From NCBI GenBank assembly GCA_020152595.1, contig JAIGNY010000732.1:1-64000 (forward strand): a stretch of 64,000 nucleotides of DNA, given 5' to 3'. Under the pieces are notes generated by a model. That model did no database searches, was not told the DNA's origin, and was given only the letters and a program-made list of their open reading frames with translations. A program made the position numbers and the translations under genes. Source of the DNA: Chiridota heheva. Lineage: Eukaryota; Echinodermata; Holothuroidea; Apodida; Chiridotidae. This document shows, piece by piece, positions 1-64,000 of the stretch; position 1 is the first letter of the stretch, and each line of letters starts with the position of its first letter.

Positions 1-194
1 TGAATATTCATGTAATTTAAGCACTCTTATAGTTTTCAGTAATAATAAGGATGGGACAAAAATTTAAATTGTCGTGTGAATTTGTGAAAATTGAAATTGT
101 GAGAAATTATCATCATCAAATAATTGAACTATCATCCCGCCCTGAAATAATTTATTTTAGGGATGAAAAAGAAGAAAGTTTATAGCTTACTTAC

Positions 195-339
195 CGGTAA
201 ACATTCTGTTGGCAAATTCGTGCACAGTTTCATCAGGATTTATGTTGTATTGACAACTGCTGGTTCTTAGTGCAGCAAGCGATCCGCGGGAAACAATGTT
301 TGGTGAAAAGTTGGCCAATGTGAAAGGGTAGGTGTCACT
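195..339 (-). CDS. Gene U, second coding exon (unrecognised protein)
   Basis: Seen: on the minus strand an acceptor reading ...AACCTCAG ends at 340 and a donor GTAAGT begins at 194, enclosing 145 bases. Only one frame is open throughout; the other two hit stops. The open frame gives 48 residues plus one base, starting SDTYPFTLANFSP and ending DETVHEFANRMFTG across the junction. The composition is protein-like rather than repetitive. The entry phase (0) matches the exit phase of the exon at 4214-4143, so the two join into one N-terminus. The rest of the gene lies left of base 1. I do not recognise the family. The exon status is inferred from splice sites plus a unique open frame, without homology. 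Confidence 0.6.
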
Positions 340-640
340 CTGAGGTTAAAAAGAAAAGATAGCAACTTCATTCCTACAGGATTAAAACTTTCTTCAGGTT
401 CAAAACATCTGCAGCTCATCATATTAATCCAAGTGATGGAATAACACTTGGTTGTTGTTGCACTGGACAACCCCCCCCTCCCCCTCCTTCCTTCTTACCA
501 ACTAGCACTATGGGTTATATGAAGCATACAAAAGTCTGTTTATTTTATTAGATCTTTGGTTCCGATATGATGGCATCAGAAACCTATGTGGTCATGATGG
601 CGTGTGTATGTGTGTGTATATGTGTGTGTATGTATTTATG
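340..640. other. Intron of gene U, unannotated
   Basis: Intron sequence upstream of the exon at 195-339. It contains a C-rich stretch near 471-490 and a short TG-rich microsatellite near 600-640. I see no coding signal. Confidence 0.5.
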
Positions 641-2080
641 TGACAGCCAGGTTGTAAACGCGATATCTCAAGAACGATATACTGGATTCATGCCATATGT
701 TATACACATATAGCCCATGGTCTGAAGATGTGCCATATTGTTTTCAATTGTGATGTCATGCATATTAATGGGTAGGTGGAGCTTAATGTAAAAATCTTGA
801 AATGTTCATATTTCAACAACCACATGTCTGTTTTGTTTCATATTTAGTTTGTTGTTAGCTGGTATGTACATGTTCATGACATAAAAACGTTGAATTTGGG
901 GCTTAATATAATTTTGCTGTAAGAGCTTGTAAATACAGTATCTCAAGAACGGTAAACTGGATTAATGTCATATGTGATACACATATAACCCATGGTCCGT
1001 AGATGTGCCACATTGTTTTTGATGAAGGTTTCATGCATATTAGTGAGTGGGAATTTTCTTTATTTACCAATCACATGTCTGTTTTGTTTCATATGTGGTA
1101 TATTTATAATGTTAGCTGGCGTGTGCATGTTCATGATGTAAAAACGTTGAATTTCGTTAATATGCGTAGTGGGCGAGGCTTAATGTGATTTACTAAACAC
1201 AAAGCTTGTAAACATGATACCTTAAGAATGGTAAGCTGGATTATTGTATTATGTGGTACTCAGATAGCTCATGGTCTGTATATGTGCCCTATTGTTTTCG
1301 TAGGTGATGCCGTGCATATTAATGAGTAGGCGGGGCTTAATATACAAATCTTGAACTGTTCATATTTTAACAACCGCATGTCTGTTTTGTTTCATATTGA
1401 TTTGTTATAATAATGATGTTAGCTAACTAGTATGTATGTGTTCATTTGATAAAAACGTTGATTTTTATTAATGTGCATAGTGGGCGAGGCTTGGTATGAT
1501 TTGTAAACAAAACGCACAAGTATTATTTGATATCTCAAAAACCATTAACTGGATTCACGCCATGTGTGGTACATAGATAGCTCATGGTCTCCAGATGTGC
1601 TGTAATGTTTGTGGCGGTAATTTCATGCATATTGATAAGTGAACATTTTGAAGTTACAAATGATCAACTGTGTGTCCGATTGGGAACGATAATATTGTTG
1701 GTTATTGTGTACATGCTTATGTTATCAACAGAAGATGTCATTAGTATGCATGGAGGCGTGGCTTAATGTGAAAATGCTAAATGATGTAAACACCATACTG
1801 TATCTCATAAAGAGTATATCAGATTTATGCTATATGTCGTACACAGATGAATCATGGTTTGTACATGTTCTAGTGTTGTTGTAGAGATGTCATGAATATT
1901 ATTGAGTAGGCGGGGCTTACTGAAAAATTCTTGAAATAGGATAAATGTGCAACCATTTTTACATCATACGTGCTTTTATAATGTTTTTAATTATGGTGCA
2001 AATGTTTATGTTGTCAACATTTGTATTGATCTGCATAGTGAGTGTGGCTTATGAATAAATATCATGGAACAAATATTTCA
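641..2080 (+). repeat. ~280-bp dispersed tandem repeat, array 1 (about five units)
   Basis: The phrase GATATCTCAAGAACGRTA recurs near 662, 938, 1216, 1541 and 1801, a spacing of roughly 260-320 bp. Each unit also carries CATGCATATTAATGAGTAGG followed by CGGGGCTTAA, a block TTCATATTTCAACAACCRC and ATGTCTGTTTTGTTTCATAT. Within a unit the ATGCATA...GGCGGGGCTTAAT motif occurs twice in variant form, so units look like diverged half-units. The same family occurs at 20890-21640 (plus) and 48880-50105 (reverse complement). I see no transposase. It could be a satellite or the tandem core of a non-autonomous element. Confidence 0.8.
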
Positions 2081-3462
2081 TATGCACTGACATGACAGTT
2101 AATACAAATTTTGCAAATCAATCAGCTATATGAAAAAGCCTCGGAACCGCAAAACCTTTTGGTTCTGGTCGGTTCTTGTTATCAGCTTGCTAAAGTTGAT
2201 ATTCCATGCATATCGATTAATAATGTCCGGGTTTGCCCTTCTAATCTTGGTGTAATTTTTTAATCCATTATGTCCATGAAACACCACGTTTCTAAAATAA
2301 TAAGTTCTGCTGCATTTTATTTGAGAGGTATCTACAAATTACGTATATAATTTCAACGACAGGGCAACTGAACGAATTGTACATTCTTTCATCACTCCAA
2401 GGTTGGATATGAGTAATTCCTTACTCCTCAGTCTTCACAAGAACAGATTCATAGACTCCAATTAATCCCAAACTCAGCTGCATGTATTGTAACTCATTCT
2501 CATAGCATTGCATTGTCATATCTACAATGGCGTATAATGTATACAACAAGATCTAAAATATATTTCCGACTTATCAGCTTATTATGTAATTATGTTCCCT
2601 CTCTAATCTTAAGGTGCAGCTGTCAACTGTTATTATTCGAAAATAAGTCAAACCATTCTGGAGGGGAGGGGGCGGAGGAGGGGGCGGAGGGAGGGGGCGG
2701 AGGGGGGCGGAGGGGGGGCGGGGGGGAATAGGTCCTTCATTGTTTCTGCCCTTTGGAACCAACTCCCTTTACAAAGTCAGATTAGCAGCATCCCATTAAC
2801 AAAAGCTTTTACATAATGTTGTACCTTTAAGTTTTCTATTTCTTTCAATTATTGTATTATGTGTAGGTCCTATCATTTTCTAATTGTTAATTGTGCCATG
2901 AACATTCTTTGAATGGTATGTGCGCAATATAAGTCTTGTTGTTGTTGTTAAAAGGATTTTCAGCTATCCACCCAGTCATACATCACAAATTCATAAACTT
3001 AGCATGGATTAAAAATTAAATCAGGAATGATCAATCATAACTCAGATACTATAAGTGCTATTTTTAAATTTCAAAAACTGATCTTTTCATATCTTAATAC
3101 GCTTTTTAAACCAATTGCTACATGTCCAAATACCTTTAAGATAAACCCTCCTTTTTTATGAACAGAAGGCAAATTCTTTTGTTCCATTTCTCAAAAAGTA
3201 GATGTGTCAGTATACATATTGAAAGGAAAAATATATATGAGAAAAGTATTTATTTTTAGTACAAAATTCTGAGATATTTCGAATTTCTTTGATTTTGCAA
3301 AATGCTTCAGTAGCTAGATTAAGATCTGATTACAGGAAACTTGTAATTCATTAGCAGTGCAGGGGTCGCTCATGATTTTTGTTTGGGGGACACAGCACTT
3401 GACATGGAATAGTCAGGGGCACAAGAAATGACATAAAAATAAATGGGTTAGGATGCACTGGA
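2081..3462. other. Unannotated intron of gene U with a G-rich tract
   Basis: Mostly AT-rich unique sequence. At 2655-2730 there is a GGAGGGGGCGGAGG-type tandem tract, which accounts for the short glycine/proline reading frames on either strand. No splice-bounded exon seen. Confidence 0.5.
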
Positions 3463-4482
3463 TATCTGGTCCGGCCGGATGCGTCTTTTTTTTTCTGCTG
3501 ACCAGAATTGTTATTACAGATTTTTTCAGCCAATCATATACAAGAATGACAATGACGTAATTAAATATGAATATTCATATACAACTTTAGTCCTATAACA
3601 TAGGACTGTATACTATAGCCTGTATACTCACTACGACTACGCACTCCGTCCAGAAAGGAAAATCGGGACTTAGAGAAATATGTTCAAAAAGGATAAAACT
3701 CACCTACAACTTAAACAAAAGTCTATTTGGGCATGAACTCGTACTAGGCCTAGGCATACCTACAACTAGTGCGAATTATCTCACGCATATACGGCAGCTT
3801 GAAGATCTACGTATACAACGTGAGAACTATCGCTATGCAACTTTGATTTTTGAAGTGATTATTCGCAGGGCAGCCCTGCGAGTATCCACACAGTATCTCA
3901 AGCCAACACTGCGGATAAGGTTAGGGTTGGGGTTAGGTTTTAGGTTATGGTATATGTTATCACTGCCCTGCGAATAAGCCCCACCTTGATTTGTACACAC
4001 TAACCAAAAACTTTGTACTTACAACACGTGTCAAGGGAAAGTGTTAATGCAAGGGAAAGTCGCTTAACTACTACTTTATAAATTATGTCTTAATTTTCAT
4101 ACAAGGAGCGAGTGTTAGAACTTCACTCAAAACACCACTTACCGAGATATTTCTAACTACTTCCTCGATATTTAAAGGAGGATTCGCTTCGTAGTACATT
4201 TTAAATTGTGCCATATCTGTAGTGTCAGGTTTTTTCCATTGTTTTCCGGCAAAGTAATGTTATTCACTCATTCAATTACTAAACCCCAAATTATTTTGTC
4301 AGACGATATGTCATAAGTTGAATATAAATATTCATATTTAATTACGTCATCATCATTCTTGTATATGATTGGCTGAAAAAATCTGTAATGGCAATTCTGG
4401 TCTACAGAGAAAAAAAAAGCGCCGGTCAGATAGTGACAAAAAATCCGCTTCCTGTTCCGGCCGGATCTGAACAAAAATCTGG
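3463..4482. repeat. Inverted-repeat pair (arms 3463-3588 and 4315-4482)
   Basis: The left arm contains CTGGTCCGGCCGGAT, a T-run, then GACCAGAATTG, TTACAGATTTTTTCAGCCAA and TCATATACAAGAATGA, then GACGTAATTAAATATGAAT. The right arm is its reverse complement with about 25 extra bases near the outer end. Interior 3589-4314 holds a short perfect hairpin (AGTCCTAT aac ATAGGACT near 3590) and the first coding exon of gene U. It could be a MITE-like element or a local inverted duplication. No target-site duplication was identified. Confidence 0.7.
4143..4214 (-). CDS. Gene U, first coding exon (start codon to donor)
   Basis: Seen on the minus strand: ATG at 4214-4212 in a good initiation context (G at -3 and at +4), 24 codons reading MAQFKMYYEANPPLNIEEVV then RNIS, then a perfect donor GTAAGT beginning at 4142. 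The exon leaves in phase 0, which is what the exon at 339-195 requires. A CTACAG lies immediately upstream of the ATG and could be the acceptor of a 5'UTR intron; otherwise this is the first exon. The same frame stays open upstream for 15 more codons to a TAA without an earlier ATG, so the start is inferred. The exon lies inside the inverted-repeat pair. Family unknown. Confidence 0.55.
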
Positions 4483-4832
4483 TTGAATTATTCTAAAAAA
4501 AATGGCCAAAATTAATTCTTAAGAAGGTGTTGGTAATAGCTTAAATTTCAGTAACATTTCTCAAAAATTAATAAAAACTGTCAAAAGTAAAAAAAAAAGA
4601 TACAGTTTAACATAATATTTTACTAAATATTCTGAAAGTTTGAGCCACCGTTAGAATAATCAACCAAACCAAGGATGTCTGACCAAAATGATACTGTACA
4701 ACTGAATTGTAATGAAAGAAGCCTTTTTATAGTATAGGGCCTACAACAATCAGTTAGTATAATAAAGGGGAAACATTTATGGTAGCCTTGATCAATGTAA
4801 CAGTGTAATACAAACACCTAGCTTAAATGATC
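4483..4832. other. Upstream flank of gene U, unannotated
   Basis: AT-rich sequence between the right inverted-repeat arm and the minisatellite. If gene U starts at 4214 this is its promoter-side flank. I can name no motif. Confidence 0.4.
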
Positions 4833-4837
4833 CAGAA

Positions 4838-6182
4838 AGGGACAGGGATGTCACTGACCAAAAGGGACAGGAATGTCACTGACCAAAAGGGACAAGGATG
4901 TCACTGACCAAAGGGGCAGGGATGTCGCTCACCAAAAGGGACAAGGATGTCACTCACCAAAAGGGGCAGGGATGTGACTCACCAAAAGCGACAGGGATGT
5001 CACTCACCAAAAGGGATTGATAGGGATGTTACTGACCAAAAGGGGCAGGGATGTCACTCACCAAAAGGGACAGAGATGTCACTCACCAAAAGGAGCAGGG
5101 ATGTGACTCACCAAAAGGGACAAGGATGTCACTGACCAAAAGGGGCAGGGATGTCACTCACCAAAACGGACAGGAATGTCACATTAAAGGGGACAAGGAT
5201 GTCACCAAAAGGACAGGGATGTCACAAGGATGTCACTGACCAAAGGGGCAGGGATGGACAGAGATGTCACTCACCAAAAGGAGCAGGGATGTAACTCACC
5301 AAAAGGGACAAGGATGTCACTGACCAAAAGCGACATGAATGTCACTCACCAAAAGGGACAGGGATGTCACTCACCAAAATGGACAGGGATGTCACTCACC
5401 AAAAGGGACAGGGATGTCACTGACCAAAAGGGACAGGAATGTCACTGACCAAAAGGGACAATGATGTCACTGACCAAAGGGGCAGGGATGTTGCTCACCA
5501 AAAGGGACAGGGATGTGACTCACCAAAAGGGGCAGGGGTGTGACTCACCAAAAGGGACAGAGATGTCACTCACCAAAAGGAGCAGGGATGTGACTCACCA
5601 AAAGGGACAGGAATGTCACTGACCAAAAGCGACATGAATGTCACTCACCAAAAGGGACAGGGATGTCACTCACCAAAAGGGACAGGGATGTCACTCACTA
5701 AAAGGGACAGGGATGTTACTGATCGAAAGGGGCAAGGATGCTGCTCACCAAAAGGGACAGGGATGTCACTCACCAAAAGGGACAGGGATGTGACTCACCA
5801 AAAGGGGCAGGGATGTCACTCACCAAAAGGGACAGGGATTTCACTCACCAAAAGGGACAGGGATGTTACTGATCGAAAGGGGCAGGGATGTCACTCACCA
5901 AAAGGGACATGGATGTCACTCACCAAAAAAGGAAGGATTGTCACTCACTTAAAGAGACAGGGATGTCACTCACCAAAAGGGGCAGAGATACCACTTACCA
6001 AAAGGGACAGGGATGTCACTCACCAAAAAAGGAAGGATTGTCACTCACTTAAAGGGACATGGATGTCACTCACCAAAAGGGGCAGGGATACCACTTACCA
6101 AAAGGGACAGGGATGTCACTCACCAAAAGGGGAAGGGATGTCACTCACCAAAAGGGGCAGGGATGTCAGTCATCAAAAGGGA
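4838..6182 (+). repeat. ~25-bp minisatellite
   Basis: More than 50 tandem copies of a unit whose core is GGGACAGGGATGTCACTCAC followed by CAAAA. Variants include GGGGCAGGG for GGGACAGGG, CACTGACC for CACTCACC and GATGTGACTC. The short basic reading frames (MSLTKRDRDVTHQKG-type repeats) come from this periodicity; they are open in several overlapping frames and carry no independent coding evidence. One isolated unit occurs at 16574-16605. Confidence 0.95.
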
Positions 6183-7440
6183 CCATGCCGAAATTTTCTC
6201 CTTTACAGCTTGTTGTACAAAAAAAATCAATTATAGCGTACTGGCACCCGAGTTTCGGTCTAGACTTGTTGTTAACGTTTATAACAAAGGATCGCTGTGC
6301 ACTGCGCGTAGGCTATTAAGTTCAATGTACCATGCACACTCGCGTTGCGAATCACACAGTCGACTGATTAGTTGTGACTGCGAGTTTCATGTAGAAAACT
6401 TTCTCTTCTGTTTAGAAAAAAAATGTTCGAATAAAACGAGAAATTAAGATCACTAAAGTAATCGTGTTGTGTTTTCTTTTTAAATATCTTCCCAAACTTT
6501 GTATGTTAAACTAATTCGTCTAGTAATTCAGTTTTAGATTAAACTTGAATATATATGTTTCCAAATTGGATAGCTTAGGCCTATCTGATCTTGTCGATGT
6601 ATTTTTAAAGAATTTAAACTTCGCATAATTACTTTGTAGAATTCGTAGTTATGTTCTCCATGTTATCTTCATTTAATTCCGAAATGGCTTTTTTGCAGGT
6701 GTGGAAGGAAATTTCTATAATCAAATGTTACCGTAATACATTAATACCTCTTGAAATCACATGTCAATCACGCTATTTTTTCCTTCCCTTTATCCCTTCC
6801 TAAACCAAGCACATTATTTACATCGTAAAAATACCAGCAAATAAAGTTTGCGCTTACAACTTGAAAACACAGTGAGCCCGTGCACTTTGTCAGTTAACAA
6901 CTGAACGTTCCAAGCAACCAAAAATAGGTCCCACGCTTCCTGTCGGGATCGTTATTTAATCCAGTGGTAGCAACTAAATGTTATCTAACAATGATTTGTG
7001 GTTTTTCCTCTCACCCAATTTTTGATTTTGGCCATCCCACTCCCCACACACTTTCGGCAGACAAATCCCGCCCATGCTATTTCTGACGATGTTAAAGCAT
7101 TGTATTTTTTTTTTTTTTGCACGATGAATATTACTCCCGGCATGTTTAATACAGTCACCCATCTCAAATAACTTCCGGATAATTATTATATATTATACAG
7201 GGTCGTGATACTGGGGAGCAGGACGTGGGAGATGTTCCCCTACTTTTCAGCAGAGGCGGAGCCAGGATAAAATGTCAAGGGGAAGCGGGGGGCAAGCCAA
7301 AGCAAAAGAGATGATGTGATAACATGTTTTATGAGCAGTTTTGTCATATTTATTAGAACATATTGGGACAAGGGTGCGGAGGAGGAGGCAGCGTGGTAAT
7401 TGCACGTCTTATGAGCGGGGAGCAGAGAGAAAGATACTCC
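6183..7440. other. Unannotated, low-copy sequence
   Basis: No supported exon. A T/A homopolymer lies near 7107-7120. At 7250-7300 a segment GGCGGAGCCAGGATAAAATG followed by GGGGG-rich sequence resembles the ends of hAT-type non-autonomous elements, but no matching right end was found. Confidence 0.4.
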
Positions 7441-7970
7441 CTGAAAGGTTTTCTTTCCATTGGGAAATTATTGACACAAAATTGAAGGAAATTGTGGCAA
7501 ACCCATTGGGATTTTTGGTAATATTTGGCAACATTTTCCGATAATTCATGAACATTTACCGAAAATTGACAAACATTTGCCCCCAAAATGAAGGAAATTT
7601 TCCAAAAATTGCAGAAAATGAAAGAAATTTTCTAAAAATGTAAAGAAATATCCCAAACATTGAAGGAAAATTTCCGAAAATCAAGGAAAAAATTTCTCAA
7701 GATAAAGGAAATTTTCCAAGAATTGAAAGAAATGGCACGAGAATGAAAGAAATTTCCCCAAAATTGAAAGAGATTTCCCAAACAATGAAGGAATTTCCCA
7801 AAAAGTGAAGAAAACTTACCGAAAATCGAAGAAAAGTTTCCTCAAGATGAAGGAAATTTTCCGAAAAATGCACGAGAATAAAGAAAATTTCTCAAAGATT
7901 AAAAGAGATTCACAAAAATTGAATGTAATTTCCCGAAACTTAGAAAAATTACATAAACCGTGACTAAGAA
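7441..7970 (+). repeat. Degenerate GAAGGAAATTTTCC-type tandem tract
   Basis: About 20-30-bp imperfect units built on AAATTGAAGGAAATTTTCC / AAAATGAAAGAAATTTCCC fill this stretch. Many units contain the palindromic GGAAATTTTCC. The complementary pattern (TTCCTTCATTTTCGG...) occurs in opposite orientation at 9600-9790. Confidence 0.75.
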
Positions 7971-8800
7971 TTATCTCATGATAGAAAAAAAGTATCATCG
8001 GAAAGAAAACCTCTGGGTGTAGGGAAGGGGGGGGGGGGGGTGGAATGGCTTTTCAGTAAGTTTGTAAAACTTCCGTACATTTTGGGGGAGATTTGCATGC
8101 TGTCCCCTTTTTTTTAAACAAGAGGCCATGTCTCCCCCTCCCACACACACACAAGCTTTCCAGATGAGAATTAAGGCCCTGTATAGAACGATTTTGGTCA
8201 AAACAAGGAACTATCAGAAAAGCTGTGGGTTATCAGAAATATTGTCCCAATTCGACCAGTAATAAAAGCTTCCGAGATAAAGAATTATCATCACCCCACG
8301 CAGCTCCTCTACCCTCCCCGAAAAATATATAGGCCTGAGGTTATCCCTTCCATTGCGAAAATGAAAATGATTCCCGTTACCATTCTTGTTACCAGGTTTC
8401 ACCAGTTCACTCTTCCCCCTGATGTCTCCTACTTTTCATAGATAACATTCCTGATCAGTATAGTCCAACCACGTAATCGAACATTTTGAGACCGGGGCCT
8501 GGGCTGTGAGATAAACTTTGAAGACCTGTCTATTGTGTACAAAGGGGTATATCAAAAGTTACCTCAAGTGTTCTTCAGAGTTTTCACACCGGTTTATCAA
8601 ACTTTTGAAACTATTATACATTTACAAAAACATTATTGTAAATTTATTTTCAAAAGCAAAATTATATTCAAGGTATATGGTGCATGATTTAAAGATTACG
8701 TTTACTCCCATCATGTGTTTAAATGTAGTGTAGAAAACCAACAGTTGTGCAGTTACTGGCGCGTGTCTTCATAGAAAAAGTTGCGTAACGTTAACTGGAT

Positions 8801-9368
8801 TTAAAGGAATATCCCCAAGAATTTTCAGTTTTTCATATATGATAGAGAATTTTGTTAGAAACAAAGGTGAAATAACTATGTTGATATCTCATTCTGTTTA
8901 GAAGTTATGAAATTTTAAAGATTTTTCATTTTGGAAAAAACGTGGTACATTGGCAACATCTGTGATAACATATTGGTAATTTCATTTAGAGAGTCTTTTC
9001 ATTGATTTTCCTTAAAAATGACTTGGATTTTTTTCTTATTGAAATTGTGATGTACCTGAAAAAATAAGAAAATGTTTTTTTGTCATTTATATATTTCTAT
9101 AATTAACCAAAAAAAGTTAGTTTGATAATAAACGTAAAAAATGTGATTAGATATATAAATACATAAGAATTATGCTGGAATGTGCCTCTGTGACATCATC
9201 AAGCAGAAGGTCATTGTACAAGGCATTTTTAACAACAATTTTCTACTTTTTGAATTGTTATACCTTTTAAGCGGAATAAGATATTAACATAGTCTTGTCA
9301 CCACTTTTTTTCTATCATTTTCTCTATCATATATGAGAAAACAAAAATCCATGGGAATATTCCTTTAA
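8801..9368. mobile_element. TTAA-flanked MITE, family 1, complete copy (568 bp)
   Basis: The left end reads TTAAAGGAATATCCCC, the right end GGGAATATTCCTTTAA. The inverted similarity extends inward well over 50 bp (TCATATATGATAGAGAA on the left, TTCTCTATCATATATGA on the right). TTAA at both outer edges would fit a piggyBac-type target duplication. No transposase frame, so it is non-autonomous. A second, degraded copy is at 52730-53315. Confidence 0.85.
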
Positions 9369-9599
9369 GAGGAAATCAAAGAGAGATTTCAGATAGTAGT
9401 AATTAATGTCAGGGTGCATATCATTAATGTATCAGACCATGGCCATACGGGACCATCTCACTCAGGGGGAAAGGGGGAAGGGGGGGACTTTTGCCCGACT
9501 CGGAAGTCTATTACGAAGGAAACATTCGCAATGAATCTGTGAATAAACAATTATATTTGAGTAGGGTTTTTGAATTTGTTGGGAAGAGGGGGGGGGGGG

Positions 9600-9790
9600 G
9601 AGCTATCGGAAAACATTCTGGACAATTTCCTTCATTTCGGGGAATGTTTTTTCGAACATTTCCTTCATTTGGGCAGGTTTTTCGATTTTGGGGAAGTTTT
9701 TGCAAACTTTTTGATCAATTTTCCGGAACATTTTCTTCCATTTTCAGGCAGTTTTTTGATTTTCGATAAATTTTCTTTAACTATCGGGAA
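9600..9790 (-). repeat. Inverted counterpart of the 7441-7970 tract
   Basis: Units such as ATTTCCTTCATTTCGGGGAA and TTTTTCGATTTTGGGGAAG mirror the GAAGGAAATTTTCC units at 7441-7970 in opposite orientation. A G-run (9588-9600) precedes it, as G-runs flank the other block near 8030. Confidence 0.6.
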
Positions 9791-10389
9791 TTCTAGCCAA
9801 GTCCGTCATGATTCCAATAAATCACTGATTTAAAAAGTAAATTTTACATCTCTGCCTGACTATGTAAGATCGGTGCCTGCAAGTATCATATTGTCATCAT
9901 AATGACCCAGATATATAGCAGAGTTGGACATGATTATCTGCCCGACTAAAATGGGTATCCAGCTAACTGGGGTGAGTGGTGGGCGGTAGTAAGGAAGGGG
10001 ACTGTCACCATGGCCATGGCAGCGAGAAAAACATTACCTACAATTTTCATAGAAATACAATTATTAAATACCATCATATTAGCTCAAGCTTAGGCCTAAT
10101 TACGTTTTAAGAATTTGACATTTTGAATTCAGGGAGCCCTATATCATGTATATGTGCTATATCATCAGTCATATAGACTATGCTTTCTCCGTGGGATATG
10201 TCTTCGGCGGCGCAAGGAATCACTGTGTTTTTATTAAATAAAAATAAAAGATAAAAAACTTTACAGTTAAACAGATACAAAATATTTACACTGAGAATAA
10301 GAGTAAGATCTTGGTACGGCGACAAGAAGGGGAACATTTTATGTTCTTTCTCGACACTGTAATGAGTACATTTTGTGTTGAAGTTCTTG
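9791..10389. other. Unannotated spacer before the 22-bp array
   Basis: Unique AT-rich sequence; no exon or repeat signal recognised. Confidence 0.4.
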
Positions 10390-13300
10390 GTAGAAGATTG
10401 AGTGATGCGAGGACAAAGATCGAGTGATGCGAGGGCAAAGATCGAGTGATGCGAGGGCAAAGATCTAGTGATGCGAGGGCAATGATTGAGTGACGCGAGG
10501 GCAATGATTGAGTGATGCGAGGGCAATGATTGAGTGATGCGAGGGCAAAGATTGAGTGATGCGAGGGCAATGATTGAGTGATGCAAGGGCAATGATTGAG
10601 TGATGCGAGAGCAAAGATTGAGTGATACGAGGACAAAGATTGAGTGATGCGAGGACAAAGATTTGAGTGATGCGAGGGCAATGATTGAGTGATGCGAGGA
10701 CAAAGATTGAGTGATGCGAGGAGGGCAAAGATTGAGTGATGCGAGGACAAAGATTGAGTGATGCGAGGACAAAGATTGAGTGATGCGAGGGCAAGATGAT
10801 GCGAGGGCAATGATTGAGTGATGCGAGGGCAAAGATTGAGTGATGCGAGGCAAATTGATTGAGTGATGCGAGGCAAAGATTGAGTGATGCGAGGGCAAAG
10901 ATTGAGTGATGCGAGGACAAAGATTTGAGTGATGCGAGGACAAAGATTGAGTGATGAGAGGACAAAGATTGAGTGATGCGAGGGAGGACAAAGATTGAGT
11001 GATGCGAGGGCAAAGATTGAGTGATGCGAGGACAAAGATTGAGTGATGCGAGGGCAAAGATTGAGTGATGCGAGGGACAAAGATTGAGTGATGCGAGGAC
11101 AAAGATTGAGTGATGCGAGGCAATGATGTGATGCGAGGACAAAGATTGAGTGATGCGAGGACAAAGATTGAGTGATGCGAGAGGACAAAGATTGATGCGA
11201 GGGCAAGTGATGCGAGGACAAAGATTGAGTGATGCGAGGACAAAGATTGAGTGATGCGAGGACAAAGATTGAGTGATGCGAGGACAAAGATTGAGTGATG
11301 CGAGGGCAATGATTGATGCGAGGGCAATGATTGAGGATGCAAGGGCAATGATTGAGTGATGCGAGGGCAAAGATTGAGTGATGCAAAGATTGAGTGATGC
11401 GAGGACAAAGATTGAGTGGAGGGCAATGATTGAGTGTGCAAAGATTGAGGCGAGGGCAATGAAGATTGAGTGACGAGGGCAATGATTGAGTGATGCGAGG
11501 GCAATGATTGAGTGATGCGAGGACAAAGATTGAGTGATGCGAGGACAAAGATTGAGTGATGCGAGGGCAATGATTGAGTGATGCGAGGGCAAAGATTGAG
11601 TGATGCGAGGGATGAGTGATGAGGGCAATGATTGAGTGATGCGAGGACAAAGATTGAGTGATGCGAGGGCAATGATTGATTGCGAGGGCAAAGATTGAGT
11701 GATGCGAGGCAATGATTGAGTGATGCGAGGCAAAGATTGAGTGATGATGCAATGATTGAGTGATGCGAGGGCAATGATTGAGTGATGCGAGGGCAATGAT
11801 TGAGTGATGCGAGGACAAAGATTGAGTGATGCAATGAGGACAAAGATTGAGTGATGCGAGGGGCAAATTGAGTGATTGAGTGATGCGAGGGCAAAATTGG
11901 TGATGATTGAGTGATGCGAGGCAAAGATTGAGTGATGCGAGGGCAAAGATTGAGTGATGCGAGGGAGATTGAGTGATGCGAGGACAAAGATTGAGTGATG
12001 CGAGGACAAAGATTGAGTGATGCGAGGGCAATGATTGAGTGATGCGAGGCAAAGATTGAGTGATGCGAGGACAAAGATTGAGTGATGCGAGGGCAAAGAT
12101 TGAGTGATGCGAGGCAAAGATTGAGTGATGAGGGACAAAGATTGAGTGATGGACAAAGAAGATTGAGTGATGCGAGGCAAAGATTGAGTGATGCGAGGAC
12201 AAAGATTGATTGATGATGATGAGGCAAAGATTGAGTGATGCGAGGCAAAATTGATTGATGATGCAAAGATTGATGATGCGAGGCGCGAGGGCAAGATTGA
12301 GTGATGCGAGGCAAAGATTGAGTGATGCGAGGGCAATGATTGAGTGATGCGAGGGCAAGATTGAGTGATGCGAGGCAAATGATTGAGTGATGCGAATGAT
12401 TGAGTGATGCAAAGATTGAGTGGAGGCAAAGATTGAGTGTGATGCGAGGACAATGAATGCGAGGCAAAGATTGAGTGATGAGGGCAAGATTGAGTGATGC
12501 GAGGACAAAGATTGAGTGATGCGAGGGCAAGATTGAGTGATGCGAGGGCAATGATTGAGTGATGCGAGGGCGAGGGCAAAGATTGAGTGATGAGGGCAAT
12601 GATTGAGTGATGCGAGGACAAAGATTGAGTGATGCGAGGGCAAAGATTGAGTGATGCGAGGGCAAAGATTGAGTGATGCGAGGGCAAGATTGAGTGATGA
12701 TGGCAGGACAAAGATTGATGATTGATGCGAGGGCAAAGATTGAGTGACAAAGATTGAGTGATGCGAGGGCAAGATTGAGTGTGATGCAAAGATTGAGGAC
12801 AAAGATTGAGTGATGCGAGGACAAAGATTGAGTGATGCGAGGGCAAAGATTGAGTGATGCAGGGCAAGATTGAGTGATGCGAGGGCAATGATTGAGTGAT
12901 GCGAGGACAAAGATTGAGTGATGCGAGGGCAAATTGAGTGATTGATTGGTGATGCGAGGACAAAGATTGAGTGATCAGGCGAGGCAATGATTGAGTGATG
13001 CGAGGGCAAAGATTGAGTGATGCGAGGCAAAGATTGAGTGAGTGATGAGTGAGGGCAATGATTGAGTGATTGAGGATGCAAGATTGAGTGATGCGAGGGC
13101 AATGATTGAGTGGGGCAATGATTGAGTGTGAGGGCAAAGATTGAGTGATGCGAGGGGCAAAGATTGAGTGATGCGAGGGCAATGATTGAGTGTGATGCAA
13201 AGATTGAGTGATGCGAGGGCAAATTGATTGAGTGATGATGCGAGGCAAAGATTGAGTGATGCGAGGACAAAGATTGAGTGATGCGAGGGCAAGATTGAGT

Positions 13301-14128
13301 GATGCGAGGGCAAAGATTGAGTGATGCGAGGGCAATGATTGAGTGATGCGAGGGCAATGATTGAGTGTGATGCGAGGGCAATGATTGAGTGATGCGAGGG
13401 CAAAGATTGAGTGATGCGAGGGCAAAGATTGAGTGATGCGAGGACAAAGATTGAGTGATGCGAGGGCAAAGATTGAGTGATGCGAGGGCAATGATTGAGT
13501 GTGATGCGAGGGCAATGATTGAGTGATGCGAGGGCAAGATTGAGTGATGCGAGGGCAATGATTGAGTGTGATGCGAGGACAAAGATTGAGTGATGCGAGG
13601 GCAATGATTGAGTGATGCGAGGGCAATGATTGAGTGATGCGAGGGCAATGATTGAGTGATGCGAGGGCAAGATTGCGAGGGCAATGATTGGAGATTGAGT
13701 GATGCGAGGGCAATGATTGAGTGAGTGATGATGAGAGGCAATGATTGAGTGATGCGAGGGCAATGATTGAGTGATGCGAGGCAAAGATTGCAAAGATTGA
13801 TGCGAGGCAAAGATTGAGTGATGCGAGGGCAAAGATTGAGTGCGCAAAGATTGAGTGGCAAAGGCAATCGAGTGATGCGAGGGCAAAGATTGAGTGATGC
13901 GAGGGCAATGATTGAGTGATGCGAGGGCAAAGATTGAGTGATGCGAGGGCAAAGATTGAGTGATGCGAGGGCAATGATTGAGTGATGCGAGGGCAAAGAT
14001 TGAGTGATGCGAGGGCAAAGATTGAGTGATGCGAGGGCAATGATTGAGTGATGCGAGGGCAATGATTGAGTGATGCGAGGGCAATGATTGAGTGATGCGA
14101 GGGCAAAGATTGAGTGATGCGAGGGCAA
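10390..14128 (-). repeat. 22-bp minisatellite, 3.7 kb
   Basis: Around 160-170 tandem copies of a unit with core GATTGAGTGATGCGAGGG plus CAAA or CAAT; GAGGACAAA is the main variant. Each unit carries one CpG. Because 22 is not a multiple of 3, the minus strand translates to the same 22-residue period (…LNLCPRITQSLPSHHSIFAL…) in every frame and has no stop in the consensus. This creates overlapping frames of 400-1280 codons. The plus strand has TGA in each unit. Units near both edges are regular; between about 11.1 and 13.8 kb many are shortened by 1 to several bases. There are no splice sites or other coding evidence. Confidence 0.95.
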
Positions 14129-14346
14129 TATCGGTGTAACCAGCTTCTACAGTTCTATGCATTATCCTGTACCTAATGCGTTATTGCCTTTATTCATTAA
14201 CCCTTTTATTTTTGAACAGCTTTAATACAATATTCATAGCAAATTCATAAATAATTATTTTCCTCTTACATGTGCGTCTGGGACTATTTTCAATGGGAGG
14301 GCTGACAACTTTTGCCTAAAAATTAGCAGAAATTCATACATGTTTA

Positions 14347-14571
14347 CAGTGGCGTAGCTAAAAATATTGCAGGGGGGCAAAAACCATTAAAAAGAAATCC
14401 AAGATGACTAGTATATAACTGAAACTTAAAAGACGGATCTCTCTCATTAGGATTACCAAAACAATCAAATATACTGAATATCATGTGGTGCATATGTTCC
14501 GACTTTTTGGGAATTTGCGGGGGAAATTACTATGCTGCCCCCTCTCCCACTCCATATTAGCCACGCCACTG
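14347..14571. mobile_element. hAT-type MITE (225 bp) with 8-bp target duplication
   Basis: The ends are CAGTGGCGTAGCTAA and TTAGCCACGCCACTG, an inverted pair with the CAGTGGCG-type terminus common in hAT elements, and inner G-runs/C-runs (GGGGGGCA / TGCCCCC) are also inverted. The flanks CATGTTTA (14339-14346) and CATGTTTG (14572-14579) agree at 7 of 8 positions, as an 8-bp hAT duplication would. No transposase. Confidence 0.8.
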
Positions 14572-14579
14572 CATGTTTG

Positions 14580-15870
14580 TACATGCAGGCAAAAAGTAAA
14601 GTTTCGTAGTGCTGGTGCGTTACTTCCCATATCAGATAATTCACATGTATTACTGAAATGGTCAATACTGTCAGCAACAAAATTTTAAAACGATTTACTC
14701 CCGCCATGCATATATTATGAAGTAAAACTTGTCGATAATGATAACACGGACACATCTGTCCAACATGATTTTTTGAACTAGTTAAGAAAGTGAATCAAAA
14801 AATCAAAGTTTAAATCTTAATTTTCAATTCTCCTATTTCTGATTACTAACATAAACATGGAACATTATCTTATCATTCTCTGAAGATATCAGGCACAGCC
14901 TGCGAATATAATGATTGCTACTACGATGAAGATGACGAAACTATGATGATGCGTGTGCACTTTAACAACATTATACTTCTACATGTGCATTGTAAGCCAT
15001 CTGGCCAAGAGCCACTTGTTCAGGTGTTCAAATGCAAGGCTTTTTTTTTATTGCAACATAACCTTTGGCTTACATGCAGATTTATTGCTTTTTGGGAACT
15101 TTGAGCATTAGTATATGTAATGGAGTTTACTCTGTCTCAGTCTGAAGTGCAAACACAAATATTTAAATGCATAGAATCATTTTTCAAATGATTGTTTAAG
15201 TTTGATCTTAACAGGGATGGTTTATTTTATGTCATATTTTTGATATTTACTGTTTGTGTAAAACTTTATCTGCTTATTTAAAAAAAATATATAATTTGTA
15301 TGACATTTTGTTTCACAGAGTATATAATTTGTATTGATTTATTCAAAACTTCATTGATTATTTATAACGGTTATAATGTGGAGATTTGGCGTTGTATAAC
15401 AATACTTAAGTTCAATGCATTCAAACGTTCTTTATGTGATCATTGATCATTTTTGTGATATTTCAATTGTATGAAATCTGTATTTATTTACCAACAACTT
15501 CTGTTAATGATCTATAACGGTTATCAGTAGGGAATTGTTATAATAAAACTTAAATTTACTGCTTTCCAGTAGTTCTTTACTTGGTTAGTAACCTCCTGCT
15601 TTGACTTATTGCCTTGTGAAATTGTTTGACTCAATAGATTCAAATATAGACATGATGGGCCACATTTAAATTTCTATGCCTATGTAAATGCGTAAAGGTG
15701 ATATACCACCTAACATTGACGAGGACCATTTTGATATCTTACTACAATAGTTGAAGACTCGTCAAAAGTGGAATACGTTCTTTGTATAACCACAAATTTT
15801 CCGTAATGCGATTTTTGAACGCTTTTACCATTTTGTTCAAATCTAAATTGAAAATTCACGTCCATAACAT
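14580..15870. other. Unannotated; diverged ~145-bp duplication at 15330-15600
   Basis: Mostly AT-rich. At 15330-15600 two diverged copies of a block containing TTATAACGGTTAT / CTATAACGGTTATCAG, AACTTAAxTTxA and GTTCTTTA follow each other. No coding signal. Confidence 0.4.
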
Positions 15871-16035
15871 ACAATTCTGGACAAAACTATTGGACCCTTT
15901 TCTTCACCCTTTCTACCCCATTTCAATGTTGGAAGAAAATTTTGAAAGTCAAAAAGTCAGTGCAGGTCCAAGTCATGTCCCAATATGGAAATGTGGTAGA
16001 AGGGGGAAATGGTCAACACTTTTGTCCAGAATTGT
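15871..16035. mobile_element. Small fold-back element (165 bp)
   Basis: Begins ACAATTCTGGACAAAACTAT and ends ACACTTTTGTCCAGAATTGT, near-perfect inverted termini that extend inward (TGGACCC...CTACCCCATTTC against GAAATGTGGTAGAAG). No gene inside. A non-autonomous DNA element is the simplest reading. Confidence 0.65.
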
Positions 16036-16167
16036 CTGAGAAATGAAGATAATGTGTGTGATTTGTACATATCCATGAGAGCAGATGAAAAACAAAATAT
16101 AAGAACATGACATGGAAAACCCCAAACAGTTAAGGATTTCATGAAAACAAAATCTTATCTTTGCTTC

Positions 16168-16194
16168 TGAAAAAAAAAAAAAAAAAAAAAAAAA
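16168..16194 (+). repeat. Poly(A) run
   Basis: A run of about 25 A residues, without a recognisable retroposon body upstream. Confidence 0.9.
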
Positions 16195-16573
16195 TTACAA
16201 TGAAGTAACAGAAAAGCACCATGTTGAACCTATCTGTAATCCACTGAATATCTATAAAGGTTTATACATCCTTCATGTGTGCATTAAAAACAGAATACAA
16301 GTTATACCATGTGTAGTTCCTTGTTAAAACTTGCAAGTTATTAATAATGAAGACTATATACAAAGCTATACTGTGTTGTGTATGGTGGTAACATAGAGCT
16401 TTTAACTGAAAATGTACTCATGCAAAAAGCAATGAATGACCGCCTGGTGATTGGATTGCATGTGTGTCCTTGCTCAGGTCAGAGAAAGGTGATTTGTGAT
16501 TGTTGTATAAAATTGGCTGTCTAGATGCCCTTGGTAATTCTGATTGTCTCCACTAAGGGAAAACAATTATACA

Positions 16574-16605
16574 TGACAGGGATGTCACTGACCAAAAGGG
16601 GCATT
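16574..16605 (+). repeat. Isolated unit of the ~25-bp minisatellite
   Basis: GACAGGGATGTCACTGACC followed by AAAAGGGGCA matches the array at 4838-6182 but stands alone in otherwise unrelated sequence. Confidence 0.8.
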
Positions 16606-16792
16606 TACAAGGCATCAAGGGCACATTGAGGGCCGGTTTGAATGCATACTTTGAAATGTAAATAAGGGAATAATCAATGCACTAAGTAGTGTCCCTGCAA
16701 ATTGCCAGGGGAACTATCATCAGCATGGAAAAAAAGGCAAAATAGTTATCAAAAGTGTGTTCTTGTGAACAAAATGTAGAGTTCTTAATGGA

Positions 16793-16888
16793 AAGGGGCA
16801 GGGTGGGGGGAATAAGGGGTAGGGTGGGGCAATAAGGGGCAGGGTGGGGAAATAAGGGGCAGGGTGGGGGAAATAAGAGGCAGGGTGG
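16793..16888 (+). repeat. G-rich ~20-bp tandem repeat (five units)
   Basis: Units AATAAGGGGCAGGGTGGGG repeat with small changes. Four G-runs occur in each pair of units, so the plus strand has G-quadruplex potential. Confidence 0.85.
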
Positions 16889-17691
16889 AGCACCCCTCTG
16901 AAAACGTTAAACTAGGGACTTTGAATCAATTGGTGTAGTTAAATTTAACCATAGACATTCCTTATTCCTATAATTGTTTGTTGCCTCTTTACCCCTTTTT
17001 GTAGGACTGTCTAAAATTTCTTCATAATTTTCATCTGTGTGTAACCACCCCCTTATATTGTTAAATATCTGAATTACAGTAAATTATATATAATACAACA
17101 TTAAATACATGCAGTCTCTTTTCAGATAGATGGAGCAAAAAAGTTTCCATCAAATGGGGTCATTTACATTACAATGGAATATCATCAAATTAGATCATCT
17201 AAAAAACATTCTTTGATCAGCATAATAGTTGAAATAAATGAAAATCTAAATTAAACACTTCTAGTGAGTTTTTAGCACAATTAAGCACATTGAAATTTAT
17301 CCACATGACATAGCTAATACTACATTTTCTTCCATTTCTAGAATGGTACACACAATGATGTTTTTTTTATTCTAAAGAAAATATTTTTTTTACAAAAAGA
17401 CGTATACTTAATTAATTGTAAATAGTTTTTACAACCCATTTATTTGCTTTCTTTCTCAATATGAGCTTCTTAAATGTGATTTTTGCACAAACTTCAAAGG
17501 AAGTGTACACTATTTTTCAAACAAACACATTTACATAAATCAAGCAATCATTAAAAAACTTTTGTTGCAGTTATTACTTATGTTTATTCGATAACATACA
17601 CCACTCCAAAATCCTATTTAATCTTTTACAGGGACCTTATCAAATTATATACTTCACCTTAGATATTCTCCCTTTCCATAATTACATTTTG
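16889..17691. other. Unannotated AT-rich sequence
   Basis: No exon, repeat or RNA gene recognised. Confidence 0.4.
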
Positions 17692-18276
17692 TTAAAGGAT
17701 TAGTTCAGTAGTCACGCATATCCATCTTATATGAAAGAGAATTTCAAAAGAAACAAAATGGTGAAGAAAGCATTACAAAATCTTATTCCGTGAAGGAGAT
17801 ATTCAGGTTTAAAGCTCTGTCTTATCTGTGTAGAAATGACTGGTGTTGTAAGTCTACCATGAAAAGTTGGTGTCTTCATCCTCACATTCTTAACAATTGT
17901 TAATGTATTTTAAAGAAAGTTTTTTTCTCTCACGTTTTTTACTATTTAAATTATTTTTCCTTGAACTTTCTTCAGTGGTATATTATAGATACCCTTCCTA
18001 TATTAAGTTTAACTACTTTTTTATCCCATGGTATTTAAGCTACAAAATTGCAGGACAAAATATGATAGAATACGTAAAGACTTTGAAGAATCTGAACTAG
18101 AGGAATCACAAATAGTCTGATTTCAGTCGCTTCTACACATGATGTTACCAAACTTAAAACCTAGATATCTATTTTTACGGAATAAGATTTTTGACTGCTA
18201 TCTTCACCATTTTCTTACTTTTGAAGTCCTCTTTCATTTTAGATAGATTTGCTTGACTCTTGAACTAATCCTTTAA
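17692..18276. mobile_element. TTAA-flanked MITE, family 2, complete copy A (585 bp)
   Basis: Left end TTAAAGGATTAGTTCAGTAG, right end GAACTAATCCTTTAA. The arms continue with ATCTTATATGAAAGAG and AACAAAATGGTGAAGAAAG on the left and their reverse complements on the right. The two arms can be told apart by GTAGAAATGACTGG (left) and GTCTGATTTCAGTCGCTTC (right). No transposase. Other copies: 37676-37954, 38013-38195, 40240-40751 and 57755-58652. Confidence 0.85.
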
Positions 18277-19337
18277 GGATTTCTTTTTGGTAAGGGAAAA
18301 ATCCAGTCTGACCGTATTTACTCTAAGATCTGGCTAAATCCGGTTCCAGCCCGATCTAAAAATTTGGATCCGGTGCATTCTTAAAATGAGTGACAAATGG
18401 CATGCGGTCCAGGTCAAACCACTTTATGGGTCCAGGGGGCAAATGGGTCCAGGGTGAAAGCCCCTGGAAGCTCTGATGATTCATTGTAATTTACATTAAT
18501 GAAACACTCACTAGCTCTGTTTTAAATACCTCCTTATTTCCAGCAGAGCAAGTCTTTAAATTTTCCACATGACCTTTTGTTGAGTTAATAATGTCATTCT
18601 AAGAATCATCACAAACTGTGAGATCATTTACAATAATAAAGTATATAGTGTGATGTACCCAGCATGTCCAGTTTGGCAGATGTAAGACAATACCAATAAT
18701 GTACCCACTCCCGTACATACGCCCTGTAGGTACACTATGGATATCGCCCTATATCTCTAAAACTGGACATACTGGGAACATCACATTATAGACATTATTA
18801 ATGCAGATGATCTTACGATTCATTTGGTATCCTTTTTAAAAAGATCGGTAAATGTGTCGGTTTTGACCTCTCTATAGTAACCAATCAAAAGTGTAATGAC
18901 CTTTAGGATATTTCCGACCATAGCAAGATATTCGAAGGTAAAGGATATGACCAACTATACCTTTTTGAATTCCTTATGACCAGCGGAGTAATTTAATACA
19001 TTTATTTATAGGAATAGGCCATTTTAAAATTTTGACCCCATACTAACATTTGACCTTGAATTGCTCCTGACCTAGACTTCAAAAACCAGGCACCCCTCTC
19101 TATAATTTTGCTATAGGACATAAACATAAAATGTACAAAGTTTGGTGCTTTAGTCCAATGTGTATAGATATGAGCCAAAACCATTCTGACATTGGAGCAT
19201 TTTAAGCCTAAATACTGTTACAATTACCAGAACAATTTATTCTGTTAAACCAAAGTCATCTTTTATTGATCAGTTATTCGGTACATTCTCTTAAATCTAC
19301 TATTTACAAATTTAGAATAATTTACCGAGTGACTTAC
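18277..19337. other. Unannotated
   Basis: AT-rich sequence. Near 18650-18790 a segment repeats as an imperfect inversion (ATGTACCCAGCATGTCCAG against CTGGACATACTGGGAACATC), perhaps another small fold-back element. No exon. Confidence 0.4.
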
Positions 19338-19410
19338 CTTACATACATAACTGAAAACTGCCCACTTTGCTGTGTAATTCCATGCCCTGTTGAACACAGA
19401 TTTGATCATA
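19338..19410 (-). CDS. Candidate exon (unrecognised)
   Basis: Minus strand: acceptor ...TTTCCTGGTATGACAG and donor GTAAGT enclose 73 bases. The open frame reads MIKSVFNRAWNYTAKWAVFS then YVCK. An alternative acceptor CAACAG at about 19391 keeps the same frame. Its entry phase fits the exit phase of the candidate at 20534-20467 in one frame. This rests on splice consensus and plausible composition only; chance is possible. Confidence 0.3.
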
Positions 19411-19748
19411 CTGTCATACCAGGAAAGTAACAATATTATACAGCACTACATTCATATGATAACTACAAAGTAGCCTACTTGCATGTTGATCTCTTTCAAA
19501 GAATTAGTTAAATGGTGATTCAGCTGTTTTGGCATTTGACTATTGTGACATAGTCACGTGGTTGTAGTTCTTTACGTAAATTGATCTTTTGACATTAGAT
19601 CATAATGGAATTTCGGTGACATTTTGATTATTTGATATATATTTTTGGTCATAAATATCCTTTTTTAGAAATCAAGGTTATGACCTTCACAAGTCATAAA
19701 TATTTCTATGTATCTTTGATACTTTTATGTAACTATTGTTGTGTGTGT

Positions 19749-20012
19749 GTATGGAGACCAGTGATACACACTGACTGATAAGTATGGAGACCAGTGATGC
19801 ACTCTGACTGATAAGTATGGAGTCCAGTGATGCACACTGACTGATAAGTATGGAGACCAGTGATACACACTGACTGATAAGTATGGAGACCAGTGATGCA
19901 CACTGACTGATAAGTATGGAGACCAGTGATGCACACTGACTGATAAGTATGGAGACCAGTGATGCACACTGACTGATAAGTATGGAGACCAGTGATACTC
20001 ACTGACTGATAA
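19749..20012 (-). repeat. 33-bp minisatellite (eight units)
   Basis: The unit core GTATGGAGACCAGTGATGCA followed by CACTGACTGATAA repeats eight times with a few substitutions. At 33 bp it preserves frame, so two minus-strand frames show 11-residue repeats (HHWSPYLSVSV and ITGLHTYQSVC). No coding support beyond periodicity. A short GT run precedes it. Confidence 0.95.
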
Positions 20013-20466
20013 GCACTAACTGTCATGGATGTATATTAATGAGCGTGATCTCCTCCTAGACCCCCTCCCATGAAAAACTGTTCAAATTTAGTCCACTTCT
20101 ATTGACAAAATGTCAACGAAAAAGGGTTTTTTATATTTATTCTTTTATCGGAATGCTAGGATTTACAAAATATTTGTATGTACAATGAGACTAGAAAATA
20201 CAATGGATATTCAACTGTCAAAGTACCCCCCTCCACCCCTCTACCCCCACCAAAAGAAGAAGAAAAAGTACAAACATATGACGGAAACTCTTCTCTCAAT
20301 TCCCATTGTTATTCATCTTGCCCAAACTTTGTGCCGCTTTTATTTTCGTCCCAGTATCCTTCGACGAAAGTCACGGCACATGTTCATATGAACTATGCAA
20401 CAACTTTTATCCATATTAGTCCATTATAATGTGAAGTTCATATGGGTTTGTTGATTGATTACTTAC

Positions 20467-20534
20467 ATTTGGACCGGCCTTGAGCTCTTGGGGGTGTAAA
20501 GTTTGTTTGTATGGTAGGTGACGGACTTGGCAAG
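20467..20534 (-). CDS. Candidate exon (unrecognised)
   Basis: Minus strand: acceptor CTGCTGGCAG and donor GTAAGT enclose 68 bases. One frame reads LAKSVTYHTNKLYTPKSSRP then VQ and leaves two bases; a second frame is also open and extends further upstream, so the coding frame is undecided. In the first frame the phase joins correctly to 19410-19338. The acceptor has a poor pyrimidine tract. Low confidence. Confidence 0.25.
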
Positions 20535-20889
20535 CTGCCAGCAGTGATTCACAGGGATTAAAACATGAACCTGAACTGAGTACATGTGCGTAGTTTATGC
20601 AAAGAGCTTCATGTATAGGTGATTTTATGATAATATGTACGTTGAATTGCATTAAATTCCTATATAGTTCAATTGTTTTGATCAGAATTTATTATGCGTA
20701 ATGTATGTTATGTTATGTGTGTAAATCAGCGGATGACATAAATAGAGCGAGATTAAAAGGAGATCTGTTTAAACACTTAATTAATTAACCGAATTGAACT
20801 TTTGAGTGCCGGCGGAAGAGTGAATCTTAGAGCCAAGTCCTGGGCGGGAATTGTGAGTTCTGGGCGGGCCCGACCAGCGCCGCCCACCG

Positions 20890-21640
20890 TAGCTAGAACC
20901 CTGTTAATGAATAGGCGGAGTTTAAGGTAAAAACTTGAAATGTTCATGTTTCAACAACTGCATCATGAAGCAATATTTTTCCTTGTGAGAAATGGTCCGT
21001 CAATCATTTACAGTTAATGGACACATCACCTCAGGCAGTTATTTTTATCACCAGTTTGCAAACAAATTTCTCCCACTAATACGCTTAACGCTGATGAGTG
21101 ATTTCAATGACAAAAGTGCCCTGATTACTCAACACTGGCTTTCTGTAATCTTATTAACACACAAATAACCTTAGGCTATTTGACTGTGGTGTGCATGGGA
21201 ATGGTAGATAAACAATCATTGTTTGGAGTGGAAACACAATACACTGAACAGGAAGTCGGGTTGGTAATTGTCATACCTGAGTTTTCAGGATTAACTCGGG
21301 TGTCGGGTGCTGGTAGGCTTAAAGAGAAACTTTTCGGCATGTGCCATTTGTTTCATATTTGGTTTGATTATGTTGTTAGCTAGTGTGTAAATGTTCATGG
21401 TATAATAATGTCGGATTTCATTAACATGCATATAAAGTGCAGGGCTTATATGTGTTGAAAAGAGTTTGTAAATATGATATCTCAAGAACGATACATTTGA
21501 TTCAAGTCATATATGTGGTACACAGAATCACAGATAACCCATTGTTTTTAGATATGCCTTATTGTCTTTGGTGGTGATGTCATGCATATTAATGAGTGGG
21601 TGGGGCTTGAGGTAAAATCTTGAAATGTTCATATTTTAAA
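20890..21640 (+). repeat. ~280-bp dispersed repeat, array 2, interrupted
   Basis: Blocks GAATAGGCGGAGTTTAAGG, AAATGTTCATGTTTCAACAA and, after an interruption, CATTTGTTTCATATTTGG, GATATCTCAAGAACGATACA and CATGCATATTAATGAGTGGG match the array at 641-2080. The reading is broken by an unrelated ~370-bp insert at 20967-21340. Confidence 0.8.
20967..21340 (+). mobile_element. Element X (about 370 bp) inserted in the 280-bp repeat
   Basis: The repeat breaks after CAACAACTGCAT and resumes at CATGTGCCATTTG, with GCAT at both junctions (a possible 4-bp duplication). The insert begins CATGAAGCAATATTTTTCC and ends AAAGAGAAACTTTTCGG. The same sequence occurs in reverse at 45046-45745, so X is a dispersed repeat. 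I see no terminal inverted repeat or reading frame; class unknown (solo LTR or SINE possible). Confidence 0.6.
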
Positions 21641-24035
21641 AGAGACATAAAGTCTGACATAATCATTATTTCATATGATAGAAATAAAAATAACAAAACT
21701 TCTGACCAAATTGCATACCTCCCAAAGCAATCTAAACACATTTTTGGGAATGATCAAAAAGTTTAATGCTATGAATAAATTGTTCTACGGGAGCCATTAT
21801 TTTGATTTCAAATCATGCAGATTATGATTTCATCAGCCCAGCAGGATGTTGGAGTGCTTTGTATTTGTTTATTATCTACCTCAAATTTCCTAGCTTATGA
21901 AATATGGTTTTTCTTTTGTAATGGTCAAGGATATTTTTGTGTACATGAAATTATCAAAACATGCTGTTAAAATTTTGTATCACATCATTTTGGAATAAGT
22001 TTTAATGCATAGTATGACTTAATATATGGGACCCTCCTAAAGTAGCAGAGGTGATTCCGTGCATGCCAGTTACAGGGCATTTCCCGGCAGTGGTAGGGGG
22101 CCAAGGGAAAAACAGCCCCCCCCCCCAGCAAAGCTTTCTAAAGGGGCACCAAAATCGTCCTGAGAAAGAAAAATTGGACCCTGGGAAAAATTTACGTGTT
22201 GATCAATAAATTCTTCAAATACTATTAAGCAAGTAATATTCCATTTGTGTAGTCCAAAAGTGCATGAATTTTCCACAGAAAAAACCAAATTTTCCACCAT
22301 TTTCCCACCATTGGCGCTCGAGCGGGCCAGGCCCTTGGATTTCGTGCTCGGACAGAAACTGATGCATGGCAATAGCTCGTTGGCAATATTCAATATCCAC
22401 TCCTGCCGTGAAGGCCAAAACATTGTATTTAATACATCTGGTAGAAGCTGTTCGAGAGGTCGCCGAATGATCACAGGGATGCAAAAATTGTTATGAAAAT
22501 ATACTTTGATATCCTTTTTATTCTCAATGTTGTAAATATTTTTTCTCAAAGCTTTATTCTTGCATTGAGCATGGAAACCATTCCTAGACCCCAACTAAAG
22601 ACACATATTGAAGTCAATGGGATCCTGTATTTGAACATTTGTTCCAAATAGTATTTTTTTTAACTTACTTTAGTTCGGAATTGACAAGATTTCATGACTT
22701 GTCCTTCTCCCTAAAAATTTGTTCCAGCAAATCATAACTACAAACTTACTGTAGCAAATAGTGAGACCACTTTATCTTGATTAAAATAACCACACAATAA
22801 GGACTTTATCCATTGCTAATATGATACTCAGCACCAACTTCCACAACAACTAAGGTTTTCAGAATAAAGAAAATGAAGAGGAAAAATATGACCCGACCTG
22901 ATTATCAATCAGGTTGGGTCTGACTGTTTGAAAGTTTAAGGAGCGGAACAACTAATGTTAAGCAATTTTTTGCTACCAAAATTACGGCAAAAAACGCTTC
23001 TAGCTTCCTGGACCTTTGCCCCCTTGGCGCCTAGGACGTCGACCCAGGATTTGACACAATATTAAGCAATTGAAAAAAAAAAACTAATTAATTTAAATTT
23101 GGAAGGGTATTTTCGCCACAAATTTCAGATATGTTTATGATCAAATGTAAAAAGTGTGATTTAACTTAACTTTGGTAATACAACAAATGACTGGACTTTG
23201 ACATATTTTCACTGATTTTGCACACAAGGAGGAAAGTTTTAGAATATTTTTTGCAGGGAACTGATTGATTGTTAAAAAATTTATCTTACAATTTGTTAGT
23301 TTCATGACCAGGGATGTGAGAGTTTTTGAATAAGAATAAAAGATCAACAAATTTTGAGGTTTTTCCTTTGCAACTTAACACTAATGATGGTTACCGTTTC
23401 AAGTGTGGCCTATAACCCCGAGTGTATTTCCTGAAAAATAAAGTCCCCATTCGGAATTTTCGGGGATAGAAGTTTCTGTTCCAAAGGCATTGCTTTCTCA
23501 GCATCCTTATGTCTTTCAATTTGTGTATACTTATTTTTATAGCTTAGGCCATTAATACATAATAAAACGTCCTTTATCCTAACGTCAGTAACAGCAGACG
23601 GATGTGTGTGTACAAGTAAAAAGGAAAAATTGCTGTTTTTATTGGCTTAACTGGACCAGTAAATTTTGAAAGGAAAATATCTTTTAGGATGTAAGTTATA
23701 TTGCATTTTAAGTAATAAATATTGGTCTCTCTTACCCCAGGAAGCGTCATTTTCACGATTTTGAATTAAGTTTTAGGTCGAAATTGGTTGCTAAACAAGG
23801 TGGAATCAAACATATTACAGGCTCTTTGGCCTGGCTTCGTCCAAAGAAATTATATTCTCCTGTCGTGATTGCAAATTTAATATTAAAAGGAAAGGGTCAT
23901 CAGCAATTTTCAGGCCGATTGAATTTGAATCAATTTTAGTCGCGGTAGGGAGGGGAATTGCGCTTTCAGCTATACCCAAAAGAGGTGAAAGGAATTCAGG
24001 CCAATGAGTGTAGACAATCTATTACGGACACTTAC
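21641..24035. other. Unannotated; ambiguous 525-bp minus-strand frame
   Basis: A 174-codon minus-strand frame spans 22594-22070 and an 89-codon frame overlaps it out of register (22484-22215, containing EYCQRAIAMHQFLSEHEIQG). I recognise neither, and no splice sites support them. They could be a decayed gene fragment or chance. The rest is AT-rich without signal. Confidence 0.3.
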
Positions 24036-24060
24036 TCTCTTTGATATTTTTAATGAGGAT
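24036..24060 (-). CDS. Candidate 25-nt microexon
   Basis: Minus strand: a strong acceptor (pyrimidine tract TTTTTTCTGTTTCAG) and a strong donor (GTAAGTG) enclose only 25 bases. One frame (SSLKISKR) would leave in phase 0, compatible with 20534-20467. Nothing but splice consensus supports it. Confidence 0.25.
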
Positions 24061-27000
24061 CTGAAACAGAAAAAATGAGCCGTATGTCCATTTAAAGTTT
24101 TATAAATACCTGCAATTCGTAAGTTGTAATTCTGTTCTGGTTTAATTATGTCCTCTGCTCACCGTGCATGCAGGGGTATAACTAGACTTCGATCGCAGGG
24201 GGTGTAAGACAAATTTGTTTGACAAAAAATAAATCAGGACAATTTATAATAGTTTTTTTTTGTCTCTATATAAGTATAAGGCTACAATTTGAATACAAAA
24301 AACAAAAAACGATCTACATATCAAAGCCTTCCGTATACCTAGACGGGCAATGAAACCAAAAACACCTAAACCACGGGACAACCCCAACCCTTCTCCCCAC
24401 GGGGATAATGGAGGCAAGAATTGGGCCCTCCATTTCACGAGAGCAACGGGTCAAGAAGTACCCTTTGTGATATTTATATTAGGCGTGATTTTCGCCCCTG
24501 CTATAAAGTAAGAGTTGTGATGCTCAAAACTCTTTTTATGCTTTGAAATGGCTGTTTTCGATATAAAAACTGTCAATTCTCATCATTTGTGCTTTTTCAC
24601 TTTTAGATGCATGCATACCCAAAGTTTTATGACCAATGTTGCCCTCTTTTTGACTCGCTTCTTGCCTATTTCGCGTGCAGACGTACCAGAATGAAACCCA
24701 TGATTGGGAACAACATTGAATTATATGGGAAACTCCTTTATTGTGCATCTTTAATTAGTTTTCAGTACACCTCATAATCATTTTCACTACAATTTTAATT
24801 GATAATGTATGGCAGTAGGCCTAAACTTGAGGTAAATTTTATTGGCTTCAGTCAAATTTTTGACGCTTCCGGTTGCCAAACAGTTCATAAAAGTATCATC
24901 TCCATTCATTATTTTGATTGCCACCTCCAGTTGCTTAAGATACATTTGGCAAAACAAAAACAAAAAACATGAATGTATACTTGTCATTTATTTTATTAAT
25001 TAGATGTCTTGAATATTTCCTATATGCCATGATTACTAATACTATCTTCAATCAGTAAAGTCAATGGAAGTGTGCGCTTGTTTTAGACGCACGATTTGTT
25101 TTCTACGCCCGCGTTCAACATTTACGCTTGCATGGCTGATGTTCGATAGAATTTGAAATAATTAGGTACATTCACTTCGGCGCACACGATTGTGAAAAGG
25201 TAGCAACAGAGGTAGGTGAAAGTTTCTTTTTTTTTCGGGTTTGAGTTCATAGTTATTAAATGTATATTTTGTGCCCAAGCTTTTAAGATTAAGAGTTACA
25301 TACTAGAAGCTTTTTCAGTTCTGTAGCTTAACTTTTGCAGGTTGAAATAAATGAGGTAAAAAAGTACAAATTTCTTGGAAAATGTTCGCAAAACAAGCAG
25401 TGCGTTGCAAATATTCTGCGACGCGACTATGATGAGTCAATGTAGCGGTTTTCACCGTTATATGCATAGGATGATGTCTGACCCAGTATTCGCAGTAATT
25501 TATTTTATTTTGTTAAAGATTTTCCTTTTTTTATTTTTAAACTTATCTTAATTAACCTCATAAATGAATACCTTACATGGATACAGAACACAGAATGATA
25601 GCATAGTAAGCAATTGTCCTGTTTGGGGCTAGTGAGATTAATATCTCACTCAGTATGCCCTACATGCTACACACTAACTTGCAATACTGAGTGAGACAAC
25701 TCAACAGAAACTTAGATTGGGATTTTCATTTTGACCTATCATACGTCCAACGCTTTTACAAATTATGATCATGGCAAAACCGTTGAAATAGTACTGACGA
25801 GCTACCAATTAGATGACAATTATATTGTAAACTTACTAAATACATTTTTATCTTCTTATATCAGTATATACAACAAAAAGGAATAAAATTGAATGATTTT
25901 CGGAGCTAATCGTTTACCTTGACAACTTTGTCCGTCTGACTCGCGACGGGCGTACAAGAGTAACGCACAGCTCAGGCCAGATTACGCTGGTGAGTGTTAG
26001 TTTTCAGAAATTCGCACTTACAATCTTCCTCGAGAGACAACAAGTCACCAGCACGAGAAAAAATGTATATCACATATTACAATGAAGGAGCATGTTTTAA
26101 ATGCAATAAAATATCATTTAAGCGAAATGAGGTATATGTGGCAAAACGGTAAAGAAGTATTTGGGAAAAGAATTTAGGCCTATACAGCTAAAAGAAAGTC
26201 TAGCTTAGTCAATAATTGTTCTTCAGGCACTTATTGCATATTTGTTTTAATGAATTCCATGTCCATGTTGTGATGCTTAATACATAAGTGTAGGAACGGG
26301 GAGGGCAGGGGAACGGTGCCCTACACACAAATGAATAAAGTGCCCCTATTGAAAATGAAAAGTTCACCAGTCCTCAATTACTGTCAAAGGTGCGAGAATT
26401 TGTGGCGGAATTTGCGGATACTTTTAAACAAATATTAAAAAGTGCCTTTTCAAAATGAATACTGCTTGGGCTCAGAAATTATATCTACTGGGAGGGGGAA
26501 GGGGAGGGGAGGAGGATTTTCATTTATAAAAAAAATGAAATTAAGACGATAAATGTTTTGTCAATTAAATTGTAGACCCGTAACAAAATATTTTGTTAAA
26601 ACAAAATTCATATATTTTGGCTTAGTAGTTGCCAAACTCCTTACCCCAGACCTATTCACCCTCATGACGCATACTAACATGAAAAGTGGGCGGAATTTTC
26701 CTATCGAAAGTGGGGAATAATCAAAAGTTTAGGGGGACAAAATCACGCTAAAATGCAAAAAATAATCTTACAAAAGGTACAAATTCAGGAACAGTGTGTG
26801 TGGGTGAAATGGAGGGAGAAGGAGGGGGAAGGGGGGGGGGGGTGGCCATCCTTTCAATTTTCCTCTCAAATCCAGCCTGTATACATGAACAACGGTGACT
26901 GATATGGTTACTATTCTCGTTTACATTCATGTGGTATATCTTACGTATCATTGTCAGATTTCGTTCATACTTTTAACATCCAAGCTTTGTTATTATTGGT

Positions 27001-27794
27001 ACGCACGCTAGTTGTTCGATTTAGTGGTGTTGGCCCGCGGATTCTTTTGACGCACGTTTGCAGTGTTTTCAAATAATTAGGTACAAACACTTTAACGCTT
27101 TGTACAGTGAACCATCGCGGAGAAGGATCAGTAAAATATTTTCTTATTTTAATCAATTTACAACCGCTATTGAGGTTTAAAACGTAGGTGCCCATTAAGT
27201 TTAAGTCTTTTTACGTATGTTTATGCTATTTTTACATAGTAGAACGAATTTTTTAACTTATAATTACAAAAGGCAACAGCCACAAATTTGTCGCAGGAAG
27301 GCTTATTTTAAGCCGTGCGTCGTCAATATTCGGTTACGCTATTATGTTGAGCAATGTAAACGTTTTCCATAGTATAATTTGCACAACGACTTCTGGCTGT
27401 GTACGGCCAATGCATATGGCTACAGTATACAGTCATATGTTATCTGACTAGTTTGGCGCCTAAATGGTCCTTATCAATATCAGTCAAAATAGTTTTATAT
27501 TCTGAGGTATGATTGTACAGTACATGTAGCTGAAATCCCAAAGCTTCTTCACCATGGGATTGATCCTTAAGGGGGCCTCTGGACTCCACGCCGAAAAGAC
27601 GCAACGCTTCACGTACATTAATGTGCCCCTCAACAAGTCTAGCAACCTGCCCCTTTTTAAATTAAGCTAGTGGTCTGACTAGCCTAGCTTACATGTTTGT
27701 TTGTGCCTAGGCCTACATTATTTACATAAATTTTAAACCAGCATTATCAGCCTCGCGATTCCTAGCTTTGGCAACTTAAAGTACACGTCGGTAT
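24061..27794. other. Unannotated; diverged direct repeats at 25075-25460 and 26990-27370
   Basis: Two GC-richer segments share AATAATTAGGTACA, a CAATATTCxGxxACGC block and related flanks in the same order, about 1.9 kb apart, suggesting an old duplication. A GC-rich patch at 25925-25985 is open on both strands and edged by donor-like sites (GTGAGTG plus, GTAAACG minus), but I cannot assign it. A 66-codon minus frame at 24987-24787 has no support. Confidence 0.35.
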
Positions 27795-27950
27795 CCAGTC
27801 AAAACGTCCCTTTAGTACCAATACCAAACCTCCCCCGCTGTTTTGCCACCAAAGCGTCCCCACTTTTTTGCAAGCAAAAACGTCCCTGCTTTTTTTGCTA
27901 CCAAAACTGCCTCGCTTTTTTGCTACCAAATCCTCCCCATCAACTGAAAA
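27795..27950. repeat. Degenerate ~30-bp tandem repeat
   Basis: About five or six imperfect units of TTTTTTGCTACCAAAACG with TCCCCGC follow each other. Confidence 0.7.
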
Positions 27951-29159
27951 CCAAAACTTCAAAAAAGCCTTGAAGCCGCAAAAATGTTAGGTGGCGGAGG
28001 ACCACAGTGGAAAATTTGTTTTCTCCACGCCAAAGATTTATCCAGATTTTTGGAAAACCTAGCAGGCTGTTTACTCCAGTTTTTTTCTTTTCATATCGCT
28101 GTAATTTTGATGTATTTCTTTATAAATTTGAGAGAAAAGTATGCCAAAATTTGTCAAACTGGCTATGCTCCATGCTGAAGATCTGTGGCGTAACATACAT
28201 ACTTTCTAGACTGGCCGGAGGATGATTGAATTACGAATAGCATTTACAGATATTTTGAGTATCTATCTTTTAAATATATTTTGCTTCTCTTTTATTTTTA
28301 CGTAATTCTTGTCTCATCAAAATAGACAGCAATTGGAGCAAAATCACGTTATGAACTTGGATAATAACTGAAAATTGAAATACTACCCAATTATATGTTG
28401 AATTTTGTATGCTAAGTACAAAACAATTTAGGTTTGAACTAATTCAGAGTAAAATTTCGAAATAAAAATTCAGAAATAGTCAATTCATAAATGAATACCT
28501 ATACTATCTCCAAAAACTGAATGATATACAATCATTTTTTGTATGTAGTATACTTAAGATACTTCAAAATTAAATAGATAATATTGAATGAAGACGGATG
28601 TTTTGACTTTCGACCTGAGGACATTTCACCGGGTATGTTTTGACTTAGTTACTACCACAACCCACGTACACGTATATGTATGTATATCACTGAAACAGTT
28701 GTTTTGTGTATGCCATAAATCAGAAACAACAGCAATCAGTGAATGTCAGCCAACAACGAAAACGATAAGTATTCAGTACAGCCATAAAAGGCCTGAAACG
28801 GAGGTATATGACGAATTCTAGTGTTGAACTTGATACAATTGATCATCTTTCAGACTAATTTCCGCGTTATTAATACGTAGTTATTGAAATTTGCTTTCAT
28901 TTTCAATTGACACCATCTACAGCTAGGCCCCCTTTAAAGGTTTTAACTTTAAGCAAATAGCATCAAGTTTTCATTCTAAAAAAACATGCATTATTTTGAT
29001 AACAAATATTCATCTTAAAATTTAGATAATAAAATTCAAATAATAAATAGTCTACATAGCCTACTACATAAAATTTATAATGTAGTTAAATCATGCTGTG
29101 TACACTTAAGGACTATAAAATCTGTTGGACCGTATCTTACAAATGAAATAAGCGAACGT
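27951..29159. other. Unannotated AT-rich sequence
   Basis: No exon, RNA gene or repeat recognised. Confidence 0.4.
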
Positions 29160-29470
29160 TCAATCCATACTTGTATGACATCCCGCCATGATTTCTGTAA
29201 TTTTATCTTTATTGTCCTACCCAAAAAACTACTAAGATGTTTACAAACAATTCAAAACTGGGCTACTAAACTTACAGTATCTTCAACAATGTCCACGCAC
29301 GTCACCCTTCTTCTTAGAACCTTGCACTGGCTACCAATTGAAGCACAAACTTACAGTATCTTCAACCATGTCCATGCACGTCACCCTCTCCTTAGAACCT
29401 TGCACTGGCTACCAATTGAAGCACGAATACAATATCTTAACAATCTTTTTTGCAGTTTACTGATATCTAT
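29160..29470 (+). pseudogene. CR1/L2-like LINE reverse transcriptase 3' fragment with internal duplication
   Basis: The plus-strand frame at 29175-29507 reads KKLLRCLQTIQNWATKLT followed by LLRTLHWLPIEA, the conserved C-terminal region of CR1/L2-type reverse transcriptases (…LHWLPVxxRI…). A ~75-bp stretch ending in this motif is repeated at once: copy one ends near 29347 and copy two near 29425, both reading LRTLHWLPIEA. A functional protein has the motif once, so this is a decayed, internally duplicated fragment. It is 5'-truncated. Confidence 0.75.
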
Positions 29471-29785
29471 TTTTATATATATCCTTCTTTTTCTATGGTT
29501 TAGTTAACAAGGAGGTGATATTTCTAATTGAGGATACTACTAACCCTATACCTAAGCTATCTGGGATAATCCAACAGATAAACGTGGAACAAATATTCAT
29601 CAGAATTTATAGAGATCAAAAACTGGGTGGAAGTACACTTAAAACATTTTTGTCGGCAGAGGAGCGCGTCAGTGCAGGTCAGTTATGTTTAGCTCAGTGG
29701 AACAAACAGGTCAACTAATTAGCAATTAATGCATACTTTTTCTTATACCCATAAAAAAAATCACTGTGCTACATTCTTCAGCTTT

Positions 29786-30038
29786 AATATGTAGTGTAAT
29801 GCAATTATTGGATAAGACAGACACTTAAATATGTAGTGTAATGCAATTATTGGATAAGACAGACACTTTAATATGTAGTGTGATGCAATTATTGGATAAG
29901 ACAGACACTTTAATATGTAGTGTAATGCAATTATTGGATAAGACAGACACTTTAATATGTAGTGTAATGCAATTATTGGATAAGACAGACACTTTAATAT
30001 GTAGTGTAATGCAATTATTGGATAAGACAGACACTTTA
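29786..30038 (+). repeat. 42-bp minisatellite (six units)
   Basis: ATATGTAGTGTAATGCAATT followed by ATTGGATAAGACAGACACTT and TA repeats six times with almost no divergence. The length preserves frame, so both strands show 14-residue periodic frames. Confidence 0.95.
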
Positions 30039-30049
30039 AAAGACTATGA

Positions 30050-30680
30050 TCTCACACGGCATCCCTTCCTATGTCTCCATGACATCCACCTGATGTCCCG
30101 TATCAGTGACTTCCCACCCGATGCCCCACATGGTGTCCCACATTGGATCCCACTATATGTCCAACATGGCATCCCATCCCATGTCCCACATTGGATCCCA
30201 CCATATGTCCAACATGGCATCCCCTATGTCCCACATGGCATCCCCTATGTCCCACATGGCATTCCTCCCTATGTCCCCCATGGCATCTCACCTTGTGTCC
30301 CACATCCCATGTCTCACATGGCTTCCTACCCTATGTCACACATGGCATCCCAATCTTATGTCACTCGTGGCATCCCAATCTGATGTCACTCGTGGCATCC
30401 CAATCTTATGTCACTCGTGGCATCCCATCCTATGTACCACATGGCTCCCACCCTGTCCCATCCAATATCTTACCCCTTATCCCACATTGCATCTCATCTG
30501 ATGGCCTTTCCCACCGTCACATGTGGTATCCCACCCTGTCACATGTGGCATCCCATCCGATTTCCATATGGCATCCAACTCTCGTCACATGTGGCATCCC
30601 ACCCCATCCGATGTCCCACATGGCATCCCACCCTATATCTATAAACTCCATAAGCAGTCTCATCCTAGCTATCTGTTCCT
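30050..30680 (+). repeat. Degenerate ~24-bp CATGGCATCCCA array
   Basis: Imperfect units of ATGTCCCACATGGCATCCCA with CCCT. Several longer plus-strand frames overlap here; all derive from the periodicity. Confidence 0.85.
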
Positions 30681-30738
30681 GAGCATATTAAGTATGGAAG
30701 TCTCTCAGTTCATATAACTTACACAAATGAAGTATTGA

Positions 30739-31380
30739 ATAAGAAAACCAAACATCGCAAACGGTACAATTCCCCTCGCCGCTAATAACATGCTTTCCAC
30801 CCTGTCACAACTGTCATCCCACCCTCTGTTCTGCACGATATCCCATCTTACACCCCCTTCCCCCCCCGCCTCCTTACAGGAAATCATACATGAAATCCAG
30901 ATACCATTCCATCACACATGACCCATATGCCATAACACCTGCAATCAAGATAACATCCCACCATATGCCTTGCCACCATGTCCCATCCTACCCTGTCCCA
31001 CATGCCATCCCTTCATATACCACATGACATCCCACCCTCTCCTACAGGCCATTCCATTCTATCCTAAACTGTCCCATAGGCCATCTCATCTGAAATCCAG
31101 ACGACATGCCATCCTGCCTCATATGTCATTACACTCTGTCTCACATGCCATTCCAGCCTGTCATATATGCCATGACACAACTTTGTTTCACATGCCACAA
31201 CCTTGTTTCACATGCCACGCCACTCTGTTCCACATACTATCCCACCCTGTCTTATATGCCACGACATTCTGTCCCCATTCCATGGTACCCTGTCCCATAT
31301 GCCACCCCACCCTGTCCCACATTTCATCCATCCTGCTCTTTATGCCATTCCACCTACATCCCAATTCCTACATCTACGAA
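30739..31380 (+). repeat. Diverged CATGCCATCCCACC-type repeat region
   Basis: Related to the preceding array but more diverged. Its left part (CTCGCCGCTAATAACATGC, ACAGGAAATCATACATGAAA) matches 53921-54160 in the same orientation, so part of it is a dispersed duplication. Confidence 0.7.
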
Positions 31381-31439
31381 TCTTTCTACCATCTTCGACC
31401 CATCATTCTTTCCTCACTCCTATCTCCTCACTTCTATCA

Positions 31440-32170
31440 ACCTAGCATGCCCCATTCACCTACAATCCCCCTTCACCTGCCATTCTCCGCTCATCTACTA
31501 TCCTCCATTCACCTACCATCTTGTATTCCGCAACATGCCCCATTCACTTTACCCCCCCATTCACCTACAATCCCCCGTTCACCTACCATCCTGTTCACCT
31601 ACCATCCTGTTCACCTACCATCCCCTGTTCACCTACCATCCCCCGTTCACCTACCATCCCCCGTTCACCTAACATCATCCATTCACCTAACATCATCCAT
31701 TCACCTACCATCCCCCGTTCACCTACCATCCCCTTTCACCTACCATCCCCGTTCACCTATTATCTCCCGTTCACCTACCATCCCCCGTTCACCTACCATC
31801 CCCCGTTCACCTACCACCCCCGTCCACCTACCACCCCCGTTCAACTACCATCCCCTACCACCAACCGTTCAACTACCATCCCCGCTCACCTACCATCATC
31901 CATTCACCTACCATCATCCATTCACCTACCATCATCCATTCACCTACCATCATCCATTCACCTACCATCATCCATTCACCTACCATCATCCATTCACCTA
32001 CCATCATCCATTCACCTACCATCATCCATTCACCTACCATCATCCATTCACCTACCATCATCCATTCACCTACCATCATCCATTCACCTACCATCATCCA
32101 TTCACCTACCATCATCCATTCACCTACCATCATCCATTCACCTACCATCATCCATTCACCTGCTATTCCA
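31440..32170 (+). repeat. 18-bp minisatellite (CATCCATTCACCTACCAT)
   Basis: About 16 near-perfect units occupy 31886-32165. The left part (31440-31885) holds diverged CCCGTTCACCTACCATCC units. The 6-codon period makes long Pro/His-rich plus frames and a GEWMMV minus frame; there is no coding evidence. Confidence 0.95.
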
Positions 32171-33406
<1,236 letters not shown>

Positions 33407-33844
33407 TGTTTTTGCATGTTTTGCTTTAAAAACCTATTTAGACTGGGATCAATGAATGGAAAATTTCACAAATGAGTCTAAATATGAACAAAAATCCTCC
33501 ATTTTCATTATTCACAAGAAATAATAAGCTAGAAAATAAAGAGCAATTTCAACCTAAATTTGCATATTATGTTGATAGTTTCTTTTTTTTTAATTAAAAA
33601 AGTTTATTGTCGTAGCATTCATGTAAACCAAACTTGTATCACGTTTTGAACACGCTGGGCATTTAAGGGTAAAGGGCCAAAATCTAATGAAGATAGTTTG
33701 CATCACGGGCAGGCAGATTTTTTTCTTAACTTATAATCCTGACAAACTTATAATTCTTTTCCTATCAGTATGCAAAGTTCATTGTTTGTGGTCTTGTCAG
33801 CTTTTCAAACTTCTTGAGTAAACAAATTACTGCATAAGTACAAG

Positions 33845-33985
33845 CATGTGTGTGTAAGTGTCAAGCATGTGTGTAAGTGTCAAACATGTGTGTAAGTGTC
33901 AAGCATGTGTGTAAGTGTCAAGCATAAGTGTGTAAGTGTCAAGCATAAGTGTGTAAGTGTCAAGTATGTGTGTGTAAGTGTCAAG
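33845..33985 (+). repeat. ~19-bp tandem repeat (GTGTGTAAGTGTCAAGCAT)
   Basis: Seven to eight units with small length changes. Each contains GTAAGTGT, a splice-donor-like core on the plus strand. Confidence 0.85.
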
Positions 33986-34171
33986 ATTCTGGGACAAGTG
34001 GGAACACTGACTCGTATTTGAGCAGCATGGGTCAGTTGGCAGACACGTCTCTTATTGTTATTAAGTTATACAAACTTAAATACCTTCAGATTGCATCAAT
34101 CTCATTTTGTATCCACTAGCATTGGACAATTCAGAGCGGAAAATAAAAATAAAACACTCCATACGTTTAGT

Positions 34172-36608
34172 GTGGGCTCAGCAATCGAGTTGTGGGGAGC
34201 GAGGAAGCTCTAGGAAGGTTGTACAGGGGGCAAGCAAGAAAAACGCGGGGGATTTTGAGGGTGCAATGGCAATTGTTGCAGAGGGGTCGGGGTAGCCAAT
34301 AAGGAGGTTGGAGTGAGTGTGACCTATTCTCAGACGGGTAATATGAACGTTGTCGACACGAGGGAGGTTGTGGATGGTGAGTTTGATTGGAATGGTGGGC
34401 TGGACGTGGAGTTTGTTATCAATTTGGGAATTTCATGAGGTTTGCCAGCGGTCACGAATAAGGAAAGTGATGAGCGGTTTGATGTCAGAAAAAGTTTTGG
34501 GAAATGGGGTAGGGGAAGGTTGATGGCAAGCTTAGCGGCTGCATCAGCCATGTTATTGCCAAGGATGCCAACATGGCTGGGTATCCAGAAGAAAAGAATA
34601 ATTTTCCTGCAGGGGGTGGGCGAACGGAGTTTCCGGAGGAGAAGGTGAGATGTGGAGTTATCCCATTTAAGATTTGAGTAAAGAAGTAAGGACAGCCTTT
34701 GAGTCGGAGAAGATGTCAAAGTGGCTGAGCGGGGAGTACTCAAAATAGTCGAGGGCGAGTAGGATGGCCTTAGCCTTGGCTGAAATGATGGACGAGTACT
34801 CGGGAAGCCTGCTACTGAGGGTGATGTCTAAGATGACGGCAGCAGCAGCTGTCTTGTCGCCTTCCTTCATTGGAGCCATCAGTATAGATAGAGGTGTAGT
34901 TTGAGAGTTAGTCTTTAATTTTGTTGTGGAGATTAATAAAGAGGTTAGGGTGAATTTGGGTTTTGTGATGAGTGGAGAGGCCCAGGTGGATTAAAGGGAG
35001 GAGGTGGCCCAGGGAGGAAAAGTGGGCCAGTGGCGGGGTTGATGCCGAGATGGAGGTCTGATTTGATGCGTAAGCTAAATGGAGGGGATAGGGTTTTAGT
35101 GCTATCAAAGAGGATGGAGAAATTGGGGTACCTAATGAGGTTGTAAACAGAGTTCTGGGTTTTGGTTAGGACTCTTAAAGCATACAGTAGAAGAGGCTAA
35201 GTTTTCTTCACTTTAGCAGAAAGGGGGGTTTGTTGGCTTCAACATGACGGCTGATGATTGCCTGAGGGCTTCATTTTGGCTGGTGTTGATGTGGTTGAGG
35301 TAAGAGTTGTGAGCGACACAGAAGACAATAATGCCGTAGTCAAGCTTGGCACGAATGGTGAGCCTGAAAATTTTGAGGAGAGCATGGCGATTCGCACCCC
35401 AAGAGGTGTTGGGGAGGAGGCGGAGAATTTAAGGAAGCTGTTGCATTTCTGTTTTAGATTGGTGATGTGTTGCTTGTAGGAGAGCTTGGGGTCTAGAGTA
35501 AGACCCAGCAACTTTCAACTTTAGGGATGCGATTGGCGTTGAGCACGAGGTTTGGGTTGGGGTGGAGGTTGTTGAAATGACAGAAGTGCATGCAGATTGT
35601 CTTGTCTTTAGAGAATTTAAAACCATTATTGTTGCACCAGTCTTGCAGCCGGTTGAGGCTAAGTTGGAGCCTATTTTTGACGAGAGAAAAGATAGGGGAG
35701 GAGTAGAAGATGGTGAAGTCCACATTTGATGTTGGGGCCAAGGTTGTCCACGTTGTTGTTAATGCTCAGGTTGAAGAGAGGATGCTGCCTTGGGCGATGC
35801 CCTCTTGTTGGGGGTAGGGGTTGGAGAGGGTGTGGCCAATATGAACTTGCAAATGCCTGGGTGAGAGGAAGTTTTGAATAAAGATGGGGAGGTGGCCCCT
35901 TGAGGCCGATGGTGTGAAGCTTGCGGGTAATGCCGTACTTTCAAGAAGTGTCGAAAGCTTTTTCAAAATCGAAAAAATGGCAATGTGGTGTTCCTTTTTT
36001 TGCAAAGGATTCCCGGATAGCGGTGTTGAACATGATTAACTGGTTCAGGGTATTGCGACGTTTCTCGAACCCGCTTTAGTGAGGGTAGAAGATTCTGTTG
36101 GTCTCAAGGAACCAGTTTAATCTCTGATTAATGATCCTTTCCATAATTCTACAGAGACTGCAGGTGAGGGTGATGGGGTGGTAGCTGGAGGTGTCAGTGC
36201 TGTCCTTCCCCAGTTGGTAAGGGGCAACTGGGGAAGGGGGTGATGATAGCTGGCCTCCAGATAGGGGCGAAGGAGTGCGAGGACCAAATGTGGTTGAGGA
36301 TGGTGGGGAGGATAGCGGTGGCCTTGCTGGGGAGTGTTTTAGGAACTGGTAGGATATGTTATCTGGGCCCTTGGAGGTGCAGCCAGCATCGTGAATGGCT
36401 TGCTTTAATTCAGATAGGGTGAGAGGGGTGTTGTACATGTAGCCAAAGGTCGAGATGTTGCTGAAAGAGACAGCAAGGCGGTTAGCAATATCCTTCTTCT
36501 CAGTGAGATTACCATTCCAGGAGAAGGGGAGACTTACCCATCCTGCTGTGGAAGCTGTCAACCATACTCCGAATCTTCTTAGTGGGGGTATTGGTGGTGA
36601 GGGACCAT
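34172..36608 (-). pseudogene. I-group LINE copy 1, decayed reverse transcriptase-RNase H
   Basis: Read on the minus strand: the reverse-transcriptase N-terminal half (LTLSELKQAIHDAGCTSKGP near 36430-36350, RIMERIINQRLNWFLETNRI near 36130), the palm region near 35700 (DFTIFYSS, FSKDKTICMHFCHF), then RNase H (SDSKAVLTSLL near 34690, WIPSHVGILGNNMADAAAKL near 34570). The parts lie in different frames. The VDD catalytic box of copy 2 is shortened by one Asp here through a 3-bp deletion near 35720. Both ends are truncated relative to copy 2. RNase H after the RT marks an I-group (I/Nimb-like) element. Inactive. Confidence 0.85.
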
Positions 36609-37379
36609 ACCAGAGCTCCACCCCATGAACCCCATCATGTCTGTTTAGAAATGGTAATGCCAAATGCTTATCCGATTAGATTTTAACATGGGAATTCAAA
36701 ATTAAAAAATTCTTCTCATCATCCAAATTGAATTGTCTAATTTTGTGTTCATTTTCAGCCATTTTGGGGGTATGAAAAAAGAAATTTTCGAAGTTTGCCC
36801 CGTGGACCTTGCGAGAGGCCATTATAGGCAGATACACGTTGTTACGCAGTGCTGCGTTTGGCACTTAAGTACTGTGCCTTAAACCATATTTTCTGGCTAT
36901 GCCACTGGTGGTGGGGATGGTGTTGGGGATATGTTCTCAATATATCGATAAGTCAAGCAAATGCAATTTTTCGTCGTTCAAAATTGTTCATACCCTTGCG
37001 CTCAAAGTCAAGTTACTCCCCTACCTGTAATGCTGCCTTTGATCAAATAAATCCCCCGTAATGATATCTACGGCTCAGATTATTCCCTTCACTCAAAACA
37101 AGAGTATGCAGACACAACTTAAAGAAGAAACTATGAAAAACATATATATCAAATTACTTTATTCATGTGTACATCATACAGTACTTCACATACCAATTAA
37201 AAATATGTTAATTAAATTGCAAGAATTCTTTTATCATAAGAGAATCTCAAAACACTTGTTTGAGCTTTGGAATCTTCCTATATTACAGCATAAGTCTAAA
37301 AACTTCCCAAAAGAGACTTTCTAACAAATTGTCAACAAAATGTAGTAGCTTTATGGACACGTATCCCAGAGGAGGAGCC
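36609..37379. other. Unannotated
   Basis: Contains a 62-codon minus frame (36864-36676) and an 87-codon plus frame (37061-37324), neither recognised or splice-supported. Possibly transposon-derived given the LINE remnants on both sides. Confidence 0.3.
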
Positions 37380-37550
37380 TGCTAGAGGTATGCTCTCTAC
37401 ATTCCAACTCATGGCAAAGGAGGACCGGGATGTCCACGCACCTCTTATGTTAACTACATTCAACGTATGTTAGGGTATGATGAAGACATCATGGAGAAAT
37501 CTTGTGGTCGCCTGCTGCCCGGCCGAAGTCCTTTTGATGAATTTTTTGGT
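37380..37550 (+). pseudogene. LINE reverse transcriptase C-terminal fragment
   Basis: The plus strand reads YIPTHGKGGPGCPRTSYVNY then IQRML, and after a frameshift SWRNLVVACCPAE. The GRxGRPRTSYxxYIQ...WRNLVVACSAAE pattern is familiar to me as the C-terminus of animal LINE-type reverse transcriptases. It is 5'-truncated and frameshifted. Confidence 0.55.
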
Positions 37551-37675
37551 GAATACAAATCTCTACATGTCCATATAAATCTAAGGAGAAAGATATTCTT
37601 TTAACCCAACAAATTAGTGAAGAGACATTCACTTGCAAGATGGGTAAAACTGTTCTTAATGCAAGTCTGGAAGAC

Positions 37676-37954
37676 AAACAAAATTATCTTTTACTACTTT
37701 TCTGACATATCTAATGGTTTTTAAGCCACAAAATCATAGAAAAATATATGATAGAATACATAAAGACTTTGAGGAATCTGGGGATGTGGTATCACGACTA
37801 GTCTGATTTCAGTCGTTTCTACACAAATGGTATCAAACTTTAAACTTAAATATCTCTTTAAAGGAATAAGTTTTTGGAATGTTTTCTTCACCATTTTGTT
37901 TCTGTCTTCTTTTATATAAGATGGACTTGCCTGACCACTGGACTAACCCTTTAA
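37676..37954. mobile_element. TTAA MITE family 2, copy B (right half only)
   Basis: Matches the right half of copy A through GTCTGATTTCAGTCGTTTCT and AACCCTTTAAG at the end. The left half is missing. Confidence 0.75.
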
Positions 37955-38012
37955 GTCTTATCTTTTTAAGTACTGTTCAAAAGTACCTGTTGAAAGGTGC
38001 TTTTAGTCCTTA

Positions 38013-38195
38013 AAGGATTAGTTTAATGGTCAAGCACGTCCATCTTATATGAAAGAGGACTTCAAAAGAAACAAAATGGTGAAGAAAGCATTACAAAATC
38101 GTCTTCCATTAAGGAGATATATTCAAGTTTAAAGTTTGTATAATTTCTGTAGAAACGACTGAAATCAGACTAGTTGTGATGTCACAGCCAATTTT
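38013..38195. mobile_element. TTAA MITE family 2, copy E (one arm, inverted)
   Basis: Starts TTAAAGGATTAGTTTAATGG and continues to GAAACGACTGAAATCAGACT, which is the right arm of the family in reverse orientation. It lies 58 bp from copy B in opposite orientation. Confidence 0.75.
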
Positions 38196-38984
38196 CTAAC
38201 TTCAGAGAAATAATTTTTCCTTTACATGGGTCAGCGAATTTTCATTTGAATATGATATTAATGACTCAAGCCCTTAGAACTTCATGTCAAAGCATTTTGG
38301 AAAGAAAATTTCAAAGGTAATTCTAAAGAAAAAAATTATGTGTGCTAGCACTTAGGGCAAATTATGTCATTATTGGCATGATAAATTTCAATACAAAATG
38401 AGACAAAATACATTTCAACACAAAATGAGACAAAATGTCAGCGTCCATATTACAACTCCAAACTTGGTATGGAATAAAATTTTATGATTTGGTTTTGGTA
38501 GTTGGTTTAATTTTGTATTTCGCTATCATATATCAAGTTACAATATTTGACTGTGTCTCCTTTAAGAAGAATTAAAGTGAAACCCAATCCTGAAATGTGA
38601 TATACCACCAAAAGTTTAAGCTTAACCTTCAGATACTAATCGTTTCTTTACTTACAATACATTTCTTAATTCTTTTCAGTGCTCGCACAGAATGCTTCAA
38701 ATGAGTATAAAAAAGTTTTGAATCGTTAATTTGATTATGTACTTTTTAGGTTTTATTGAGTATTTACAAACACAAGCCAAAATACAAGTCAAAACCCATG
38801 ACTTAATTATGCTCTGCTGAAAATCTTCATGGGGGAGTAATCCCATGCAAGGTAACTTTTACATTTGAAGTATTTCAATAAGCACTTTGATAGGTCTATC
38901 AACTGAAATTAAAGTTGTAGGGTTTTGAGCACACAAGCATCTCAAATATGTACAAAAAATTACAATTCTGTAGCACCACAATAA
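38196..38984. other. Unannotated, downstream of stx17
   Basis: AT-rich sequence without exon or repeat signal. Confidence 0.4.
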
Positions 38985-39390
38985 GGAATTCTTTCTTCTA
39001 CACAACCCAATCAATTCTTTCTTCTGCAGAACAAACATTATTTTCTCTGCACATCCAAGAAATTATTTCCTCTGCATACCCAATAAATTTGTTCTATTAC
39101 ACAACCCAATAAATTCTTCCTTCTGCAGAAAAAATCTCTCTGCACAACCAAAAAAATAATTTCTCTGCACAACCCCAGTAATATTTTCTTCTGCACAACC
39201 CAGAAAATTCTTTCTTTTGTACAACCCAATAAATTGTGTCCTCGGCACATCCCAAGAAATTCTTTGCTCGGCACAACACAACAAATTCTGTATTCTGCAC
39301 CACCCAAAAAATACTTTTCCTGCACGACCCAGGAAATTCTTTCTTCTGCACAATCTAAAAAATTCTTTCGTCTGCAAAATCTAAGAAATT
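38985..39390 (-). repeat. Degenerate 26-bp minisatellite
   Basis: Imperfect units of ACAACCCAATAAATTCTTTC with TTCTGC. Three overlapping minus-strand frames of 84-104 codons (CAEKNFLGC-type) arise from it. It lies about 0.5 kb past the stx17 stop codon and may sit in or near the 3'UTR. Confidence 0.85.
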
Positions 39391-39651
39391 AGATACAGAG
39401 ATTGAGGAAGCATGGCTCAGTCAGTAAATTAAATTTTTATAACTGAAGGAAAAGAATAAAGTGAAAGACAGAGAGATTAAAACACTCGGATTAACAATCA
39501 ACAATATTACTTAAATGATGCTTTGATCAAATAATTCCATCAGAAAAAGCAATCCTTATTTCTTTCACCCTACAACCAGTAAACCTGAAATTTAAAAAAA
39601 TATTCACTTTTATATTATTAAATATTCACAAAATAATTTCCAATTAATGCC

Positions 39652-39719
39652 AGGTACCTGTTGTATCCAGGTACCTGTTGTATCCAGGTACCTGTTGTAT
39701 TCAGGTACCTGTTGTATCC
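39652..39719 (+). repeat. 17-bp tandem repeat (four units)
   Basis: AGGTACCTGTTGTATCC repeats four times with one change. It lies about 200 bp after the stx17 stop on the minus strand, so probably in the 3'UTR. Confidence 0.95.
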
Positions 39720-39919
39720 AATAATGGAGGGTGGGGAACAAGAGCACCTCTCAATCTCCTTCAAAGTTTTCAATTGATCAATTCTATTCCAATAATGAAA
39801 GTATGGATGTCTGCTTCTCTGTCTCTCCGAAACCAAGAGTGATCGGCTGTACCTGAAAATCCAATTGCATCCTCCCAAAGGTGTATTACCTTGATTCAGG
39901 TAGACCCGGTGATCCCCAT

Positions 39920-40177
39920 TCATCTGTCCTTGACCACCTCTTGAGGATTCCCATTATCTTTGTCATCATCTTCAAGATTCAACTCCTCTAGGTCTGCATC
40001 GTTTGTTTCATTGTTCCGCCTCTTGAAAAACCGTCCCCCTACAAAGCCAATTGCACATCCCCCAAAAGCTGCTGCAGCACCCATTTTGTAGCCCACTAAG
40101 AGACCTATGGGCCCACCTACAACTGTACCGAGTAGCGCACCACTGACAGGCAATGCAACAGCCCTCAGCTTGGATGC
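39920..40177 (-). CDS. stx17: Syntaxin-17, last coding exon: membrane hairpin and C-tail
   Basis: Syntaxin-17 is the Qa-SNARE that drives fusion of closed autophagosomes with lysosomes. Minus strand: acceptor TGATTCTCTACAG ends at 40178, a phase-0 exon of 85 codons follows, TGA at 39922-39920. The protein starts ASKLRAVALPVSGALLG, followed by two glycine-rich hydrophobic segments (TVVGGPIGLLVGY and AAAAFGGCAIGFVGG) separated by KMG. This is the STX17-specific double-membrane hairpin with GG-zipper glycines, aligning without gaps to the human sequence as I recall it (LAALPVAGALIGGMVGGPIG). A basic FFKRRN stop-transfer is followed by an acidic tail (DADLEELNLEDDDKDN). The phase fits the preceding exon. 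Confidence 0.95.
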   Translation of the reverse strand, partial: ASKLRAVALPVSGALLGTVVGGPIGLLVGYKMGAAAAFGGCAIGFVGGRFFKRRNNETNDADLEELNLEDDDKDNGNPQEVVKDR

Positions 40178-40239
40178 CTGTAGAGAATCAACAAAGAAAA
40201 AAGGTTTGGACATATTTAATAACCTTTCCCTACATTGCC

Positions 40240-40751
40240 TTAAAGGATTAGTTCTGTGGTCAAGAAAGTTTATCATAAAAAGGGACTTGAAAAGAAACAA
40301 AATGGTGAAGAGAGCATCCAAAACTCTTATGCCTTTAAGAAAATATAGTTTGAAGCTGTCTTATCTGTGTAGTAAGCCTACTATTAAAGGTTGGTGCCCT
40401 CACCCTTACATTCTTAACCAATCTTAATGTATTTGGAAACTTTTTTACTATTTAAATTATATTTTGTCAAACTTTCTTCAGATAGTAAATTTAATTACCC
40501 TTACAAAATTCTGTTTTACTACCTTCCTGACATATCCAATGGTTTTAAAGATACAAAATATTAAGAATATATAAAGACTTTGGGGAATCTGAGGCTAATT
40601 TCAGTTGTTTCAACACAAATGACGCCAAACTTTAAATTGAATCACCTTTTATTGGAATAAGATTTTTGAATGTTTTTTTCACCATTTTGTTTATGCTGAA
40701 GTCCTTTTTCCATTAAGATGGACTAACTTGACCCCTGAACAAATCCTTTAA
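40240..40751. mobile_element. TTAA MITE family 2, copy D (512 bp)
   Basis: Left end TTAAAGGATTAGTTCTGTGG, right end GAACAAATCCTTTAA; interior matches copy A in order. It lies in the last stx17 intron, its near edge only 62 bp upstream of the acceptor of the last exon. The flank CTACATTGCC occurs before both this copy (40230) and the next TTAAAGG at 40771, so another insertion may start there. Confidence 0.85.
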
Positions 40752-41345
40752 CAAACATTTGCTACATTGCCTTAAAGGTATAGCGACATACATACACAAC
40801 GTTAGCTAAAATGCTTTCAAATCTATTACATACCATAAAAGTGCCAAAAGCTTTCATCAAAATCGGTAAAAAATTGACCATTTTATGTTTTCAAATATTA
40901 TGCATGAATATGCAAATTGGTGATGCATTTCAAGGCGACCTTGAAATTTTATTATGTAAAACTTCTTTTGAATTGTCTATCATAATTTCTTTGAAATTGT
41001 GCAGCAAATTCTGACCAACCATTTACCATACCCCTATTAAATCAAATTCTAGCAGGAATAAACTTTCCCACAATATTTAAGATGTAGGAAAGAAATTCAA
41101 AGATTGTCACAAATTTTGTAAAAACGAAAGCTGATCAAACTTCAGCGATAGCTCAAAAGCTGAATAAGTCAAAAACTGATCTACAGTACTCAATAATCTA
41201 ATGAATATAATAGAAATGGCTCAATTTCCCGAGACCGCAAATTAAGGTTAAAACTATACCAAAACTATGTCATTTGCAGCATAAATTTAATCAGAAATAT
41301 AACCTTACTGAATTACCAATACTAAATTTCCAAGAGCTTCATGTT
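40752..41345. other. stx17 intron, unannotated
   Basis: Begins with TTAAAGGTATAGCGACATAC, possibly the edge of another TTAA element with no recognised partner end. Otherwise AT-rich. Confidence 0.35.
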
Positions 41346-44300
41346 TGTTTGTTTGTTTGATGAGGTCTTAACGGCACCACGACAACGAAGGTCAAATTGT
41401 GCCTGAGAGGTCAGATCATTTTAGAGGTAGTAAGGAAAGAGACCAGGGGAAGAATGAGAGAAATTCAAGAACAAAAGCCAGAAAGCTGTGATCGAGAGAG
41501 GAGGTGCATGGGTAAAACTAAAAACAAAGTAGAGAGGGGGTGGAAGAGGAGGATTAAATATGGTTGTAGAGGGATGCATGCTGAAGGAAGGAGACTATTT
41601 TATCTGGAGGATTTTTTTGGAAGAACTCAGCAATTGAGTTGTGGGAGCGAGAGAAGCTCTGGGAAGGTTGTACAGGGGGCAAGCAAGGAGAACGTGTTGG
41701 ATTGTAAGGATGCAGTGGCAATTGTTACAGAGGGGTTGGGGAACCAATAAGGAGGTGGGAGGAGTGAGGTGGGTGTGACCAATTCTAAGCGGGTAATATG
41801 AACGTTGTCGATACGAGAAAGGTTGTTGATGGTGGATTTGATTGGGATTGTGGGCTGGATAACATGGAGTTTGTTATCAATTTGGAAGTTCCATAAGGTT
41901 TGCCAGCGTCACGAACAAGAGAAGCGATAAGCGGTTTGATGTCAGAGAGGGTTTTGGGAAAAGGGGAAGGAGGAGGTTAAGGGCAAGCTTAGCGGCTGTA
42001 TCAGCCCTGTCATTGCCAGGGATGCCAACATGGCTGGGTATCCAGAAGAAAAGAACACTTTTCCTGCAGAGGGTGGGAGAAAAGAGTTTCCGGAGGAGGA
42101 GGTGGCAGGTGAGGTTATCCCATTTAAGATTAAGTAATGAAGTAAGAACAGCCTTTGAGTCAGAGAAAATGGCAAAGTGACTAAGAGGAGAGTACTCAAT
42201 AAAGTTGAGGGCGAGGAGAATGGCCTTAGCCTCGGCTGAAAAGATGGATGAGTGGTCAGGAAGTCTGCTACTGAGGGTGATGTCTTGATGATGGCAGCAG
42301 CAGCTGTCTTGTTGCCTTCCTTGGAGCCATCAGTATAGATGGAGGTGTAATTTGAGAGTTGGTCTTTGATTTGGTTGTGGAGATTGATGAAGAGATTAGG
42401 GTGAGTTTGAGTTTTGTTATAAGTGGAGAGGTCTAGGTGGACAGAAGGAAGGGGGTGGCCCAAAGGCGGAAAAGTGGGCCAGGAATAGGTGCCGAGAGTG
42501 GCGGGGTTGATGCCAAGTTGAAAGAGGTCTGATTTAATGCGTAAGCTGAAGGGGGCGATAGGGTTTTAGTCCTATCAAAGAGGGAGGAGAAATTGGGGTA
42601 CCTAATGAGGTTGTAAACAGGGTTCTGGGTGTTGGTGAGGACTCTAAAAGCATAGGAGAGGCTAAGCTGTTTACATCTAAGTAGAAAGGGGGTTCGTTGG
42701 CTTCAACATGAAGGCTAGTGATTGGGGAGGTCCTGTAGGCTCCTAGACAAAGCCTGAGGGCTTCATTTTGGATGGTGTTAATGTGGTTGAGGTATGAGTT
42801 GTGAGCGACACAGTAAACAATATTGCCATAGTCAAGCTTGGCAACGAATGGTGAGCCTGAAAATTTTGAGGAGAGCATATGGTTCGCTCCCCAAGTAGTG
42901 TTGGAGAGCAGTCGGAGGAGGTTGAGGGAGCTATTGCATTTTAGTTTCAGGTTGGTGATGTGTGGCTTGTAGGTGAGCTTGGGGTCTAGAGTAAGACCAA
43001 GGAACTTTGTGTTTTCAACTTTAGGGATGCGATTCCCATTGAGCACAAAGATCGGGTTGGGGTGGAGGTTGTTGAAATGACAAAAGTGCATGCAGACTGT
43101 CTTGTCTTTGGAGAATCTAAAACCGTTATTGTTGCTCCAGACTTGCAGCTGATTGAGGCTGGTTTGAAGCCTATTTTCAACAATAGGAAAGCTAGGGGAG
43201 GAGTAGAAGATGGTGAAGTCATCCACGAGGGTACGCTTGATGCTGGGGCCAAGGTCATTCCCGATGTCATTAATGCTCAGGTTGAAGAGAGTGGGGAGAG
43301 GATGCTGCCTTGGGGACGCCCTCTTCTTGGGGTACGGCTTGAGAGGGTGTGGCCAATACGAACTTGGAACTGCCTGGGTGAGAGGAAGTTTTGAATAAAG
43401 ATGGGGAGGTGGCCTCTGAGGCCAATGGTGTGAAGTTTCCGGTAATGCCAGATTTCCAAGTAGTGTCGAAAGCTTTCTCGAGGTCAAAAATATGGCAATG
43501 AGGTGTTCCTTTTTGCAAAGGATTCCCGGATAGCGGTGTCGAGCGTAATTAACTGGTCTAGGGTATTGCGACGCGTTTTTGGAAGCCGCTTTGAGTGAGG
43601 AGAGAGGATTCTGTTGGTCTCGAGGAACCAGTTTAGTCTCTGATTAATGATCTTTTCCATAATTTTACAGAGACAGCAAGTAAGGGCGATGGGTCGGTAG
43701 CTGGTGGGGTCGGTGCTATCCTTCCCGGTTTAAGGACGGGGATGACAATAGCTGTCCTCCAGATAGGGGAAAGGAGTGTGAGGACCAAATGTGGTTGAAG
43801 ATGGTGAGTAGGGTAGTGGTGGCTTTGATGGGGAGGTGTTTCAGAAACTGATAGGGGATGTTATCTGGGCCCTTGGAGGTGCAGCCAGCGTCGCTGATGG
43901 CTTGGTTTAATTCAGAAAGGGTGAGAGGGGTGTTGTAGCTTTGGAGTTGTCAGAGGGAAAAGTGATTCTCCGGGCTTCATCGCAAGCTTTTTGATTTTGA
44001 AAGCATTGGAGTAGTTGGTCGAGGCCGAGATGTTGCTGAAAGAGGCGAGGTGGTCAACGATGTCTTTTTTTGCAGTGAGAAGGTCTCCATTCCAAGAGAG
44101 ATGGGAGATGGAAGATTTGCCTACTCTGCCGTGGAAGCTGTTAACCATTCTCCAAATCTTCTTAGTGGGGTGTTGGTGGTGAGAGAAGAGATAAAGTTGT
44201 TCCAAGTGTTGGTTTTACTGTCCTTGATAGTGCGTCTGGCCTTGCACGGCTGATGCGAAAGAGGTTAAGGTTATGGGTGGTCGGGTTAGTTTTAAAGTTC

Positions 44301-45045
44301 CTGAGGGATCTTTTCCTGTTCTTGATGGCGGTTTGCAGTCATCTGAGAACCAGGGGTTGGGGGGATGATTTGGGGGTTTGGAGGTTTTGGGAATTGAGCA
44401 GGTGGCGATGTTGATAGGATATTACTGAAGTTAGACATGGGATCCTCATCCTCGAGAAGATGGGGGAGTGTGAGTCACAGAGGGTTTCAAAAGGGACCAG
44501 TCAGCCTTGTCGAGGTTCCAGTTGGGGGTGTGCTCAGTGGGGATTTGAAGATTGGAGTGTATAAGAAGAGGGTAATGATCACTACCACAGAGGTCAGCAG
44601 TGACTCTCCAACTAAAGTCAGGGAGGAGGATAGGGAACAGATAGACAGGTCAATACAGGTGAGAGAGCCTGTGGCAGGATGAAGGTAGGTCGGGAGTTAG
44701 TGTTCAGTAGGACAGGCTGTGCTGACGGAGAGCGTTTTGATGAACTTGCCTCTAGGGGTGGTGGTATTAGAGCCCCACAGAGGGTTGTGAGCGTTGAAGT
44801 CACCAAGAAGGATGAAGGGGGTGGGAAGCTGAGAGATGAGGTTGTTAAGGCTGGTTGGTTGAATGTTGGTGTTGGGAGGGAGATAGATATTGCAGAGAGT
44901 GAAAGTTTTGTGGAGGGAGATAGAAATACAGATGGCCTGAAGGTCGGTGTGCACACGAACAGGGCTGTGTGGGATGTAGCTTCATGGGGTGCCCCCTGGG
45001 TACCCATATGTAATTTTGCTGTTGATAGATGTCTACACAAAAAGT
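41346..45045 (-). pseudogene. I-group LINE copy 2: endonuclease, reverse transcriptase, RNase H, 3' tail
   Basis: Read on the minus strand. Endonuclease C-terminal part: FILLGDFNAHNPLWGS near 44804-44770. Reverse transcriptase: TLFNLSINDIG, LVDDFTIFYSS near 43230-43200 (intact VDD box), FRFSKDKTVCMHFCHF and a thumb-like region to 42534. RNase H: SIYTDGSKEG near 42335, SDSKAV and GNDRADTAAKLAL near 42010, covering the expected acidic residues. A 3'UTR follows, ending GGTGCCGTTAAGACCTCATC and (AAAC)n at 41346. The frame shifts several times and the 5' end is missing, so it is dead. RNase H plus APE endonuclease fits the I group. It sits in the last stx17 intron in the gene's orientation. Confidence 0.85.
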
Positions 45046-45745
45046 TGCCGAAAAGTTTCTCTTTAAGCCTACCCGCACACGACACCTGAGTTAATCCTGA
45101 AAACACAGGTATGACACCAACCTGACTTCCTGTTCAGAATATTGTGTTTCCACTCCAACAATGATTGTTTATCTGCCATTCCCATGCACACCACAACCAA
45201 GTATCCTAAGGTTATTTGTGTGTATAAGATTACACAAAGCCAGAGCTGAATAATCAGGGCACTTTTGTGATTGAAATCACTCATCTTTGTTAGGTGTCTT
45301 AGTGGGAGAAGTTTGTTTTCAAACTGGTGATAAAAACAGCTGTGTATCATAATGCCTTAGGTAATAATGATGTTTGTTTGTTTGATGAGAGTTTAATGAC
45401 ACCACAACAGCAAAGGTCAAATTGTGCCTGATAGGTTTGATCATTCCATGGGGAGATTGAGAGAAACACTAGAACTAAAAGTTAGAAAGCTGGGATCGAG
45501 AGAGGTTTATGGGTGAAAAAATAATGTAGAGAGAGAGGGGGTGGGGAAGGAGGACTAAATATGGTTGTAAAGGGAAGCATGATGAAGGAAGGAGATAATT
45601 TTATCCAGAGGTTTTTTTTGGAAAGAGCTCGGCTATTGAGTTGTGTGCAGCGAGGGAAGCTCTGGTAATAATGTGCATTAACTGTGAATGATTGATGGAC
45701 CATTTCTCCTAAGGAAAGATATTGCTTCATAACTTTTAGGTACAT
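45046..45745 (-). mobile_element. Element X, second copy, split by a LINE fragment
   Basis: The reverse complement matches 20967-21340: CCGAAAAGTTTCTCTTTAAG at 45051, TGTTTATCTGCCATTCCCAT near 45165, ATTTCTCCTAAGG near 45700. Bases 45370-45663 are an inserted LINE fragment; without them X is continuous. Its 3'-side edge abuts LINE copy 2. Confidence 0.75.
45370..45663 (-). mobile_element. 5'-truncated I-group LINE fragment with 10-bp target duplication
   Basis: Contains only the 3'UTR of the element seen at 41346-45045, ending in (CAAA)n on the minus strand. GGTAATAATG is present exactly at both edges (45360-45369 and 45664-45673). This is the signature of target-primed insertion into element X. 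Confidence 0.9.
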
Positions 45746-45759
45746 GCCAGGGAAAGCAC

Positions 45760-46115
45760 ATGTAAGTCACAATGACTTGTTTTCAGTGTGGACCCAAAGA
45801 ATTAGCCAGAACAGGAAGTGCATGAACACCGGGTTATAACAACCTGCTCTTTTCAACAACTGTCCAGAGAACCAGGCAGGGGCTGAAAGCTTTATGTCTC
45901 CTCTGAAGGACAGTGAGTGCCACCCAACAATTTGCCATTTTTTTCCAAAGATCTGGTGGGGGAGAAGGTGTGATGAAGAAGACAAAGCTTTGCACTTTAT
46001 GTCAGTGTATCATGTGCATATCTGTGGGAAAATGGCTGGTTAAATGCCATTGAACTCAAACCTGGCACCTCCAGCATCTAAGTCATACACTGCTACCTGC
46101 TTCCCTAGTACATAG
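45760..46115 (-). mobile_element. Candidate tRNA-derived SINE, copy 1
   Basis: On the minus strand GGTAGCAGTGTATGACTTAG resembles an A box and GGTTTGAGTTCAAT, about 35 bases later, a B box (GGTTCGANTCC-like). The body contains GCCTGGTTCTCTGGACAG and GGTGTTCATGCACTTCCTG; a related body occurs at 50825-50975. No target duplication established. Confidence 0.45.
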
Positions 46116-46267
46116 CATTTACATACAGAAATTTCAGTGCACTTAATTACTACCTGAAAACCCTAAATTCCACACTAAGCGGTGAATTACACAAGGAGTT
46201 TGAGGTACCCTTGCATATACATGTACACCTTATATTTTGCATTTATATAATATCCTCCAATTTTGAT

Positions 46268-46293
46268 TAATTGTCTCTCTCTCTCTCTCTAGC
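46268..46293 (+). repeat. (TC)n microsatellite
   Basis: Uninterrupted TC dinucleotides in the stx17 intron. Confidence 0.95.
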
Positions 46294-46378
46294 TGGCTAT
46301 GTGCCAAGTCTGGAAAAGACATTGGTGATCATGGCCCTCCAGTCACTTCTGTTTAGAGCTAAATGCATAAACTTATTG

Positions 46379-47485
46379 TTACTTAGGCTGTTGTTGGTTG
46401 CCCAGTTGTTTAAGCTTTGGACATAATGTACTTATTTCACTGCCTTCCTCTGCTTCTTTTGCCCTCAATTTTCCCACATACTGCAAGCTGTTCCTACCCT
46501 TCCAATAAACATGCCCAAAAAATTCCACCTGTCTCCTTCTGATGGCATTAAGTAGGGACCTGTCCATGCCTGACGCCATCAGGACATCATCATTTGTTTT
46601 CCTTTCTGTCCAAGATATTTTCAACATTCTCCTAATAAACCACATTTCCATAGCTTCTAATCTTTTCTTGATGTCACTGGTAATTGTCCGGCATTCACAG
46701 CGATAGAGAAGAGTAGACCATACATATGCCTTCAAGACATGGACTTTCGTGTCCATTCCAAAATTTATATTCTTCAGAATTAGATTCACTTTTGTAAACA
46801 TGTCTTTGGCAATTGCAATGCGTTTTCTGACTTCCTTAATGCACCGACTACCTGATGTTAGTGTGTAGCCCAAGTATTTAAAGTGTTGTACTTGTTTAAT
46901 TATTTCTCCTTGGCTTTGTATACTATTTAATGGATTAATGGGCTTTTTTCAAATCACCATACAATCTGTTTTCTTTACATTTAGAGCCAGCCCTCTCTTT
47001 TCACTTTCCTCTACAACTTTATTCAGAAGAGACTGCAGTTTTTCTTCTGACTCTGCTATAAGTACTGTGTCATCTGCATAGCGTAGCTTATTCATATTAT
47101 AGCCTCCAACTTTTAGCACCTCAAGACTGTCGATGTTACGAAGTATTGTTTCACTGTAAATGTTGAAAAAAACTGGTGACAAAACAACCCCCTGCCTGAC
47201 TCCTCTTCGGATTACCTTCAATTCACTGTAATCTCCTTCAAGTCTTATAGCTGCTTTCTAGTCCCAGTATAGGTTTCTTAAACCTCTTAGGTCTTTTCTG
47301 TCCATGTTCAAATTACTAAGTATTTCAAAGAGATCTTCATGTTTGACTTTGTCAAAGGCTTTAGAGTAATCAATAAAACATGAATATAAATCTTTCTGTA
47401 CTTCTATGCACCTTTCCTTGATCATTGATAGTGTAAATATTTCATTCCTAGTGCCTTTGTCTACAACAAAACCAAATTGTCACTA
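46379..47485 (-). pseudogene. LINE reverse transcriptase fragment with two in-frame stops
   Basis: One minus-strand frame runs through conserved RT blocks: CFIDYSKAFDKVKHEDLFEI, RRGVRQGVVLSPVFFNIYSE, LRYADDTVLIAESEEKLQSL (catalytic YADD near 47083), LNVKKTDCMV, LGYTLTSG, then LEAMEMWFIRRMLKISWTER and AIRRRQVEFFGHV. It is interrupted by TAG at 47260-47258 and TGA at 46951-46949, with no frameshift between. The family is the widespread APE-type LINE annotated as endonuclease-reverse transcriptase in animals; clade not assigned. The 5' part is missing. Confidence 0.88.
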
Positions 47486-48879
47486 GAAATGTAAATAAAC
47501 TATTTTCAAAATTTAAACCCTGTACTACTCTGAATTTAAAGTGATCTTTAATAAAGTATATTACTTGTAGCTGCCTTTTAATGGGGCTCTTATGAAAATA
47601 AGTAGCCTAGGAAATCAATCTTGCACAAAACTTGTTGAAACACCTAGTGAAAATATGTGATGCTTTTCATCAACCTTCTTTTCTACTGTAAATTATGCCA
47701 CAATCATAAATGCTGTAAATTGCTTCTTCCATCCCTATTCTTTCAATTTTAATAATATCTTAGAATTGTAAGGACATTGTTATATTTTTGCTGATGCCTC
47801 CAGTATCCTCCTCATCTACCTCACTATATTAACCCTTCTCCCCTCCCCCTCCCCATTCAATGTTAACTGTTTTTAATGGGTTTTTTGTTCTGAAACTGAC
47901 ATTAAAACAAAACTAAATCTGACATTGAAGAGGGGTAGGGAGTTACAATTCTCAGAAAAAATATTAAAGGAACAACGCTGAAATATTCCGACAGTTTTGT
48001 TCAAAATTGTAGTCTCGGAAATCAAATACAAATGTGGCAATTTTTCCTAGATATTGAGGGCTGTGGTGGGGGAGGGAAAACTTAAAACTTAAGTAATTTT
48101 CCCGAAACTTGTGAACAATTACAGCTATTGCAGCTACTTTACTTTATAATGATAACCTTTTCTTGTTTTTCAGACGCTATGACCCACATTCTTGGATTCT
48201 ATGGTCACGTACATAAGGTACTCAAAAATCACAAACCCAGAAACCTCTGAATACCTCAAATAGGTATTACTAAATCCTTCTTATGAAATACTTGTTTTTT
48301 ATTTCCAGGTAGACAGAGTACCAGAGGCTCAATTCTCATAACGAAGTCATTAAATGCAAATTTTGTTTTGAATCCCTTTTGCAGCTGGAATGACAAAGTA
48401 ATCAACTCGTTAAAGCACGATCCAAGCTTGAAATTCTTGTTAAGAGAGGCTTACTTTTATTTAGGACAAATTCTTGGACGATCTATTCTCACCGATGACC
48501 TAAGGCTATCGTCTCTAAAGTTCTAGGTTGAGAGCCCTTGGACTTCCCATACTTTATCTTTAAGGGCCAATTATAAACTTCATGAATTTCATGTTTAGAG
48601 TTTCATGAAGAAAAATGTGTCTTCGATTTCATTTCATCTATGGCGAGCCCCATGCCACAAAACAAAGATTTTAATTGCATATGAATTTCTGAAAACACAT
48701 AATCATGATATGTTGCTTGACTGAGTGGGACGGTTTTGTCATTTTGGTCATCTACTTGTAAAGAACCAGAAAATCAAAAAGCTACGAGGTTCCAATGCAT
48801 TCTTTCATTGTTGGTTGATTTTCAAGTTTCATACCAACTGACATTGCATATCATGAAATATGCTAAATAAAATATACCA
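47486..48879. other. stx17 intron, unannotated
   Basis: AT-rich; short splice-like and polypyrimidine stretches but no supported exon. Confidence 0.4.
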
Positions 48880-50105
48880 ATAAGCCATGCCTCCCATGCA
48901 TATTAATAAAATATAACCTGTTGACAATGATGATTACAAGTGTGATGCAAAAATGCACATATGGCTGTACACTTATCACTATTTCAAGAATTTTACATAT
49001 AGCCCCACCAACATACCATCACTACTAAAACAATAGGTCACAAATACAGACCATAATTCATCTGTGTACAACATATGATATGTGTGTGATGTGTTTTTTT
49101 GGAGCATTTTTACATTAAGGCATGCATATTAGTAATAGAACCTGTTGACAACATAAGCATGTACACAACAACTGACAATATTTTAATATAACTTTTACAT
49201 TAAGCCCCTGCCACCCCTCCCCCACCCACTCCCAACTTGGTAATATGCATGACATCAACACTAAAAACAATAGGGGCACACAAATGGACAATAGGTTATC
49301 TGTGTACCACATATGACCTATATCTCCAATGTACTGTCCTGGGGTTACTATGTTTACAAGATCTTTTCAGCAAAACTATGTTAGCTCTGCCCACTATATT
49401 CAACAATTTAATACCATGAATATATATAAACTAGCTAACAACTCAATATACCAAGTATGAATCAAAACAGACATGTAGTTGTTAAAATATAAGCATTTGA
49501 AGACTTTTTAACAAAATCATATTAAGCCCCGCCCACTATGCATGTTAATGAAATTCAATGTTTTTATACCATAAGCATGTACACACCAGGTGACATAATT
49601 AAACCAAATATAAATAAAACAGACATGTGGTTGTTAAAATATGAGCATTTCAAGATTTTAACATTACGTCCCGCCTACTCATTAATATGCATGACATCGC
49701 CACCAAAAACAATAAGGCACACCTACAGACTATAGCCCATATGTGTACCATATACATAACATTAAACAGTATATGACTCTCGTGATATTGTGTTTACAAG
49801 CTCTTTTTAACGAAATCATATTAAGGCCCGCCCACTATGCATATCAATGATCTTTAATATTTGAATACCATGAACATGTTTATAATAGCTAACAACATAT
49901 TTATACCAAAAATCCTACAAAAAAGATAATTCTTAAAATATGATTATTTCAAGATTTTAACATTAAGCCCCGCCTACTCAATAATATGAATGACATCACC
50001 ACCAAAAATAGTAGGGCATATCTACAGACCATGGGCTATCTGTGTACCACATATGACATAAATCCAGTGTATCAATCTTGAAATATCATGTTTACAAGCT
50101 TGCTG
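48880..50105 (-). repeat. ~280-bp dispersed repeat, array 3 (reverse orientation)
   Basis: The reverse complement carries all landmark phrases of 641-2080: AAGCCCCGCCTACTCA, ATTAATATGCATGACATC, CAGACATGTGGTTGTTAAAA and CTTGAAATATCATGTTTAC. About four units. It ends against a (TACA)n tract. Confidence 0.85.
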
Positions 50106-50106
50106 T

Positions 50107-50181
50107 CACATACATACATACATACATACATACTGTACATACATACATACATACATACATACTGTACATACATACATACAT
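50107..50181 (+). repeat. (CATA)n microsatellite with CTGTACATA interruptions
   Basis: Tandem CATACATA runs interrupted twice by CTGTACATA, directly at the edge of the 280-bp array. Confidence 0.95.
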
Positions 50182-50824
50182 CGTTAGTTTAAGCCATATT
50201 TTTATTGACTAGTTTCCTGATCCTAAAACCTAACCTAAACTTTGATATAACCAAAATTTGGGAGTAAGAGTTTTAGACCACAGAGAACAAAATAAGCCTA
50301 TTTGCAACATAACATTATGCTAAGAAATGGTAAAAAAACAAAAAAAAACTTTAGGCGACACCAAAATTGTCACCCAAAGTAAGTCACCTAAAGTCATATA
50401 TTTCTAGTAAACTTTGTTGCCTAAAATAAGCTTACGCCATAGCATATACCCATACATACACACACATGCCAGCATGACTGCATGGGTTCCTTAATGATAT
50501 CAAAGAGCACCATCTAGGTAATTGAAATTTATCAATATAGTGGATGGTTGTGAAAAATATAGCAGATGGTTGCTTAAAAATATAGCAGATGGTCGCTTAA
50601 AAATGGGTAATCAATGGGGAATCACACTTAAGGTACAAAAAAATTACCATACTGATACAAGAGATATAAAAAAAATTAAAAGTGGGAAATACGATACTCC
50701 CCCTTCACCCCCTCTTTCACCCTGTAATCCTACCTATGCTTACAAACTTCCTTTAATTACACACTTTTATATAGTGCAATTATATCAAGCGTCACTTGAC
50801 AACTCCATGGCAGTCAATTAGTTC
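50182..50824. other. stx17 intron, unannotated
   Basis: A ~27-bp motif (ATATAGCAGATGGTTGCTTA) repeats two to three times near 50535-50610. Otherwise nothing recognised. Confidence 0.45.
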
Positions 50825-50975
50825 TCCGGCAGCTGCTCGTGATCAGTGCCCTGAACTTGACTAAGAGGGTACGGGAAGTGAATGAACACCGCATTTTCAC
50901 GCTTCTCTACTCGAATAGTGTTCAGACAACCAGGCAAGGTGTGACTGTCCTGCTGTCGGGACGGACAGCTTAACT
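50825..50975 (-). mobile_element. Candidate SINE, copy 2 (partial)
   Basis: GGAAGTGAATGAACACCGC, TTCAGACAACCAGGCAAGG and CTGTCC follow the order seen at 45810-45910 (GGAAGTGCATGAACACCGG, GTCCAGAGAACCAGGCAGG). The tRNA-like head was not found here. Confidence 0.4.
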
Positions 50976-51136
50976 TTGAAGAATAGTGTGCACCATTCCA
51001 GCGTTGTTGGAGCATGCAGACGAAATGCTTCTGCTTTGATGTTCGACTTCAGCGTAGCAAGGTTTTAATTTTTTTTTTTTTTTTTTTGGGGGGTGGGGGC
51101 AGATCTGTCAGCTGTATACGCTTTAGTTAGTGAAAA

Positions 51137-51195
51137 TATGCAATTTGGTGAACTAGAGGGTGCCTAAAAAACGTCTAATATTGTATTTGATCACC
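51137..51195 (+). repeat. Short dispersed repeat, copy 1
   Basis: TTTGGTGAACTAGAGGGTGC and TAATATTGTATTTGATCACC match 54149-54210 in the same orientation. Nature unknown. Confidence 0.7.
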
Positions 51196-51439
51196 CGATA
51201 TATCAGCTAAGTAAAAATGTAATATCATATTGAAAATGATAACACTACTGTCAATCACTACTTATTTGAAAAGTTCGGTCCTTTTTTTTTCTTTTTCGAA
51301 TTTTGTTTTTGGGAGGAGGAGGGACCGCCCCATCATCACCCCTGGCTACATGCCTGTTTCTGTCACAGCTTTACACATGTGTCACTGAGTTATGAACCAG
51401 AACATGCGTGTTGTCATCACTCAGACACTGTACACTAGT

Positions 51440-51750
51440 ACTTGTATGCTGGAGCACATAGCCCGTACGAGTGGCATAGACATAGTAATACTTGTATGCT
51501 GGAGCACATAGCCCGTACGCGTGGCATAGACATAGTAATACTTGTATGCTGGAGCACATAGCCCGTACGCGTGGCATAGACATAGTAATACTTGTATGCT
51601 GGAGCACATAGCCCGTACGAGTGGCATAGACATAGTAATACTTGTATGCTGGGCATAGACATAGTAAACGTAACATTTGGAGTGCGTGGCATAGACATAG
51701 TAATAGACTGTGGCATAGACATAGTAATACTTGTATGCTGGAGCACATAG
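51440..51750 (-). repeat. 50-bp minisatellite with partial units
   Basis: About four full units with core ACTTGTATGCTGGAGCACAT, AGCCCGTACGCGTGGCATAG, ACATAGTAAT, followed by deleted units. Overlapping minus-strand frames (YKYYYVYATRTGYVLQH-type) derive from it. Confidence 0.9.
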
Positions 51751-51965
51751 AACACATAGTAACAAAGTGGCGCATGCGGTAGAACACAAAAGTGACGTGT
51801 CGTGATGACGTCACAATTCTTTCACAGATATCATCAATGACGTCAAATGTTGGGTCTCTGTATGGCCTCATTGACCGGCTGAACCCCCGTAATTTTGTCA
51901 CACACCGCATGATATATTTACATCAAATTATTAAGTACAGAACAAGGACATTGGAATATGCAAAC

Positions 51966-52062
51966 AGTGGGGGTGGGGAGGACATTTTATATTGTGTCCG
52001 GCCTATTTTAAAAAGTAGGGGGGCATGTCCCCCATGTCCACCCCGGGATTGAAGCCCCTGCA
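51966..52062 (-). mobile_element. Possible hAT-like mini-element next to an stx17 donor
   Basis: On the minus strand it starts CAGGGGCTTCAATCCC at intron base +6 or so and ends CCCCACCCCCACTG; inner GGGGTGGACAT and ATGTCCTCCCC are inverted. CAGGGG...CACTG ends resemble hAT termini, but no 8-bp duplication is visible. Confidence 0.4.
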
Positions 52063-52067
52063 CTCAC

Positions 52068-52154
52068 CTGAATGAGAAACCTTGTCCCTGATCGTACATT
52101 TGTTTCCACCATGTCGACATTCTCCTCAATTCTATCTACCACTTCTTTTTGTTC
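52068..52154 (-). CDS. stx17: Syntaxin-17, SNARE-motif exon
   Basis: Minus strand: acceptor TCTTTTTTTCTACAG ends at 52155, 29 codons in phase 0, donor CAG|GTGAGTG after 52068. It reads EQKEVVDRIEENVDMVETNV then RSGTRFLIQ, the C-terminal half of the Qa-SNARE helix. Aligned to human STX17 as I recall it (SQQEKIDSIADHVNSAAVNV...), there are no gaps and the second residue, Q, is the zero-layer glutamine that pairs with the partner SNAREs. The hydrophobic heptad positions V, I, V, V, V are kept. The exon joins 55285 upstream and 40177 downstream in phase 0. The intron downstream starts with a possible mini-element a few bases past the donor. Confidence 0.93.
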
Positions 52155-52729
52155 CTGTAGAAAAAAAGATGGAATCACAAAAAATACATATCTACTACCA
52201 TGCAATCGGTAATATCATCTTGTATAATTATCTTAACAGCAATGATTACCTACTCTGCTAAGATGAATATAAGCTTTTCCTTAAAAATTTGCAACAATTT
52301 AATCGGGTCCTCCAGACTCGAGATCCTAGAGGGCACATGGTGTAGGGATGGGGATGCACATCCAAAAGACAATCTTTGACCAACAATTTATTAACTTCTG
52401 ACTCATCAAAGGGGTCTGTGTGTTCAAGATAACCCCTGGCCCGCATTAGCTCTCGGCAGCCATGCCCCAACCCCATCCTATATACGCTATTATGATCATC
52501 AGGCACACAGTTTAGAAGTATTTTCGTACTTTACTTAATTCTAACCCCGCTGAGGAGAGCACAACAGATGTATTTTCCAAAAACAGTTAATGACCACTGA
52601 ATCGCGTTCAGTCCTTGCTGGGTGGTACAGTGCTTACAGGAGGAAAAACCCATAAATATCTCTTTTCTCTGGGCTGTCAGGGAAAATAAACCAGTTACAC
52701 TTCTGCCACAATTAATGACAATTAATTAC
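52155..52729. other. stx17 intron, unannotated
   Basis: No exon or repeat recognised. An 82-codon minus frame (52506-52258) has no support. Confidence 0.4.
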
Positions 52730-53315
52730 ATTAAAATGACTAGTAAATGTCGCAGAACTCACATAGATATGTAAAGAGAGTAAAAGAAAAATTGATCTCT
52801 CATTTCTAGCAGAAGTTATTGAAATTAAAAAAGATTTTTCTTGCCAGCATAAAACTGGCTTTGTACTTAGTCTAAGTCATCATTATGATGTCATAATTAT
52901 GATGTCATTTTTATGATGGTCATCACAGCACATCCTGAACTAATCTTTATGTATTTCTTTAAAAATTAATCACCAATTTTTCATAATTCAATTATAAGTT
53001 ACAAGAACAGATTGGAAAACATTATTGTTAATTTTATTCTACACTATTCTTAATTTTTGAAGAAAAAATGTTCGCAATTATCTAGAAAATATGAAATTAA
53101 TTTTTAAAGAAATACATAAAAAAAATAGCACAGGAAGTGCTGTGATGACAATGACGACTCAGACTAACAATCGCTTTTGCGCGGACAAGAACAATCTGTA
53201 AAATTCAATAATTTCTTGTAGGAATAAGATGTTAACTTGATTTTTTACAAATCTGTTTCTTTTATTGTTCTCTATCAAATATATTAAAATGAAATTGCAT
53301 AGGAATATTCCTTTA
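52730..53315. mobile_element. TTAA MITE family 1, degraded copy
   Basis: The right end GGAATATTCCTTTAAG at 53302-53317 and the arm TTGTTCTCTATCAAATATAT match 8801-9368. The centre is a strong hairpin: GTCATCACAGCACATCCTG...TATGTATTTCTTTAAAAA near 52919 against its complement ending AGGAAGTGCTGTGATGAC near 53150. The left end is poorly kept. Confidence 0.65.
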
Positions 53316-53912
53316 AGGTCATCTATTGTGGTGGCATACACATTTTATTCCAACACAGCTGATGATTGGCTTATCAGTGTTTGCCGAAATTTGAAAAATT
53401 TTGGTGACACAGACCTGCAGTGGTATTCCAATTGAATGCTTTATGGATAATTATTTGTTGTTAAAAAAAGGTTTCAAAATCTAACCGCTGTTTGAATTCT
53501 GAAATTAAAACTTTTTTTAAAGATATGGCTAATCAAAGTTTGACAAATTAATCAGCATTTTGATTGGTCTATGTGGTCCTTAGGCTAAAACCAATCTAAA
53601 ATAATTTGTATTTCCAGTTTTTCCCTCTGAGAGTGTCTATTTCAAATATCTGATCAAATCACATTTCTGTAAACATTGGTTAAAAAGGAGATGATAGAAA
53701 TTGCACAGGTAGGTGGGCAACATACATAAGCATACAAACACATCTTGATATGTCACCTATTCAACTATCATAGTCATATATTCTTCATGCAGAATTCAAC
53801 CAACATCAAAAACAGTATCTGGGAAATACATGCTGGGGTGAAAGAATGGCTCAGTAGTGTTGTAAGGTGAGAGATGGGTTTTCGATATCCCACCCTTAAA
53901 ACTTATCATCAC
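53316..53912. other. stx17 intron, unannotated
   Basis: AT-rich; nothing recognised. Confidence 0.4.
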
Positions 53913-54160
53913 CTACTAATAGAACCAGACATCACAAGCGATACAAATCCCCTTGCCGCTAATAACACACTTTCCACCCATCTCACACACCCACCATCTG
54001 TTCCACATGCCATCTGATCCTACATCCCACCCTACAGGCAATCATACCTGAAATCCAGATGAAATCCAGATGCCATCACACCTAAAATCTAGATGACATC
54101 CCACCACATGCCATGGCACCCTGTCCCACATATCATGCCACCCAGTCTCAGTCTTTTTGG
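53913..54160 (+). repeat. Second copy of the 30739-31140 repeat
   Basis: CTTGCCGCTAATAACACAC, CATCTGTTCCACATGCCATC and CAATCATACCTGAAATCCAG follow the same order as at 30770-30900. Same orientation, clearly diverged. Confidence 0.7.
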
Positions 54161-54210
54161 TGAACTAGAGGGCGCCTAAACATGTCAAATATTGTATTCA
54201 ATCACCACAA
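54149..54210 (+). repeat. Short dispersed repeat, copy 2
   Basis: TTTTGGTGAACTAGAGGGCG and AAATATTGTATTCAATCACC pair with 51137-51195. Confidence 0.7.
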
Positions 54211-54347
54211 CTACTCCTTGCAGAAGATACCAGTTTAAATGGGCAAGATATCAAGAACTCCAAGCTGGACAGAGGGGTATGGAATGCCATCACAAAATTC
54301 CAACCTTCATAGTGGCCATAAGCAGCAACCATGTAAGCAGCATGTTA

Positions 54348-55284
54348 CATCACTTACCCCTATGTACTACACCACTTACCCCTATGTGCTACACCACTTA
54401 CCCCTATGTACTACACCACTTACCCCTATGTGCTACACCACTTACCCCTCTGTGCTACACCACTTACCCCTATGTGCTACACCACTTACCCCTATGTGCT
54501 ACACCACTTACCCCTATGTACTACACCACTTACCCCTATGTGCTACACCACTTACCCCTATGTGCTACACCACTTACCCCTATGTGCTACACGACTTACC
54601 CATATGTACTACACCACTTACCCCTATGTGCTAAACCACTTACCCCTATGTACTACACCACTTACCCCTATGCGCTACACCACTTACCCCTATGTGCCAC
54701 ACCACTTACCCCTATGTGCTACACCACTAACCCCTATGTGCTACACCACTTACCCCTATGTGCTACACCACTTACCCCTGTGCTACACCACTTACCCCTA
54801 TGTGCTACACCACTTACCCCTATGTGCTACACCACTTACCCCTACCTATGTGCTACACCACTTGTCCCTACCTATGTGCTACACCACTTACCCCTACCTA
54901 TGTGCTACACCACTTACCCCTACCTATGTGCTACACCACTTACCCCTACCTATGTGCTACACCACTTACCCCTACCTATGTGCCACACCACTTACCCCTA
55001 TGTGCTACACCACTTACCCCTATGTGCTACACCACTTACCCCTATGTGCTACACCACTTACCCCTATGTGCTACACCACTTACCCCTACCCATGTGCTAC
55101 ACCACTTACCCCCCATGTGCTACACCACTTACCCCTATGTGATACACCACTTACCCCTGTGTGCTACACCACTTACCCCTGTGTGCTACACCACTTATCT
55201 TTACATGCTACACCACTTACCATTATGTGCTACACCACTTACCCCTATGTGCTACACCACTTACCCCTATGATACATAACTTAC
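54348..55284 (-). repeat. 22-bp minisatellite made of splice-donor-bearing units, abutting an stx17 exon
   Basis: About 40 units of (minus strand) CACATAGGGGTAAGTGGTGT + AG. Most contain GGGGTAAGTG, identical at positions +1 to +6 to the strongest 5' splice-site consensus. The array is continuous with the true donor of exon 55442-55285, which reads AAATAGGGGTAAGTTATG: 12 bases (ATAGGGGTAAGT) are shared between the authentic site and the unit. Some units near 54840-54980 have a 4-bp insertion (CCTA on the plus strand); a few have lost the donor core. The long plus-strand Thr/Pro/Tyr-rich frames (CATPLTPMCYTTYPYVLHHL) are periodicity artefacts, open in all three frames because 22 is not a multiple of 3. 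Confidence 0.93.
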
Positions 55285-55442
55285 CCCTATTTGTTGAGAG
55301 AAATCTTGAATGAGAGAATGCACATCTTGTAAGTCATCTTTGAGCTTTACCCAAGACTGCTCAGCCTGTTTGGTCTCACTCAACCTCTTTATTAACTCAT
55401 CTCGCTCAACTTGCTCTTGCATGGTCAAGGATGATGGAGGCC
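55285..55442 (-). CDS. stx17: Syntaxin-17, exon before the SNARE zero layer
   Basis: Minus strand: acceptor TTTATGTTTTCAG, 158 bases, donor ATAGGG|GTAAGT after 55285. It enters in phase 1 and leaves in phase 0. The protein reads GPPSSLTMQEQVERDELIKR, LSETKQAEQSWVKLKDDLQD, VHSLIQDFSQQIG. The AEQSWVKLKDDL...LIQDFS section matches human STX17 as I recall it (AAESWETLEADLIELSQLVTDFS), the N-terminal half of the SNARE helix after a low-complexity linker. A 22-bp array begins directly after the donor and a 31-bp array ends about 50 bp before the acceptor, so the exon is isolated between two minisatellites. Confidence 0.93.
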
Positions 55443-55494
55443 CTGAAAACATAAAGTTGCTTAGTTTTAATCATCATATACTTAATCAAAATAC

Positions 55495-56185
55495 TTATAA
55501 TATGTGGTGGTACACTTAATCATAATAGTTATAATTCATCATACACTTAATCATCATAGTTATAATCATAATAGTTATAATCATCATACATTTCATCATC
55601 ATAGTTATAATTCACCATACACTTAATCATCAGTTATAACTCATCATACACTTAATCATCAGTTATAACTCATCATACACTTAATCATCATAGTTATATT
55701 TCATCATACACTTAATCATCATAGTTATAATCATCATACACTTAATCATCATAGTTATAATTCATCATACACTTAATCATCATAGTTATAATTCATCATA
55801 CACTTAATCATCATAGTTATAATTCATCATACACTTAATCATCATAGTTATAATTCTTCATACACTTATTCATCATAGCTATAATTCATCATACACTTAA
55901 TCATCCTAGTTATAAATCATACACTTAATCATCATACACTTAATCATCATAGTTATTATTCATCATACACTTAATCATCATATAGTTATAATCATCATAC
56001 ACCTAATCATCATAGTTATTATTCATCATACACTTAATCATCATAGTTTTAATCATCATACACTTAATCATCATAGTTATAATCATCATACACCTAATCA
56101 TCATAGTTATAATTCATTATGTACTTAATCATCATTATAATTCATCATACATTTAATCATCTGTTATAATTCATCATTTATAGTA
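55495..56185 (+). repeat. 31-bp AT-rich minisatellite upstream of the stx17 exon
   Basis: About 20 units with core TTCATCATACACTTAATCAT + CATAGTTATAA, with frequent deletions. On the minus strand it precedes the acceptor at 55443; the last ~50 intron bases (ATATGATGATTAAAACTAAG…) resemble the units, so the array may have grown from the branch-point region. Confidence 0.9.
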
Positions 56186-56543
56186 AAATAAGTGATACAG
56201 TGGTACATATTCCAGGTTACTCAGTTTTCAGGCAAGACCGTCAGATTAGATAATCAATGGTAGAAGAGGTGGTGTTATATTGCTTTGCAAAAGACAGTTT
56301 TATTTGTATAGATAGGACTGCTCAGTTTTGTTTTGTTTGATCCTTCTAAAGCATGGGATGTTTTCCAAACTATAGTTTTGGAGGGATAAATAGGTTTGTC
56401 CAATTAATGAAAGTCTGTTATCGTAATCGGCCAGTGTGGATGTCTTGGGAGGATTTGCAGGCTGTTTAGAGAAAGAAGAAGTTGTGACATTGTTATAAAC
56501 ACAGTGAATGTCCTGCGGAGTTTGCTAGGTATGAGGATCATCA
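56186..56543. other. stx17 intron, unannotated
   Basis: No clear feature; could include the 5' part of the LINE that follows. Confidence 0.4.
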
Positions 56544-57555
56544 AACTTCACAAAAAGTTTGATAAGAGATACTAAAGTACTTTTTGAAAAAAGTTTGTTT
56601 AAAGGGGTTAAGATTAATCCTAAGTCATTTCATTCTTATGTTTGCTCAAAGCAAAAAACCAATGAGGTTGTTGGTGCCCTTGAGGGTAATGATGGTCTTA
56701 CTATCAATAGTGGTAAGGATATGGCTGAGGTTTTGAATGACTAATTTGTACCTGTTTTTACTAAGGAGTCCCCTGCTGATAATATTGTGGATTATCTTAG
56801 CATGCACTCTCCAGTATCCATTCAGAATATTGATTTTTCAATTGATGTTTGTCTAAGAAGTTGAAGGGTTTGAACTCAAATAAAGCACCCGGTCCAAATG
56901 GTATACATCCTGCTGTATTACGTGAGTGTTCTGATGGTCTTTCTGTTCCCCTGAGTATTATCTTTTCAAAGTGCTTTGATGTTGGTGTTGTTCCTAGTGA
57001 TTGGAGAATTGCTAATGTCACTCCTATTTTTAATAAGGGTGACCACAGTTTGCTGTGTAACTATAGGCCAGTGAGTCTTACTAGTGTTGTATGCAAGATT
57101 ATGGAGTCCATTGTTAAGGATGTTGTACTAGATCATTTACTGGTCAGTGGTTTGTTGAATTTGTCCCAGTATGGGTTCTCACCTAAGAGGTCTTGTGTTT
57201 CTAATTTATTGGAGTTTCTTGATGATGTTACTAAACTAGTTGATTCTGGTCATAAAGTGGATGTAATCTATTTAGATTTCCAAAAAGCATTTGATAAGGT
57301 TCCATTGGGCAGGCTCATGATGAAAACAAGAGAACTTGGTGTGGAGGGAAAGTGTGCCAGTTGGATATATTCTTGGTTTCTTGACAGGTGACAAAGAATT
57401 GTTGTTAATGGTGAAGTATCTCCATGGAGAAGGTTACAAGTGGTGTTCCTCAGGGTTCTGTATTGGGTCCGCTTCTTTTCTTCATCTTCATTAATGATAT
57501 TGATGTTTCCCTTGGCTCCAGGATTTAAAAATTTGCTGATGATATTCGGTGTTTT
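56544..57555 (+). pseudogene. CR1/Jockey-like LINE reverse transcriptase fragment (plus strand)
   Basis: The plus strand reads LNSNKAPGPNGIHPAVLREC, VPSDWRIANVTPIFNKGDHS, NYRPVSLTSVVCKIMESIVK, SQYGFSPKRSCVSNLLEFLD and VDVIYLDFQKAFDKVPLGRL, the ordered RT blocks of CR1/Jockey-type elements. After TGA at about 57389 and a frameshift near 57435, [20 protein letters not shown] and the catalytic FADD (57532-57543) follow, with one more stop between them. Frame breaks also occur near 56742 and 56848. It is the only large LINE remnant opposite to stx17. Confidence 0.88.
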
Positions 57556-57655
57556 AGCATAGTAGAGAGGGGTGGGTGGGAAAGGAGGACTAAATATGGT
57601 TGTAAAGGGAAGCATGATGAAGGAAGGAGATAATTTTATCCAGAGGGTTTTTCTG
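57556..57655 (-). mobile_element. I-group LINE 3'UTR fragment
   Basis: GGAGGACTAAATATGGTTGT and AAGGAAGGAGATAATTTTAT match the 3'UTR at 45540-45610 and 59790-59840. It directly follows the CR1-like fragment. Confidence 0.8.
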
Positions 57656-57754
57656 AGTTTATCAAAGGTTGATCAGTCACAAACTAAGGACTATAAGTGT
57701 TATCTTTAATAGCTAATATAAACATTGCTACAAGTCCATCAATCTTAAAGGATT

Positions 57755-58652
57755 AGTTCAGTGGTCAAGCATGTCCATTTTATATAAAAGAGGACTTCAA
57801 AAGAAGCAAAATGGTGAAGAAAGCATTCAAATATCTCATTCCGTTAAGGATATCTGTGTAGAAATGACTGGTGTTGTAAGTCTACTATGTAAGGTTGGTG
57901 TCCTCATCCTCACATTCTCAACAATTGTTCATGTATTTTAAAGAAAATTTATTGAATCTTTTTACTATTAGAATTATTTTTTCATCAACATTCTTCAGGT
58001 GGTATATTTTAATTACCCTGACTACAATCTATTTTACTGCTTTCCTGACAAATTCAATGGTATTTAAGCCACAAAATATGATAGAATGCCCAAAGACTTG
58101 AAAGAATCTGAGGCTGTGATGTCACAACTAGTCTGATTTCAGTCGTTTCTACACAAATCAAATGATACCAGACATTAACTTTAATATCTCCTTAATGGAA
58201 TACAATTTTTGAATGCTTTTTTCACCATTTTGTTTCTTTTGAAATCCTCTTACACATCAGATGGACTTGTAAGATACAGCGATATGCATTGTACAACTAC
58301 CCCCTCTCTATCTTCTTGTACAAAGGAATATATGTTTGTGTATAAACTGTTTCATCAAAAGGAAACATTCTCTTCTTAAGCTGGCCCTTGTCCCAGCAGA
58401 GATATAACTCTTCCTTTTGAGTTACACATGTGACATTTCCAACAATTTAACTTTTTATCCTCGAGGAGTTTTATGTATAGATGTGTATTTGTGGATACTT
58501 ATAACTTGATTAATTGCATTTTATATATATGCTCGGACCTTGAGCAGAGTTTCCTATCGCTTCCACCAAGAACGCATCTCCGTTAGTTGGATATGTAAGT
58601 AACCTTTATTCTTCTGTTACAGACTTGCTTGACAGCTAAACTCATCCTTTAG
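57755..58652. mobile_element. TTAA MITE family 2, copy C, split by a solo LTR
   Basis: Left end TTAAAGGATTAGTTCAGTGG. The right arm (GTCTGATTTCAGTCGTTTCT, CACCATTTTGTTTCTTTTGA) reaches 58267, stops, and resumes at 58622 with GACTTGCTTGACAGC and ends AACTCATCCTTTAG (TTAA changed to TTAG). The missing piece is the LTR at 58268-58621. Confidence 0.85.
58268..58621 (+). mobile_element. Solo LTR (354 bp) with 4-bp target duplication
   Basis: Begins TGTAAGATACAGC and ends TTCTTCTGTTACA: TG...CA with inverted TGTAA/TTACA. GACT lies at both edges (58264-58267 and 58622-58625), and removing one copy with the LTR restores the MITE arm. A TATA-like TTTATATATATG at 58520-58531 is followed by GCTCGGACCTTGAGCAGAG, a plausible R-region start. 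No internal retroelement sequence follows, so this is a recombination-derived solo LTR; gypsy- or Bel-type cannot be decided. Confidence 0.85.
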
Positions 58653-59260
58653 AGTGAAAAGGGGCAAGAAATCCATGACAATGATTGTACTCAAAATGGA
58701 TTCTCAAAGAAAACATTCAAGTATTTCTTCATTCAAAGTGTTGTACAAGCTCCCCCTCAATCATGTCCAAATTTAAAGGTATATGGACAGGTAGGGATTT
58801 TATATTCAGCGCTTTACCTTCTGAACAGACTATTTTTCAAATTTTGACAGAAACACCTGTAGTTTCCGAACTATTACTAATAAAAGTTGAAGTATCTTAA
58901 ATGAAGACAGAAGTTGTGATGTATGTAGAAGAGGACAGCTTACAATCTTTAAAATAATTCTTGAAATTTCTGTCCTAAATTCCAGTCACTCCAAATCGTT
59001 AGACTTATTTCTGCTGCTAAATTTTGACAGAGGGTACGATGGAAATCCAAAATCTCTTGGTTATATTAAACTGCTCCCATTCAAAGAATGGTGGTGAAGA
59101 AATGAAAAACAAGAGATTAACATAAAGAAATCCATAGCTTTTCTTCTTGTGATGTCACAAAATTACAATGAATTTTACATATATTATTATAATTAAGCTC
59201 AAAATTTCAAAATGTTTTTAAATGGTCATTTATCAATAGATTCTGATAAAAGATTTTGCT
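58653..59260. other. stx17 intron, unannotated
   Basis: Nothing recognised. Confidence 0.4.
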
Positions 59261-59420
59261 TTTTCCTGGGTTATAGCCTATTTTCCTGGGTTATAGCCTA
59301 TTTTCCTGGGTTATAGCCTATTTTCCTGGGTTATAGCCTATTTTCCTGGGTTATAGCCTATTTTCCTGGCTTATAGCCTATTTTCCTGGGTTATAGCCTA
59401 TTTTTCTGAGTTAGAGCCTA
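59261..59420 (+). repeat. 20-bp minisatellite (eight units)
   Basis: TTTTCCTGGGTTATAGCCTA repeats eight times; the last unit has four changes, the others at most one. Confidence 0.97.
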
Positions 59421-59583
59421 TTGACTTCCAATTAAGCTCAAATTGTTGCTACTTGTCCATAGCTTTTTAAAAATATGCCAAAGACACTACAAATAATAAA
59501 ACATATCTTGCAAACTTTTTCTTCAAAGTTTAATATTGCAGACGAAGAATAATTATAAGTAGTAGAAAACCCAACTATTTTGC

Positions 59584-59915
59584 TTGTTTGTTTGTTTGAT
59601 GAGGGCTTAATGGCACCACAAGAACGAGGGTCAAATTGTGCCTGAGAGGTCAGATCACTCCAGAGGTAGGAAGGAAAGAAAACAGGGGGAGAATGAGAGA
59701 AATACCAGAACTAAAAGTCAGAAAGCTGAGATCGAGAGAGGAGGTGCATGGGTGGAAAAAGCAAAGTACAGAGAGGGGGTGGGAGAGTAGGAATAAATAT
59801 GGTTGTAGAGGGAAGCATGATGAAGGAAGGAGATAATTTTATCTGAAGGGTTATTCTTGAAGAACTTAGCAATTGAGTTGTGGGGAGCGAGGGAAGCTCT
59901 GGGAAGGTTGTACTC
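59584..59915 (-). mobile_element. I-group LINE 3' fragment
   Basis: Minus strand ends in GGTGCCATTAAGCCCTCATC then (AAAC)n; the body matches 41346-41670. It is 5'-truncated near 59915. Confidence 0.88.
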
Positions 59916-60392
59916 CTGAAAACAAAACTTGCTGATAAATAGCTCCTGCAATCAAGAGGTTATAGTAGCAACCCTTCAACCTTGGGCATCTAACACCTCA
60001 CACTTTTCCAAACACCCCTACAGTCAAAGGTAATGGTATATTAACGTTTTCTGTTATTCCACTGATCAAAAAGAGCATTAAATTCTGAGTTTAACAATCA
60101 TTGAATTTTGGAAATAGCATGTGTAGTTCTCAAGTTATGAGAAATCAAATTTTGAAAACACCTCATAAGGCTTTGGGAATCATTATATTTCTTCCCTTTA
60201 TTTTAGACCTTGAAAATGTTTAAAATGCCGTCTCTAGCTTGAGGGTATGGCAAAGATCAAATCCTTTTCATTAGAATTATCTTCCTTTTTTTCCAAAATA
60301 TATGGGCTGAGGGTTAAAAAACAATGGACTATGTCCCGTCCATACATCACACAAATTTGCATATTTGCACAAAAATCTTCAAAAAGCTTTTA
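59916..60392. other. stx17 intron, unannotated
   Basis: Nothing recognised. Confidence 0.4.
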
Positions 60393-61086
60393 TTAGTTTG
60401 TTTGTTTGTTTGATGAGGTCTTAACGGCACCACGACAACGAAGATCAAATTGTGCCTGAGAGGTCAGATCATTTTAGAGGTAGTAAGGAAAGAGACCAGG
60501 GGAAGAATGAGAGAAATTCAAGAACAAAAGCCAGAAAGCTGTGATCGAGAGAGGAGGTGCATGGGTAAAACAAAAACAAAGTAGAGAGGGGGTGGAAGAG
60601 GAGAATTAAATATGGTTGTAGAGGGATGCATGCTGAAGGAAGGAGATTATTTTATCTGGAGGATTTTTCTGGAAGAACTCAGCAATTGAGTTGTGGGGAG
60701 CGAGGGAAGCTCTGGGAAGGTTGTACAGGGGCAAGCAAGGAGAACGTGTTGGATTGTGAGAATGCAGTGGCAATTGTTACAGAGGGGTTGGGGGAACCAA
60801 TAAGGAGGTGGGAGGAGTGAGGTGGGTGTGACCAATTCTAAGACGGGTAATATGAATGTTGTCGATACGAGAAAGGTTGTTGATGGTGGATTTGATCGAT
60901 TGTGGGCTGATAACATGGAGTTTGTTATCAATTTGGAAGTTCCATAAGGTTTGCCAGCGTCACGAACAAGAGAAGCAATAAGCGGTTTGATGTCAGAGAG
61001 GGTTTTGGGAAAAGGGGAAGGGAGGAGGTTAAGGGCAAGCTTAGCGGCTGTATCAGCCCTGTCATTGCCAGGGATGCCAACATGGC
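60393..61086 (-). mobile_element. I-group LINE 3' fragment, near-identical to copy 2
   Basis: Matches 41342-42036 almost base for base, with only scattered substitutions and a few indels. It covers the 3'UTR and the RNase H end (VGIPGNDRADTAAKLALNLL near 61085-61025). Truncated at CCAACATGGCTAG. The high identity suggests a relatively recent insertion or duplication from the same master. Confidence 0.9.
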
Positions 61087-61338
61087 TAGTGGACTTCAAA
61101 TCAATTTAGCTAATGTTGCCTCAACCTATCCATATACCTTTACACAACAATTCAACACTGATGGAAAATTTGAGAAATTTAATAGATGTACTTGCTAACT
61201 ACTTGTAAAAAGTACTTACTTAAGTTATGGTTAATACCACAAAGTGGTTCATTCCTTTGGAATACAAGTTCTTTCAAAAATGCAAAGTGGGAATTGAAAT
61301 CAATGAAATGATCAAAATAATATGTCAATTATCACAAA

Positions 61339-61611
61339 AAAGCTTATTCCATCGAGCCATTAGGCTCATAGAGCCAAGGCTTATCCCAGTTTCCATGGCA
61401 CAAGCGGATGAGAGTACTCAACTCCCGCTAGATGGGATGCCAGTCCATCACAGATTAACTCCCCAGCAGTGCTGGTACTCATTTTGCAGCTGAGTGGACT
61501 GAAGCAAGTAAAGTGTCTTGCCTAAGGACACAATACAGTGCCCATGACAGGAATCCAACCCGGTACCTTTTGAATACTAGCTTGACTCCTTGATCACTGC
61601 ACCTCATCAAC
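61339..61611 (-). mobile_element. tRNA-derived SINE (273 bp) with 9-bp target duplication
   Basis: Minus strand: head GATGAGGTGCAGTGATCAAG (A-box-like), AAGGTACCGGGTTGGATTCC (B box, GGTTCGANTCC-like), then TAGGCAAGACACTTTACTTG, GGACTGGCATCCCATCTAGC and AACTGGGATAAGCCTTGGCT. This body order is one I know from tRNA-derived SINEs in many animals. TATCACAAA lies at both edges (61330-61338 and 61612-61620). It is in stx17 sense orientation. Confidence 0.85.
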
Positions 61612-61620
61612 TATCACAAA

Positions 61621-62148
61621 CAATGACTATTTTACCCCCTAAAATACTGGTTCCAAGAAGGTGATTTAAAGATAATATGAACTGACACTTAATTCAGTCA
61701 GGAGTAATCACGAAATGCCAATTTTCATGAAGGACATTTCATCCTTATGACCATACCACCCCGATCTCACACGTCTCATTCCCCCATATATTCAGCTAGA
61801 TTAAGTCCCCACAATGAACTCCTTCAATATTATGTTGATTAACCTTTAATGCCTGCATATACATACTTTAGAAAACTTTGTTGCTACAACCTTTTTTGGT
61901 ATTTACTGGTTGATCACAGGAAATTAACCACCATAAAATGACATTGGGCAAGGCATAGGAAGGGTCACCCCTACGGGAAGGGGGAACCAAAAAGTTCCGG
62001 TGACAAGTGGAAAAATTGCACTGCTAAATTAAATTTCCATCAAAAGTTGCTGGTAATCAGGGAATCCCCTTCAATTCTTTAATTTCCGAGAAAATTTTTA
62101 AGCAGTAAATAAAAAACAGTTTAAATATTAAACTTGTGGAAAATATAC
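61621..62148. other. stx17 intron, unannotated
   Basis: Nothing recognised between the SINE and the exon donor. Confidence 0.4.
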
Positions 62149-62388
62149 CTGTATCGAACAGATGAGCTGAATTCCTATGTCTTAAGTTCATGTTTTCTGT
62201 GTCCCCATTGGGAACAGGACTGGTGCCATCCAATGCTATACAACTCAGTCCACACGCCTCAATGAACTGCACAATGGCATGCACCGCCTCCTCCTTACAG
62301 GCTCAATCCTAGAGTCCAAGGATTCCAAATCTTCTTCTCGAATCTGACATCTTGCTTTGTCCATCTCACGGATATTTGCTTTTAGTTG
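62149..62388 (-). CDS. stx17: Syntaxin-17, N-terminal-domain exon with an apparent 1-bp deletion
   Basis: Minus strand: acceptor GTATCTATTTCAG ends at 62389; donor ACAG|GTATAT follows 62149. The first 31 codons read QLKANIREMDKARCQIREED then LESLDSRIEPV, matching human STX17 as I recall it (QLRSNIREIEKLCLKVRKDD...MIDPV). The expected next residues (KEEA) are present but one base out of frame: KEEAVHAIVQFIEACG starts at 62296. Restoring one base near 62296 gives 241 nt, so the exon would leave in phase 1 as the next exon needs; as written it is 240 nt and does not fit. A lost A in the GTAA(A)GG run, real or from assembly, is the simplest explanation. Upstream exons are outside the window. Confidence 0.88.
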
Positions 62389-62447
62389 CTGAAATAGATA
62401 CAAAACAGATTAGTATCAGAGGTAACAAAAACTCATTGTGTAATATA

Positions 62448-63290
62448 GGCCATTTCCCATCAAAAACATCCTACAAATGTCAGCAATTTCCCATCAATGA
62501 CCCATCCTGTGATGTCAGCCACTTCCCATCAATAACCCATCCTGTGATGTCAGCCATTTCCCATCAATAACCCATCCTGTAACATTAAGAATTTTTGGCC
62601 CTTAGACCCCTCCACCCCCAATTTTCTCAAAATCAGGGCACCCCCTAAGAACTTTTCTCATTGAAAATCCAGCTATTGTAATCCACACCATTCAACTTCT
62701 AAGAGACATAGCCTATTCACAGTTCACTTGTTAGCAACCATTGATTAGTCATTCATCCAGCTAACAGCTGTTCAGTGATGCGAATCAGATAAGTCCTTAG
62801 CAGAGCCTAAATATAAATTATATGCTTGGGAGGACTTTGTGCAAAACCTATAAATGTTTGATGGACCACTCCTTGTCAGGATGATTATTTCATCATGATG
62901 TCAGCCATTTCCCTACAATGACCCATCCTGTAATGTCAGCCATTTACCATCAATAATCCATCCTGCAATTTCACATCAATAACCATTATGTAATGTCAGC
63001 TATTTCCGATCAGAAACCCCATCCTGTAATGTCAGCTATTTCCCATCAATATCCCATCCTGTGATGTCAGCCACTTCCCATCAATAACCCATCCTGTGAT
63101 GTCAGCCACTTCCCATCAATAACCAATCCTGTGATGTCAGCCATTTTCCATCAATAACTTATCCTGTAATGTAAGCCTTTTCCTATCAATAAAACAACCT
63201 GTAATGTCAGCTATTTGTCATAAAAAAATCCATTGTCATCTATTTCCCATCAGAAACCCATGCTGTATTGTCAGCCATTTCCCATCAAAG
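62448..63290 (+). repeat. Degenerate 35-bp minisatellite (two blocks)
   Basis: Units of CCCATCCTGTGATGTCAGCC + ATTTCCCATCAATAA occupy 62448-62590 and 62895-63290, with unrelated sequence between. It starts about 60 bp upstream (in gene sense) of the stx17 exon acceptor. Confidence 0.88.
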
Positions 63291-64000
63291 AAAAATTACT
63301 TAGAATTTCTCAAAATTCACCACAAATCAGGCCAACAACCTCTTGTAACACAATTTTCCCTGAATTTCTTGAAGGATGTAATATGTCTGTTGTGCATTAA
63401 AAGATGTTACATGTATCAGTTGTCATAGCGATGCTACAATATTTCAGTTGTCGGACAGCTCATCATCGGCATTGACCTTTAATAGGAACCAATATGACGC
63501 AACTCATCTCAAAAGAAACCAACTTAAGTCAATCTTACACCAACATCATTAGTCACATACTCTGATACCCTGGAGATATCCTTGTGTGTAAAATTTGCTT
63601 CTCATCGGGTTTGGTGCAATCACGTTTGCTTCCTCAAGTAACCTATATTTTGAAGCAGGACCAATCATTAGAAGCCACTCTGTTAAGAAATCACTGATGT
63701 TCAAAACAAAATGTCCACCTGTTCAAAATGCATTCCATAGATGCAATATGTAATTGGAAGCATCTGTGCATGGCTTTCTGTGTGTGTCTGACTCACCACT
63801 TACGCTACCATAAAGTGAAGAGCACTCTATTACATACTGTCTTTGTGCACAATATTGCTTTTCCATTTATTTCTTGCGTTGATTTACTGTATCTATTAAT
63901 TTTACCAACTATTTTTTTTTATTCTACTTGCTTATTACAGTATCATACATGTGAGTTAAAAGTATATGACTAAAAAATACTGGCTTACATTGATTATCTA
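63291..64000. other. stx17 intron, unannotated to window end
   Basis: No exon matching the N-terminus of syntaxin-17 was found here, so those exons should lie beyond 64000. Confidence 0.4.

Follow-up and report, generated by a model that had tools for sequence, protein, structure and literature searches.

The stx17 (syntaxin-17) gene of Chiridota heheva contains an exon that ends inside a minisatellite, a tandem repeat across the exon-intron boundary whose unit holds the last six exonic bases and the splice donor. We regard this array as a neutral, junction-spanning minisatellite that splicing tolerates, and as a by-product of a minisatellite-rich genome rather than a switch, a reading to which we assign a probability of about 0.8. 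Positions given without a prefix refer to the window, meaning the whole stretch of 64,000 nucleotides that was analysed, and the features are collected in Table 1.

Table 1. Positions of the stx17 features in the window and of the two further donor-spanning arrays elsewhere in the genome (a slash marks the exon-intron boundary)
Feature	Position	Strand	Basis
Minisatellite, 42 units, 39 with GTAAGT, overlapping the last six exonic bases	54346..55290	-	TRF and unit split
stx17 exon, 158 nt, PPSSLTMQEQ...SLIQDFSQQIG, phase-0 end at ATAGGG	55285..55442	-	sequence, alignment, frame
True splice donor GTAAGT of the stx17 exon	55279..55284	-	sequence, frame
Next stx17 exon (EQKEVVDRIEENVDMVETNVRSGTRFLIQ), acceptor CTACAG, donor CAG/GTGAGT	52068..52154	-	sequence, alignment
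Last stx17 coding exon (ASKLRAVALPVSGALLGTVVGGPIGLL...) to the stop	39920..40177	-	sequence, alignment
Second minisatellite, different unit (~31 bp), ending 28 nt before stx17 exon 55442-55285	55471..56177	-	TRF, sequence
zwilch exon with donor-spanning minisatellite	G000:C33:86500-92400	+	sequence, alignment
GTPBP6 exon with 36-bp minisatellite	G000:C211:33077-30460	-	alignment, frame

The original prediction described about 40 tandem 5′ splice sites directly behind an stx17 exon, with an array that begins at the true donor and includes the junction itself. This description is borne out by the structure of the array. TRF assigns it a period of 22, 41.8 copies and 91% matches, and splitting the minus strand unit by unit with a script gives the unit counts listed in Table 1. 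The exon ends in ...CAACAAATAGGG with GTAAGT directly after it, and this first GTAAGT of the array is the true donor; 41 units follow, 38 of them with GTAAGT intact. The usual unit is ATAGGGGTAAGTGGTGTAGCAC (22 bp), while a 26-bp subtype carries an inserted GGTA and forms a block. The exact 12-mer ATAGGGGTAAGT occurs 26 times, and therefore the repeat takes in the last six exonic bases (ATAGGG). The first unit is diverged, with 20 bp and the sequence ...TATGTATC. Edge units of minisatellites are often diverged. For the amphioxus repeats known as mirages, divergence of the edge units is likewise reported (PMC3087553 / PMC3902484). Rfam gave no match at gathering score in the 64-kb window, and the three pairs of inverted repeats of at least 14 nt in 54250-56250 all lie within the upstream array at 55471-56177.

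The assignment of the exon to stx17 was also correct. In a search with exon 55442-55285 fused to two further coding exons, the next one and the last, syntaxin-17 chains rank first (7bv6_B, 1.6e-07; 4wy4_B, 3.6e-06), and the joined peptide aligns with human syntaxin-17 over the junction without a gap; in Pfam the SNARE model stays below its cut-off (E 0.00023, 21.5 bits against 26.8). The gapless alignment and the reading frame both mark the first GT as the true donor. Of the 39 GTAAGT donors joined to the exon at 52154, only the one at 55284 leaves the frame open, and all 38 others lead to a stop, in agreement with the expectation that every later donor would do so. Read-through of the first donor yields VSYVS and then a stop, and later donors would lengthen the exon from 158 nt to between 178 and more than 1,000 nt and add a stop.

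The strength of these donors was computed against the U1 of the organism itself. The genome has 17 matches to U1 genes, the 5′ end is ATACTTACCTG in all four that were inspected, and the GTAAGT of 39 of the 42 units pairs with it. The computed U1 duplex is -10.3 kcal/mol for the true donor, -11.4 kcal/mol for 35 of the 42 units and -14.0 kcal/mol for CAG/GTAAGTAT. GTAAGT at +1 to +6 is optimal for pairing, as the original prediction states, and the GGG at -3 to -1 is not. The array copies are therefore good, not optimal, donors, most of them slightly stronger than the true donor, and some competition is to be expected because of this small advantage.

The intron behind 55285, which had been called long, measures 3,130 nt and is not specially long. 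The exon together with its 28 upstream bases has a single match in the 1.1-Gb genome, and for this reason we found no other haplotype or paralogue with a different array length. From its 28-nt distance, the minisatellite upstream of this exon (55471-56177) likely reaches the putative branch-point region of the acceptor. An stx17 exon further upstream also has a minisatellite (62449-62580), which stops about 60 nt in front of it, and TRF lists no array at the ends of exon 52154-52068. These neighbours belong to one gene, chosen for having an array near an exon edge, and so are no gauge of an excess over chance. Separately, the stx17 exon at 62290-62310 (minus strand) contains a probable one-base indel, either an assembly error or a real frameshift, as IEPV continues into KEEAVHAIVQFIEA only in another frame.

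Whether an array of this kind is unusual depends on the genome around it. Our sample comprised 20 of 80 10-kb stretches drawn at random from 20 contigs (200,000 bases sampled), in which arrays were counted at a period of 9-120 and at least three copies, with overlapping rows removed. It contains 50 arrays covering 28,848 bases (14.4%), with a median period of 22 and a median of 15.5 copies, and 20 of the 50 have at least 20 copies. The size of the stx17 array is ordinary for the Chiridota heheva genome, and the impression that it stood out finds no support in this comparison. At the sampled density, any one donor has a chance of about 0.3% of lying no more than 6 nt from an array edge; assuming about 10^5 donors, hundreds of meetings between arrays and donors are expected without a special mechanism, before selection. 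Donor-like motifs within the unit are also not in clear excess. GTRAGT is present in 1 of 50 sampled arrays (shuffle mean 1.74) and in 3 of 22 arrays of the window (shuffle mean 0.79, P = 0.04), the window having been chosen for one of them; pooled, the figure is 4 of 72 (shuffle mean 2.58, P = 0.26). One array of the window, with 54 copies at 4836-6183 on the minus strand, has a donor-like GTGAGT in its consensus unit (TTG/GTGAGTGA), and no coding exon was recognised by eye at its edge.

A genome-wide search for tandem donors gave a similar picture. Three GGTAAGT in a row (gaps of 6-34 nt) have 3,334 matches against 18,003 for the backward motif, and three AGGTAAGT have 699 against 4,530. Tandem donor motifs are thus not enriched genome-wide over the reversed control, which is imperfect: matches overlap, which gives large arrays most of the weight, and TGAATGG, the motif reversed, may pick up other repeats that are common. 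In sequence free of arrays, GGTAAGT and its reverse occur at the same rate (24 times each in 171,153 bases). Special seeding of arrays at donors was considered and set aside, as the data do not require it and tandem motifs are rarer than the reversed control. Among the matches listed, the first 100 of each search in contig order and not a random set, we examined 13 arrays from the GGTAAGT search and 15 further ones from the AGGTAAGT search, two more of the latter being already among the 13. About 1 kb was fetched at the 5′ side of each of the 28 arrays, and the edge is visible in 25, being missed in L039, L046 and L056. At least two of the 28, among the matches listed, start at verified coding exons, those of zwilch and GTPBP6. 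The remaining arrays were judged from short open frames and by eye, independently of annotation, which makes two a lower bound; L040 and L055 were left out of the count, and L050 was dropped as a donor case, as frames read by eye put the array behind a stop codon. From the density outside arrays, about 132,000 GGTAAGT are expected in the array-free part of the genome. If 15,000-25,000 of these are assumed to be true donors, random array birth would place 11-19% of GGTAAGT arrays at donors. The observed 2 of 28 (2 of 25 with a visible edge), a lower bound that leaves stx17 outside the sample, is not above this expectation. Four of the 15 further arrays (L049, L057, L059 and L062) are copies of a dispersed minisatellite with a unit like AGGGAAAACAATTGGGTAGGTAGGTAAGT; their flanks are similar on visual inspection, and a mobile element may have carried them.

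Donor-spanning arrays consequently recur in this genome at genes unrelated to stx17. The zwilch array, built of some 12 copies of a 24-bp unit, begins at the donor; TTTACCAATG is common to the array and the exon end, and eight units have GTAAGT. The zwilch exon alone is a weak match (Pfam E 0.0067, below the cut-off; PDB 0.094). Once the next exon is added, the match to human zwilch reaches 3.3e-13 and stays in register over the junction, with a one-residue gap beside it, and the first donor therefore fits, as in stx17. The GTPBP6 exon matches human GTP-binding protein 6 at 1.3e-09, with the HflX model sub-threshold, and its 36-bp unit consists of about 34 coding bases (EVCNKVDLLSEG) and the donor. 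The next exon found has its acceptor before C211:30460, and splicing to it from the first-unit donor (-7.7) runs into a stop. Within 1,600 nt, eight GT sites preserve an open GTPBP6 frame into that acceptor, and only the second-unit donor among them is strong (-12.2, the other seven being -2.4 or weaker). Use of this donor (C211:32889) gives 12 extra residues relative to the human chain, which is the length of one unit. Frame and alignment thus predict the second-unit donor, with a small exon in between also possible, and the GTPBP6 exon seems to have absorbed one repeat unit.

If the stx17 array served as a set of donors, one would expect fewer changes in its donor core than elsewhere in the unit. 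We compared 38 of the 42 units, omitting the first, the last and two of differing length and removing the GGTA insert from 26-bp units. The donor core varies in 9 of 342 cells against 16 of 494 elsewhere (P = 0.68), and GTAAGT alone in 4 of 228 against 21 of 608 (P = 0.26). Extra conservation of the core is therefore not detectable among these 38 units, the test being weak in so homogeneous an array.

The stx17 array belongs to a known kind of repeat, represented by the amphioxus mirages, the human ABCA7 VNTR and the IFI6 minisatellite. Literature searches on minisatellites, splice donors and mirages brought up no mention of stx17, zwilch or GTPBP6, which is not to claim that their arrays are absent from print. 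Mirages are tandem repeats that straddle exon-intron boundaries, carry splice signals in many of their units and are unstable in length; they are described in Adh3, troponin C and the globins BflGb6 and BflGb9, with similar repeats in PGBD5, and reportedly leave regular splicing undisturbed (PMC3087553, PMC3902484). The stx17 array resembles mirages in spanning the boundary, in having splice signals in many units (39 of 42) and in recurring at unrelated genes, and differs in that those 39 units carry near-identical strong donors. Human ABCA7 has a VNTR in intron 18 with a 25-bp unit and 23.7 reference copies, which begins at the donor GT of exon 18; splicing from the donor of the following unit makes the transcript 25 bp longer and shifts its frame, an extension independent of VNTR length, whereas longer VNTRs increase skipping of the next exon and lower expression (PMC5954066). 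By that account the two arrays are alike in beginning at the exon's donor, although the ABCA7 repeat starts at the GT itself and the stx17 repeat takes in six coding bases. Length-dependent exon skipping and expression are features of ABCA7, while stx17 is known here from the sequence of one assembly. The minisatellite of human IFI6 (6-16; Turri et al. 1995) is reported to supply several splice donors. Two downstream repeat units are reported to be used, giving isoforms (PMC4526556). On that description the stx17 array is similar in offering several splice donors, and is different from IFI6, with its productive isoforms, in the stop that follows all 38 later GTAAGT donors joined to 52154.

Our preferred explanation for stx17 is that about 22 bp, comprising the last six exonic and the first ~16 intronic bases, were duplicated by slippage or unequal exchange, and that the copies then multiplied along the intron, just as other minisatellites have grown in this genome. 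The spliceosome would mostly take the first, exon-defining donor, which exon definition across the 158-nt exon would favour. The later donors would be tolerated decoys, whose use adds a premature stop, so that the resulting mRNA would be degraded as nonsense. The array probably costs the gene a minor output of such transcripts. The array donors need not be silent, as the GTPBP6 frame points to an array donor and IFI6 is reported to use repeat units; together with ABCA7, these cases make it plausible that array donors can be used.

A regulatory role, whether by titration of U1, by tuning through copy number or by suppression of polyadenylation as suggested in the original prediction, is possible and finds no support here. 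In its most direct form the array donors would compete, and copy number or the level of U1 or splicing factors would set the share of nonsense transcripts and so tune stx17 output. We consider this unlikely. It could draw on the 38 intact and unproductive GTAAGT behind the true donor, most of them computed to be slightly stronger, on the predicted use of unit 2 in GTPBP6 and on the one-unit extension in ABCA7 (PMC5954066) and the repeat donors of IFI6 (PMC4526556). However, tandem donor motifs show no excess over the reversed control and the donor core is without detectable constraint (by a weak test), and in the ABCA7 account it is downstream exon skipping and expression, not the one-unit extension, that depend on length (PMC5954066). 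The array might instead act as an intronic enhancer or guard. G-runs are known to act on splicing, and GGGGTAAGT, in which a G-run adjoins a U1 site, is present 37 times in the array; U1 or factors that bind G-runs could be drawn to such sites and either reinforce the first donor or prevent polyadenylation within the intron, which contains four AATAAA and one ATTAAA downstream. This we hold to be quite improbable, as the intron is just 3,130 nt, the other placed stx17 donor (exon 52154-52068) does without such an array, and the donor core again lacks detectable constraint.

The remaining alternatives concern origin. At least one donor-like minisatellite of this genome is dispersed, with a unit shared by four of the 15 further arrays, and a dispersed or transposon-carried family could have landed at the stx17 exon by chance; the repeat nevertheless holds the coding end of that very exon (ATAGGG and the donor), and a single genomic place corresponds to the exon plus the 28 bases upstream of it, which makes such a landing very improbable. 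Least credible is an assembly artefact, a collapsed or over-expanded repeat. The probable indel near 62300 hints at assembly errors, but the units differ from one another and include the 26-bp block, as in real arrays, although the copy number may be inexact.

With the neutral junction-spanning minisatellite as the preferred reading, stx17 presents one exon followed by 38 near-identical donors and an unambiguous read-out, as only the first is productive, and so provides a natural test of how one 5′ splice site is chosen among near-equals. Together, stx17, zwilch and GTPBP6 provide a test of how minisatellites shift exon ends. Tentatively, and with more doubt than confidence, donors may be caught in arrays repeatedly in this genome, with exons creeping in unit by unit; GTPBP6 would then have absorbed a 36-bp unit as 12 new residues and, judging by frame, switched to the donor of its second unit, and zwilch and stx17 would represent earlier stages that still rely on the first donor. 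If this is true, the genome of Chiridota heheva would be a natural series for studying competition among near-equal 5′ splice sites and the movement of exon ends.
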